Assembly (NCBI GenBank): GCA_023627715.1
Contig: JAMAHW010000112.1
Coordinates: 43,818-107,817 of the forward strand
Direction: 5' to 3'
DNA length: 64,000 nt
DNA from: Periconia sp. R9002
Lineage: Eukaryota; Ascomycota; Dothideomycetes; Pleosporales; Periconiaceae
In this document: one piece after another, positions 1 through 64,000 of the stretch
Layout of the letters: every line of letters starts with the position of its first letter
How positions within the stretch are numbered: the stretch's first letter is position 1
The notes under the pieces: generated by a model
Told to the model about the DNA's origin: nothing
Seen by the model: the letters and a program-made list of their open reading frames with translations, nothing else
Databases searched by the model: none
Position numbers and translations under genes: made by a program

Positions 1-635
1 AAAGTTATACGACGAGACATCTTTCCCAAGCACGCGGCCTTGCCGCATCCAGTGACATGCCTCAACCCCTACGCCAATCTTAGATCATTTCCATCTACAG
101 CACATCAAAGTCCCTCATCGCCTGCCGCATTGAGAGAAACTTGCGCCACACCAAATGTTTAATGCTGGCCTCGCGACTCTCCAATGTGATTGGCCCTAGC
201 GCTCCATTCTGGGGCTGTTTACGCTCGCGCGGACTTCGGACTGGTCATCGCATTGCTCCCCTGAACATTGAAACCCGCACTTTGCCACTTTCAGCGAGCG
301 GGTAAAATGGCAAACAGCAAAACCGCACCACTCAAGGTGGATTGCGAGCACGCGTGAGTAGGGCACCTTGTCTCGCGGAGAATTAACTGGGAAATCAACG
401 AGTTTCTCGGGGATGCGTGGGTGGACGGACCTTGGAGAGTGGCTCTGCCTTCAGGATACCTACATATATATGTACAGGGTACAAGCGTCTGGTGACTGTT
501 TTTTTGTTTTCTGGCCAGTCAACTTTTACATTCGTTTTTTAGGGGTGTCTACCGTTATTGGTTGCGTTTGAGACGCTGTTTTGATATAAACTCACCTATA
601 CATTCTTTTTATATCACTGCAAATAGAACTTCACG
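1..635. other. Intergenic, no gene seen; 5' flank of the PLC-like gene
   Basis: No ORF here looks like a conserved protein. The only notable element is a TATA-like hexamer (TATAAA) at 585-590, about 46 nt before the start codon of the next gene. The rest is unremarkable mixed-composition DNA. Confidence 0.5.
585..590 (+). promoter_or_regulatory. TATA-like box upstream of PLC-like gene
   Basis: TATAAA about 46 nt before the ATG at 636. The position suits a short 5' leader, but there is no direct evidence that it is used. Confidence 0.3.
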
Positions 636-2188
636 ATGGGATACGGTGGGTGCAGCGCAACGCGTCGCCACGTTGTAGTCAAGAATATAGACACTAACCC
701 ACCATGTAGGAGGCTTTCTCACGCTCGTCAACGGCTCGCCGAATGACTGGACGGTATCAAGTGCGCCGTCCTACCAGATGGACCAGTGGAAATGGCCCAC
801 AGTCAAAGCCAACACGGCCGAAAGAGTCTATGTTGAATGGGGCACCAAGGGCAGTCAAAAGGACGATGCAGGAGAAGCCTACTACAAGATTGGCGGTGGC
901 GGAGAGTTTGCGGTCCGGGGCAAGAAACCCGACGACTTCGTGTTGACCATCACACTCGACAACCACGCTACCAAGCAAAGCCCCAAGGGTTCTAAGATCG
1001 ATCTCGGATTCCGTCATGACAATGACGTTGACTGGATTATGAGCACGGATGAGGCGGGCGCGTGGTGGTCCAACAGCGGTGACTTGACAGACTGGATGCA
1101 TCAGAGCTTGGGATCGATCGGGAATAGGACGTTGAAGCAGATCTGCATGCCTGGTTCGCACGATGCGGGCATGTCCGAGTTTGACCCCGGAACTGTCGGC
1201 GCTACTTTCCAGAACTCGCAGACCCAGGTGTTGAATATCTACGATCAGTTGGTTGCTGGGTCGCGTTACTTTGATCTTCGGCCCGTACTTTCCAATGGGG
1301 AATGGAAGGCTGGTCATTACTCAGAGGTTGGGGATAGTCAAGTCTGGTTGGGTGGTAACGGGCAGAAAATTTCGGATTTGGTGAAGCAAGTTAATGGTGA
1401 GTACAATTTGATAACGATGGGGATGAGGAACTTCAAAAATAAAGAAAAGGAAACACAACTAACTCATTCACCAAGACTTCACCGCCAAATACAAGGAGCT
1501 CGTCATCATCAACCTCTCCCACACCCTCGACACAGACAACAACTACAAAGACCTCACCCAAGACCAATGGAACAAGCTCTTCGACCTCCTCAAAGGCATC
1601 AACAAACGCTACACCCTCAAATCCCCCGGAAAAACCGATCTCTCCGACAAAGTCCTCGACGACTTCATCGGCACCGACGCCAGCGTCATCATCATCTCGC
1701 AACTCAACTCAGGCATCCAACTCGGCGCCTACGCAGATCAAGGCTTCTACAACCAGGACAACCTCCCCTTCTACGACAGCTACTCCAACTCCAACGACGC
1801 CACCAAGATGCGCGACGACCAGCTCAAAAAGCTAAAAGACGAACGCAACCTCGTCGCCGATGCCGGAAAGCGGAAAGACAAATTCCACATCTTCTCCTGG
1901 ACGCTGACGCAGCAAGCCGAGGATGTCTTGAACCCTGAGAAGGCGATCCTGAACTTGGCTACGGACGTTTACGATGGTCTTTTCGTCGAGGCGTTTAATG
2001 CGTTCACCCCTGAGTCGTTCCCCAATGTGCTGTACATCGATGCGGTTGGTGTGAGGGATAAGCCGATTACCTTCCCGTATGATAAGGTTAAGTCGGTTGG
2101 GAAGAACTATGATATTAGGAGTTTGGCGATTGCGATTAATAATGCGAAGGCTGGGAGGAATGCGTATATTACGAAATCGAAGAAGTAG
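636..2188 (+). CDS. PLC-like phosphodiesterase (PI-PLC X-domain fold)
   Basis: Three exons, 636-645, 710-1396 and 1476-2188, give a 469-residue protein. The 10-nt first exon encodes MGYG and is fixed by a GTGGGT donor and a CTAAC...TAG acceptor; without it the frame has no good start. The second junction joins VKQVN to DFTAKYKEL, which restores a normal core. Residues about 150-185 carry the X-domain signature MPGSHDAGMSEFD with the expected catalytic His, then LVAGSRYFDLRP and VIINLSHTLD. The N-terminal part (about 130 residues) is a beta-rich extension. No signal peptide is visible, so it is probably intracellular. Proteins of this fold hydrolyse phosphoinositide-type phosphodiesters; the substrate here is unknown. 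The family call is firm, the physiological role is not. Confidence 0.85.
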
Positions 2189-5119
2189 AGCTGTTGGGGA
2201 AGGGGATGGTGCGACGCTGGAGAGGGGTTCTTTTCGTTGTTCGATCGACGCTTTAGAAGGAAGAGCGCATGGTTGAAGAGGATAGTTACCCCCCAACCTA
2301 GATTCAATGTTCATACTATATTATTTCAAATCCAAACTCATTCTTCAAAACACACTGCCTCCTGGATCTTCGATTTGGAACCTAATTGGGATTGGTTGTT
2401 GGATACGTCATGCTGGCTGTTCTTCGGTTTCTTTTGTTCTTTGCTTCTGGGTGAAACGCCTACGCCTGCTCTATGCATCGCTGCATTCACAGTTGCGGCG
2501 TCTATGCTGTCATGCTTGCACAGATGGGAAGAGGGCAGATCGAACGAGAGACGTCATTCCGCACACGCATCGGTCCAACTGAGTACACCGTTCCCGCCAT
2601 TTAGAGATTTCAACAATCGCGGTGGTTTCGGACGATTGTGGTAATCGTTGCTATACCTCATACAATGGTGGATGGCAGCTAACTCTCAGCCCATACAAAA
2701 GAAATTAGGGAACACTAATCCAGGCACCAGTTGTCTCCCTACTAAGCCTACTGTACTGCAGCTGCTACTCTGTCATATGTCGAAGCCACCATACAGCTTC
2801 TCTTGTAGAGTACAGTACTATCTTCTGGGCGCGTGCCCTGGCGGCTTGGCTCCTGCGACTCTCCAGCCAACCGTTTCCTATCAAAGAAGTCATCTTGCAA
2901 AGGTTACGGTGTGCTGGGAAACTCTTGCACATGCAGCGTCCATTGGGCATGACGGTCGGTATGCCATGCAGGGTAATCTGCACCCCAAAGTAACCCTCAC
3001 TGCATGTTTGCACCTGACGCAACACCAACGCTGCAATTTGGGTAGGGATGGGACGGTGGAGACAGCAGCAGTCCTGGATCGAAGCACTAACGCGGGTGCT
3101 TTTGCGTTGAGCGGGAGATAATCCTTGTGACCTTTCCTACCAGTAGCGTAGGCTTTATTAGCAGCAGAAGCCGAAAACGAACGCGACGCTTGTTAAAGTC
3201 GGGGTTTCATATACACATCCCCACATCGCATCCCTTCCGGTCAAGAGCACCGAGGTAAGCAGAAGCAACTCACTCGCAGATGCAAACAATCGATATATGC
3301 CCACCGAAATGGGAAGGGAAGATTGCAAGCTTTGAAACACCGCCAAGGGGTTTGATACTTGGATGGTCGCTATTCGTGGGTAGCGCCTGCGAGGTGATTG
3401 CTTTTTCAAAGCGGGAGGATTCCCCTGGGCCGCCCCCCTAGTCCAACATGCGCGGGGACACCTACCCACATTTAGAGGGCTAGAGTATTGTTTTTCCTAT
3501 GCCTTCGACACCACCGTGGTCGAAAAAGTAGGGTTTTTGTTTTGTTCCACTTTTTCCCTGCTTCTCCTGCAGCTTTTTTCTTCATGCGCCTCGTATTTGT
3601 AGCTGGCAAGATGAATGGGCACTGTATGTACTCGGCAATAGCTGGATGAAAGGAAGAATGGCAGGAGGTCAAAAGACGCATGAAGCTGTGAGACGTGGGG
3701 CGAAATGGAAGAATGACCAGAATATTGGTAGCATACGTGTAGAGTACCCTATCCACACGCGCATCCATGTTGCACAAGCAGGGACTTGGTCTTTCATGGA
3801 TTGATATTTTTGAAGGGCCAACGGGAAGAAGACATGCAGGGCGACATGCTCCAAGATTCGAGGGACGAAGGGATGATGATACTATCAGCAATCTATGATG
3901 ATGTTCACTTTGCAAGAACCGCCGCGGCGACTATGAGCAAAGTTCGGGATTAGCGGAAATATTATCTCAGATTTTCGCAAAAATGAGCGTTCCATGAGGC
4001 GTTGGGGTGGCAGTGGTGTGTACTTAAGGTGTACGCGTAGACGGGTAGGGGACGGTTCAAGGCGGATGTTTCGGCGCCCGTTTGTTGACTCGGCTAAAGA
4101 GCTTTTATCATCTGCAGACGATTCATTGCCACGACGCCGGCTCATGCACTCCGCTTCCGTGGAAGACTGCAATTTCGTCCGATCTATGTCAGTAGAAGAT
4201 GTTTTTAGAAAATGAACGTGAATGTTCGAAGTCATGGGGACGTGCGTATGGCGCCGCGGCTTGCAGTTGATGAACAGCTGGGAAAGACCCGTCGTCGAAT
4301 CCACCGTCGTTTTGAGTGATGGATGGCTTCCCTCGGCATCATATCCACATATTTTCGTATTTCCATTTCACTAAATGCTGTAGGAAGATTGCACGCAGTA
4401 GACGGGCTCGGCGTGGATTTTTTGTTCTTCACCAAAAGCCGACATAGAGACTATCGCTTTGCTAGGCATTCATTCCTCATCCGATCTTAACACGGCGGCC
4501 GTTATTATCACAACGTGGGGCATCCGATTCAGAAACAGCAAACTATTGATATCTTTAACAATCATGCGAGCCTGCCCATGTCGTTGCATGCATCATGCCT
4601 TTTTACAACCAATCCTGCGCCCGGTCATCCGTAGCGAACCCAGCAAGTTCGAGTGGCAAGATGCCGCAATCATCAATGCGGCAAGGCGCAACTAAAACTG
4701 CGACCAAACGAGGTACCAAGAGCCCAGACATCGCTGGGCCCTAACCAAAGTACAGCTGATGCGCCGTCTTGCTGGGCTATTGCACGAGTCACGATTCGTG
4801 CCTTTGTCGCATCGCAGCCAGGGTAGCTAGTTCAGGGCGACATATCCTCGAGTGGTTGCATATAAACAAATGCTCCTGTTCCCCTGATGCTATTTCCCCC
4901 TCTTTACCTTTCCTTCCCATATTTAATTTTGACAATCCACCTTTGTGGTGTCACTTCCTCCCGAATCTCAGGAAAAAGGTCTATTCCAGTGTGAACTTCG
5001 TTCAGAAATTCTCGCCAGTCACTCGCTCGACTTTTCAGATCACTCAAACCAGGAAAATTTCCTATCTATAATATTCTAATTACTCTCCAATACCGACATC
5101 AATACCATATTCAGTCACT
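2189..5119. other. 2.9-kb intergenic stretch, no supported gene
   Basis: Several ORFs of 60-157 codons exist on both strands (for example 2648-3121 + and 3885-4304 -). None shows a recognisable domain, a signal peptide, or splice-linked partners in frame. The last about 250 nt are pyrimidine-rich and lead into the chitin deacetylase start, as expected of a fungal promoter or leader. Confidence 0.5.
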
Positions 5120-7319
5120 ATGCGTTTCTCAACTGCTCTCGCTTCTGCTGCGGCAGTCGCCCCCTTCGTCACTGCCCATGGAGAGGCTCCCATGCCCCAG
5201 ATTGTTGGCCTCAACTTGAAGGATTTGAAGACCCGCGATATGCTCAGCACCTTGAGGGCCCGCGCCGCTGAAGTTGCCTCGCAAGGAATCCAGGAAGCCC
5301 AGGCTGCTGCCGAAAAGCGTACCAAGAACATCAAGAGGCAGGGCGGCACAAACGGACAGTGTGGAGGCTCAAATGGCAAATGCGCTGAGGGATACTGCTG
5401 CAGTGCTTCAGGTTGGTGTGGCCAAGGCAACGTAAGTTGATTCTGCTCTAATTGGACCGAAAAATTACATCATTCTGACTGATTTCAGGACTACTGCTAC
5501 GCCCCTGGATGTCAGTACGCTTTCGGCCCTGCCTGCCCTGACAATGTCACCCCCGCTGGAGCCGACACTTCTTCCATTCCCCGTACCAAGGTCGGATCCG
5601 TCCCATACGGTGGTGCTGGTATCTACCAGTGCACAACTCCGGGCACTGTAGCTCTTACCTACGACGACGGCCCACAGAAGGATTACACCGACCACGTTCT
5701 AGACGTCTTCAAGTCCTACAACGCCAAAGCCACCTTCTTCATCACCGGAAACAACATCAACAAGGGTGAAATTGACACCACTCCCGAGTTCACGGCCACT
5801 ATCAAGCGTGCTCACGCTGAGGGCCACCAAATCGCTTCTCACACCTGGACCCACCAGGACCTCAGTGCTATCTCAGAAACCGACCGCAAGGCTCAAATGA
5901 TCAAAAACGAGATGGCCCTGCGCAACATCTTAAACTTCATTCCCACGTACATGCGCCCACCTTATTCCAGCTGCACGGCTGAATCTGGATGTGAAAAGAC
6001 ATTGGAGGATCTCGGGTACCACGTGACTTACTTCAACGTTGACACGGACGACTACAACCAAGACGCGGCCGAGAAGATCCAGAACGCGAAGAACAACTTC
6101 AAGGGAAACATCACCGCGGGAGGTGCTACTCCGGCCAACGCCGAGTGGTTGTCCATTGCCCACGACATCCACTACCAGACCGCCTATAACTTGACCGACT
6201 TCATGCTGTCTACCCTTACCGGCCTTGGCTACAAAGCTGTCACCGTTGGCGAGTGCCTCGGCGACCCCGTCGAGAACTGGTACCGCAACGGTGACGGCAG
6301 CTCTCCTGTAAGTGGACGTTCTCTTTATTAACAAAGATCCAAACTGGAGCGGAAGTTCTTCCAAGAACTGATACACACGCAACGCCCGGATCTCTGTGTA
6401 AGTATAACACTAGTGGCCGAACGAAGATCTAACGCGGTCTTAGAACCCTCCTCCTTCGTCTGGAAAGCCCGTCTCCACTGATGCCACATGCGGTGGTACC
6501 AACGGCTTCACCTGCCAGGGCAGCACCTTCGGCAACTGCTGTTCTGCTGCCGGCTGGTGTGGAAGCACGGATGCCTACTGCGGAAGCGGATGCCAGTCCA
6601 CCTTCGGCACTTGCGGCTCTAGCACCACGCCTCCTCCCAGCCAGCCCACTGGCGGCGCCCCCGTTTCCAACGACGGTACCTGCGCTGGGTCCAAGGGCCA
6701 GACCTGCAATGGCTCTTCTTTTGGTAAGTTGATCGGTCTCATCAACAAGTGGCTTCCTTTCCAGATCGGTGGACGTCCCTGATTCATTCACGAGACCCCG
6801 GTTCGCCCCGAAAAAAGCACATAGATAGTTTCGCGGTTTGGTTTCTTGTTTATTTTTTTTCTTTCTTTTCTATACACCGTTTCTTCGCATCAGGCTCGAA
6901 GACTCTCTCTGTAACATGTCATGAATCGTCTTTTTTTTCATCATTTTAAAAAACACCTTTCTTTGTAACGTGATAACGAGAAACACCATCTCATCACTCC
7001 TATACATCACGACATCATAACTGGAAAACTTTCTAAACATCATTGTCACACTTAAACTCCTTTCCCCCCACTCTCTCCCTAAGACTTTACCCTCTAAGAA
7101 TAGGGTTCCCACTCTGTACACTAAAACACCCCTGGGGCTAGAAGCACCAAACAACAACCACACACACCCGATTCTAGCTCTTCATCGAGTCATACATCTC
7201 CTATCTGAACCAATCACTAACGAAACCTAGGCAACTGCTGCTCTCAATACGGCTGGTGCGGAAGCACCGTCGACCACTGCAAGACGGGCTGCAACCCTGC
7301 GTTTGGCACTTGCCAGTAG
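5120..7319 (+). CDS. Secreted chitin deacetylase, CBM18-NodB-CBM18-CBM18
   Basis: Four exons (5120-5431, 5489-6307, 6444-6723, 7231-7319) encode 499 residues. A signal peptide (about residues 1-19, ending VTAHG) is followed by a Cys-rich CBM18 chitin-binding module (about 77-120). Then comes a NodB polysaccharide-deacetylase domain with TYDDGP at 161-166, the metal-binding SHTWTH at 221-226, RPPY at 260-263, and a late HDIH motif. Two more CBM18 modules follow (about 392-435 and 447-499). The family (CE4) removes acetyl groups from chitin, in the fungal wall or to shield chitin fragments from plant immunity. The last intron (6724-7230, 507 nt) is unusually long for this genome and splits the third CBM18. 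Reading through it would end the protein about 20 codons later, without that module. Confidence 0.93.
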
Positions 7320-9004
7320 TGCGCGTCAAACGACCCACGAATCGAATTGCGGTAACGAATCGTCCCAACGGCCTGATACACCTTTTTTTGTAAATATAAA
7401 TGGGATAAGACGAACGGGGGTTTCGGGTTGATAATGTGTGGGGGATGTGCGTATGGATACCGCACGGCGAATGGATGGGGATGATGATCGACGATGATGG
7501 TGGTGGAGGAAATAAAAATACGGAAATATGGAAAAATTAATACGATGATGAGCGCGGTACGGTGTATTTTGTGTATGGAAGTGTGGATGTGCGCCTTACT
7601 GTGGATGGAGATATACTATCCACGTCTCTCTTTTACTTTTCCGTTTCCTCATCAAACAGGATCAATCAATACACTCAAAACCTACCTATCCCTCAATTCC
7701 GTGCAGATCGTTTCCCCATCACGAACCTCTGCCCATCCATCCATCCATCCATCACATCCACCATTGTTTTGAAATCCGATTCATGAATCGTCGTCCGTCA
7801 CATATAAACGAAAAGCTATTTGTAAAAGCACTGACTCCCGAGCGATCGACCACCTTAGCCCGCGCACTAACGACACCACCCGATACCGCATCCAGACATC
7901 AACCTTCCAGACTACCGTTTCGGGAGTGGGATGCTTCTCTTTTCGAGTCGTGCGCGCGTACGGTTTTGGTTAGGAGGGTGATTTTGGGGGGGTGGAGATG
8001 GGTGCGCCTTATTCAAGGGCAGTTTTGGGGTGTAGGGTTTTGTGGTTTGTAGGGAGAATTCGTGCCCTCTAAGGGGAATTCGTGCCCTCTAAGACGATTC
8101 CGTGCCCGCTATCGTGAGATCATTGTTTCGGGGTCGAGAATCTTGCCCCCGTTCTTCGGTTTTTGTGCCCGCTAGTTTTAGGGTGAGGGTTTTGAGGTGG
8201 TGGGGGGCTTCGATGACGTTGAGTGTGAAGCTTTTGATGCTGGATTTGTCATGTTGTGGATGGGTTGTTGGGGTGTTTGATGGTTTGTGAGGGGATTTGG
8301 GGGATGTGATGTCTTTGATGTATTGAAGTTCCGAGGGTCTGGTTCGTTGGGGTCTTGCGATTGGGTGTTTGTTGGGTGCATGTTGACACTGTTTATTTGG
8401 AAGGTAATTCGGTTCTGGGTGCGCAGTTACTAGGATAGCTTGGATGCAGCATTAGGAGTGATGGTACTGAGGTATGAGGACAAAAGGATTGACAACTCAA
8501 TACCACGAGATTGAGGGCGAGAAGATACTTACATATAATTTCTATTCTCAATCATGGTATATCTAATTCGCATCGGAAATCAATCAAATGAATGCTTTAC
8601 ACGTAGATCGATTGGTAGCATTGATGTAATTTGCCAATTCTTCTTTTCAGGGTATTACATTCACTGAACCGCCTGGAACTTATATTCTGCATACCTACAT
8701 ATGTAGTTATGTAGGCTTAGACATCAGAAGTTGATTATCATCGGAGAAATTACGTGATTTGGCACAATGAATACGGATTTTATTAGATTTCATATTCTCT
8801 CTATTTCCTGTTTTTCAGTGTTTCCTTTGAGTGTGTTACGTCTATCAGCAGTGTTGTCGTGCAAATGAATGATTTGTCAATATCTTTTATTTTGCTAATT
8901 ACTTCCACTAAGCCGGTTCTCTATTCACTCCTTCGACCAAGCACAATCATTTTCAATCTTGGAGAGCAATGCCCAATTCCTGCAACAAAGACTCTACGAC
9001 CTTC
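7320..9004. other. 1.7-kb intergenic stretch with simple repeats
   Basis: No supported gene. It contains a (CATC)n run near 7735-7765, a strongly G-rich top strand at about 7965-8380, and three 20-nt tandem units at 8056-8115. It lies between the 3' ends of the chitin deacetylase (+) and the MFS transporter (-), so it is a convergent spacer. Confidence 0.5.
8056..8115. repeat. Three tandem 20-bp units
   Basis: Units at 8056-8075, 8076-8095 and 8096-8115 share GA(A/T)T(T/C)CGTGCCC(T/G)CTA. The first two are identical over 18 bases and the third has diverged. A related GTGCCCGCTAG lies near 8165. Its role is unknown; it looks like a small minisatellite. Confidence 0.8.
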
Positions 9005-10859
9005 TCAAACTTCCACGATCCTCTCACCACCAACCTTTTTGAGCCCCTGATAAAACTTCCTCTCTCGAAACACCTTGATATCGTCCTCCGCATTTGTCTT
9101 CCCCCCCTTTCTCGCTTTGAGCGCCAACCTCCTCACCCTCATAACATCATACTCCGTATTCCTTGTCAACCACCAAGTCCACAAATTGCTAACCCATCCG
9201 GCCATCAGGAAACTCGCCGCAATCGCAAACGAATTCCGATACCCGTCATGTGCCCATTTTGACTGGAAAAGCTGTGGGCCTACCACACCCCCGAGCTGCG
9301 CGATCCCCGACTGCAAGCCCAACGTGAACGCCGTTCCCGTACTCCCCACCAACGTAGCGCTACGCCAGGCCCAGAACGCTGGAAAATAGGATTGGTAGAA
9401 GAGCGTGCCGAGTACGCATGCGATGTAGATGCCGACTCGGGAGTGGATGGTGAAGAAGAGCACAAAGCATATTACCATTCCAGACATGATGAACATGATG
9501 TAGGCGGGCCGAACTATCCAGGCTTTACCCATGAACCAGGCGGAGAATATGAGCCCCGCGACCGTAGCGGCGCAGGGAGGTAGGAGAAGCAGCTGGTTTC
9601 TGGGGAGGCCGACGAAACCTAGATTGGTGATAATGGTGGGAAGGTACCATGTGAGTGCGTATCCACTAGCAAGATCATCGTATTAGCAAGTTGCAGCGCT
9701 CAAACTCGCAGTAATTTTACGCATATGATAAAGAGCTTACCCAAGATTTACGAGCGTTTGGCTGAGCATGAAACTCCAAATCAGCCACTCGGACAATACA
9801 TTTTTGATCTCCTTTGTCGAGTAATCCGGATCACTCGTCAACGGTGCGTTCTCTGGCAACCGGGTCTCAATAAACTCTTGTTCTCGCTTTGTGAACCATC
9901 TATCACTCCTCGGGCTCTTCGGATAATCTGGTAAATAATACCACACAAGACCGGAGAACAAAATCGTGGCGGTGCCCTCGAGAAGGTATACCCATCTCCA
10001 AGCGGAAAGGCCCCCGATGCCATCCATGTAGGATAAGCCGTAGCAGATGAGTGCGCTCACTACGCCGGCCACGTTGCTGAAGCAGAAATAGTATGTTACT
10101 ATGCGCCCCATTTCGTCGGTGCGATACCAGGATGAGTATTGCGCCATGATGCCCGGGAACATTCCAGCTTCGAACATGCTATTTGGGAGCACTCTTAGTT
10201 TACTATTTCTAGCGTATGTAGAAAGGAGGTGAACGAACCCTAAGAGGAATCGCATCGCGTACATGTCGTGCCGGTTTTGGGCTGCAGCGTGACATGCCGT
10301 GATGATGCCCCACGTGAGGAAAATGCGGGCTTGCCAGTTGTGTGGAGACATGCGCTTCAGCAGGAGGTTACTTGGGGCTTCGAATATTATATATGCAATC
10401 TGCGTCAATGCATTAGCATGCATTGTACACGTTTGACAAGCTAGTGTGGATTACACCGTATATCGAAGCAACCCAATTATATTGATTGGACGTCATGTGA
10501 AGTTCTTTTAATATGTTCGATGGTTGTCCTACTTGCAAGACTTTGACAATCGAAGCATTGTTGACATCAATCTATTTGATGTAAGTATAAACACGCCCGT
10601 CGAAGGGAATAACACTGACCTGCTTGATCAGATACATGATACCCGTGAGCAATATAAAGCATTTGTCGACTTTACGCATAATCTTCTTTTCCTCCTCTGC
10701 CGTGAACGTAGATAAAAATGCAGCTTTAGCTTCAGGGTCATCACGGAGGTTATCAACATCTGCCCGTGAAACAACAGCCGTGGCTTGTTTTCGTGACTCT
10801 GCTGCTACATTGTGATCGATGGTAGGGTAAAAGATCTCGCTATCACGAGATGAAGTCAT
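9005..10859 (-). CDS. MFS transporter, allantoate permease (Dal5-like) family
   Basis: Five exons on the minus strand (10859-10620, 10571-10455, 10399-10239, 10178-9741, 9665-9005) give 538 residues. The cytosolic N-terminus (about 65 residues) leads into TM1 with KVDKCFILLTGIMYLIKQ, then the loop SNQYNWVASIYG, APSNLLLKRMSP, and RFLLGMFEAGMFPGIMAQ, the hallmark of anion:cation symporter family members. About twelve hydrophobic segments can be seen. The 60-nt intron 10238-10179 has no stop and a length divisible by three, so an ORF caller would leave 20 false residues in RFLLG-MFEAG. Family members import allantoate, nicotinate, vitamins or other small carboxylates; the substrate cannot be named from sequence. 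It has no obvious functional partner next to it. Confidence 0.9.
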
Positions 10860-12078
10860 AGTAGCTTTGAATGCGAATATGTCTGGAAAACAAGAAGGGT
10901 CGAAGGGTCACTATATATCCTTAGTGGCGAGAACCCCTAGAATTCGATGGCAAAATAATTATGCGGTCGTAAAGTGTAGTTATGTACCACTTGCAACTAC
11001 GAGGATTGACATCCGGGATTGTTTATGGCGTTTGTGGTAGCTGGAATGGTATCATATGTATATCCCAGCAGGGCTAGATCGGGAGGTGAACATGGTAAAT
11101 AGAGAACGGTTTTTTGGACGTCGTGCAAACTGTCCTAGCCTTGTGTTTATAGCTCTGTGTGCAAAAAACGTCTAGGATAAAGTTGGGGAAGTATGCTGTA
11201 CAACTTTGTGCTTATCTCTCATAGCCAATTGGCCAATAATGAGGTTGGACAGATGGCGCAATATTGATATGCATAACGACATCGCGCACGTTAGACCAAG
11301 ACTCATACTGGGGTTTGCCAAGATATATAACGTCGAACTGTGGGTTCTCTTTGTCTTTCCGAAGATTTTGCGTAGTGAGGTGCTGTTGTGCAGACTTGGA
11401 GAGATCACTGATATCATATTTAGGTGGCACAGCCATGACATGGACCTCAAGGAAATCTCTAGCAAGTCAACTTTCAATATATGCAATCTGATTCCCATGG
11501 AATCCAATAAATGCAAAGTTATTATTCAAACAGTTTTTTGAATATATCTCATTGACGGGAGCACTTCAGACGATCGATGCTGAAGCTGAGGACGCGAGAA
11601 CAATGACCTAAACTCGAGTGGTTTATGCAACTGTTTGATTGAATTTGGCTATCTAAGTGCGAAAATTAGAGCACCGAGTATTCTAAATTGCAGAAAATAT
11701 ACTTAAAATATATGTTCCTACAGTACGTGCACAGCTCGAGGTTTTGATATGGAGGGTAGGAGGTCAGAAGGTGGGGGGGGCATGCGGGGAAGAAAAATGA
11801 TACTAACTAATATCTAGATGTGACCGGCTAGAAATTGTCTCTAATTTAGTATAAGATAAGTATGGAATTACAAGATTTGATGATGGAAGTTTCCAAGCTA
11901 TGGATGTTTGGCCTGGTGTGCAACTCCGGAGGAGATTGGGGAAAGAGAGCTCGGAGAAATGGAAATGCCGAGCGCCGAAGATCGTCATCCATTTCTACTA
12001 ACGATTTGCTACTCTTTCATTCTTAACTTCTTCGTCGGCAATCCCCGCGATACAGCACAACCTCAAGTATCGTCCAAG
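10860..12078. other. Intergenic; one possible gene relic
   Basis: No intact gene. On the minus strand, 11212-11560 reads as short protein-like segments broken by stops (FAFIGFHGNQIAYIES, then MAVPPKYDISDLSKSAQQ). This could be decayed coding sequence but is too short to identify. A G-run lies at about 11773-11780. The last 150 nt are pyrimidine-rich and look like the leader of the next gene. Confidence 0.4.
11212..11560 (-). pseudogene. Possible decayed gene fragment, unidentified
   Basis: Read on the minus strand in one frame, this stretch gives protein-like text interrupted by at least two stop codons. The segment GFHGNQIAYI faintly resembles a jacalin-type beta-prism strand, and the stretch after the second stop is open for about 74 codons from an ATG at 11436. 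No intron placement that removes the stops is convincing. It may be chance. Confidence 0.2.
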
Positions 12079-13134
12079 ATGGGAAGCAAGAAGGTCAAAG
12101 CCTTGAAAAAGGCCGAAAAGCCTTCCCTACCGCCCATCCCCGATCCCTTCGAGCCTGCGCCGTCCTCCCTCGCCCCCCTCCTTGATACGTTCGATATCGA
12201 CACGGTCTACATCACACACATCGACAAACATCCCGCCGCATTCAAGAAGTCAATATTTTACGTTCCTGTTGGACTGAATCTTTTCATCGCAGCTCTGTTG
12301 TTATTACGGGCATACTACGCGGCTCCGTTATACTGGAAGCTATTGATGTCAATATTGAACAATCCAAATGAGACCACTTTGTACTGGAGCTCATCGCCAA
12401 AAGCAACCATTGTGAAAGCAATTATATGGCGCATGTGCATGTTCATGTTCGACTTCATGTTATTCCGCTTCGTCGGACCGTGGCCGCTGTCCTTCTTTCT
12501 CGAAATGCCTGGAAATCCTGTATTATGGCGTTTCCGTGTGGGATTTCGAGACGAAGAGGTATACGTACGAGAGAGCAGAGGCTGGGGTGCTGAAGACTTG
12601 CTTGGCGAAGCTGAAGGTTCAACTGGCAAGGCTGGTGGCGAGAGCCCCTTCTTCAAGACACGTATTCTGCCCGCAGTCGACATACATAGACTAAGGGCGA
12701 AGTCGGGCTATATGCTGATGGACAAAGATTTTGATCTAGACTTTGGGGCTATGATCACGGCTACTCGCCTGCTAGACAAGAAAGAGGTTACGCTGGACCA
12801 GCTCAACACGAGCGTTTTCGTGTGGGTTGGCAACGAGGAGGGCGGTCAATGGGCTGTCTGGAACTGTGGAATATTGGATGACGGTGCTGAAACTGAGGCG
12901 AGGAAGAAGATTGTCATGTTCAAAGACGAGTTAACGAGGATGGGCAAAGAGAGTCTCTTTTTCAAGTGGATCGAGTTGGTTCAGTTCGAGAGCTCTGCGC
13001 CCGGGGGTTTCACGCAAGAGAGACAAGCCACAACAGCAGAAAAAACGAGGAAGCTGTTTGAAGCTGAGGGAATTGACTTTGACAAATTCAGCGCAAATAT
13101 TGGTGGCTTCGATGGTATGCCAGGAATGCAATAA
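12079..13134 (+). CDS. Conserved fungal membrane protein, function unknown
   Basis: Single exon, 351 residues from the ATG at 12079 (context CCAAGATGG). In-frame ATGs at 11908 and 11959 would add up to 57 residues, but that stretch is low-quality protein followed by pyrimidine-rich DNA typical of a leader, so I prefer the internal start. The N-terminus is basic (MGSKKVKALKKAEK) and then proline-rich. Two hydrophobic segments follow: about residues 57-90 (VPVGLNLFIAALLLLRAYY) and about 110-140 (WRMCMFMFDFMLFRFVG). The C-terminal about 200 residues are hydrophilic and end GFDGMPGMQ. The layout suits an organelle or ER membrane protein with a large soluble tail. I do not recognise the family. 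The gene abuts the quinate cluster, with its 3' end 78 nt from qutE. Confidence 0.7.
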   Translation: MGSKKVKALKKAEKPSLPPIPDPFEPAPSSLAPLLDTFDIDTVYITHIDKHPAAFKKSIFYVPVGLNLFIAALLLLRAYYAAPLYWKLLMSILNNPNETTLYWSSSPKATIVKAIIWRMCMFMFDFMLFRFVGPWPLSFFLEMPGNPVLWRFRVGFRDEEVYVRESRGWGAEDLLGEAEGSTGKAGGESPFFKTRILPAVDIHRLRAKSGYMLMDKDFDLDFGAMITATRLLDKKEVTLDQLNTSVFVWVGNEEGGQWAVWNCGILDDGAETEARKKIVMFKDELTRMGKESLFFKWIELVQFESSAPGGFTQERQATTAEKTRKLFEAEGIDFDKFSANIGGFDGMPGMQ

Positions 13135-13211
13135 AGCTGGCTATCGTTTCGACCCTGCAAGACTGGTTCTGAGAGCCAAAGACCCAACATCTGGATCCAG
13201 TGCCCCTATCT

Positions 13212-13673
13212 TCACAAATTCGCCTTGTCTTTCGGCTTGATATACCTGGCTGCATACTCAATGGCCGCTTCATAACCATACACACCCAAACCGCATATGA
13301 CTGCCTCCGCCTTGTCGCTCAAGTAACTGTGATGTCGAAACGCCTCTCTTTTGTGGATATTGCTTATGTGCACCTCCACGAACGGTAAATCGCATCCAAG
13401 AAGTGCATCTCGCAAAGCAACACTTGTGTGAGTCAAGGCTCCTGGGTTGATGATGACAACATCCACCTTGCCCCGCGCCTCGTGTATCCGGTCGACTAGG
13501 ACGCCCTCGTGGTTTGATTGGATTGATTCAAATCGTATTGAACGTCCCGAGCATTGCTTTTGTGCAGCTTCGACGACCTGCGGGAGTGTTGTGCTGCCGT
13601 ATATGCCGGGCTCGCGGGTGCCGAGGAGATTGAGATTAGGGCCGTTAATGAGTAAAACAGACTCAACCATCAT
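13212..13673 (-). CDS. qutE: Catabolic 3-dehydroquinate dehydratase (type II)
   Basis: Single exon, 153 residues (or 152 from the second of two adjacent ATGs, 13670). It matches type II dehydroquinase throughout: [20 protein letters not shown] near the N-terminus with the catalytic Tyr in the flexible lid, [32 protein letters not shown], and [21 protein letters not shown] with the catalytic His. The length is normal for the fungal family. It converts 3-dehydroquinate to 3-dehydroshikimate in the quinate pathway, separate from the biosynthetic pentafunctional AROM protein. It is divergent with qutG across 390 nt, so the two probably share a control region. Confidence 0.95.
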
Positions 13674-14063
13674 GAAATTTATTTGATTCTGTATGGTTAT
13701 AGATGTTTGATCATGTTCATTACATATACCTGGTCTTCTGTCTGCTACGAAGCACTGTTGGTGCTGGCGCGGCAGAGATTCCGATAGCCGGTACCGGAAG
13801 AATGCTTTCCCATTCCTAAATCACATCCACGCGCTGTTACGCAAACCCACAGATGCCCATTTTCCATTGGCATGACCGGTCCCTTGGATATCCATCATTC
13901 TCCGTGGCCCCACAACTTTACAGTGTATCTTGTACCCGATGATAGACCGGTGTTCCTATCTGCTCGGTTGATGTCGGTGTACCGCAATCAGCCAACTAGT
14001 GGTGGAGTTTCAAAAAATGATTCACCGGTGTTCTCGACGACCAGCAATATACCCCACGTGAAA
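13674..14063. promoter_or_regulatory. Divergent control region qutE / qutG
   Basis: 390 nt between two start codons facing apart. In Neurospora and Aspergillus such regions bind the QA-1F/QUTA activator at a 16-bp palindrome of the form GGRTAARYRYTTATCC. I see no full copy here by eye. In-frame ATGs upstream of the chosen qutG start (13872, 13971) lie inside this interval. Confidence 0.45.
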
Positions 14064-15119
14064 ATGTCAGAACTCTCTCCTGATGAATTGAGCGAAATCT
14101 ATACGTTTGCAGTTCAGCTGGGAAAAGATGCGGGACAGATGCTGATGCAGGCCGCGAAGCTTCGAACAGGAGACACAGGAGCTTCCCAACAGCAAGACGA
14201 GCATGTGCAAAAAGCGAATGCTGTCGATTTAGTCACCGAGACTGATGAGAATATCGAAGCATTCATCAAAAGCCAGATAGTCTCGAAGTTTCCCACCCAC
14301 AAATTTGTCGGCGAAGAATCATACTCCAAAGGATCCTCGCGACAATACCTAATCGATGATGCGCCGACGTGGTGTGTCGACCCGCTTGACGGGACTGTGA
14401 ACTACATCCATCTATTCCCGATGTTCTGCGTGTCCATCGCCTTCATCCACAAATCCAAGCCCCTCATTGGCGTTATCAACGCTCCCTTTCTCAACCAATT
14501 CTTCAGCTCTTGCGCCGGTCGAGGCGCGTTTCTCAACGAAACACAGCCATTACCTCTTATCCGAAACCCTGTACCTCCAATGCCAGCGGAAGCTCCGAGC
14601 GGATGCGTCTTTTCTTGTGAATGGGGAAAGGATAGAAAGGATGCGCCAGATGGCAATCTGCATCGGAAGGTTGAAAGTTTTATGAACATGGCTGCGGAGC
14701 TCGGCGGCCGAGGTGGGAAAGGTGGGATGGTGCATGGGGTTCGGTCTCTGGGGAGTGCCACGCTGGACTTGGCCTACGTGGCTATGGGCTCGTTTGATAT
14801 CTGGTGGGAAGGCGGATGTTGGGAGTGGTACGTTGTCCCTTTTGTTAAGCTTGTCGATGCATTTCTAACGGATAACAGGGATGTGGCGGCGGGAATAGCT
14901 ATTTTGCAAGAAGCTGGAGGTCTCGTTACTACAGCAAATCCACCGGAAGATTGCGAGACAAGTCCGATTGATGAAGTGAAACTGGGAAGTCGACTCTATC
15001 TTGCGATCCGACCAGCTGGTGCATCAGCAAATGAGACAGGACGTGCAAGTCAAGAGAGGACTGTAAGAGAGGTCTGGAAACGGGTGCGGCATCTGGACTA
15101 TTCACGACCAGGAGCATAA
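14064..15119 (+). CDS. qutG: Inositol monophosphatase-like protein of the quinate cluster
   Basis: Two exons (14064-14827, 14879-15119), 334 residues. The 51-nt intron (GTACGT...TTCTAAC...CAG) is free of stops and a multiple of three, so it is easily missed; removing it gives the family block GGCWEWDVAAGIAIL. Other IMPase motifs are VDLVTETDENIEAFI, GEES, and the metal site WCVDPLDGTVNYIHLFP. The start at 14064 (MSELSPDELSEIY) fits QutG-type proteins. Upstream in-frame ATGs would add up to 64 residues lacking any domain. The fold hydrolyses small phosphate monoesters with Mg2+. QutG is a standing member of Aspergillus quinate clusters although its step in the pathway is unclear. Confidence 0.92.
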   Translation: MSELSPDELSEIYTFAVQLGKDAGQMLMQAAKLRTGDTGASQQQDEHVQKANAVDLVTETDENIEAFIKSQIVSKFPTHKFVGEESYSKGSSRQYLIDDAPTWCVDPLDGTVNYIHLFPMFCVSIAFIHKSKPLIGVINAPFLNQFFSSCAGRGAFLNETQPLPLIRNPVPPMPAEAPSGCVFSCEWGKDRKDAPDGNLHRKVESFMNMAAELGGRGGKGGMVHGVRSLGSATLDLAYVAMGSFDIWWEGGCWEWYVVPFVKLVDAFLTDNRDVAAGIAILQEAGGLVTTANPPEDCETSPIDEVKLGSRLYLAIRPAGASANETGRASQERTVREVWKRVRHLDYSRPGA

Positions 15120-15382
15120 AATCGAAGATTCACAAGATTTTGCAAAGGAGATCGGGCGTTTTCAAGAGCGCCGGACCTATGCCACCTGCGGTAGAAAAGG
15201 GTTTTTTTTGTGCCACTGTGAAGGGCATATGTAGAATCACTAATGAATCATCATTAGTGATTCTACATATGCCCTTCACAGTGGCACAAAAATTGCCATT
15301 TCATGTCTTTTCTATCATGAATCGCTAGTAATATATACATGAATGCCTTCAACTCGTTTCACATGCCAACTCAACCCGATAT
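15120..15382. other. Convergent spacer qutG / qutB
   Basis: Shared 3' region of the two convergent genes. It is dominated by the 42-bp perfect inverted repeat described separately. Confidence 0.6.
15205..15292. repeat. Perfect 42-bp inverted repeat with 4-nt spacer
   Basis: Left arm 15205-15246 and right arm 15251-15292 are exact reverse complements, separated by ATCA. The arm begins TTTTTGTGCCACTGTGAAGG. Transcribed from either strand it would form a long hairpin with U/A ends. It sits between convergent 3' ends, so it could act in 3'-end formation of both genes. It could also be a fold-back element or an assembly artefact. Confidence 0.9.
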
Positions 15383-16388
15383 CTATAGTTTTGATTCGCT
15401 TAACTTCAGTGCGATCGCTTTGTGAACTTGTTCAATAGGCAACTCGCTCACTTCCTTCCCTAGCCAATACTTATCCTGCTCCAGTCCTTGCCAGATCAAA
15501 GCCTCGGTGCCTAGTATCAACTTCCAGCCAGCCTGCTGGCTGATATCCGCAATCTCCGTCCACGGAGAAGGATGATAGCACATCTCCAATATCGCACCCT
15601 TGTGCTCCTGCTTCAGAAAGTGTTCCAGCACCTTCCTTGCCTCCTTCTCTTCTTCCGTCTTCGGTGTGAAGTTCGGCACACACGCTATTATCGCGCCCAC
15701 GGGCTCTAAAGCCTGTGCTTGAGAGACGGTAGCCACATCGACTAACGCATCGCCGTACCCTCTTGCAGCGCACTCGTCAATGACTGCTTTGACCTCGCTC
15801 CGGTCCCGATTCACGAGGTAGATTTTACTCGCTTTCATCCATGTCCTTAGAGCATATACGGCGCTTCGCGCTGCTCCTCCACCGCCTACGACCACTGCGG
15901 GTCGGTTGTGGAACGTAGCATCGGGATCTGATACGTTTTGGTAGAAAGCTTCTCGGATGCCGACGACGTCTGTGTTGGTGCCCATGTATCGTCGCTTACC
16001 CGTGACAGGATCGTCGCGGACGAAAAGGGTGTTCACAGCGCCTACTGCTTCGCCTTCGGGAGTGAGTGCGTCAAGGTGGTTTAGGATAGCGACTTTGTGC
16101 GGCATCGTTACTGAAGCGCCTGGGTGGAATTAGCATGCTGTAATGAAACTATTGTTTAAGCAGATGACGAGGCTTACCATAGAACCTTGGATCTTGTCGT
16201 AGCTTGAGGAAGAGGTTCATATCGGTGGAGTCGAGAGGTATTTGCGCCCATTTCAAGCCGAGGTTGTCATATATCGTTTGGTGGAGAAGTGGTGACATGC
16301 TGTGTGAAATTCCGTGACCGAAGAGATAGCCATGGCGATCGAGTCTTTCAATCTGTGATGACTGTGTTTCGGTTGTTTGTTGGGCCAT
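15383..16388 (-). CDS. qutB: Quinate dehydrogenase (shikimate/quinate 5-dehydrogenase fold)
   Basis: Two exons (16388-16178, 16119-15383), 315 residues; the join makes the family block [12 protein letters not shown]. The N-terminal substrate domain has [18 protein letters not shown], where the two Ser bind the carboxylate, and the catalytic Lys of MPHK. NTLFVRD and [13 protein letters not shown] follow. The NAD(P)-binding Rossmann turn is [15 protein letters not shown], and the C-terminus ends in a helix. The family oxidises quinate to 3-dehydroquinate. The length and catabolic neighbours separate it from the AROM shikimate dehydrogenase. It is divergent with the permease gene over 834 nt. 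Confidence 0.94.
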
Positions 16389-17222
16389 TGTGAAAGTGTA
16401 GCGATTTGATAAACAGGTGTAGAAAAGCCAAAGAAAACCGGATTATTCAAGTGTGAGATGGGTGTAGAGAATGCGGATGATGTTTATGCAAACTTTTCCC
16501 TAGGACTTCACAGCACAAGGCCCGGAATTATGTATAAGGATTCCAAGGTGGGCCACTCCTCCACAATTACTTGGTATCCTGTACGAAGCTATGGTTATGT
16601 GGGGAAGTGTGATAAGATGGAAAATGATTTAATTCCCCAATGTTTACACGAGTCATTTCAACGCCTCCTGGAGTTCTTCTGGGGCGGTTAAATACTTTTC
16701 CGCCCTAGTCTCCTGACGACATGTAGGCGCACTATCCATGTAGCTCACCGACATCGCACGCTCCAATGGGGATAGACCCAAGCACCAAGAAAAGCTTTCC
16801 CCGCAACTACAGGCGTTTCTTCGGCCTCGACATGGAAGTTGGACCGACTGTGGCTCAGGGTATGCTGGGGGGATGGATGAATGTTTAATGTCATAATCAC
16901 CACGAAAGTGCAGCTGCATCGGAAAAAGGATGGACTGGGGCAAGGCGTAGCTGGGGGTTCTCCACGGGGTAATCTTAGGGGATTATCTGGGGTACCTACA
17001 TACATATATGAGAGGATCTCACCGCGATTAACTCTTTTCATCCCACCCATCAGAACGGTTTTCATCTACCAGAGTGTGGGGTCCGATCTGGAGCCGTGGA
17101 CTAAGTTTTTTTTTCTCTCCTAATTACCAGACCCCTTAACGATTTTCTCGGTCGCCTTTCCCATCGTCACTTCTTCTCGAGTGCTTCAATCCGTAGATCA
17201 GTAACGACGCAATACCGCCATC
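16389..17222. promoter_or_regulatory. Divergent control region qutB / qutD
   Basis: 834 nt between opposed start codons. Around 16965-17000 there are half-sites resembling the QA-1F/QUTA site (GGGGTAATC and GATTATCTGG), but their spacing is 10 nt instead of the expected 4, so they are weak candidates. The last 150 nt before qutD are pyrimidine-rich. No gene is seen inside. Confidence 0.5.
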
Positions 17223-18972
17223 ATGGGCATCCTCGCCTTCGTCGAAGATAGGCCCACGCCCAAAGCCGTCTACAATTGGCGTGTTTACGCATGTGCCTGT
17301 GTAGCATCATGGGCTGCGTGCATGATCGGTTACGACTCCGCTTTCATTGGGACGACGCTTGCTCTGCCATCCTTCGTCGATGAGTTTGGATTCAAGAAAA
17401 TGGATCCCAATAAGCTTGCTCTCACCAAGGCGAACATCGTATCGGTATACCAAGCAGGAGCCTTCTTCGGATCTTTCGGCGCTTACGTCTCGAGCTACCA
17501 TTGGGGCCGAAGGAGGAGCTTGATCATCTGGATTCTCGTGTTTATTGTGGGTGCTGGTATGATGTTGGGCGCAAATGCCCAAAGAGGGCTGGGTCTTATC
17601 ATCGGAGGCAGAGTGCTCGCAGGATTGGGAGTCGGTGCCGCGTCTAACATGGTGCCTATTTACATTTCCGAGCTCTCCCCTCCCGCGATTCGTGGTCGTC
17701 TCGTGGGTATTTACGAACTAGGATGGCAAATTGGTGGGCTCGTTGGATTGTAAGTTTCAATTTTTAGGCGAGAAGAAAGGTCGCCCCTGTTATCGACAAC
17801 TGTTAACATGTTGTAGCTGGATAAATTACGGTCTACAAGAGACCATGGCACCCTCGCACCAGCAGTGGCTTATTCCTTTTGCCGTACAGCTCATCCCCGC
17901 GGGTTGCCTCCTCCTTGGAGCCATCTGGATGAAGGAGTCCCCTCGATGGCTGTTTCAAAAGGGCCGACGGGAACTGGCCATGAAGAACCTCTGCTGGATC
18001 CGCAACCTCGAGCCAACAGATCTATACATTGTCGAAGAAGTTGCAGCCATTGACGCGCAACTCGAGTGGGACCGTGTCCACGTCGGCGTCGGTTTCTGGA
18101 AGCCATTCGCCGCTCTCAAACAGAGAAAGACTCAATGGCGTTTCTTTCTTGGTGGCATGCTGTTCCTCTGGCAGAACGGCTCTGGAAGTACGTACATTTC
18201 AGGCGTAACATAAGCATAGTGAACTTTACTGACTTTCTACCCGCGAACAGTCAACGCGATCAACTACTACAGTCCCACTGTCTTCAAGTCTATCGGCATT
18301 ACGGGAACCAGCACTGGTTTCCTGACAACCGGCATCTTTGGTGTCGTCAAAACTGTAGTCACCGTCATCTGGCTTCTCTGGCTTATTGATCAGCTCGGTC
18401 GCACAAAGTTGCTCATGTTCGGTGCAGCTGGCGGATCTCTATGCATGTGGTTTATCGGCGCATACATCAAGATTGCCAACTCAGGATCCAAAGCCGCTAA
18501 TGCCAGTGGGAAGCTCTCTTCCGGCGGTATCGCTGCCATGTTCATGTTCTATCTGTGGACAGCCTTCTACACCCCATCGTGGAACGGTACCCCCTGGGTC
18601 ATCAACTCCGAAATGTACAGCCAGAACACGCGATCACTCGGACAGGCTTCCGCGGCCGCGAATAACTGGTTTTGGAATTTCATCATCTCGCGCTTTACAC
18701 CTCAAATGTTCAACACGATGGAGTACGGTGTGTACTTCTTCTTCGCGTCGCTGATGATCTTGTCGATTCCCTTCATTTACTTCTTGGTGCCTGAGACCAA
18801 GGGTGTGCCGCTCGAGCACATGGATGAGCTGTTTGAATATAAGAACGTGCGCAAGGCACACGGCGAAATGATCCAGAAGTTGAGAATGGATGAAGAGGAG
18901 TTCCGACACGACGCCGAAGGAGCCGGGTTGACTGTTGAGAAGACCAAGGATGAGAGGGTCGAGACTGTGTAA
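17223..18972 (+). CDS. qutD: Quinate permease, MFS sugar-porter family
   Basis: Three exons (17223-17749, 17817-18187, 18251-18972), 539 residues. The start MGILAFVEDRPTPKAVYNWRVY is the characteristic N-terminus of fungal quinate permeases. Sugar-porter motifs are in order: GYDSAFIGTT in TM1, WGRRRSLI after TM2, GRVLAGLGVGAASNMVPIYISE, GFWINYGLQ at the first junction, KESPRWLFQKGR, GINAINYYSPTVF at the second junction, DQLGRTKLL, and PETKGVPLEHMDELF at the end. It would import quinate at the plasma membrane with protons. In Aspergillus its expression depends on the QUTA activator. Together with qutE, qutG and qutB it completes a four-gene subset of the qut cluster. Confidence 0.95.
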
Positions 18973-19292
18973 TCAGGCTTCACGAGCGTTTGATTTCTCT
19001 TTACTGAACTTGGCATAATGTCCGGTTTGGAAGAATTTGATTGATGTATATTACCATCGTATGGCGACATGAACATGATTTGTGAAATGGAATTTCTCAT
19101 ATTGTGACAGTCTCATCTCATATAGTTCTTCATTAAAACATGATCCATACTTCCATTCCATGAGATCGACTCTACACAGTAATAATAACAACAACAGGAG
19201 GAACAGCGGAAAAAAACAGGAAAGTCATAAAGTCATCACAGAACCGAAGAACCAGGTTGATGTCATACACCCCCCATCCCTCTGCTTCGTCA
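18973..19292. other. Convergent spacer qutD / F-box gene
   Basis: 320 nt of 3' flanking DNA of two convergent genes. No gene or repeat of note. Confidence 0.5.
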
Positions 19293-21777
19293 TCAAAACA
19301 AATGTCCAACCTCCACAAAGTCCCCCCTAGCACTCCTCTCCATCCGTCTATGCCCAAACCCGCAATCCCCCAGACTCTCCTCACTACTAAAATTACACTC
19401 CCACCTCCCTACCAAATCCTCCATGCCAACAATCCACCCATTCCTCTCCACATCATCCTCGTCGTCATCATCTCTATTATCCCAAAATAGCCCCAATGCC
19501 TCCCTATCCGAACCCACTTCATAAATGACTTTACTTCTCGCATCGCCGTAGACGCCGTGAACAGATCTTTTGTTCGCATCAACAGACTGGACATTTTTAC
19601 GCGCAGTGAGGATGCGAGATTGAGCTGCCAAACGCGACCGCGAAGGCGAGAGTGTCGTGATATGCGGGAATTGCGTGAATATTGTATTCGGAGATGTCAA
19701 AGACAGCAAAGGCGCTATTGGAGGGGATTCTTCCTCGGTGGGAGAAGGAGGCAGTGCTTTGTTCAGTGCAAGCGGTGCTGTATCTCTCGCGCCTGTCGCT
19801 TCCTGCGTTGTAAATGACGATGTATGAGATTTTGGCGTGTGCGGGGGGGAAATGGGGTGGTGGGTTTTTGCCGGACGCGGTGCAGCGGTGAAAAGGAGCG
19901 CGTCGGGGGGAAGGAGCGCGGAGATCAAGGGCTTGCATTGGGCTTGAATCAGGCCGTCTGGGTCATGTGGGATCCGAACGCGCTTCAAGGTAGGGAATGA
20001 AGTTCCTTTTTTGATGCTATTGGCTAAGAGGAGGTGGGTTAGATGGGCCATGGGATCCTCTTCGGAGAGAGTATTGTTGACTGAGGTGAGACTTGGTGGT
20101 GGGCCGGCTTGAGAGCGGATTTCCCAATGGAGGTTTTGGAGCGTTGGGGAGTAGAACTGAGGCCGTAGTGATCTTCCCCGAGTCACTGGTACGAGTGGGG
20201 TTTGGTGCTGAACGAGGGAGAAACTTTTCAGATGGTACAATCTCGGCTGCAAGAAATTGCAGATGATCTCCAATCTGGAGATTTCTAGATTGATCATAGT
20301 GATGCTTTCCAGGGATTTTATGGTTTTAGATTTTGAAAAGCGCTCCATTCCGCTATCGGTGATTCCTGGGAGATTCTCAAGCCTTAGAGCAAGCAGATCA
20401 GAGGGGAGCGCATTCAACGTGAAGTTCGAAAAGGCCGTTTTTGATAAACCAGATATGGAGAGATCACGAAGTTTGGGAAACTGCCGCAACGTTCCAATAA
20501 TGGCACGAAAGTTGAGATCATGCGAAGCTCCTGAATCCTGATGTAGAACCAAACTTGTCAAGAGAGTGTGATTAGAGTTGAGCTCGAGGAAGCGCTCAGT
20601 GGGGTCTGTGGCGGCGTGGTAATAGTCAAGACTCGGATCGTCCTCAAAGGGGTCTTCATTCATGCCTTCCTCCTCAGAAAAGTACCACACCCGCTCCCTC
20701 AAATTGGGTCGCGTGGAAAGCGCATACGAAAGTCGATCGTGGGTGTGCGTGTACGGAATGTGAAAACCGATCAATCTTTCGAGCTGGGGGCAGGCCATGA
20801 CTAGAGAAGCTACAAGATTGACTATTTCCTCTCGCTCGATTGTGGCATTGTGATAGAGATCTTGATAATCAGGCATGTATAGATTCCGGACCAGTTGAGC
20901 CAGAGTCGGGCGTTCCCGAAGTGTTCTCCGCAGAAGTTTGAGTCGACTAGTTCCCATGATCTTGACTTGCGCATGAGAAGTGTCGTCGGTAGATCCCAAA
21001 ACCCATAGATCTCGGTACCTAGCAATAGATCAGCAAGTCCGATCACTTGAAATAGTAGTCTGTGCCTTTGTTTTCGGACCAAATGCTTCCGTGGATTTAA
21101 AGATCCGCTTCCACAGCACGCGCTCATGTAAAAGCGCCTACTAGGTCGAATCTCCGAGGCCAAAGCACCTGACAGCAGTAACAAGAAATCACAGAAGAAA
21201 ATCAACTTACATCCTCGGATTAACAACGCGATCCCATGCCCGACTTGTTAAGGAAAGACTGTGAAGATCTCTAACATAGCATTCCGAGCAAGACTTCCCG
21301 CCACGCCCTAGGTACATGCGCTCCAGCTGCAGCAATATGCATTCATACACCTCTCGGGGTAGCTTCCTAAAAATATTCATAGGAAGATCCAAGCTCGACT
21401 GCGTTCGCGGTAGCTGGGAGCGCGCCCTGCGACGGTTCGTGAGTTCCCAAGGCGTCGTAGATGCGAAGCGCGGGACGACTGCTCGCGTGCCCACTGACGA
21501 CACTCTTGCGCCACCATTGCGCGAGGAATTTCTTCGCAATGAGGGTTTGCGAGCGGGGACTGAGCATTTTCGAGGGGTGGGGTCTATGCCGTTGCTGTTA
21601 GAGGAGACGCGGAACGGGATTGGCTGGTCGTCGTCGTATGCCAACACTGGCGGTTCTGCGTAGAGAGTTAGTATTTGTTTCTTCCATTCTCGGAGGATGC
21701 AGTGCATGTTGTTTGGAACATCGTGGATGAGTTTCGAAAGAGTGAAAGAGGGCAGGCTTACGCGTTAGTATAATCAT
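19293..21777 (-). CDS. F-box protein with leucine-rich-like region
   Basis: Three exons (21777-21762, 21655-21211, 21018-19293), 728 residues. The 16-nt first exon (MIILT) is supported by a TACTAAC branch site and CTACGCAG acceptor directly before 21655; an ATG at 21707 inside that intron is the alternative. Residues about 110-160 form an F-box-like motif (MNIFRKLPREVYECILLQLE...LHSLSLTSRAWDRVVNPRMYRDLWV), the last part restored by the second junction. The central region has repeated leucine-rich segments (LRDLSISGLSK, LLALRLENLPGIT, LESITMINLEIS). The C-terminus is disordered and acidic (DDDDEDDVE). Such proteins select targets for SCF ubiquitin ligases; the target here is unknown. Confidence 0.8.
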
Positions 21778-24700
21778 CTTGTGTAACGAACAACTCTGCA
21801 ATCCGAAGCAAGTCCTAACATGAACTCGAGGTTTCAAGAACAAACTCGTCTAATCTCGAAGTAGAGAGAGGACGAGAGATGTCGTGTCAATGCACTTGTG
21901 CTGTACATCCGATGATGGTTTTACAAAGGAAACAGCATAAAAGCGCTAAGGCTAGGGTGAAAGGTAAAGAATTACTGCAATGCGAGACAAAATGAGTGGG
22001 GTACTACCATACATAAGTTTCAAGATGAAGAGTGAGCGAGGGTAAGAAAAAGTTATGCGCGGGCCGCATCCCCCCGAAAGAAACAGAAGCCACGCCAAAA
22101 GAATGCCCCTAAGCGGCCGAAATCTAACAACCGCGGTACCACCGTTGCAAGCCCTGGTGTGGGTGACCCTGTCGTGCACCCCGAGATGAATGTGACTGAT
22201 GAACGTGCAAAACACACAAGAATCTCCACTTTGACGAAACCTTATTAGACAAAAAATCACATCGGCAATGTCGAGGACACAGTTGAATCACATTTGCATT
22301 TGTGATAGATGGGCGACAGATTGAACGGCCATGCCACGAATTGATTGTTCATTAGTCACAGTATGATAGTTAAACAACAGCCATCGAACATTGATCCAAG
22401 CCGGTAACTACTGTACGGTACGTCACTGGTTCCCGCTCTTTATCAGCGAATAGGAAAAGATCGAAGCCAACTCAGCACATGCTCGCTCGTGTGTCCATGC
22501 ATCTGTAGTGCAGCGTACAGCACCGTACATACATGTACATTATCATACAGCATGCTTGAGGTTTCGGGTACCGTACACTATCAGCACTATGCATACTTTG
22601 GCTGTTATTGACAGGAGACCAGTGGGTAATTTACGCGACTTTGGCTGAATGTAGTGAGCGGTTGTTCAAGACGAAAAATGCCAGTCTCTCGGTACCGATG
22701 TTCTTCGTACAGGTTCAGCTGGCGGCATCTTGCCCATCCTTTCCCGTTCCTGACAGACAGACAGCGGAGGCTTATCAGCCGCAGGAGGGACAAGCGGGAT
22801 CGACATACACGACGAAGATCAGACCATCATATAGACCCGTATCTGCATCGGACATGTACTACCATCATTTATTTGCTGCGTAGCAAAAGCATGTCTCGGG
22901 CTTGTATAGCGTGCTTACAGCAATATATTTGATACGGAGCTGATAAGGAAAGAGGGAGAGGATTCGGATTCGGAGAATTTACAGTTGTTACCGTTGGTGA
23001 GCATGCGATTGGGGGTTCCCAGTTGGAAACACTACCTTGAAGGCTTCCACCAAGCCAGCCACCAGCCACCCAACCAACCAACTGTCTCAATGTGGATGGC
23101 TAGCTGTAAGTAAGTATTGGATGGATTCTGAAGCGGGAAGGCGAGAGTCAATGACAGGGCACGATTTAGATTAACGACGATTTGATCCGCTCCACTCCGC
23201 GTGCTACAACCCACCCCCGCAGTTGACGACCCCACCCACATTTTCCCCCTTGTCAATTCTTATCCTTTGAGCAAGTCTCAAACAGCCAAACGGGCATTGT
23301 TCTGAAAGTGACAAAGTCCCTCGATCGTTCTCTTCCAATCGGCGCACTGCCATGCTTTTGGGACTAGCTTGACGAAACCTTTTTTGCGGCCTCCACAGGT
23401 TTGTCCCTCGATCGTTTGAAACGTTCATCTGTGCTTTCATCTAGCCAAGACCTCTTTTTGGAGCTTGTCACTTGTCGAAATCTCCCAACGCGGTACTTGT
23501 TATCTCATTTTCCTACTCAGGAGCACCATCGCATCCAACAAGCCACATATCCCACACTAGCCTCCCGTGTCTCCCGTCTATCCCGTGCCTTTCAATTTCA
23601 TCTCCAAAAACAAGCTCGCTCCGGTAGTGTCAGCGAGCCTCGGTCGGCGCAAGTGCAAGCCACAAAATAAAAATAATAATTGAAAAAAGAAAAAAAAATG
23701 AGCCACAGCCATTGACAGCTCGTAGCCTGCCCAAAATTCTCCCTCTAGAAGTAGCTAAACGCAATTGCCATCCGCGATCCGAAACCATATAGCACGGATC
23801 CTTCGCGGCCCGAGATTACAGGCACGCACTAACTGAACAAGTAAGTCATGAATCGAACGAACTACCCGTGCGTTTTCCACTCTTCTTGTGAGACTTTACT
23901 GCGTAAAGTCCCCATCCTCGAGCGAACGCGAGTGAACTAACAACGATAAGTAGAGATAAAACAACGTAAAAACGGGTCTACTAAGTAGTTCCCCTCTTCT
24001 TTCAAGTTTCAAACATCGTAATAATCGCCGTTAAGGTCCCTCATGGATAGATCCTAGATGTTCGGCCCGCTTCCTCGCTATGATCGCTTTAAGATCGGAT
24101 CCTGCAATCTCGTCACCTCTTGTCACATCTCGTCACATCTGATCTCATCCCGCTTATCGGAGCCGTATCGTGAAAGAAGAAAAAGCAAATCTATGAATCA
24201 TGTTTGAATACGGTGATCGCGGTAGATCTCGGTCTAGGGTGGAGGTGCGATTTGAATCTATAACATGCGCAAATATAATGAGATTCTTTTTGAAGAAATC
24301 TATTTGATTGGGCTCCATTTAAACAGGAAATAAAGGGGTCCAAAAACGATTGACAGAAATGAAAAAAATACTCCAGCGTACAATATAGAAGTACCCCTCC
24401 TCTATGTAAAATCTACGGAAACAAACGCAGATGAGGAAGACAGACTTCAAGCCTTGGCAGGTATTGCCAGAGCCCCGCAGAAGAACACTCTTGCTAGAAA
24501 CATGCATGAGGATAAACTGGATACTAGGTACCACGTGAATCTCTGGTTTCGCAATCTTGAATCGAATCCTCAATTTACAAGACCGAATCGATGGTGTGTC
24601 CCTACCTGGTCCTCCTGGACGCTGTAAGCTACAGATGTGCGAGAGATCCTATTTTATTTGAGGGTTCGAATGTTTGATGGGATCGAGCGGTTTTGGGCCC

Positions 24701-26925
24701 GTTGGGGGAGGGACAATTCACATTCTTGACCATATAACAAAAGCCAACGTCCACGAGCGTCGCATTATCGATGAATGCACGTCTGAGCTGTCGATTTTTA
24801 ACGATCCCATGATCTTCATTTTGTAGCCGATATCCCGCCCTCGTAACCAACTCCAGCACTTGAAAACGCTCTGGATGAGAATGATCTTCATCTCTATCTT
24901 CTTGCAGGGGCAATCCAAGGCCATCATTATCCACAAATTAGTATGTTTAGTTCTCCGGAGGCTTGGTCTTGCTACGAGGGTAAAGACATAAGATGAATCG
25001 ACCGAACGAGGCTGGAATTCGTCATCGTTATTTCAGCGATGAAGTTGATTGCACTTTACCATCTTTGTTTCCTTCAACTTCTGTTAGTTTTCATTTTGCG
25101 GCCTTTTGTCTACAGAAACCTCAAACCACCCTTCGTCTCTCAGCTGATAACGCGTCGGTTCGTGGTTTTTGAAAAATCTTGCCCCGGTTCAAACGAGAGT
25201 TGAATCAAGCAAGAAACATTACAGACCTGTGATTATAATATGGGCGACTGGTATGAGAGACAGGACATAGTGACAACGTATCACCTAGTCTAACCTCCTC
25301 GAGCGATGCCATCGTCCGTGTCTAGTTCTAGTGTGAGCGCGATTTCTAAGAATTTGGGAACAACTGAAGTCGCAGCTGCACGGCAGCGGTTCAGACGATA
25401 GGGTATTGCGCGAGCCAATTACTGACCAAAAGATAGGTTCGACGCTGCCTCCAATGACGCATGTGACGGCAGCGCTGAAATAAGCCACTTCCCTTCGGCA
25501 GTGTCAGAGCAGCAATGCTCTATGACTGAGTGGAGGAAGATTTCAAATTTGACATCAAGATCCGAAACAGGAAGTACCAAAGCACGATCGAACTCCTCGT
25601 GGACGAGTTGTTAAAAAGGATGGGGACTCTTAAAAGGCTTAGGTAGATTGAAGCTCCCAATACTCTGGGAGATCCTATCTTTGATGATAGTTGCTAAGAA
25701 TGCAGCAGCCCTGCAGCAACGTCTTGTAGATCACCTAGAAGAAGGGTTAATTCTAGTACGCCTAAGGCAAGAAAGTGAATTAGATTTCAAAGCTGTTGAC
25801 TAGAAGACGCTAATAATAAACACCCGCAGTCTAGTATCCTTACAAAAGGTCTATGTACAGTAGCAAGCATCCTGACCATTTTATACAATCTTTTAGAATT
25901 TGATCTAAGAACGAACGGGCTGTATATGCGATATTGTGGAAAATACCAAGCGAGAGTAGAGCTTATGTGAGATATTAGCAAGTCTAGAGAGAATGGTCGG
26001 GGCCACGTGGGGGCGTAGAAATAGTTTATTCTCCTTCTACCGTGATACGCTGCCAAGGTCTGACCTCTTATAACTGACTACATTTGGAAAGCGTGGATGA
26101 TTAGATCAGTCAGACGACGGACGCAAATTCAAACACAGTTTACGATCTGGCTGGCCACGGGGTTGGAGAGTGTCAGAAAACTTGGCGAATGGAGCTTGAG
26201 ATAGCAAGGTATTCAAAATGTTGTGGTTAGTAAAAACCGCAACACAATTTTTTTGACAACCATCAGCTATGGTTAAAGAAGAAATACTAAAGCCCTTGTC
26301 TCAGGAACAATTACTGAGATATTCGATCAGACATGATTACTTATCAAACAGGCAAAAGTAGGAGCGCATCGTTTCCGTATGCTGCGTCTTTCCACAAACA
26401 GCTTTACAGAACTTCCTGGGCATTGAGCTAATGGACATCACGGGCACAACTCATCTGGGCCAATAGGTCTATCGGCCTCACCGGAAATCTATGTAGACTT
26501 ATTGGCGAGAGATATTGTACTAATTCTTACACTATAATCATCATGCTCACCCAGGAATGACAAATTCAACTATGGTAAATAGGTTTTTGGCAAGTACTGT
26601 GGCCACAACTCTAACAATTGTTGTGATTCATTATGACTCACAACACACTTCACTGGCCCATAGCAGAATAGTCTTTTTCTAGCGTTATTATTTAATACTC
26701 TTCTCAGCATGCTCGAAAACAGACCAGTGTCATTTCCGGTCAGATTACATGATTGCTAACGCATACCACGAGGACTGCATCACATAAGTGTCACGGAGTA
26801 TCAAGTGATAAGGTAAAAGGTCAGAGTAGAAAAATATAAAGAGACGTCTATCCACGCTAGAATCAACTTGAAAGACAAACACACAACCATCTCATCCTAG
26901 GTCCTTGACAAGACAATCATTCACT
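21778..26925. other. 5.1-kb stretch without a supported gene
   Basis: ORFs of 60-102 codons occur on both strands but none has a recognisable domain or spliced continuation. Visible patterns are a (TG/GCTGGT)-rich patch at 23035-23090, an A-rich run at about 23665-23700, and short TCGTCACNTCT repeats at 24108-24150. The sequence looks like old, decayed intergenic DNA between the F-box gene and the accessory patch. RNA genes cannot be excluded by eye. Confidence 0.45.
26835..26840 (+). promoter_or_regulatory. TATA box of the NPP1 gene
   Basis: TATAAA 86-91 nt before the start codon at 26926, followed by a CA-rich leader. This is a plausible core promoter for a secreted effector-type gene. Confidence 0.45.
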
Positions 26926-27836
26926 ATGATTAGCAATTTCTTCCTCTATCTTCTTTCCTGCTGGACTGTGTTCATGACTGTCACAAGGGCGTCCCCATTT
27001 TCCGTAAGGGAGATAGACGAAGAGCCTACGCCCAGTAATGACAGCGTTATCCTTCCCCTTGCTGTTATCAACCACGACGCAGTTGTGGGATTCCCTAACG
27101 ACTTCGGCAGTGGGACGTTGGCAAACCTGTATAGCAAATACAAACCTACCTTGCGAGTTATTAACGGCTGCGTTCCGTTCCCAGCAGTAGATCGAAACGG
27201 CAACACAGGGTAAGTGGAAGGCTTGGAGGAAAGTCTTAAGCTATATGCTTCAGCTCTACAGCCTGCCCCATACGCGTTCTCGAAGGATAATTAGGCTAAC
27301 ACAAAGGCAGTGGCGGGCTTAAACCAACCGGTGCTATGAATGGGCATTGCTCGAGTAGCCCAGGTCAAATCTACATCCGGTCTATGCGTCGCGCAAACAA
27401 CCGCCTGGCCGTCATGTACGCATGGTACTTCCCCAAAGACCAAAACGTTGACGGGCCAGTCAATGGTGGTCACCGCCATGACTGGGAACACATCGTGGTG
27501 TGGTTATCATCGCAGGACTCTAGTGCCCGCATCATCGGCATCTCCTACAGTGGCCATGGTGGCTACGACAAACTCTCCAGGGCAGCGGGCAACATCGCTT
27601 TCGACGGCAATCGACCAAAGGTCGGATACTCAAACTACGGCGGCATGAACCACTCACTTCGGTCTGAGCGAAATGGTAGTGGAGGTGGCCAGAATATGGT
27701 CAATTGGTCACGCCTTACTTCAGCTGCCAGGAACGCTCTGCAGCGCACTAACTTTGGAAGCGCAAACTGCCCTATCAAAGATGGTGCCTTTGAAGGCAAG
27801 ATTGCCGATTCTTGGAGCTCTTCCTACAACAACTAA
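26926..27836 (+). CDS. Secreted NPP1 (necrosis- and ethylene-inducing-like, NLP) protein
   Basis: Two exons (26926-27209, 27311-27836), 269 residues. The true start is the ATG at 26926; the open frame runs a little further upstream from a TTG. A signal peptide covers about residues 1-23. The NPP1 domain spans the rest and has the two type-1 cysteines (NGCVPFPAVD and NGHCSSSPG) and the diagnostic heptapeptide GHRHDWE followed by HIVVWL. Known family members are cytolysins that act on plant membranes; some are non-toxic. All hallmark residues seem present, so it is probably functional, but activity cannot be read from sequence. It lies alone beside gene-empty DNA. Confidence 0.93.
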
Positions 27837-28571
27837 GGGCAAATCAAACGACTGCAAATGCTCGTCTGGAGTATTATTCTTACAGTCGCTGTCTTAGTCT
27901 GAGTGGGACTTTCTTTTGTTTTTCTAGGACCATGCAGGAGCTGTTGAAGTGGTCGATAACTACGCAGACGCTTTGTAACACCTTTTATCGACGGTGAAGC
28001 AGCATCATTTATAACTTTTTGGGAAGAGAAAGAAAGGAAGGAAGGCCATCTAAGTAGGGTAAAAGCAGCTAACGTAGCTACATTACCTAGCAAGTCAAAT
28101 ACATCTTTACTCTTTAGCACGATTGCTCGGATGATGATGCTACGCAATCTGTATCGCAAAAAGAAAACGTCTGGGCTAATGTCAATCTTATTATTGATGC
28201 ATGAGAAGAAAACAATGACGCACCATCCTCGAATAGATATGCTGACATAGGTACCGCCAATTACACGTGCGAAACCCAAAAGTTGATGCTCATTCCAAGT
28301 GTACAAAACCGTCGATGTTAAGCCATGAGGCCAAGATCAACCAGTCGTCTGTATAAAGAGCCTGTGACCAGGGCTGAAAGAGAAAGATCACGGATACCAC
28401 TACCAAGTGGTGATTTATAAACGACGTAATTCGCACAATAGCCATATTGTCCGCAAACGGTACTAGGGAATGATACAAAGTCAACGAAAAATGTGCGTGA
28501 ACAGCTTTATTCTCATCCTAACGACTGATAGTAAGGCAATTTGGTTGGAAGCCTCAGCCGCAAGGTAGAAG
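27837..28571. other. Convergent spacer, no gene seen
   Basis: 735 nt between the NPP1 gene (+) and the methyltransferase (-). A 157-codon minus-strand ORF at 27833-28306 overlaps the NPP1 stop and lacks any domain, so I do not annotate it. Confidence 0.5.
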
Positions 28572-29590
28572 CTACACCTTCTTACCAACCACGCAGGTGT
28601 ATTTGACATTGACAATCGACCCCCTCTGGAACTCTTCCCCGAGCTTTTCCTGAAAATCCTGCAGATCAGGGCGTACATGCAAGAACTCTTCCAGCCCAAT
28701 CAGCGCGCTCTGTGCTGCTAGAGGCCTGTAATGAGTGGGATTCTCATATTGGTCGTCGGCTACAGCTTGTAGATTGTTTGCCTCAAAGTGTGACCCAAGG
28801 TTATGAACCCAACTTTTCTATGTCAGCCAAATCAAATTATCCTGCCTGGTATGAAATTTTTAAAATACTCACTCGGAAGACGTGTGTGGTGTAGGTTTCT
28901 TCCACATCTGCACAAACTTGTCGCAAGCCGGGGTCGGGCCGGTGCTCTCGTCTGAAAGTACGTGCGCGGTATATGGGAGCGGTTCAAACCATTGGATGTA
29001 GCCCCTCGGTTCTACCAATTGATCAACATCGCTTCTGCTTTGAAGATCAGAATGTGAAGGAATTACTCAAGAGGCTCGATAGGTTCTGGATCAGTGCGTC
29101 TGCCCTGTCATCATCGACGACTCGAAGCAAGAATTGGACATGTACGATGTCGAACTTTGCTACATATTCTTCACCGAAAGGTTGGAAACAATCATGCACT
29201 ATGTAATGAACATTAGGAAAGCGCCAGCCTTCTGGAGGGTACTGTTCTGAGGAGATGTCGATGGCGTCGACGGCGGACGAGGGAAGAGTGATAGCAACCT
29301 CAGACGCCCATATTCTTGATGTGGAGTCAACAATTTATGACTTCGAGCGTGGTGGAAATTGAAATACCCGGTGCCGGTGCCAATGTCTGCTATCCTGAGG
29401 TTTTCTCGATCAATCGGGATTTTTGGGTGAATAAGATATCCAGCAATGCTCTTCATTCAAAAGTGGTTGAAGTTGAGACTGCTTAAATCAATAATGAGCG
29501 CATTCCAGGTGATTGCACAGCTCACCGCGTTGATGCCTTGTGATTCCGTTGGAACATATACGGCCGGTCTTCTGAAACGCTTGAAGTCAT
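28572..29590 (-). pseudogene. Class I SAM-dependent methyltransferase (LaeA/UMTA-like) with one in-frame stop
   Basis: Five exons (29590-29526, 29478-29368, 29314-29067, 29011-28873, 28812-28572) join into 267 codons with correct phase throughout. The only defect is a TGA at 29459-29457 (codon 29), exactly where a conserved residue is expected between RLNFNHF and MKSIAGYLIHPKIP. After it the methyltransferase core is intact: IADIGTGTGIWASEVA (SAM-binding motif I), VDAIDISSEQYPPEGW, FDIVHVQFLLRVVDD and RGYIQWFE. An ATG follows the stop directly (29456), so a protein lacking about 29 N-terminal residues could still be made. This may be a young pseudogene, a shortened active gene or a base error. 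It resembles secondary-metabolism methyltransferases. Confidence 0.75.
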
Positions 29591-30363
29591 GGCGATGGCG
29601 GACAACAATGGAGATGGTTTGAAGGGGGCGAAGACATCGCGCCCAGGCAAAGGTCTTATATCGATTGCACTCTGCAGCTGCTTATAAATACTTTTCTTCG
29701 GAGTTACTATTAGAAGTTATGTAGGGTAATCAATAGACAGTGGGGGGTATACCAGGAGGTGGGATTTACTATGCAGTAAGCCTCCTACCTCCCCATAATT
29801 GAGAAAACTTTTAAGCCCACTCTTTGTAAATTTTTAAATCTATAATTGGGTCCCGGTTGCGGGGAACATGTGGATAGGCTATTAATATGAAGTCACAGTG
29901 GCCAACCATTGGCGTGTCATGCATCTAAATATGATGCCCGTGTGAGGCACAGCACACACACCATATATTTCTCGCGAGAATCCATGTCCCTCAATCCAAA
30001 AGTTATGACTTTTCCCTGTAAATGAATACCCTCTGTCTGTACAATTTTATTGTTCAACTCATCTATCATACAACCTTTTTTATCCTAGAATCAGTATTGA
30101 GGACCGTAACGAATTAATTTTTACTAAAACATGGACAATCTATTTGGATATACGCTTTGAGCAGCAATTTGTTCAGAAAAGAAGGGAAGAAGCGGTGGAA
30201 ACACCAGATAAAACATGTGTTACATAGACCGAGTGCCCGAAACAAAGATTAAGATCAAGTCGGGATATACAGCAGTACCAAAAGTCTCAAACAAGACCCG
30301 AAAACACCGCGAAAAAATGATCACAATCTCACATCAGCTGTAGCAAGGATCGTACTCTTGAAA
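29591..30363. other. AT-rich intergenic, no gene seen
   Basis: 773 nt between the methyltransferase start and the transcription factor stop. Long AT-rich tracts from about 29690 to 30350 and no open frame of interest. Confidence 0.5.
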
Positions 30364-32704
30364 TCATTCTTCGTCCCAGTGCTCTTCATCTCCCAACTCT
30401 CCAATCCTAGCCTCTCCAAACAACTTACTCAAATTTGCTTCCTCACGATCGTCCGAGACATTCTTCCCGAAATCTAAACACCAAAGAGAATGGGACTCCC
30501 AATCATGCGGCGGGTGCATCTCTTTACGTCGGCGCTGTGCCGTGAAGGTATCAACCAAACTCACCTCCTCCGCGCGGAGGGAGCCACGCACAGCACTGAA
30601 GACCATTTGCGCGGTGTAATGACAGCGACTCTGATCTCGGATACCACTGACGGCGAGAATGAGAGTGGACTGTAGTTCTTTCACTTGGTTGTCATCCATT
30701 TCGAGCGTGACGGAGCCATGTGTCGTAAGGGCAAGGAAGCTGAGATATTGAATTATCCAGCCATCAAGGGCTTCAAAGCCGTGACGGAGGTAGTAGAGGC
30801 GTATGAGGATTTCGAAGGACATCTTAGCGTCTCTAAGGATCTCGTGCGGTGGTTTATGAAACACTTGAGCGACGAGGGCTGTGTGCTCTGGACTGCTTAA
30901 CTCCGTAGCCATTGGCTCCTCAAGGATGTTGATGATTAAATATTGATAAAACATGCTTGAAATTCAATTCTCAGAGGAATGACCGGGCGAAGGGGTTCAT
31001 ATTAACTCACTGCTGCTGAATCTGGTATGGCGTGACTAATTCATCGTGCTTCAGTTCCACTAGGAGACGTTCGTTCCAGTTCATGAGTTTTGCATAGAAC
31101 GATAGCGTTTGTTCGGCTGAGAGCTTGACGCGGGTCTCCTCGTCTGGACGCACTATAGAAACTATATCGAGCGCAATCATGTAAAGCTCGGTCTTTGCTC
31201 TGTGGCAATGATTGAATTGAGTAGAGAATGGTGTTGGAGCGGAGGGGAATTTGCACGATATCTCTCCATACCATGGCGCATGTTCAATCGGATCCGGCAG
31301 AGGATGCTCGGGAGGTGTTGTGAGTAAAGGGGAAAGCTGAGCGAAATAGCTCACGATGCTGACGAAGCGTTAGTGTCTTGATAACAATCGTCGTTCGCTG
31401 CGTACCCTTGCCAACCATATAGTGACCAGGCTGTGAAGTTTCGGGCATTTTGGTCTTTTTCACTTAGTTCTGGTGACGACTTGAACAGGCCGAGCTCGTG
31501 GCTCATTTCTATAGCTCGTTTTGTGTAGAGATAGCCTATGCCATCCGCTCCATGCATATTGTAGATGCTATGTATGATAAGCGAAGCCTGTACCGTTGTG
31601 AGCTTTGGCTTCCTCAACTCTAGTTCGTGCAAACGACGAGCTTCCGCGAGGAACCGATAGCCCAGATTCCGCGGGTTCCAGAATTCAGCACGATTGGGAT
31701 TGGCGAGGTCATTGTTCTTTGAAAGTCAACAAGGCATTCTTCGTTATCAACGGCCTCACAACCTACACAAGCTCCAGCCAGAATCGCATTGACTAGCAAT
31801 GCAGAACAATGTTCTTTTGTGCCTTGGACCATATCTTCCAGAAGAATATCCTTCTGAAAAAAGGACAGGGAGAAGTACTCTGAAAGAAGGAATTTTCCGA
31901 GCAATCTTCGCATATAGTTATCATCAGAGCTCACCGAGGTCCATTTAGAGGGCTTGATCAAATCTAGCCTTGGTTCCGCGAGGACGGCTGCATGGTAAGG
32001 CTTCCAAAACACTCCCTGCGGTCTATCAGAATGTGTGAAGCTCTCACTCTCTAAACCTGATGGAAGGTTGTCTTCTTTCAAATTATACTCGAAAACAAGG
32101 GTGTCGATGTGCGGGCTAGACGACTGCAGCAAGACTGCAGGAATTTGGTTCAAATAGGGGAATTCGTATCGACGTCTCGCTTCGGGGGCAAGAGATAGCT
32201 GAAGAAGCAAGTTGCCATCCTTCACCTGGCTAACAATGTCTTCTGGCCTTATACCTGTTTTGATGCGTAAGAGTATCTGCTGCGCTTCGGCATCAGGCAT
32301 GTTCATCAGCAACTCGTACAGCTCGTCGTAGGCGGACATCCTGTCTTTCAATGCCACGTACATATCCCATACGGCTGTAAGCTGTCCGCACCAATACGAT
32401 GGGTTCAAAAGCTAACCTTAGTAACCCTACTCTCTATCATTGTGTAATGGCAGTTGATACCACTGGTAACACACTTTTTGCACTTGGGCCGTTCAGCGCT
32501 GCACTATGTAGTGTCATTATAGTGAAACACGGGACAATAAGAGGACTCAGCGGTCGTTACCTTTGATTTGCTGGCGCGGCAGGCCTCGCATGCTGTTGAG
32601 ACTCGTTTCTGTTTTGGGCTGATAGGAGTCGACGATGCTGAAGGTGCTAGTTGGCCTCCAGGAAGGGCAGGTAACAGTGGACGAAGGGGGCGGCTTGAAT
32701 CCAT
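30364..32704 (-). CDS. Zn2Cys6 transcription factor with fungal-specific C-terminal domain
   Basis: Six exons (32704-32561, 32503-32431, 32374-31767, 31716-31406, 31358-31011, 30955-30364), 691 residues. The ATG is at 32704. A binuclear zinc cluster at about residues 38-66 is completed across the first junction (CEACRASKSK | CSAERPKCKKC...C), with spacing C-X2-C-X6-C-X6-C-X2-C-X6-C. The middle-homology region follows, with NNDLANPNRAEFWNPRNLGY created by the third junction and SIYNMHGADGIGYLYTKRAIEMSHELGLF downstream. The second intron's exact ends (here 32430-32375) are the least certain. It would act in the nucleus on a CGG-type site. Being next to a methyltransferase and an NPP1 gene it may regulate this patch, which is inference only. 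Confidence 0.88.
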
Positions 32705-33669
32705 GGTCACCTAGCAGTCATACAGAGAAATGGGCATTTGGTTGTTGTAAAGAGTATCCCAACCCCTGTCGATATTCTTATATATGTCCCGCCTTTAGGC
32801 TTTATCGCATAGAGCTAGTTAGTCATTGCATGGCAGAGTTTACCTACACGAGAAGGCCTATTAGATGTGAAGGAGCGCGGTTGTACACATCGCAGCTCAA
32901 GTGCTGTCATGGTACCGAAATATACCCAGGCGCCATCCCTAATCGTGCACCTGTCTTTACCTCATAGATTGTATTTTCTGGGACAACTACAATTCCAGCA
33001 ATGACCCACTATATCTAAATGCCGTTTTTTTGAACCATATTTCACGTAGAGATTATTTGGATGTACCTAGACACGTGCCCGACTGAATACATCGATCTCT
33101 TACACGATCAAAGCTGATTGGTTGATAACGAAGTAGTGCAATAGCACTGGGATGTAACCTCCGACACGTATAGCAAACACAAAGGGATCACAAATTCAAA
33201 CAGGATAAGTGTACTACCACGTTTATAATATGTTGTCAGAAAAATGCCCAACTTTCCCGTTCTATATGATGATAAGATCACGCGCTGCCCCAAACACACG
33301 GCTTGAACCATGAGTAGGTACAGAGCAATCACCGCATCATTTTCAATGCGATCCAGTACCATACAATTAAATATATGCAATATCTACCTTAGAACATCAG
33401 CGAATACTTTGTTTCAACAGAAGGGTAGGTAAGCGATGTATCCCAGCATTCCGTCCACCCACTCCCCACACTCCCCATTTCACAATCCCCAAAAATCCAA
33501 TTATTTCCCAATGACTCACTTATCCCACCAAAATCTATATACCCACCCATTCCACCTCTCCATCTCCTCACTCTTACTCCTCTCACATCCCCACCCATCC
33601 CCACACACTCTCCAACTACCTCCCCTACACACACATAACCCATCGTCTCACACCAGACCCTACTTCACC
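32705..33669. other. Divergent intergenic region, no gene seen
   Basis: 965 nt between the start codons of the Zn2Cys6 factor and the GGCT-like gene. The 240 nt before 33670 are strongly pyrimidine-rich (CCCACTCCCCACACTCC type), a normal fungal leader or promoter feature. They keep an open frame from 33436 that I do not regard as coding. Confidence 0.5.
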
Positions 33670-34638
33670 ATGGAGCTCCTCGCCATTCTCGAAGATATGG
33701 CGAAAGCCAGCACAGCTCAAGCAGAAAACGAATATCAAGAATCCGAAATCAACCGCTGGGCGCGCCTATTCAACCTCACGCACGCAGAAGCCCAGGAAGC
33801 CATGTCCTCACACTTCTCAAACCTCTCGCGGATCCAAATCACCGAACCGCAATGGCGCATTTTACAAGATAATTTGGGGACATCAGAACACGACAAAGAG
33901 AGCTATTCATACTTTCTAACTCACTCCAAATCCTCAGCAAAGAAGGTGACCTTAACAGACCCGACTCAAACCACGCCCCAGCAGCATACCACGCGGAAAA
34001 CCGAATATGTCTTCAAACTCACCCATCCGTTCGACACGGCGGAAAAGATTCAACAAGCAGGTCTGTTGCCTAGCCCGCCGCGCCTTCTCGCCGACGAAGA
34101 TACTGGCGAAGAATGTTTTGCAGTCGTTGATGGAGCTACGCGACTTGTTCTGCAAAGCCTGGTTACGCACACGCGTCTTACCTTCGCAGTTCTCAAGAAA
34201 CCGGCAGGAAAAGAGCTTTCATCACATTCTATTGCTCCTGCCCTGGGTATCGATACTACACTGCCACAACATCGTGGGTCTTGCCCCCATCCTGGCCAAA
34301 GTGAATACCCTGTACCATACTTCTTTTACGGAACTCTAGCAGATCCGGAAGTGTTAACACGACTTCTCTCGTTAGAAGATGGGCCAACTTTTCACTATGC
34401 GAAAGTGAGAGGTGGCAGACTGGGGATGTGGGGTGGGAAGTATAAGGCGCTTGTCGATGGGGAGGAGAAGGACAAGGTAGATGGGTGGATGTATGTCGTA
34501 GAGAGCAAGGAACAAGAGGACTGCTTGCGTCATTATGAAGGTGACAACTACGAAGTTGTTCGGTGCGATATGATAGTCGGCAATGAGGTTCGGAAGGGAT
34601 TGACGTTCAGGTTCTGTGGGGACGCCGCAGTGGTGTAG
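33670..34638 (+). CDS. Gamma-glutamylcyclotransferase/AIG2-like protein with N-terminal extension
   Basis: Single exon, 322 residues from the ATG at 33670 (TTCACCATGG). Residues about 215-320 carry the GGCT/AIG2-like fold: VPYFFYGTLADPEVLTRLL (the substrate-loop YGTL motif), RGGRLGMWGGKYKALVDGEEKDKVDGWMYVV, and the acidic EDCLRHYEGDNYEVVRCD containing the likely catalytic Glu. The first about 200 residues form a helical and charged extension without a domain I know. GGCT-like enzymes cyclise gamma-glutamyl amines to 5-oxoproline; substrates for fungal AIG2-like proteins are mostly unknown. The leader upstream is open but is pyrimidine-rich untranslated-type DNA. Confidence 0.85.
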   Translation: MELLAILEDMAKASTAQAENEYQESEINRWARLFNLTHAEAQEAMSSHFSNLSRIQITEPQWRILQDNLGTSEHDKESYSYFLTHSKSSAKKVTLTDPTQTTPQQHTTRKTEYVFKLTHPFDTAEKIQQAGLLPSPPRLLADEDTGEECFAVVDGATRLVLQSLVTHTRLTFAVLKKPAGKELSSHSIAPALGIDTTLPQHRGSCPHPGQSEYPVPYFFYGTLADPEVLTRLLSLEDGPTFHYAKVRGGRLGMWGGKYKALVDGEEKDKVDGWMYVVESKEQEDCLRHYEGDNYEVVRCDMIVGNEVRKGLTFRFCGDAAVV

Positions 34639-34989
34639 TAAACTCTTCAAATGGGCTGAATTAACATCGGTAACTTCTCGCGGAGGGCAGTTTATAGACA
34701 GCATACAATCAACTTACTGTTATTTGGTCATCTGTGTTATAAGTTTGCATCTTTGTGGTACGATTTTGCAGCTTCACGCGGAGAGGAAGCTAGGCTTAAC
34801 AGGTCAACTGGCTGCTGAACAGGCACGGTGCTCTCTCAACGAACCCGACGACAGCGAGAACGTTTCGATTTTTGTAAAAATCGATATAGTGGCCTTTTTG
34901 GCTATAAGTTGACAGCGGTCGGGATCGGTGAAGCGATCGTGCGGGGATGCGGTACTGCGTGACTTCGATTGCGATTTAGGGTCTTGATC

Positions 34990-35540
34990 CTGCTTGGATC
35001 TTGAAACGGAAAAAAGATAAGTTGATAGCCTTGATACTGTTCGATTGATGATGTTACAAGTCACTAACGCTCTTTGTTGTTTTTATAGGATGCACGGCAA
35101 TATACGTGATCTCACCTGCTCAGGCCCTGAAACGGAGAAAAGATGAGTTGATGGCCCTGGTGCTATTTGACTGATGATCTTACGTTTAATAACTGCCTTT
35201 GTGGTTTCTATAGCACACTTTGCGATTGATATACGTGATCACAGCTGCTCCGAACCCGAAATGAAAAAAAGATAAGTCGATAGCATGTTCTATCGTTAGC
35301 CCCAGAACGTTAGCTAACAGTCATTGATGGTTTCTATAGCACACCCTGCAATTGATGTACGTGCTGACACCTACTTGAACCTTGAAACGAAAAAAAGATA
35401 TGTCGCTAGCATGTTCTCTTGTTACCCCTTAGATCGCTAGCTAACAGTCACTGTTTGGTTTCCATAAAACGAACGGCGATTGACAGCATCGATCGGACCT
35501 GGACCAACCCTCTCAAACCCCAAACGAAACGAAAAAAAAA
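34990..35540. repeat. Diverged tandem repeat, unit about 126-142 bp, four to five copies
   Basis: The motif GAAACG(G)AAAAAAGATAAGT(T/C)GATAGC recurs with GAAACG/GAAATG at 35003, 35129, 35258, 35384 and (degraded) 35526. Between copies there are further shared blocks: TGGTTTCTATAGCACAC and GATTGATATACGTGATC. The order is the same in each unit, so this is a tandem array that has diverged by point changes. It has no coding capacity. Confidence 0.85.
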
Positions 35541-36183
35541 AAATGCGTGCACGACGTTTGGGGAGGGGGAGGGGGAGGGGGTTGGGGTTGGCATTGACTC
35601 TCGGCCCCCACCCCCCCCCCTACTAATCTTTGATGAATTGATAGTTCTATACTCGCATACATACATGCCTATGTACCTAGATATCAGTCAAGTCCATTCA
35701 TTCGCTTCAGATAAGCTTTTCGCTTCAAAGCTTTGCATAAAATCCGTTTTCCAATCCCTGATTCCCAAGTGACTCCTCACATACACAGCACACACACCAC
35801 TTCCTTGCCCAAACCCCCACCCTATTTAGCCGCTTCAAACTCAAAACAACAACCAACCAAGAGTCAGCGAATAGAAAAAAAAAGAAAGAAAGAAAAGAGA
35901 AGAAACGAAAAGAAAGGGATGGGGGGGGGTGCCTACCTACCTACCTCTTATCTCCTACATCCCCCCCTCCTACACCCCCATTCACAAATACATATATATC
36001 ACACCCCCCCATCAGCACCCAACACAACACACCCCAACACCAACATAACAACTATCTATCTTTCTAACCCCCAATCCATCCAGCAAACTTCTACAATACA
36101 TACATACCATTGTTGTTAGCTTGATTTGATGGGCAGGGCAAGGCGAAGTTTTCAAAACCAACCCAAAACTGATCGACCGACCG

Positions 36184-36186
<3 letters not shown>

Positions 36187-36219
<33 letters not shown>
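36187..36219. repeat. 33-base poly-G homopolymer
   Basis: An uninterrupted run of G, just before the N gap. Such runs are hard to sequence and its true length is uncertain. Confidence 0.8.
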
Positions 36220-36220
<1 letters not shown>

Positions 36221-36264
36221 AAGGGGAAAAGTTAAAATAGAAAAACCAAAAAAAATTCACCGCA

Positions 36265-36274
36265 NNNNNNNNNN
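36265..36274. other. Assembly gap (10 N)
   Basis: Ten ambiguous bases mark a contig join, 45 nt after the poly-G run. The real gap size is unknown and sequence may be missing. Confidence 0.98.
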
Positions 36275-37007
36275 TGGAGAAATGAGAAATGAGAAATCCG
36301 AAAAAGATTGCACTGCAACTGCCACTGCAATGTGAATGTGTACGTGTGTGTGTGTGTGTGTGTGGGTAGCGTAGGATGTATTCGCGCGAGACTATGTAGG
36401 TAGGTACCTATGTACATGGGTATATGTATGTATGTACTTGAATACACCTACGTACAATCAGACACGTATATCAGAGAAAATGTATACATGCACACAGCAT
36501 AGCGAGCTACATAGGCTTACGACAATCACGAGACTGTAGATAGACAGGTCAAGACGCAGCAATGTAACGAATTAAGTTCTGTTTCAAGTCGCGAATTTTG
36601 AAGTAAAAGCCATTCTTTTTGGATTCTCCGCCGTCCATTCCTTTCCTCCCTTCGCACACACGACTACATAGGTATCTGTTGAGTTGCCACAGTGAAAGTA
36701 GGAAAAGCGACAAATCCGCCCATACACATGCAAGCAAACACATCCCATCAAGGAAATTACTGATATTCGTGCAAGAGGAAAAAAGGGGTCAAACTAAAGT
36801 ACAAGTGGGACGCATTACCCCTTTTCACGGGGTCTACACGCCCATACTGTTCCATCCATCCGTCCATCCTTCATCTTCCACTCATCCATTGGTGATCGTG
36901 ACGTCGTGATATAGTAGAAGCAAACAGGCTACCTGTGCCTGATGCGTACGAACATGTATTGCGTCTTGGTATTCATCTGCTCAGGTTCGTTCCAACAGAC
37001 GATGTCT

Positions 37008-38617
37008 TTACAACTCCTCTTTTACGGCGTCGGTCGCAGACTTCGCAGATGCGGAGGCAGCAGAGGCAAGGGAGGCAGCTGATTTGGAAGCTACGGAGGC
37101 AGCAGAGGATGCGGACTTGCCTGCAGCGCCGGTAGCACTGCTAGCCTGACTAGCGAGGGAAGCAGCCGACTTCGAGGCAGCAGCGACAGCAGATGCAGCC
37201 GACTTGGAGGCGGCGGCCGAAAGCGAACTGGCCGAGCTGGCGAGAGAATCAGCCGACTTGGAAGCGGCGGCGGCGGCAGAGGACGCCGACTTGGCTGCAG
37301 CGCCCGAAGCGGTAGCAGCCTTGCTGGAAAGGGAAGCAGCCGACTTGGAAGCGGCAGCGGCGGCAGAGGAGGCACTGGCGGAGGCACTGGAAGCGCTCTT
37401 CTGAGCCGAAGCACTCGCTGCGCTGGCGGTGGCCTGGGTCTCATCGGTGGCGATACCGACCTGGGCCTTGATCCAGTTGGTGTAGCCGGCGAAGCCGTTG
37501 GTAGCCTGGGCATACTCGTTGCCGGCCCTGCTAGTGGCGGCGCCAACCTGCCCGGCAATGGTGGAGGAAGCACGGGAAGCAGAGGCAGCGACATTGTCAC
37601 CGGCGAGCTGAGCGCGGTGCTTGCGAGCGAGAGCAATGAGCTCATTGCGCTTGGAGCCCTGGGGAACCTTGATGCCGTTCTTGTCAGCCCACGCCTTGAT
37701 CTGGCTATCGGACCAAGAATCGAGGAGAGCGTCGCTGAGGTAGTTGGTGGCGGCGGCAGCAGCTGACGAGGCAGAAGCGTAAGCACTCTTGGAGTTTTGG
37801 CTGGCAAGACGGGAGTTGCGGCGAATCTGGGCGATCAAAGCATCACGGGTGTTGGGCTGGGGGACCTTGTAGCCGCGCTCGTCGAACCAAGCCTTCAATT
37901 CGGAGTCGGACCAGGAGTCGTAGACCCAGTCACCGGGGTAGCGGGCAGTCTCGGAAAGCTTGTTAGCGGCCGCCTCGTAGTTCTCACGGATGGCGCTGAG
38001 GAGAGAGTCGCGCTTGCGAGGCTGGGGAACGGGAATGCCATGCTTGTCGGCGAAAGCCTTGAGCTGCGAGTCGGTCCAGCTATATCATACACATGTCAGC
38101 CAAAACGCCGTTACACACACTTTTGCAAAAACAGATGACGTACGTGTCGAAAAACCAATCCTTGATGTTGGTGTAGGCATTGTTCGCGGATTCTTCCGTC
38201 TCGGTCCAGTATTCCTTGACCTGTTCGGCGAGCGATTTGACATCCTTCTCGGTGCCCTTCTTGGCCTGCTGGCCCTTGAGAGTCAAGTAATTCGACAGCG
38301 TCTGGGCGTCCCAGCTGTGGTAGGGAGTGACGACGTTGTCATTCCAGTTCTTCTTGACCAGGTCCTCGAGATCCTTGCGGTCAGCGGGCTTGGGGTGGGG
38401 GATGTGGTAGTCGTTGAGCCAGCGCTCGAGCTCCGTCTCGTGCCATTTGTTGTACACTGCAAGGCGGACGATTAGCCGTCTGTCAAAGAGGATAGAGGGG
38501 GAGCGTGTCAATGGAAAAGATGTGCCCACATGACCTACCGGCATTGCCTCCCCAGATGTTGCATTCTCCAACGGCGGCCAGGCCCACCACAAGGGCGGAT
38601 GCGAGAGAGAACTTCAT
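37008..38617 (-). CDS. Ish1/Msc1-repeat stress protein with Ala/Ser/Lys-rich tail
   Basis: Three exons (38617-38539, 38456-38144, 38079-37008), 487 residues. The N-terminus is a signal sequence (MKFSLASALVVGLAAVGECN). Ish1-type helical repeats follow, with signature W-(S/T/H)-D/E-(S/T)-(Q/E)-L-x-x-(W/F)-x-D-x-x-(G/H)-I/Y-x-V/H-P-(Q/H): KWHETELERWLNDYHIPHP, SWDAQTLSNYLTLKG, TWTDSQLKAFADKHGIPVPQ, SWSDSELKAWFDERGYKVPQ and SWSDSQIKAWADKNGIKVPQ. The last about 165 residues are almost only Ala, Ser and Lys in an 11-19-residue pattern of the AAASKSAASLAS type. In fission yeast Ish1 is a stress-induced nuclear-envelope protein. The tail resembles LEA-like helical sequence and may protect against desiccation or cold (inference). 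Confidence 0.9.
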
Positions 38618-39539
38618 GGTATTGTATTTCACTAAGGGTAAGGGTGGGGTGGGAACAAGGAGCAATATGGATATATTGGCTTGGAGGTGGGAGGTAGATT
38701 AAGAGGAGAGAGAGAGTGCAGGAATGCAAATGGGGAGGAGATGAAGGGGTTTTGATGGGTGAAGGGAGTGGATGGAGACAAAGGTTGGGGCACAGGCGTG
38801 TTTGTGACGTAACCTCACAAACAAGGTCGCGCCTACTGCGTACGGCCTGTGCAGCCATGCAGCCAATGAGGGGCGGGCGTGGGGAGCATATTTACATCGC
38901 GTCAGTTGTGCGTCCGCTGTCTGGGTATGTACGTCCATCGTCATGATTCCCACTTGTCACTAGGTACCGCTTTGCCTCTCAACTTATTTTTATACATATC
39001 ACCACTTACCTATTCAACAATAGAAACACACAGAATCAAACCCTCTCCAAGCTCCAAAGCACATGAATTCATCGGCGCGGAGAATTGTGTGTGTGCGTGT
39101 AATTCATTGTTGAACAAATAAAAAACGCGGTACACGGGCATGGGATTCTGAAATTTCCCATGGATCGCGATGACAGCGACGTTTTTGCGGGGGGAGCCAG
39201 GCTTTACGCGAAAGCCACTGACATCATCCGTCTAAAAGCGACGACAACGACAGGACAGGACAAGCATGCAGTGAGCCGACGAACATGAAAAATAAGGGAC
39301 AACGATGGGAATTTTTGGCATGTTTGTGGATATGTACATATTCAATGGATGGTGTGATTTATGCAATTGATTGAGTGATGATGATAATTTCGTAAAGCAC
39401 CAGATAGCCCTGCTATGGTTCAAACTTCACACAATACAGTGCCAGCACGTTCATCTTTATTTCTTTATAGGTGTTGATGTACTATACCCACCAATTCACC
39501 AAGATCCTAATCATACACACATGCAGTCCCCTTCAATGC
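38618..39539. other. Intergenic, no gene seen
   Basis: 922 nt: the 5' flank of the Ish1-like gene (minus strand) and the 3' flank of the mitochondrial protein gene (minus strand). No open frame with protein character. Lys/Arg codon-rich ORFs here are shadows of purine-rich DNA. Confidence 0.45.
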
Positions 39540-40101
39540 TCACGGGTCACGATCCTGTCCTGCAATCCCCCCAGGTCGTCAGCAATCAACGAGAAAAGGG
39601 AAAGGGAAATACCAAAGACTCACCGCTCCAAAACTTCGCCGGCACCTTATCCTTCTCCGCCTCCTCGTTAGAAACCTGCTCATGCGCCTTCTCAGCTCTC
39701 CGATCCATATCCCGATTATGCGCCTTGACATCCTCGCTCGCATTCTCCTCTGTGGGCGGGTTCTCGTTGAGGATCTTCGGTTGCGCACCTTTTTTGCTCT
39801 CCCCACTGCTCTTCTCAGCTCCCTTTCCTTCACTCTTACTAGATGACGACGAGGAAGAAGAAGTCTTCGACTCGGATCCCTCCTTCGCCGCTTTGGGGGG
39901 AGGAGGTCCCGGGTGCTCGAGATCCTCGCGGCCGCGTTTGCCCTGCGCTTGAGGGTTCTCCGAGATGGGGTTGCCGTCGCCGGACCCATAGTCGCCCGTT
40001 GCGAAGCGGAGCTGGTGCTGTTGGGTTATAGCGGGTCGGAAAGCTGTGGTGGATGGGCGGATGGCGGCTGCCGCGCGGGAGAGGGGGCGGAGGAAGGACA
40101 T
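39540..40101 (-). CDS. Small mitochondrial-targeted protein, conserved in fungi
   Basis: Two exons (40101-39624, 39559-39540), 165 residues. The tiny last exon (20 nt) adds GQDRDP after AKFWS; without it the frame runs into intron sequence. The N-terminus is a typical mitochondrial presequence (MSFLRPLSRAAAAIRPSTTAFRP... RFATGDYGSG), rich in Arg/Ala/Ser without acidic residues. The rest is hydrophilic and disordered: HPGPPPP, a Ser run of eight, and a charged helix with PKILNENPPTEENASEDVKAHNRDM and EKAHEQVSNEEAEKDKVPAKFWSG. I recognise the conserved blocks as those of an uncharacterised fungal mitochondrial family, without a known function. Confidence 0.8.
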
Positions 40102-40678
40102 TTTTGATTATTGTTTTGGAGGATGGGGGTATGGAGTGGAATTGATGGTTTGGGGGATTTTAATTTGAAGCGTAGAGTTGGTGTACGTGTGTATAGTAGC
40201 TGTGGATGTGGAGACGTGGGTAGCAGGTATGCAGCTCCAAGCTCTTTTATGGAGAGAGCTAGGGAGCTATAGCCAAACATGACGTCACTATGTCACCATG
40301 GCCAACGCTCCAACCACGCACGAGCCGCTCGCCTTCGACTCAAAACGACGCGAGCACGACAACGGTTGCGCTTTCACTTAAAGAACATATCATGTGTCGG
40401 GGATATTAAAATCATCACCCAAGTCGGAGCGAAGTTTATATTCCGCGACCATGAATTCAAGAGTGGAGGAAATGCTTTACGTTTATCAAGGGTATCTCGT
40501 GCGAAAACAGGTCCAAGAAAACCAAATATGCACAACAATGATTTCCGCCTCTTGAAACCTGCCATATATATACGTTGCGTGTCGTCGTTGGTCCAAATAC
40601 GGTGCGCGCAGCTCGAGCGAGTCCCCTTACGCACCACCGTGGACATGAGAGATTGATGAAGAAGGAGAATGCGGTTGC
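40102..40678. other. Intergenic, no gene seen
   Basis: 577 nt upstream of the mitochondrial protein gene and downstream of the RBR ligase (both minus strand). Nothing notable. Confidence 0.45.
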
Positions 40679-42803
40679 TTAATCGATTCCAACCATCGAA
40701 CCCTCCACTCTCCAATCGTCGACTTCGACTCCTCGTGGAGCCGTGTGGATAGCCTCGTCATCCACTTCGACGTGATTCAGCCAAGTCCCGACTCTGTTCG
40801 CACCGCGCTTCGTCCCGTCGCGAGAGAGGCCGGCCATGGTGGATGCTTTCGTGCTGTTGGAGGTAGGGGCAGGGACGTGTCGTACGGGCTCACGCACAAG
40901 TCGACGGCCGAAGAAGGAGGTTCGCGGGGCGGGCATCCGGGTGGCTCCCCTGTTTGCGGTTCTTGGGGTCGGGTTGGCGAGAGGACGTACGGCATACGAT
41001 TCATTCATATGGTGGCCACCCGAGTTCCCTACACCGTAGACCTGCACACCGGGGTCGCTGCGATGAAGATCTGAAGTTGTGGGATGGTCGAGTCTCAGCT
41101 GGGCTTGGAGATGGGCGGCGAGAACCTCGTCTGCGCGCTCGAGTTCTCGGTCTCGCTCCTGGCGCTGGCGCGTTCGTGTACTGGTGGTGCGTCGAAGGGG
41201 AGGATCCCTTGTATCCGAGGGGTATTCGATGACTTCGATCATTTCTTCTCGGGTGGTGTATGGAATTTGCATATCTTGGAGACGGTCACCGTCGTCGAGA
41301 TGGCTGTAGTTGAACCAGGGGCAGTTGCACGACTTCCAGGGCGCTGCGCAAACCATACAGAATTGGGCGGTGCAACGACTATATTGCAGTCAGTATAAGA
41401 CATGAATCACTGGAGAAGGTCACGTACCAAGTCATGTGGTTGCAGCCCTCTTTGAGCTCGACCACAGCCTTGCAGTTGTAACACCTTTGCCAGCCCTTTT
41501 CCTTTGCCATCTCCACCAAACGATTCGTCTCTTCATCCTTGGGACATTCTCGTCTGGTGTGGAACCTGTTGTTGCACAACACGCATACCTTTGTGTTGCA
41601 TCTTCCGCAGCGGGCATATTTCATACCGTAGGTAAGGTCCATACGAATCTTGGAGGGTTTGATCCATTCTCCACAGTTCTTGGCTGGGCAGTACAGTCGG
41701 TTGGCCGTGGTGTATTCTTGATACTTTTTGTTCCACAACTTCTTGAACTTGTCGTCGAATAGACGCTCGACATATCTCAGGGGTATATGATCCGAAGAGC
41801 AGCAGGTAGGAGGCATGTGCTGGGGATCACTGACAGAAAGTGTGAACTGGCGTTTGAGACAGTTGTGGCACATTCGGTGGCCACAGCCAAGCTTTGCCGT
41901 CTTGTTTGCGGGCAGGTCATCGGTCATGCAAACGAGACATTCCACCCTGTGTCATGTTAGTGACAGGCTACGAGAAGCGCCTCAACCGTGGACTCACCTC
42001 GGTATTTCCTTCTGCAACACATGGTTCGGAGTCCGAGGAGGAGGTCTGAAGAAGTTGGCAAGCAAACTGCCTCTACGTGCGGTATCCCTGACCGAGAGAG
42101 ATTGCGTGCGCGTGATCGGGGCGGCAGTAGTGGTAGTAACGGGTTGTTTGGTGGAATCGGCACGGCGAACAGCGGGCCTTGTGGCATATCGCCTGGAAGG
42201 TTCCCGAGCGGACACTGTACGACTTAATCTTGGGGGCTCCTCTTTGCGTGTGGAGGCAGATCTCGAGCCTGACAGCGGGGTGTATGCGGTCCTGCTCGAT
42301 GAGCCGCCCTCGTCGCTCCTTCTTCTCGTTGATCGCCGCACCGTGACTTCTTCGATCATACCGGACTTTGGGCGGCCGTAGACATAGTCTTCGCTCCTAT
42401 CATCCGGACTTGGATCCCTCTCCCGTCTCTTCTTGCGTCGCACAGTACCGTCTCGTCGGATTTCCCTGTGGCTGCTCCTCGACTTGTCCTTGACCCGAAC
42501 TGGGGGCTCCTGTGCCATGCGCCGAAGCTCGCGATGCCGGTAGCTGTCTGTTTCGGGCGTGACGTAGTACGACTCCCGGTGCGCTCTCCTCTCATCGAGG
42601 TCGAGATGGGAGTCTCTCCGCGCTTCTTCGGCCCTGCGACGTTCGCGGCGTTCCCGTCTGGCGGCAGCGTAGTCTTCGTCGTCGGAGTGGTCGTAATCCC
42701 GATGACGATGGCGTCGTCGGTGTCTTCTCTCGCGGTCGTCAAATTCGTCGTGGTCGTAGTAATGTCTGGACGAGGATTCGCGGACGTCACGGTCTCTGGC
42801 CAT
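40679..42803 (-). CDS. RBR (RING1-IBR-RING2) E3 ubiquitin ligase
   Basis: Three exons (42803-41998, 41946-41428, 41378-40679), 674 residues. The first about 265 residues are a highly charged Arg/Ser/Asp-rich tail. RING1 begins right after the first junction (VECLVCMTDDLPANKTAKLGCGH...CHNCL). The IBR module includes YCPAKNCGEWI and YARCGRCNTKVCVLCNNRFH. RING2 is CYNCKAVVELKEGCNHMTCRCTAQFCMVC. The catalytic RING2 Cys (about Cys442, in HMTC) has its codon split TG|T by the second intron. The C-terminal about 190 residues are again Arg-rich. The family takes ubiquitin as a thioester on that Cys before passing it to a substrate. The substrate is unknown. Confidence 0.92.
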
Positions 42804-43582
42804 TCCTGCACCTAGCGGTGTCGTGTGGGTATATACGGGTGCAGGTGGCCAGACGGGGAACAGTCGTCTCGTGGTGCTGGCAGTGCAGGAGGGCGTGCAG
42901 GCTGAGAGGGGGCTTGAGTGGAGTGAAAATGCCAGCAGAGCATCTGCACAGTGCAGGTATCGTCTGGTTGCGCACGAGTCACAACCAAGTCTCAGCGAGA
43001 GGGAGAGAAATCAAGCTTGGGCGGTGAGGATTGCATTTCGCACGCAGTACCTGATGATCGGTGCGCCGTCCAGCCCGGCCAGGGTTGCGCTAACCTCCAT
43101 TCCCCGTCCCACTTCTACTACACTAACCACTCATCCAACTACATCTACAGTCTTGATATCGTAACAGCCTTCAAATCGTATCCAGCGTCCACATGCACGT
43201 CTGCCCACGGCAAGTTCCCAACCTGTGTGAATGGCTTGCCGGCATCCATTCACGCACAATGCCCCTTCAGCCCAATACGTAATGGGCAAGGGTATCGGCT
43301 AGAATGAATGGCTGTGGGTGAATCTGTTGGGCTCAGCTGCCTGTCTGATCTGGTGCGCGTGAAAAACCCACGTTACCACCCATTCCAAACCCCCGTGAAA
43401 AGATGGACCGCACTAAAAGGGAAAGCAAATGGACGCAAACAAATTGGCGAGACTGTATTCAACACACGCAATCTATCTATCCCAGGGGGAATACATCTAA
43501 AATAGAAAACGCTAGCAATGCCCAAAGCTAAATGCAAAACTCGTCTCGATGCACGCGACTCACCACAGGGACCTTGGGCACT
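42804..43582. other. Intergenic, no gene seen
   Basis: 779 nt: 5' flank of the RBR ligase and 3' flank of the Zrg17-like gene, both minus strand. Open frames here (for example 42823-43164 +) have no protein character. Confidence 0.45.
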
Positions 43583-45079
43583 TTAGTCTTTGTCCAAGGT
43601 AATCTGCGTCGACACCTCCCACTGCTGCCCGCCACCCCCATAGCTGCCTCCCAGCCGGTTCCGAACCATGCTCCCGATGCGGTCGCGTAGCCGTCCCATC
43701 TCGTCCAGATTCCGCACCCGCAGCTTGAGGTTCGCCTGGCACAGCCCATAATGTACCTGCCAGAACTTGGCCTCCTCCACCACACTGACGGCCGGATCCG
43801 TCTCAATGTCGTACATGACGGCCGAAACCCCTGGCCCTGAATATGACATCATGAGAACCTTGCCCAACGTCCACCCCTGGATCCATCCCAACGCGACCAT
43901 GGCGATGGCGACAGAAAAGGAAAGCGTGCGATCTAACCAAACATACATCCGGATGCTGAGAAGGGGAAGCAGCAGAAGCAGTGCCGAACATGACAGCGTC
44001 AAGAAATGTGAAGGGTTGCTCAGTACAGAGGGCAGATTGGCAATGGCGCTCAGCCTCATCACTTTGGCTATGCGGGCATGGTTCTTCAACACAATGGCAG
44101 ATACCAAAGTGCAGATAATGCCACTGAGCGCCGCCAGGTCGATGCTGCCAGGCGACACGCGCTCGTGGGCATGGCCGTGGCCGTGGTGTGATTCGTGCCC
44201 GCCCTTGTTTTCCAAAGTATGGGTGAGGCCGTGCGATATCAGATCCAAACCCATGAAGAGCAGTCCAACAGACATGCCCAAACCGGCAATCACCTCTGCG
44301 CGCTCAAAGCCAAAGGGATGGCGGATCGTAGACCGTTTCCAGACTTCAAAGTTGCACCCCACATCGACCGCCACGCACAGAAAAGCGCCCAGAGCGTCGT
44401 AGAAGAGGAGTCGCGATAGCACGGTGAGAGCCAGGGACTCGTGTGCACCCCACTGTACCAGACCAGCGACCGATAAATGGCAGAAACACCACCCTAGCCT
44501 CAACGTTTGTTCTCTTGACATGCTCGATCGATATTCTTTGAATGTGGGTACCGGGAGCGACGCGGGAAGTTGCAGCGGCGCACGAGGCGGGGGTTCAAGG
44601 AAGATCTGGTGAGAAACGCTGCTGTGCTTGTATTTGTGTCCACGTCTCCGGCCAATGTCCTAGACAGTTTAGTCACCATTCCATAGGAACAAAGAGTCTT
44701 GACGTACAGCTTGCTTGGGTTGCGCCTTTGCGGGCATGTAGCTAACCGGCTGAAAGTTGAAGGGATTGGGCGCATTCTGCGCATTATTATCAGAACCGCT
44801 CAAGGACGATGATGCTTCATTGTCGCTGCCTCCGGTGAGTACGGTCGCTGGCGTAGCCAGAAATGATGCACGATCGGGGCTGTAGAGGCTGCTTGGGGTC
44901 GCTCTTTGGGAGATGGAGTCGAAGGTTGCAGAGAGCGGAGACAGGGCATTGGGGTTCAAGGCGTTCGGATTGAAGGATGAGTTCACGGGCGATGGCTGGT
45001 GGTCGGCAGCAGCAGGGTCGTCGTCGGGTGGAGGCGTTGGGGTCCTCGGTGGAAGGGGTAGGGGCATGTTGGATGCCAT
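43583..45079 (-). CDS. Cation diffusion facilitator, Zrg17-like (ER/Golgi zinc transport partner)
   Basis: Two exons (45079-44708, 44659-43583), 482 residues. The long N-terminus is Pro/Ser/Asn-rich and disordered, and ends FKEYRSSMSREQTLRLG before TM1. The CDF core has FYDALGAFLCVAVD (TM2), HPFGFERAEVIAGL, a His-rich loop (HESHHGHGHAHE), and TM5-TM6 around SVLSNPSHFLTLSCSALLLLL. A C-terminal soluble domain follows (LKLRVRNLDEMGRLRDRI). The usual HxxxD zinc sites of TM2 and TM5 are not intact, as in yeast Zrg17, which works only as a heterodimer with a Msc2/Cis4-type partner. It would help load zinc into the secretory pathway. It is divergent with the next gene over 485 nt. Confidence 0.85.
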
Positions 45080-45564
45080 GACTCTGAGTCTGCCTTTGCG
45101 GCCAATGCTGGTGCTTCAGAAACGAGTGATGGTGTGAGAACAAGGAAAATTTCACGACGGCGTCATTTCACGCAAGGTGAAGGGGATCCACCTCACGATG
45201 GGTAGAGTCGAGGGGGGTTCGGGGTGTTGGGTGCACAGATGGGACTAGGCCGCATTGAGGTTTGCTCGAGTGGAGTTCGTATCGGGCGCGGCATGGAGAA
45301 ATTAATCTGTCTGGGTTCTGTAGTGATGGAGAAAAATAAGCTGGGGTCATAGTCATGCCCTATCGCCCTAGCCCTAACTGCTAACGAAATGCACGTTGCT
45401 GAGCCGCGCTACACCTCGCCGACACGTGCCACCACGTTCCAACACGTTATTTCGCTGGTTCCCACTAACCGTCCCGCTGCATCCATCATCATGAAACACA
45501 GGCGCTGACACCTGCCGCCGACGCCAAATGGATCTGCCTTCTGGAACCCGCGTAGAAGCGTAGA
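45080..45564. promoter_or_regulatory. Divergent promoter region, Zrg17-like / two-TM protein
   Basis: 485 nt between opposed start codons; no gene inside and no site I can name. Confidence 0.45.
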
Positions 45565-46383
45565 ATGAAGCCCGGTACCGACTTCCAGCACCACGGCGGA
45601 GATGACCCTCCTGATTCGGCACGCGACGCTTCACTGGGCGCGGAAATGACTTCGAAGAGAGAACCTGCCAAGCACCATGGCCACACCAAAATCCCACGTA
45701 GAAAGAGGAAGTCGTCTCTGAGGACGGGAGTACTAGGCAAAAGCATGGCCATCCAGGACCCTCTACCGGAGCCAGCACTGACTTCACCTCCCCCCATCCA
45801 GCGCCCTATCGGTCAGGATTCCGCCGACACCAGCAGTTCCTCATCTCATGGCCGTGACGAGTCAACACCACGACCGCTGGCCTCTACCATGAGGGCTTCT
45901 TCCGCCCCATACGCATCCACCACAGATGATGATGACGGGCTATCTTTCTTTCGACCCTCGGCTTCCACCAGCGGCTCACGGCAGCCAACATCCGCATCAA
46001 ATCTGATGTTGCCGCGGCGTCGCTTCAACCGCTCATCGCAACATTCCTCTCCCCTGGTCATGCAAGTGCCCATGGAAGTGACCTTGGACGACGAGTGGGA
46101 CTACAGCGAGACGGAGTGGTGGGGCTGGGTCATTCTCTTCACCACTTGGATCGTCTTTGTCGTCGGCATGGGCTCCTGCTTCGGCGTCTGGAGCTGGGCG
46201 TGGGACGTAGGAGAGACACCGTACGCGCCTCCCGACCTGGAGGACGACCCCACGCTCCCCATAACGGGCTACTATCCTGCATTGATGGTATGCACCGTCG
46301 TCATGGCGTGGATTTGGGTCGTGGTGGCTTGGGTCGGCATGAAATACTTCAGACACGCCAAAGTGGTTGCGGATGACGGCTAG
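45565..46383 (+). CDS. Two-TM membrane protein with disordered N-terminus, unknown function
   Basis: Single exon, 272 residues. The first about 170 residues are Ser/Pro/Arg-rich and disordered, including a basic KIPRRKRKSS stretch. The conserved-looking part follows: VTLDDEWDYSETEWWGWVILFTTW, TM1 (about 188-212), a loop WDVGETPYAPPDLEDDPTLPITGYYPAL, TM2 (about 238-260) and a short tail KYFRHAKVV. The block from WWGWV to the end has the regularity of a conserved fungal family, but I do not recognise its function. Disordered tail plus two-TM hairpin suits an ER or plasma-membrane adaptor. Confidence 0.75.
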   Translation: MKPGTDFQHHGGDDPPDSARDASLGAEMTSKREPAKHHGHTKIPRRKRKSSLRTGVLGKSMAIQDPLPEPALTSPPPIQRPIGQDSADTSSSSSHGRDESTPRPLASTMRASSAPYASTTDDDDGLSFFRPSASTSGSRQPTSASNLMLPRRRFNRSSQHSSPLVMQVPMEVTLDDEWDYSETEWWGWVILFTTWIVFVVGMGSCFGVWSWAWDVGETPYAPPDLEDDPTLPITGYYPALMVCTVVMAWIWVVVAWVGMKYFRHAKVVADDG

Positions 46384-46984
46384 CCACTCTCAGCCATTCA
46401 CCCATGCTTGATAGCAGTTCCTCTCCAGCAATGCAGCTGTGGTTTTCCTTCCTGCTTTGCGTGCGTCTTAGTTGAGCGCACTTAATGCCAATATGATCGC
46501 AAATCTGAAACATTAAGCCTTAACACGTCTCTGCTATTCCGTCTCCTCCTCCGTCGCTTGCCCTACGTACGCAGCCATGGACCGTTTTTGGGAGACTGCA
46601 CTGCCCGGTACTTCCAAATACCAAACAATAATATTCTCACTATGTGGTGCACGCACCGTCCTTCAAAATACAGCTCGGCGGCACCATTTCTCGCGGTCCC
46701 AGTTTGTCCACCGTTCATCCTCGGCCCCTCCAGCGCTCGGCCCTCTTGGAAATTGCATGCTCGGCCCCTCCTTCGATAATATAACACTCATTAGCTTGAG
46801 TCAACATGGTTCGCATCCCTAGACGCTCTCATAGCGTCTCTGGCCCGCCCTCCGTGCACGCTTTACTAAAAAATGTCGCTTGTTGCTGTAATGTCGCTAA
46901 GGTATGTTCGGGAAATCTTGTCTTTACCCTTCAATTTCAACAAGCATATCTAATAGGCGCCAGATCCAACGATTTCACTCGTCA
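46384..46984. other. Intergenic, no gene seen
   Basis: 601 nt between two plus-strand genes. An in-frame ATG at 46904 could extend the next gene upstream by 27 codons. Otherwise nothing. Confidence 0.4.
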
Positions 46985-48109
46985 ATGATGGCTCTTCGAC
47001 GGAATCCCTACAGGAAGTGTAAAAGGGACGACGCCACCCAACTCGCAGGTCGAAAGCGTGCGAACGAGTGGGGGAAGGATCACGTGGAAAAGCTCGATCA
47101 ACTGCCGCTCAACCGAGTATCGGTCATGTCGCTTCTCAATGAGGACGCGGTCAAAGATGGCGGTCAAGAGGTGGATTGCATGGCATCACTCAGAAAGACA
47201 CAGTTAGTGGTGATTGCCAAGTGACATTTCAAGTGCTTTTCTAACCCGGAATAAAGACGCAAACCCTTCCGGCCAGCCGACAACAAGTCCTCGGATCCAT
47301 TTCCTTTACTCCATTTACCACGAGAGCTTCGCAACCACATATATTCGTATCTGGTCGTGCGCCAAGGCCGCCGCGTCCCCATGCTAGAAGCAAAATCGAT
47401 TCTCCGAGACCAAAAGAAACGCCAAACTGCCCAGCGAACCCGAGAACGTCAAAATCTCAAGCGTATCCAGACCGGACGTCGACCCATAACTTCCAAAGAA
47501 TCCTCACCCGTGCCCATCGTCGACCTCACCATCAGCCAGGCATCGAAATTCCTCCACTGGGAAGCCAGCGAGTACTTCTACCAGAGCAACTGGTTCGCCA
47601 TCTCCATGGACAATCTCCCCCAGACCACCATCGAAACCCCTTCAGGCTGGGACTACAGCCGCATCACACGCCTCCAACTCGAACTCCAACTCAAAGACGC
47701 GCAACGCATGAACAGCTACACGGACTGGGCGCCCTTCTTCGCCATGTTCACCCGCCTACGCTTCATCCGAATCATCCCATCCTTCCACCCGCGGTACTAC
47801 GACTGGGCCATCTCCGAACTCAACGAATGGCACTCCGCACACTACATCTTCCGCGCTTTCTTCTCCTTGCTTCTATCTTCCATCCCCGAGCATCTACACC
47901 TCAAGTTGGGCTTCTCGATGAATCCCTGCGAGGACATGCACCTCGAGGGCAAAATGCCCGTCAGCAAGAGGCTTCTCTGGGACATGTACGCGGATCTGGG
48001 TGCGAGGAAGGACTGCAATGGCCAGCGTCTGTTTGTGAATCAGGTCGTGGATTGCGAGGCGTCGTTTGAGAAGCCCATCGGTATGCTCGGGCGATGTACG
48101 CGTTTATGA
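46985..48109 (+). CDS. F-box-like domain protein
   Basis: Two exons (46985-47202, 47257-48109), 356 residues. The 54-nt intron (GTTAGT...TTCTAAC...AAAG) joins SLRKTQ to RKPFRPADN and opens the F-box-like block FPLLHLPRELRNHIYSYLVV at about residue 90. The large second exon continues this into VDLTISQASKFLHWEASEYFYQSNWFAI, the usual second half of the fungal F-box-like/2EXR-type domain. The remainder (ITRLQLELQLKDAQRM...LRFIRIIPSF) matches the general layout of Pezizomycotina F-box families. The start is uncertain (46904 or 46985/46988). It neighbours the RiPP locus but is probably unrelated to it. Confidence 0.75.
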
Positions 48110-48827
48110 AACCACTAATCCCTTCTATGCTATAATGTCTTAATGTAAAATACTTTTCTCACACCACTTGACTGCTTTGGGTGTGTTGGTATGGGTGTTT
48201 CGTACCGCCTCCTCCTTCACCGCTTTTGTGATTACCTACATAGCATTGATGCTAAGTAAGGAGGATTACGATAACATGTATATTATATATAACATATACT
48301 ATATCCTATATACAGTATACAATATCTCAACTATAGAAAGAATAACTGCTGTAATTAATTCTATTATAGTGTCTTTCTTCTTCGCAATTGATTGGTGTAA
48401 TTAGTTACGGTATTGTACCTATCGTAGTGAACGCGTTAAGTATAGATAGGCAAATATTAGTAAGGTAAGCGCACGGCTTGGCAGTAGCAAAGCAAGTAAA
48501 CTAGAGCGCGAAAAAAAAAGGAATAAAGGTATAGTTAAGTTGCGAATAGCTGCAGGGTGCTGAGTTCTGATAGATAAGATAAAACCTAGGGTGAGCTGAA
48601 ACCAGGTGCGCTAGCTTATTTTATCTACGCCCTTAAGATATAATAAAAAGGTTTTCATAGTATAAAATATAAATCAATGTTGAATTTATTGGTATATTCT
48701 AACCTAGGACTCTACTTGCTTTTACCCCCACCCGTTTATCAGCGCATAAATCTCTAGAAATCACCAAGTTCTTGCAAGGGAGGAAGCTTAGAATTTGCAA
48801 CATAGTGCTTGCCATTCTCGTAACTAT
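48110..48827. other. AT-rich intergenic with a solitary MITE end
   Basis: 718 nt. From about 48240 it is very AT-rich (TATATATAACATATAC type), suggestive of RIP-decayed or transposon-derived DNA. The 29-nt sequence at 48369-48397 matches the terminal repeat of the MITE-like element at 57.1 kb. No gene seen. Confidence 0.6.
48369..48397 (+). mobile_element. Solitary MITE-type terminal sequence
   Basis: GTGTCTTTCTTCTTCGCAATTGATTGGTG, nearly identical to both ends of the element at 57118-57236 (one extra T). I found no matching inverted partner nearby, so this may be a truncated or internally decayed copy. Confidence 0.65.
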
Positions 48828-49369
48828 TTATACCTTTTCCTCGGCTCCGTCCTTCACATCAGCGTAGTAAATGTGAGCCGGGGTGATGTCGCCGCGGACC
48901 TGAGCCGCTGTCCCTGCTTCTTCCTGCTCAACAAACGCGAATTAGACCCCTTTTTTGTAAGCGCATCAAAACAGAAAAGGGAAAAGAACACAAAGAAATT
49001 TGAGAAGTACCATGCTAGAGTGCTTATGGTCAGAGTGTCGCTTCTCACTCTTCGCGGCGTCATCTACATCGGCGTAGTAAATGTGGGCGGGCGTAACCTC
49101 TCCGCGACGCTCAGGCGAGGCGTCACCCTGTTGTCGTATAGTATGTTTAGTTTGGAATTTAAAATGTGGAGGCGTGGAAAAATGATACGTAGTGGGACAG
49201 TGATGGGGGTAGGAGGAAAACGTACTACGTCGGCGTAGTAGATATGGGCGGGCGTTACTTCACCGCGGATGCTAAGGTCGAGGGCGTTACTGCTGGATCC
49301 TGGGGTTGGGAGCGCGACGGTGAGGGCCATTTGCGCTAAAAGGGAGGGGAGGATTATGGAGGTACGCAT
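48828..49369 (-). CDS. Dikaritin-type RiPP precursor peptide with three TPAHIYYADV repeats
   Basis: Three exons (49369-49226, 49127-49011, 48923-48828) encode 118 residues. A signal peptide (MRTSIILPSLLAQMALTVA) is followed by three 14-residue units, RG(E/D)(V/I)TPAHIYYADV, at about residues 35-48, 56-69 and 97-110. Each exon encodes exactly one unit and all introns are phase 0. Linkers carry Kex2-type sites: RR at 55-56 and KR at 77-78. This is the build of UstA-like precursors (ustiloxin, asperipin-2a, epichloecyclin), in which repeated cores rich in Tyr are cut out in the secretory pathway and cyclised by UstYa proteins. Two UstYa genes lie immediately beyond the divergent promoter. The exact core limits (perhaps HIYYADV or YYADV) are not known. 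The ten residues TPAHIYYADV are identical in all copies although the DNA differs. Confidence 0.88.
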
Positions 49370-50109
49370 CGTGGTTTTCCTGAAGATGATGGTGCTTATG
49401 GTTGAATGGGGTGAAAATGAAAATGAATGGTTGAAGAGTTTGGTAAGTAAAGAGTTGGTTTCGCATAGGTTCCGGGGCTTCTTAAATGCTTGTTGCAAGG
49501 TGGATGGACATTTGTAATGGACCTGTGTACAAAGACTTCGATTTTTCGCCTTGGCATTTGGAATTGACCCATTTGGTAAAGAGAAATTTCTATAATGTGA
49601 AGGATCAACGGTAATTTTTAGCCGTGAACGTGCATGGCGGTGAGTCTTGCAGCGAGTGAGGCCTGGAACTGTCCTTGGTAGTGATGTACAATACTGCTGT
49701 ATGGTCGTACGACGTTTGGTATCCGAAGCGGTGCACTTGCACTAATCGAGTAATTTTTCATATATGCAAGATGTTGGTAGATTAGCATGGATCTTACGGG
49801 AGTCATTTTGGTGCTCCAGAGCTGCCGGAATTCTTTCTATGGTGGGACTAGCTTCTCATAGTTATAGCAGATGGGACGTAAAGACGCACTGATTGATGTG
49901 TAAACTACTTATCTAGGTAATGTACGAATCTGAAGCCAAAGCATCAACTCTGATAAGAAAAAAAGTACATGCATGCTTGGCTGTAGTAAATGGTCTACGG
50001 GAATTGGTCTGGCATGACGGTCTGAATTGTTCTTTTCTCACCCTTTGCCTAAAATCTCAAGTGCTACGTCTTCCTGCACCTCAACTCCATCATTTCGTTC
50101 TCAAGCAAA
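49370..50109. promoter_or_regulatory. Divergent control region of the RiPP precursor and first UstYa gene
   Basis: 740 nt between the precursor ATG (minus) and the UstYa ATG (plus). Open frames inside are short and featureless. No operator could be recognised by eye, but a shared promoter would co-express peptide and modifying enzyme. Confidence 0.5.
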
Positions 50110-51087
50110 ATGCTTGGTTCATTCGCCACTCAATATAATCGTCTAGACCGACTGACTGATTCTGAAGAACATCTTCAATCTTTTCAAGAAACCAAATGCG
50201 CAAGCTGCACTCGTTCAAAGCGACCGTGGCCCTGGATCACCTCGACTTTCAGTCTCGCTGTGTGTGTGGTTGTGCTTCTATACATCAATTCTCTTGATTG
50301 CATCAGAGGAGAATACGCTTATGGTTTTGATACTGATCTTGGTAAGTGTTGTTAGCAAGTGGATTGTTTGCCCATTAATACCTTCACTGATACTGACCGG
50401 GGATTGCGACTAGAGCCCGCACGACAAGCTGCCGGCCTACAGATAGTACAATTCACTGGGGGTCTTGAAATTTCGGAAAATGGCACTGTATATCGCGACG
50501 AGCCTTTTGGGCAGCCACAGTACGTTGGGCCCCCCAGCCCAAAGCTGGACGAAGCTTGGAATGATATACTTCAAGGTTGGAGTTCTCTCAGAACTACATC
50601 AGAAGCTGGATTGATTCTAATATTCCTAGCCCTCGAAATCGTCCTTGAAGGAGATGAAGCGGTTACTGTAGCTGGGAAGACTGAAGACGAACCCGGGGGT
50701 GGCTGGCGTTTGAGTCTCGATGTGTATCATTCTCTACACTGCGTAGTAAGTCTTTTCCCACCTATCTATCAATTACGCAAATGCGGTTATAAATCAGCTG
50801 ACACGTCCTGCCTGCAGAATCTTCTTCGTGAAGCTATTGATATAGAATACTATCAGCGTCGAGGAGAATCGCCTCGGATTTGGCGCCTGCACGTAGAACA
50901 CTGTACTGACTATTTGCGCCAAGTGGTGCAATGCGGTGGGGACATGACACCTCTTTTCTATCGTAGATCCAAGTTTCGCGCGCACAACGCTGGATTCCCA
51001 GTTTGGGGAGAGCCGCATACATGCCGTGATTGGAGTCGCATTCACCACTGGGCTTTACAGAAAGCTGCCACTCCTGCTCAAGTTTAA
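50110..51087 (+). CDS. UstYa-family (DUF3328) peptide-cyclising protein, copy 1
   Basis: Four exons (50110-50341, 50414-50575, 50630-50745, 50818-51087), 259 residues. The cytosolic N-terminus is about 42 residues, with a cluster TKCASCTRSKRPWPW. One TM follows (TSTFSLAVCVVVLLYINSL), then a lumenal domain. The two hallmark motifs are YHSLHCVNLLREA (HxxHC, formed across the third junction) and HVEHCTDYLRQVVQCGGDMTPL. EAWNDIL and the loop EDEPGGGWRLSLDVYH precede them. The second intron (54 nt, weak GTTGGA donor, in frame, no stop) is inferred from the usual motif spacing and could be retained. UstYa proteins act with Cu or other metal at the His/Cys motifs to make oxidative ether or C-C crosslinks in Tyr-containing RiPP cores. 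Confidence 0.88.
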
Positions 51088-52124
51088 ATCATAATGTACA
51101 TATCTCCTCAAACTATCCGTATTAGTTGTTTTCGCTCAAATTCTTATGCGGAAATGCGATTTGTTGCTGTTTGAGAATTAAGTATAATATATATCAATTG
51201 CTGCTTAGCCAGCCCATTTGCGTAGCTATTCAAGTCACGACGCCTTTTCTGAAACTGCCTTGAAGCAGTCAAGTGCCTTTTGTTGTCAATTATTTTTAGT
51301 CTATTATATTTGTCCGGGTATGACATTATCCAAATGTTGGTTTAAAATATTGCTAAACTCGTCTTTCTTAATCAACTAGACTACATTGGTTGTCAGTACC
51401 TGGTGGATGCTCATGTATGTATGGTATGTGTATTGACTGATGAGTATGAACTATCTATGGATCTGCACTATGTGCCAAGGTGCTAACCCTATTAAGCCTA
51501 GTGCTCCGCCATCTCCCCACAGGTCCGACGGTGTCTTTGCAGCTATCCAAGATGACTATCAGAGCGCCTCTTAGAGGATTCGTTCAGTAGAGTACAGGTC
51601 ACCGGGACACATCATTTACGGCAACTAACGAAAGGATTTGATGCGCGATCTTATCTAGGACCCCCAACGTAGAAGTATACGAATCCACGGATCGTAGTTG
51701 AAATGCGAACATCTGACGGCGACCGGACGCTCTATCTTCTATGTTTATTTTCCACCATAGAGACACTAGTCTAATACAGAGCTTACTTATAGTCTACCCT
51801 AGGCGCCGATCGAGTGATCGTAAGTTGCTTATTTCGTCGTCTCGTGCGAGACTTGCTAGCTATTGCTCAAGCTATAGTCGGGTATCAATCCAAAATCAAT
51901 TGATCAGCCTAGTAGGCAGTGATTTTGAATAACTGTTATCAATTGATGCGCATATGGCACGGTTTTTCGCTTCTTGGCAATGGAACGTCCGGCGAATGCA
52001 CTTATCTCAGAAAGCAGTACGGCCAAATTCAACTTTGAACGGACACAACAAAAGACTACTACCATTCGTGTGTGGAGGAACTTTTTCTGCGCATATCAAG
52101 TGAGTCACGAAAGAAAACTTCCTC
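51088..52124. other. Intergenic between the two UstYa genes
   Basis: 1037 nt, moderately AT-rich, with no supported gene; it should hold the terminator of copy 1 and the promoter of copy 2. The short open frame 51741-51932 has no protein character. Confidence 0.5.
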
Positions 52125-53179
52125 ATGGAGCATCAACACAAGTTCGAGCCAGTGCCTTCGTCGGAGGATGGTGACTCCTTTGATAGTGCAAGCGCACTTC
52201 TCGATGAGAAGCAATCAATCTCGTTCTCCCGCAGTCCGGGCAAGAAGAGGTGGGTGTGGCTCACACACGGTCTTTTCCTGCTTGTCAACTTGGGATTGAT
52301 GGTGGCATTTGCGATCTTGACCAACCGAGAACTGAAGCCGCCATCACTTTTGCCTGGAGAGCTTGGTATGGGCTGCGTCTTACACATTCAATGTTACCTA
52401 CAATTGACAACTGACACTGTCGATGACAGGGCTCTTAAAAGGAATCGCAAAGTATGAACCGTGGGATATTCATGCGCCTGGATATACTTCCGAGGACACT
52501 CGCTCCATATTCGCCGAGCTACCATCACCGTCAAGCGACGCAGCGTGGAAAAATATCACTAGCAGTAAGAGTGACCCGCAGAGGTTATCCATTCTAGGAC
52601 CGTGATACTAAACGATAATCAAGGAGGAGCATTCATCGGTCTCACCAAGGAGCAGAACGCACAATTGGCTTTTCCAGCAGGGGAATCGCATCACAAGCCT
52701 GGGCAGTATCCAGTGGGTCTAGCTGTATATCATCAGCTTCACTGTTTAGTACGTCGTCAGCATTAATCCCCCACTTACCCAAAAGAAAAGAAGAAAAAGT
52801 TCATCTGTATGAGTTCTAATCCGCGACAGTTTTTTCTACGTAAGGTAATCTACAGTAAGGAAGGGACTGTAGTACCCGATCGGTTCAGTGGTAGCTCCAT
52901 CGATCTACAAGACGAGCACATTTGTAAGCACCGTCTATCCCCAGCAACCCTTTCCTTTCGATCTTGCCGGCTAAACTTTATTAATTAGCGCACTGTCTCG
53001 ACACTCTCCGCCGAACACTCATGTGCCATGGCGACCTGACGCCCATTCCCATGCGGTGGGATACTGAACTGCAAGGCTACCGCTTCACCTGGCCACTTAC
53101 CAAAACATGCCGCAACTTTGAAGAAATTACGGAATGGGCTGACCAACCTCACTTTCACACCTCCATCCCGGTGCAGTAA
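52125..53179 (+). CDS. UstYa-family (DUF3328) peptide-cyclising protein, copy 2
   Basis: Five exons (52125-52365, 52430-52564, 52624-52748, 52830-52923, 52989-53179), 261 residues with phase intact throughout. The N-terminal cytosolic tail (MEHQHKFEPVPSSEDG) is followed by TM (WLTHGLFLLVNLGLMVAFAIL). The lumenal domain has YEPWDIHAP, AAWKNI, GAFIGLTKEQ, then YHQLHCLFFLRKVIY (HxxHC) and the second motif HISHCLDTLRRTLMCHGDLTPIPMRW. The last junction (T|CG) creates the SHC of the second motif. It differs from copy 1 outside the motifs, so the two probably do different crosslinks or form a heteromer, as suggested for paired UstYa/UstYb in ustiloxin biosynthesis. It would be lumenal in ER or Golgi. 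Confidence 0.92.
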
Positions 53180-53758
53180 AAGCTGATGCGATACTATCTG
53201 GCCATTCAAGAGCTGTGGTTCTGGGTGCTCTCTACCCCATGATATCTTCGTGGAAGAGCTTAAGGCGGTTTGCGTCGTTTGGAATTTAAGAGGAAGCTCG
53301 GATAGTCGTATATAGATTGCTTTTCGTTCGGGAGGGGGCCATGCGAATGATAATATAGAGTAGTGCGTTTTCTGATTTGTATGGGGCAACTGACGGTCAA
53401 CTATGTTAGCACTGAGTATTCCTAGCCTAGGGCTGCACTACATAGCCTGCGTGGCGCATTCCTCTAAATCCTAAAATCAATTATATGGCGTAGGTAGATT
53501 TATTTACTAACCTAAGCCCTATATAAAACTATTTATAAGTATAATTTACAACTATATGTTGATGATATTATCAATTAACTAGCACTTGAGGTCGCCGATA
53601 GGTGAGAACGCCAAGCAAGCGGCGGAGGCACCTCCGCGCCGCGTCTAAGCTCCGACCTCCAAGCTTCTCCAAATGTGACGAAAAAGCTGCTAAACAAGAC
53701 ATCGATAATACTACTCGCACCACACACAAAAACAACATACACCTCACACACGCAAATC
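53180..53758. other. Intergenic, partly AT-rich, no gene seen
   Basis: 579 nt between copy 2 and the cyclin gene. 53461-53580 is AT-rich. It marks the right edge of the RiPP locus, followed by housekeeping genes. Confidence 0.5.
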
Positions 53759-54646
53759 ATGCAGCCACGGCCGTCTCCCCTAGCGAACCCCCTCGCGAAC
53801 GTCGCCCAATTGCGCGAAACGAGCTCGCAAATCGACAACATCCCACGCGATCTCGAGGACTCGGTGCGCTTCGCGGGGGCGCGTCTGACGCAGGCGGCGG
53901 GGATTCTACTTCGCCTACCGCAGGAGGTGATTGCGCAGGCTCTGGTGGTATTCACGAGGTTTTGGGTCGGTCCGGAAGGTGGGAGTTTGGTCGAGTTTGG
54001 AGCGGGTCAGGTTTCTGCGGCGTCGATATACCTAACGACGAAGCTTTCTGCGTATCCGAAATCCCCGAGAAGTATCGTGAATGTCTACGCATACCTCGAC
54101 TCGATTTCTTTCCCATCCTTCGCGCCGGATCTCCTGGAGAAGGAGTCTAAACCGGAGGAGTACTACGTTTCCGAAGGGACGTATCAGACGCGCAAACTCG
54201 ACCTTTTCGAAACCGAACAACGCATCCTCAAAGTCCTCGGCTTTCAGGTCCACGTCTCCCTCCCATATGCACTGTGTATCACGTATCTACAAGCCCTCGA
54301 TGTGTTCTCGCACCCGCGTGCGTCGGAGCTCGCAAAGCGCGCGACCGCGCACTTGAATACCGCGCTGCTGAGCCCGCAGCTTTTGTACCTCACACACCAG
54401 CCGCCCAGCCTGGCGACCGCCGCCATCTATCTCGCCGCGAAGGAAACGGGGATCAAGCTGCCGGACGTTGAGTGGTGGGAGGTGTTTGACACGGATCGTG
54501 AAGAGTTGGGATTTTTGGTGGTGGCGCTGTTGAGTGTGGAGAATTTCGCGAGGGAAGAGGAGAGGGTGTGGAAGGGGAGGCGGGTGCCGATGACGGTGGA
54601 TGCTGTGGAGGCGGAATTGAAGAGGAGGAATGATAGCGAGGGCTGA
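53759..54646 (+). CDS. Cyclin (cyclin L/Q-like, CDK-activating for transcription or splicing)
   Basis: Single exon, 295 residues from the ATG at 53759; the longer open frame starts upstream at a GTG. Two cyclin folds are visible. The first (about 25-165) has ARLTQAAGILLRLPQEVIAQALVVFTRFW, QVSAASIYLTTKLSAYPKSPRSIVNVY and ETEQRILKVLGFQVHVSLPYALCITYL. The second (about 175-265) has TAHLNTALLSPQLLYLTHQPPSLATAAIYLAAKETGIKLP. The order RFW...AS-YL-KL...E--IL--LGF is that of transcription-type cyclins (L, Q, K, T). Its partner kinase cannot be read from sequence. It is a housekeeping gene at the flank of the RiPP locus. Confidence 0.85.
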   Translation: MQPRPSPLANPLANVAQLRETSSQIDNIPRDLEDSVRFAGARLTQAAGILLRLPQEVIAQALVVFTRFWVGPEGGSLVEFGAGQVSAASIYLTTKLSAYPKSPRSIVNVYAYLDSISFPSFAPDLLEKESKPEEYYVSEGTYQTRKLDLFETEQRILKVLGFQVHVSLPYALCITYLQALDVFSHPRASELAKRATAHLNTALLSPQLLYLTHQPPSLATAAIYLAAKETGIKLPDVEWWEVFDTDREELGFLVVALLSVENFAREEERVWKGRRVPMTVDAVEAELKRRNDSEG

Positions 54647-54863
54647 GGGTCTGCGAAGTGGATGTGCCTCGTCACCCCGGATTGCACAATGTCGACATGT
54701 CTCTGACCTCGCGACAAAGGCATTGTGCATTCACTTGCCCTTTGTCTACTGACCGCACTCAAAGTGGCTATAAAACCGTCTCTTCTAATTTTGGAAATGA
54801 TAAAATGCCGCCAACGGCCATCGGTCGAGATCATTCCAACTGCCACTAAAGCAAAATCACGAA

Positions 54864-56000
54864 ATGGAACCGGACAAATACAACAACCGAACAAAACCAC
54901 ACATCTGGTCGGAAGCCTTCATCCCGAGGCGGAGCCGCAGGAAAGCCCCCGCGCCATCATCTTCTATCAAAGAAACCCGCCCCACAGACCGCAGCCTGCT
55001 ACCTTCTCAAAGGTCACGATACGGTCTCCCACAGCTACCCCCTGCCCTGGCTCAAGGCAGCCAGACAAGCAGCAGTAGAAGTCTCAGCACCAACGAAGAA
55101 ACATCATCTCAGAATAAACCCTCTCAACCTCGTAAACGACTACAAAAACCCCCACCCCTCAAAAACCCATGCGCCGAATGTGGCCAAACAGACGGGAAAA
55201 TCAAAGGTCCACTTACCTCTCACATCTGCCGTACCTGCAATAATTTCGTTTCCGTGTCTACCCCTACAGCTCTCAAACCTCTACCTTTTCCATCGTCTTC
55301 CTCACCATTCCCACCAACACCTCCTCCCACCTCAAAACCCCCCACACCACCATCATCTCGAATATGTCCGTCCTGCCTCCCCATACCGAAAGAAATCCCC
55401 TACACCGAACTTTCCCTCCTTCGTGTGTGCCCTGTATGCAACCACCTCCCACACTCCACCCTCCTCGACATAATAACTCATGAAGGCGACATCGAGTCCC
55501 TCGTCCTCTCCTCATCCTCCCCACAATACCCAACCCACCCGAGGAGCCCCAGGACCCGGCGCCACCCCCTACATCACAAACCCCTCATAAACAAAGCGCT
55601 GCGTGACTACTGCTTCTTCATCGCGTCGACGGGGCGCGACGTTCTTCGTCCTGACGATCTAACCTCCCTCTCCTCCTCTTCTCCTAACACCACCACCAAC
55701 CACAGCACCCTAGCTGAACGCATCAAATCCCACAACCCACACTTCCTCGCCCATCACCACTACCACCAACCTCAATCTCCCCTTTACAACCCTCCCACAC
55801 TTCCCCACCACAACCACAACCACAACACCCACTCCCCTCGCCGTAATAATCCAACAAACACAAATGATGACGATGGTGGGGATATTCGTCGTCGTCGATA
55901 TAGTTTCGAACTAGATGAGCGGAGTCGGGATGTTGAGTGGGCGCTCATGGGGTTGGGGAAGGGGAGGGTGTGTACGACGTTTGAGGAGATGGGGTTGTAA
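54864..56000 (+). CDS. Cys-pair protein of unknown function
   Basis: Single exon, 378 residues. A basic N-terminus (IWSEAFIPRRSRRKAP) and disordered region precede four CxxC-type pairs: CAECGQ, CRTCNN, CPSCLP and CPVCNH (about 105-200), which look like one or two zinc-binding knuckles. HKPLINKALRDYCFFIASTGRDVLRPDDL follows, then a His/Asn/Pro-rich low-complexity stretch (HHNHNHN). The C-terminus is better ordered (RRRYSFELDERSRDVEWALMGLGKGRVCTTFEEMGL). The DNA is strongly C-rich on the sense strand. I do not recognise the family; the ordered tail and Cys pairs suggest a real gene. Confidence 0.65.
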   Translation: MEPDKYNNRTKPHIWSEAFIPRRSRRKAPAPSSSIKETRPTDRSLLPSQRSRYGLPQLPPALAQGSQTSSSRSLSTNEETSSQNKPSQPRKRLQKPPPLKNPCAECGQTDGKIKGPLTSHICRTCNNFVSVSTPTALKPLPFPSSSSPFPPTPPPTSKPPTPPSSRICPSCLPIPKEIPYTELSLLRVCPVCNHLPHSTLLDIITHEGDIESLVLSSSSPQYPTHPRSPRTRRHPLHHKPLINKALRDYCFFIASTGRDVLRPDDLTSLSSSSPNTTTNHSTLAERIKSHNPHFLAHHHYHQPQSPLYNPPTLPHHNHNHNTHSPRRNNPTNTNDDDGGDIRRRRYSFELDERSRDVEWALMGLGKGRVCTTFEEMGL

Positions 56001-56727
56001 GGCGGCTGGATCCGTCTTTTTCTTCTTGGTTCCTTGATGCAGGGAAGTTTTTTTAAATAGGGAGTTTAGGGGAAAATTGAAATAGATTAGTTAGGTTTCT
56101 GACCACCTAGGTAGATATATATACATCGCTTATTCGATTAGAGTAACGATAAGGAGGATTAAACCTTTTCCCTCCTCACTATCCTCTTCTTTCCTTTTTT
56201 TTTCCGTCCTTTTATTCCTCCTTTCCCAGTACCTACCTCGCTAAAGTAACCAACTAAGTACACCTCTTTTTTACCCTTAAACTTATCAAACACATACACA
56301 CATACCCCCCTTTTTTCCCAAATTATATATATATACACATATATATTATATCTATCTATCATCTTCCGACATCGCAAAACACGACATTGTTTTCTACAAT
56401 CTTTTTTTTTTTTGGAATGAACTATATAGGAGGAGGGGGTATTCTACCTCTTGAACAAAAAAAAAAAACAAGATCTAAAAGTAAGAAAAGGCGGACGGAC
56501 CAACCTTCCTTCTTGATTGTAGGTAGGATTGAATGTATGGTTTGAATACCTCCCTCACTCTGTTCTATCTTAGGTGGGGGGGCGGATAGGATAGCTGGAG
56601 TTGGTTATGTATAGTGTACTGCGAAGTTATGATTTGAGATCTGGTTTGGGTAATGCTATCGAGAGGTGTTGTGATATATCGTGTATGTCGTGTACCTCGT
56701 CTCTCTAGTTTGGATTTATTTAAGGGA

Positions 56728-56730
<3 letters not shown>

Positions 56731-56760
<30 letters not shown>
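56731..56760. repeat. (TA)n microsatellite
   Basis: About 15 tandem TA dinucleotides. Confidence 0.9.
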
Positions 56761-56763
<3 letters not shown>

Positions 56764-57117
56764 ACGGCTATCTACGTATAATGGAATAACCGCCGTAGCG
56801 GAACAAAATTATCTTCTTTACTACTTTAAGCGTAGCAACGTAACTATACAGAGCTATAAATACTTCGTACTTATAGGTTAGCTACTACTATATATCTTGT
56901 TAGATTTAAACTAGAAAATTACAATAGTTAGGGCCTGCGGTTAGAGATTCTATTCGCAGTAACCATTCGCGCCTTCGCTATTTTCCCCTGCTTACTATCA
57001 TTTCCAGATGTAGTAGGGCCACCCTAGACCTTTAAAAAAAAGTTGCAAAGCATCTAAATTCCCTTATCTAGTAATAAGTGTTATCTCTCGGCTAGTATAT
57101 TTACTAGTAAATTAATT

Positions 57118-57236
57118 AAAGTGTGTTCTTCTTCGCAATTGATTGGTAACTAGCAAATTAATATTTTAGATAATATTATAACTTATATGATACCGTGACT
57201 GATTTCACCAATCAATTGCGAAGAAGAAGACACTTT
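57118..57236. mobile_element. MITE-like element, 119 bp with 27-bp terminal inverted repeats
   Basis: Left end 57121-57147 (GTGTGTTCTTCTTCGCAATT...) and right end 57207-57233 are inverted copies with one mismatch, plus AAA/TTT just outside. The interior of about 59 bp is AT-rich and non-coding. A third copy of the end lies at 48369. No transposase is in the window. The family is not identified. Confidence 0.8.
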
Positions 57237-57387
57237 TAATAATCGCTGTATTCTGCTAGGGGCAGCATAGATTCTACGCACGTTTGGAGGAAGATTTTGC
57301 ACCAGCGCCTGGCTGGCTGTACACCGCCATCGCTGTGAATAACATAGCATAATGACTGAGTAAATGATACAGTGAGGTAGTATCAGC

Positions 57388-58077
57388 CTACCGGTACCAA
57401 TTATCTTCTATGTTCTTATCAAAGATTGTGTTGTAGTTTTCCTGCATTGCCTCCCGTTCGCTGCCGCTGTACTCTTCTAGGTAGTCTCTCAACTCTAATG
57501 CATCTAATGCCTTGCAGTATTGCTCCTCACGTCTGTCCAGTTGGTCTGTTATTGGTTAGAAGTGAGCTCTTGTACATTGTATTTCGAACTTACCCTGCTC
57601 GACCTCTTTAGAGCTCCTTCTCTCGATAATTGCCTCTGCGGGAATGCGGTGAAGGCATAGGAAGGCTCCCCGAATATGCTGCACGGCAGGGTTGGGAATT
57701 GTCAGACTAAGCTCTTCTATCAAATCGTTGAGCTTGAAGAAGCGGCCGGCGCCTTTCAATACGGTTGTATCGATCACATATAGAGACCAGTCACCTGTTG
57801 GGCTTTGACGTCCGCGCCAAGGCTCCTTGCGGCCCCAATTCTCGGCATGCTTTCGGTCGGAGAAGAGAGAGATGAATGGCAAACTGGCTCGGCAACTCCA
57901 CGTAAATTGATTCACTATAGCTTGCTTGAATTCCATCAATTCATTGGCGGCATAAACCTTCGTCGTATCCGCAGCGCTGAACCCCTCAGTGCTGGAGAAG
58001 GTTGTTCGGCTTCTTGGATAGTTCACACGATAAAGCGTATCAGGAATTTCGGATTTGGAACAAACGTATGGGTCCAT
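57388..58077 (-). CDS. DUF7587-like fungal protein, function unknown
   Basis: Two exons (58077-57594, 57545-57388), 213 residues. The 47-nt intron (GTAAGT...TTCTAAC...CAG) joins EVEQG-type sequence to DQLDRREEQY and then DYLEEYSGSEREAM, ending NIEDNWYR. The N-terminal part (VCSKSEIPDTLYRVNYPRSRTTFSSTEGFSAAD) has the TLYRV-(S/T)-GF-A layout of a Pezizomycotina-specific domain I associate with DUF7587. WSLYVIDTTVLKGAGRFFKLNDLIEELSL follows. These genes are common and variable in accessory regions. It is flanked by MITE and AT-rich DNA, which fits a mobile or fast-turnover gene. Confidence 0.7.
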
Positions 58078-58690
58078 GGCAATATTTTCTGTTAAAAGCG
58101 CTTGAGATGGAGACTGCTGGATTTTGACAATGTTGTGTTTCTTTGCTCGGAAGGTTATCTAAGGGCCCTTATCATCTGACAAAGGCCTGCATACAGGTTG
58201 GATTTGTGTCGTTGGCTCATTGGACTCCAGCGAAATATTGCTGTTACACGACATAACTGACACTCGTCATGAATCCTGGCAGGTCGCGAGGGAGGTATCA
58301 ACCGCTCTTTTCTCTATTCGATAAGCTACAAATTACAGACTCTGCAGCTCCTATGGAGCCTGAGCCCGCGCCTACAGCCCTAGCCCTGAACGGCGAAATG
58401 TACACCATTGGATTAGGTAAGAAGGCTATACATTCTGTGCTGCTGTGAGATAGGTAATAACCCAGAGCCTGATGATCGCGACATGTGATCTAGATGGAGA
58501 TGTCCGTTCCATGGAAATGGCTATTCAGCGATGATGCCTTATACAAGACTAGAACTAGCACTTGAGGCTGATGCAAGATAAGACGACATGCTTGCAAAGA
58601 AGAGAAGCATGGGAAGATACCACGCCATCCAAAAATAAAAAAGAACCCCCAAACAAATTTTCCAGAATCACCATCCAACCCTTCCTGCCT
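58078..58690. other. Intergenic with one weak exon candidate
   Basis: 613 nt. On the plus strand 58269-58416 is open for 49 codons from an ATG (MNPGRSRGRYQPLFSLFDKL) and ends at a GTAAG donor, but the only continuation I find (12 more codons after a 37-nt intron) is unconvincing. Probably a gene relic or chance. Confidence 0.35.
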
Positions 58691-59721
58691 CTAGAAAGTC
58701 ACAACACCAACCCCAGCACCCTTCTCTACAATCTCACAAACCCCCTCAGCAGCATCCACCACATACTCATACGGCACCACCAAACTCCCCAACTGCGTAA
58801 TTTCGGGCAAACTCACCTCATCAAAAACATTCCCCCTCTCCACCGCAAACCCCTGCACCCTCGAATCCAAATCCGTCACAATCGCGCGCCTCGTCCTCTT
58901 AAACACATTCCCCTCAACCAACACCTGCGCCCCCATCCTCGAATTAATCCCACTCACGCCATTATCAACATAACACGACGAGTAGACGTGCGCGGTGCCG
59001 AAGCGGATCGAGGGGAGGCGCGAATTGACGTTGGTCCAGTGGTTGTGGTGGTACGTGACGTGCAGCTTCCCAGTGTCTTCGACGGCGTTGGAGTCGGAGT
59101 GTCCGATGAGTGAGGTCTTCCAGTGGTCGTGGAATTTGTTCCAGCTGAAGGTTAGCGAGTCGGCGGCGTGTTTGGCGTCGAGGAGGCCGTCGTAGAAGTC
59201 TTTGGGGACGGTTAGGCCGGTGTTGGAGAGGTCGTTGTGGTCTGTGGTTCTGTGTGAGTTTCTCTGTTGGATGAGATAGGGGGAAGTGAGGTAGGAAACC
59301 GGGAGGCGTCGAACTCACCGATCCACACTTTGGTCGCATGATCGATATCGATCAAGTCTTTACCCTCCGGCGCCTTGTGAAGCTTCAGATTCCGCACAAT
59401 AACGTTCTCGACTTTTTTGATTCGGAGACCGCCGTCTTCGATACCTGCATCACTTCCAACACCCAGCACGGAAGTGTTGCTCGCGAGTTTGACGATTCCG
59501 CATCCCTTAAGGGTTCCCTGTATCTTAATCACGCCGCCGATTTTAGCAGCGGCAATAAATTCGCTGCACGATGTTACGTTTGTGCCGGCGCCGGAGCCGC
59601 CGCCTGTCGTGCCTGCTGCGTAGCCGACGAGTTCATCGATGGGAGCGGCGCGCTGGTGGAGGGGGTTACTTGTTACAAGGGCTGAGGTGGAGAGTATTGT
59701 GGTGAGGGTTGGGATGTGCAT
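58691..59721 (-). CDS. Secreted pectate lyase, polysaccharide lyase family 1
   Basis: Two exons (59721-59319, 59241-58691), 317 residues. The intron joins KVWI to DHNDLSNTGLTV, giving the PL1 block vWIDHNDL. The signal peptide is MHIPTLTTILSTSALVTS, followed by ELVGYAAGTTGGGSGAG. Further PL1 marks are GLRIKKVENVIVRNLKL (parallel beta-helix), HSDSNAVEDTGKLHVTYHHNHW (calcium-binding Asp and His region), and NVNSRLPSIRFGTAHVYSSCY with the catalytic Arg. It cleaves polygalacturonate by beta-elimination outside the cell and would break plant cell-wall pectin. All expected residues are visible and the length is usual. Confidence 0.94.
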
Positions 59722-60488
59722 AGTTGCTGTTTCTTTTGGGTGCTTTTTTAGGAGCGAGAATGCGTAAGTGAGCGACGGAAGAATTAAAAAAAGACAGAAA
59801 GGTACTATTCTTCTCAAAGGAATAATCAACGATAAAAACAGATGTGATAAACCCACAAATGAATGGCGAAGAAACAAAAAAGGCCTATAACTATTATCTC
59901 CCAATAATTAAACACCCCACAATCTTTATACATCGACGCAATCAAAAATACAACATGTGGGGTGTCCCCCAGCCCACACCCCGTCAGTCCCCCTCCCATC
60001 TTCTCCCTTCCAAATTAATTATTAACTCAACCGTAATTCAACTATATCCGTAAACACCTCCAACACACACAAAACCAGACCCAAGCAATTACTCCTGTCG
60101 ACCAATTGCCGTTCCCCCCACTTCCCTACCCTACCCTAGCCTACGTTGAAAATTCTCCGATCGAGAATGCTCAGTCGCGGTCTCCTGGCCTTTAAAGTGG
60201 GTTTAAGGGAATAGAGGGACATTCCTACATGAGGGAAATTGTGGTTAGGGGGGTGTGGATGTTTGATTTAGGTTCATTATCCTCGTCAAGGAGATTTTTG
60301 GGGTGTTTTTATGTGTTGATGGCGTACGGAGTTTTATGTATCTAATAATCTTGTTTTGCTCCTTTTATTCTCTACAAAATCGAATTTGAAATTGATCATC
60401 ACAGAGTATTGATTTCTTCTCTACAATTTCCTGACTTAAAATGTAACTTAAAACATACTTGATTATAATCTACTGCTAATCTTCATAA
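59722..60488. other. Intergenic, no gene seen
   Basis: 767 nt, pyrimidine- and A-rich near the pectate lyase start, nothing else of note. Confidence 0.5.
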
Positions 60489-63042
60489 TTACCGTCTCAA
60501 CCCCTGCCCAGTCCTCACTCTTTCAAACGGCTTAACATCAGCCCCCTCACCCTCAGAAAACCCCCCCACATGCAACCGTGCCAACGCAATTCCAGCCTCC
60601 TGATCTCGAGCAAACTTCTTCTTCCGCATCCTCATATACGAGTGAGAACCGTGCTTCTCAGACGTCTGCGCGTCGTCCAGGGTTGTGGATATATCTTTGA
60701 ACCCCACCATAGCAAGGTTATGCTTCGAGCGTCTCGACGTGTGTTCGTGGTCTATATCGCGGCGCTGTGGAGAGTGAGTTTGGGTGGATGGTTTGGTTTG
60801 GAGGAGGGAGAGGTGACTTACGAGCCAGATGTACCAGACGAGCATTATGATGAGGGTGAGGGGGATGGATACGACCCAGTAGAGCCAGAGACGTTGACTG
60901 GCTACGGATGACCATTGGTCTGCTTTCCAGTCGAACATGCTCATGGAGAAGAATGACTGCCCAAAAAGTTAGGCATACGCCTAATAATAAAGGTTACCGT
61001 GGAGTGGGGGACTTACAGCTACGAATGTTGCTGGTAAAAATACAATACTCATAAACGCCAGGGTGCGCATTGCGGAACTATCGTCTTTGGCAGCTTCCGC
61101 TATGTCACGTGAGGCGGCAGCCATTGTGAGGTTAGATCTATTGTCCCGTTGCACGACGAGGTTATACACCTAGGCGCGATTAGCAAGACATGCTAACCCG
61201 GGTATTCGTCTCATGGATAGCTCACCACATCGAGTTGGCTTTGTGCTATGCGCTGGTTACAATAAACTTCGGCCAAAAGCGCCCTGCACTCATCTTTGAT
61301 CTGCTCGATACGAGCATGCAGTGACTCTACCATACTGTCACCTGCCCTAAAATACCTTTCACATTCCTTGATATACCTCAGCGACTCGAGCGTAGTCTCG
61401 AGACGCATCTGATGGAAGGATAATCGCGACAAGATACCATTCAACTTACGAGTCACATCATCGTAGTCAAGATCTTCCGAGGGTTCAAGACTGCTCGCGT
61501 AATCATATGTATGCATCCGCGTATGGAGTTCCACCCTGAAGAGGTTAAACGAGTGGCGTTTGACGTTGTCGGAATCCGAGTCTGTTTGCATTTCGCAGAG
61601 GATGACTGGGAGGTACATTGGATGTAGCAATTCTGAACGAGAGGCCTTCATGAAGGCGAGGAAACCGTCTAATTCTTTTGGGAGCAGCCCGAGGATCATC
61701 CCGGTTGTGACTTGGAGGGATTTGTCCCACGAGAAGGCCAAGGCCCAGTTTTCTGTCCGAGAGCTAGGGCTTCGGTATACGAATCCTGTTTGAGGTTAGC
61801 AGGTTTGGTTCGTCGGTGTTTCAATGGGATATCATCGCACCTTGCGTTTTTTCGTCATCGGATTCTGCATATCTCAGGCTTCGTGCGGTTCCTGTGAAGA
61901 TAGATTGCAGGTAGGCAGCTGGCAGACCAAATCCTTCCATGATGAGAAGGAATGACTTCATTGAAAAGGGGATCGTTACTGAGGATCCCTCATCTTCAGA
62001 TTCAATTTTGCACATGCTTGAGAAAGTAATCAGCGATCTGGACATGCAAAATTGCTCACAAAAACATACAACAGATGCAATGATGATGAAGGTTTCCTCA
62101 GCTCCGTCGAGGTTCCTCTAACGACCCCCTGTAATACGTCAATGTTATCGCTGCATTCCAGCCGTGGTACTGAAGATTGATATATGATGATCCCGAGGCG
62201 ATCAGACTTACAATGCTTGAAAGCCAGTCAGCTACTTCGCCATCTGAGATCTTCTCGGCAGTTAGATCTTCTGTTGCACTTTGACTGGCGCCCTAATGAG
62301 CATTAGCGCAAGAGACAAGATGTGACAATCTACTCTAACTGGATACCTCATTGAAGTCCAAGGAGAGCTTATGGCTTTCAGAAGGTACAAATTTGAGACC
62401 ATGATCCGAGTCAAGGTACCTCCGATACCGTGCACTAATCGAGCGTACAAATGGTAGGTTCGCAAGATCCTTTTCTATTATTCGTTGCACAGACTGCCGT
62501 AGTTGCGGGATATAGCGCGACTGTGGATTGCGACCTTCGTTGGCGCTGGAAACTTACGTTAGTTTGAAATCAGACATTCAAAAGAATCCGCTGGTATAAA
62601 GTAGCCAGCCCTACCGAGTGAGAACTAGCAGCTCAAGTTTAATAGAGGCCCTGGCGGTACTGATTTTGGTTAAGAATTCCGCCCATTTTGTCGTTCTTCT
62701 CATCATAGGTACATGCTCCACGGCTCGTCGGAGACGACTTTTGGTCGACTCAATGAAAGACTCTACATCATCGAATAGGTTTTGCAGTTGCCGCAAGCTG
62801 CTCTGTAGCCTGTCCCCGTACTCTGACTTCGGCATCTGTTTTATCCCATAGAGCGATAAATAAGACTGGAAATCATCTAAAAGCCTGTTAAGTAGAGCCG
62901 TTTCCCACATAAGAAATCTGCATTGGGGATTCAGTTGAATGTCTGGCATTCCGTCAAACATGTCGATCAAAAGCTGGGCTCGCATCACCGTCTGACCCAG
63001 CGTGTCAACAACGTCTTCGGGAGGGACCGTCAGGACCGCCAT
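60489..63042 (-). CDS. CorA-like Mg2+ transporter-type membrane protein with long N-terminal helical region
   Basis: Eight exons (63042-62615, 62545-62347, 62292-62212, 62117-61841, 61785-61226, 61169-61017, 60956-60822, 60764-60489), 702 residues, all phases consistent. The first about 240 residues are helical (MAVLTVPPEDVVDTLGQTV..., FDDVESFIESTKSRLRR) and match no domain I know. The middle has EGFGLPAAYLQSIF and NWALAFSWDKSLQVTTGMILGLLP, the usual body of fungal CorA-like proteins. A long coiled-coil stalk follows, then TM1 AFMSIVFLPATFVAVSFFSMSMFDW, which replaces the GMN loop, and TM2 WVVSIPLTLIIMLVWYIWL. A basic cytosolic tail ends the protein. CorA proteins are pentameric Mg2+ channels; the lost GMN suggests altered or absent transport. 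Exon 3 and the acceptor at 62118 are the least certain. Confidence 0.8.
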
Positions 63043-64000
63043 GGTGCCGCAATATCTGAATAACGGCGGGAATCAACAGGAACAAAATATGAAAGCAGCA
63101 CAACGATAGATGCTTTTTCGATGCAGGAGAAAAAGTTGAACAAGGCTGTTCAGTTGTCCAAACCTCGGGTCATGTAAAAGCGAATCTTGGCAGTGCCAGC
63201 CTCACTCCATCTTATACCGTAATCCCTCACCTATTCAGGACACAGCACAGACCAGATCTCCGTCTTACACAGTTGAAACATCGATCGCTCTAGTCAGTTA
63301 GACCACTATAATTAGTCAGATGTCAAATTTCCCCATGTGCCTTATGGTCGAGAAATCAATATAGGTCAAGAACATATGTATATATAGTACTAATACGGAC
63401 CTTCGCACAACCCCCCCAAACAAAAAACAACATCGCCATCAATCCTACAATTCTTTCTTATACAACCAACGTTTGGATGAAGACATCGTGTCGGCCTTTA
63501 CAAAAGCGTTGTAATTTCATTAGCCCACCTCATGTATTCTCTATAAACGTAATTTCAGACCTTTTCAATGTGAATATATACGTGTAGGAAGCCTACACAA
63601 GCCACTTTGTCTATTGAATAACCTAGAACCTCACCACCCCCAGAAAGAAACGAAATTCTTACTCTAAACCCGTTAAATATCCTCTTAAAGTAGAAACTAT
63701 GGTGAATACCCTACTCCCATTGTACTCTCATATAAGACACTTAAATCTTGTTTCTAGGCCTCAAAGGGAGCCCATATTACACAATTATTTGTCTATTAGA
63801 AATTCCTGAAAACAACGCCCTGTTCAAACCCCAGCCAAACACCATAGAAAAGTATATAAAATGGAATATAAAAACGAACCATCGCAGAGTATCCCTACTC
63901 TTAGTATCAACGCAGACGAGAAAAAACAAAGGGTAAGGTCACACTGGCAACTATAGATATGCATTGATGTATATGTAGCACTACTACGAACCCTTCCACC
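63043..64000. other. Right-hand end of the window, no gene seen
   Basis: 958 nt, AT-rich towards the end; no open frame with protein character. A gene beginning beyond the window cannot be excluded. Confidence 0.45.

Follow-up and report, generated by a model that had tools for sequence, protein, structure and literature searches.

The question raised by this locus of Periconia sp. R9002, found in a stretch of 64,000 nucleotides (the window), is whether a short repeat-containing gene and two neighboring UstYa (DUF3328) genes together constitute a biosynthetic pathway, or whether the UstYa proteins act on another substrate. As far as can be judged from the sequence, the former is probable: the locus would make a dikaritin-type (UstYa-RiPP) ribosomal cyclic peptide from a three-copy precursor, with the two UstYa proteins carrying out the cross-linking.

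Organization of the locus

The gene models agree with the originally predicted coordinates of the precursor gene and of both UstYa genes, and the locus consists of these three genes and the region between the divergent pair:

48828..49369, minus strand: precursor gene, 118 amino acids; exons 49369-49226, 49127-49011 and 48923-48828 (predicted splicing)
49370..50109, no strand: divergent intergenic region between the precursor gene and UstYa1, 740 bp, with a putative regulatory role
50110..51087, plus strand: UstYa1, 277 amino acids; exons 50110-50341, 50414-50745 and 50818-51087; PF11807, 121.7 bits
52125..53179, plus strand: UstYa2, 261 amino acids; exons 52125-52365, 52430-52564, 52624-52748, 52830-52923 and 52989-53179; PF11807, 122.6 bits

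The 740-bp region had been described as a shared control region across which the precursor faces both UstYa genes. Its length and its UstYa1 side are as described, but UstYa2 does not border it: this gene has the orientation of UstYa1 and is preceded by a separate gap of 1,037 bp.

The precursor and its three core copies

The two predicted introns of the precursor gene are 98 and 87 nt long, with GT-AG borders and both in phase 0. The reading frame of exon 1 differs from that of exons 2 and 3, and the three-copy model therefore requires splicing, which is predicted. The resulting protein has the following features:

49307..49369, minus strand: hydrophobic, signal-peptide-like N-terminus, residues 1-21 (from hydropathy)
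49226..49264, minus strand: core copy 1, GEVTPAHIYYADV, residues 36-48, exon 1; immediately preceded by a single arginine (SIR)
49065..49103, minus strand: core copy 2, GEVTPAHIYYADV, residues 57-69, exon 2; immediately preceded by RR and followed by KR at residues 77-78
48855..48893, minus strand: core copy 3, GDITPAHIYYADV, residues 98-110, exon 3; immediately preceded by a single arginine (QVR)

The best 15-residue hydropathy window (1.94) covers residues 5-19, and the best window starting past residue 25 reaches 0.41. The repeat is a 13-residue block, G[ED][VI]TPAHIYYADV, present in one copy per predicted exon, and the linkers between the three short copies are unlike one another. The pairs of copies differ by 6, 10 and 7 synonymous and by 0, 2 and 2 nonsynonymous changes, respectively (Fisher p 4e-5, 4.5e-8 and 1.4e-4 for the excess of synonymous changes), and this mostly silent divergence indicates that the repeat peptide is maintained by selection. 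The presence of a precursor with three Tyr-Tyr repeats, as first proposed, is borne out by these three copies, in which the protein is conserved and the silent sites have diverged.

The three-copy repeat exceeds the chance expectation, as a 6-residue peptide repeated at least three times within 1.5 kb is found in none of six control tiles (9 kb, same window) and never appears when the locus is shuffled 30 times by mononucleotide. Across the 42.9-Mb genome, a degenerate DNA pattern encoding IYYADV has three matches, all of them at the locus, compared with zero for a control pattern, and the only three matches of the precursor in the whole genome are its own exons. A Pfam scan of the precursor gives no family at E values up to 0.1. 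The notion that HIYYADV is unlike known cores fits with the absence of a relevant match of the core strings, variants included, in the open full text (a scope that excludes supplementary tables and subscription papers). The calculated linear [M+H]+ of GEVTPAHIYYADV is 1434.690 (1432.674 minus 2 H, 1430.659 minus 4 H), and that of GEVTPAHIYYADVDDAAKSE is 2150.988 (2148.972 and 2146.956, respectively).

The two UstYa proteins

Both UstYa scores are above the Pfam UstYa (DUF3328) cut-off of 25 bits, and the copper motif HxxHC...HxxHC is complete in both models, so that the claim of two UstYa genes stands:

50728..50742, plus strand: UstYa1, first HxxHC (HSLHC, residues 183-187)
50890..50904, plus strand: UstYa1, second HxxHC (HVEHC, residues 213-217)
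52731..52745, plus strand: UstYa2, first HxxHC (HQLHC, residues 162-166)
52917..52996, plus strand: UstYa2, second HxxHC (HISHC, residues 197-201), interrupted by the last of the predicted introns

The two proteins are 30% identical. UstYa1 has a membrane-like stretch near residue 47, and its comparison with solved structures gives no match at E values up to 1. For UstYa2, 72 gene models are open, and the one given here was chosen from 12 of them; the starts of its exons 2, 3 and 4 are ambiguous by a few codons. In a study of CctR, this DUF3328 protein is described as a binuclear copper enzyme for which the HxxHC(x)nHxxHC motif is essential; the same source cites Chiang et al. for the cyclase AprY, and reports that UstYa-family proteins also perform hydroxylation or halogenation, other substrates being possible, a point against the cyclic-peptide reading (PMC12435403).

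Cleavage sites and alternative functions of the repeat gene

The Kex2-type sites are partly as predicted. There is one dibasic site between each neighboring pair of copies, RR (residues 55-56) between copies 1 and 2 and KR between copies 2 and 3, but two of the three copies lack a dibasic start: every copy is immediately preceded by an arginine, which belongs to a dibasic site for copy 2 only, and the predicted protein has no dibasic site ahead of copy 1 or past copy 3. The assignment to the RiPP class is favored by the secreted-type repeat precursor, the dibasic sites between the copies and the adjoining UstYa genes; the two copies that lack a dibasic start speak against it. One match to a kexin-type P-domain is present in the genome (contig C29). 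For some mushroom repeat precursors expressed in yeast, one report describes the products as apparently cut after single arginines (PMC9769878).

When read against the KEP criteria of Umemura (secretion, a minimum repeat length of 8 residues, separated pieces of no more than 100 residues, Kex2 sites between the repeats), with secretion judged by hydropathy, the precursor fits in its lengths and sites. It is conceivable, albeit rather improbable, that the repeat gene is a KEP gene whose released peptides are linear, such as a signal or an effector, and that the UstYa genes act on another substrate. Nothing in the copies requires a modification, and in a survey of 1461 strains, a DUF3328 gene is found near only 22% of the KEP genes, so that linear KEP products would be common (PMC7329392). 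Against this, the precursor gene directly adjoins the UstYa pair, its core has Tyr-Tyr and six more UstYa-linked precursor-like repeats are found among the 26 other loci examined, whereas almost all alpha-pheromone-type KEPs of that survey are without a DUF3328 neighbor (PMC7329392).

It is very unlikely that the locus is decaying or silent, with genes that are open but unexpressed, or with a wrong splice model and thus no three-copy protein. The splice model comes from the sequence alone, the copies number only three and two of them have no dibasic site immediately before them; however, every coding exon is open, the copies have diverged at silent sites with the protein conserved, and both UstYa models retain every HxxHC residue. 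A repeat protein that stays uncut, has a structural or surface role and is close to the UstYa genes by coincidence has a negligible probability. Fungi do secrete many repeat proteins, and the Epichloe protein SspN, with a predicted kexin site, is reported to be uncut in culture (PMC6374014), but the three short copies with unlike linkers, an arginine immediately before each and dibasic sites between them argue against it, as do comparable arrangements at other UstYa loci.

Genomic surroundings

The absence of a P450, a tyrosinase and a peptidase from the cluster had also been proposed. No tyrosinase (PF00264) or S41 peptidase (PF03572) is matched on contig C112 with all candidates scored, and no P450 among the 92 of 318 candidates scored; the proposal therefore holds for tyrosinase, for peptidases of the S41 type only, and for P450 within these 92 candidates. 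No end-trimming peptidase, reductase or regulator is found near the locus when 115 of the 121 six-frame pieces of 36-64 kb are scanned. This piece scan registered one UstYa piece and missed UstYa2, and small-exon genes can therefore escape it. As for transporters, matches in the window comprise MFS frames at about 9-10 kb, a sugar transporter (18409-18972) and a cation-efflux frame (43583-44521). The GC content of the bins at 48-54 kb is 0.435, 0.451 and 0.490, with 0.541 and 0.546 in the flanking bins, but its value as a sign of an accessory island is weakened by the region at 56-58 kb (0.404) and by much of 8-36 kb (0.44-0.50).

Comparison with known pathways

The locus is a new representative of a known class and is closest in logic to that of asperipin-2a of Aspergillus flavus. 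That pathway is the best-studied of the small ones originally named; in its report (PMC6514808), it has four genes, aprA, aprY, aprT and aprR, including a reductase and a transporter; AprY, a single UstYa homologue, is essential, and a sequential macrocyclization of FYYTGY is proposed for it. Shared features are the repeat precursor, a UstYa-family cyclase, the Tyr-Tyr core and a very small cluster for which no tyrosinase or P450 is listed there. The cores are otherwise unlike, and the Periconia locus differs in having two UstYa genes, single-arginine sites before two of the three copies and one copy per predicted exon; no such reductase or transporter is found at the locus by the piece scan, which can miss small-exon genes. 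The idea that a precursor plus UstYa is the minimal set is qualified by the four genes of asperipin-2a, and therefore the set of this locus is smaller, or needs genes elsewhere, or includes small-exon genes that were missed.

The ustiloxin and phomopsin systems also have a precursor with a signal peptide and repeats, and ustiloxin has a UstYa/UstYb pair. According to PMC6514808 and PMC7329392, ustiloxin has a tyrosinase homologue, a P450 and flavin enzymes, related clusters share S41 peptidases and the cores are of the YxIx type, unlike HIYYADV and unlike contig C112 with its lack of tyrosinase, S41 and (in the scored subset) P450 matches. The epichloecyclin (gigA) cluster of Epichloe is similar in being a small four-gene cluster with a repeat precursor, one DUF3328 gene and a Tyr-Ile ring (PMC7317419, PMC9233826), but it has its own kexin gene and a 27-residue repeat, compared with the conserved 13-residue block here.

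Other UstYa loci in the genome

The genome has 34 UstYa loci, of which 27 were examined and seven were left out. Repeats are present at eight of the 27, and precursor-like repeats at seven, including the present locus. Because the spans of the six later loci (L035-L040, 4-5 kb) are shorter than those of the first twenty (about 10 kb), these counts are a lower bound. The repeats on contig C123 (L032) met the three-copy rule and were dropped, as the copies are 564-627 bases apart in a long Gly/Ala/Gln-rich frame, unlike a secreted precursor. With 20 of the 27 loci having no precursor-like repeat, a UstYa gene alone predicts little.

All seven precursor-like repeats contain Tyr; in PMC7329392, Tyr is present in 65.6% of the repeats adjoining DUF3328 genes and in 38.2% elsewhere. 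Five repeat strings from the sister loci have no match in the open full text. In the sister array on contig C85, a single arginine also occurs between the copies. Venturia inaequalis is similar in arrangement, having several DUF3328-linked repeat precursors in its genome, with nine clusters (PMC9632046). At three of the seven loci, repeat and exon-intron unit seem to be one and the same, and searches of the open literature, including PMC9233826 and excluding subscription papers and supplements, gave no description of such an exon-per-repeat architecture.

Proposed pathway

In the proposed dikaritin-type pathway, the hydrophobic N-terminus would take the precursor into the secretory pathway, where kexin would be expected to cut at RR and KR, placing each copy on a separate fragment; a further cut would probably follow the single arginine immediately before copies 1 and 3. 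Membrane-anchored UstYa1 and UstYa2, with copper and oxygen, would then create side-chain bonds at the Tyr-Tyr block, an ether from a Tyr to a neighboring β-carbon as in asperipin-2a being the likeliest, and carboxypeptidases and other unlinked proteases may trim the ends. A more specific and tentative version, which is rather doubtful as a whole, is that the two divergent UstYa enzymes act in turn on HIYYADV to give an undescribed bicyclic scaffold, with kexin release at the single-arginine and dibasic sites; since every core copy has an exon to itself, the exon count would then determine how many copies of the product are made.

Biological implications

If this pathway is correct, the locus would rank among the smallest sets of the UstYa-RiPP kind, with no recognized gene alongside those for the precursor and the two cyclases. 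It would provide a clean test of what a UstYa pair can do without a tyrosinase or a P450, and a test of whether single-arginine sites aid the maturation of a precursor. Together with the at least six further UstYa-linked precursor-like repeats of this genome, and with the repeat seemingly an exon-intron unit in three of the seven, it would form a small natural series on the gain and loss of copies.

The predicted precursor gene and its repeat

The locus lies on contig JAMAHW010000112.1 (C112) of a genome of 42.9 Mb in 267 contigs, and the original prediction of a three-copy precursor next to two UstYa genes is confirmed by the gene models, the Pfam matches and the repeat statistics. The genes are:

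49369-48828, minus strand, precursor, three-exon gene model, 118 residues predicted
50110-51087, plus strand, UstYa1, three exons, clear Pfam UstYa member
52125-53179, plus strand, UstYa2, five exons, clear Pfam UstYa member

The predicted precursor protein has a hydrophobic start, followed by the blocks GEVTPAHIYYADV, GEVTPAHIYYADV and GDITPAHIYYADV. Each exon holds one block, the linkers between the blocks are dissimilar, and the two predicted introns (98 and 87 nt) are GT-AG introns, both in phase 0.

This repeat is more than chance. The rule used (at least three copies of one 6-residue peptide inside 1.5 kb) finds nothing in six control tiles elsewhere in the window or in 30 mononucleotide shuffles. 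The degenerate DNA pattern of IYYADV occurs three times genome-wide, always at this locus, with no occurrence of the control pattern in the whole genome, and the whole-genome search returns no other match to the precursor. When copies 1-2, 1-3 and 2-3 are compared, there are 6, 10 and 7 synonymous differences, respectively, at about 10 sites, and 0, 2 and 2 nonsynonymous differences at about 32 sites (Fisher p = 4e-5, 4.5e-8 and 1.4e-4, values that are somewhat flattering because the test covers only the block picked for being conserved). With silent sites this diverged and a near-unchanged peptide, the copies are old, and what was retained is the peptide sequence and not that of the DNA; near-saturated silent sites together with an almost constant peptide are hard to account for in another way.

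The UstYa genes and their neighborhood

The identity between UstYa1 and UstYa2 is 30% across 158 residues, which makes them old paralogues rather than a recently copied pair. Both contain HxxHC...HxxHC and, around residue 47, a segment that looks membrane-spanning; each protein has two more C-terminal cysteines, the first being 10 residues past the cysteine of the second motif. In CctR, the HxxHC...HxxHC motif is described as binding two copper ions, the motif mutants being inactive (PMC12435403). For UstYa2, 72 gene models are open, of which 12 were listed, and they leave the exon borders uncertain by a few codons.

The frames flanking the locus, and those further off in the window (the last two lines), are listed below; the flanking frames look unrelated to it.

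43583-44521, cation-efflux frame
45565-46383, PIG-Y-domain protein
53675-54646, cyclin-like frame (our own call; the sole hit is a TFIIB repeat, 13.4 bits, below cut-off)
59212-59904, pectate lyase frame on the minus strand (PF00544; compatible with a life in association with plants)
18409-18972, sugar transporter
9-10 kb, MFS frames

The Pfam scan of 36-64 kb (115 of 121 six-frame pieces of at least 75 residues) finds nine families, DUF7730 and Slx4 included, with UstYa as the only secondary-metabolism family; the scan caught one UstYa piece and missed UstYa2, so other small-exon genes could escape too. On C112, the whole-genome searches give no tyrosinase or S41 peptidase match (all candidates scored) and no P450 match (92 of 318 candidates scored); genome-wide, there are 98 P450, 32 tyrosinase and 4 S41 peptidase match rows. 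The GC content at 48-54 kb (48001-54000) is 0.435-0.49, the adjoining bins being at 0.541 and 0.546, but other parts of the window are just as low in GC (56-58 kb, for example, at 0.404), so GC does not mark the locus out.

Proposed maturation

An arginine directly precedes every core copy (SIR, ERR and QVR). Dibasic, predicted Kex2-type sites separate the copies (RR the first from the second, KR the second from the third), but only copy 2 starts at such a site. Cutting by kexin at the dibasic sites alone would generate one copy per fragment, with a clean start exposed for copy 2 only. If kexin also cuts after single arginines, all three copies would start with G[ED]. Some products of mushroom repeat precursors expressed in yeast are described as apparently cut after single arginines (PMC9769878), and a single arginine is also seen between the copies of the related array on contig C85.

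The nearest mechanistic match is asperipin-2a, a pathway with a single UstYa homologue in which Tyr ethers to beta-carbons are reported to close the FYYTGY core (PMC6514808). The cross-link pattern on HIYYADV is one that we infer, and the product may be linear. The anatomy of the locus gives good support to its assignment as a small RiPP locus of the dikaritin type; the chemistry is predicted.

Related loci in the same genome

The 61 UstYa matches in the genome were grouped by us into 34 loci, of which 27 were examined (the window, 20 of about 10 kb and 6 of 4-5 kb). The three-copy rule selects eight of these, including one on C123 (L032) that was dropped on inspection, being a long frame with spaced HHYGRDAA repeats that is not precursor-like. 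Seven loci, the window included, were kept, all with Tyr in the repeat. No precursor-like repeat is seen at the other 20 examined loci, and a UstYa gene alone is therefore a poor predictor.

Precursor-like, UstYa-linked repeats outside the window
C60 (L015), AWYDITYIDK
C75 (L017), VAYPESY
C85 (L020), VEYTGAGGVNILNPGVVEAR
C100 (L021), TNIYPGVKYPGD
C78 (L030), near 119 kb, TEFAPWYR
C136 (L037), DAPWYRD

In the window, C85 and C78 (splice sites of the latter read by eye), the repeat unit seems to be an exon-intron unit. In L020 and L030, entire exon-intron units seem to be repeated in tandem at a spacing of 127-134 bp, each unit with one peptide copy, and there are stops inside the third and fourth copies of the L020 array. 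At C75:43847-47322, the VAYPESY repeat is adjoined by two UstYa matches and, unlike the locus in the window, by a P450. An ustiloxin-like pairing is seen at C64:200325-202541 (L040), where UstYa exons adjoin a tyrosinase-family match that is interrupted by several stops; the 5 kb examined there shows no repeat precursor.

The core peptide of the window was not found in the main texts of open papers. Among 1461 fungal strains surveyed, 1345 are reported to carry such repeat precursors, 7878 in total, and 22% of these precursors have DUF3328 genes next to them (PMC7329392); with this abundance, one more is to be expected and comes as no surprise. With six further precursor-like UstYa loci, the locus in the window is one of a series in this genome.
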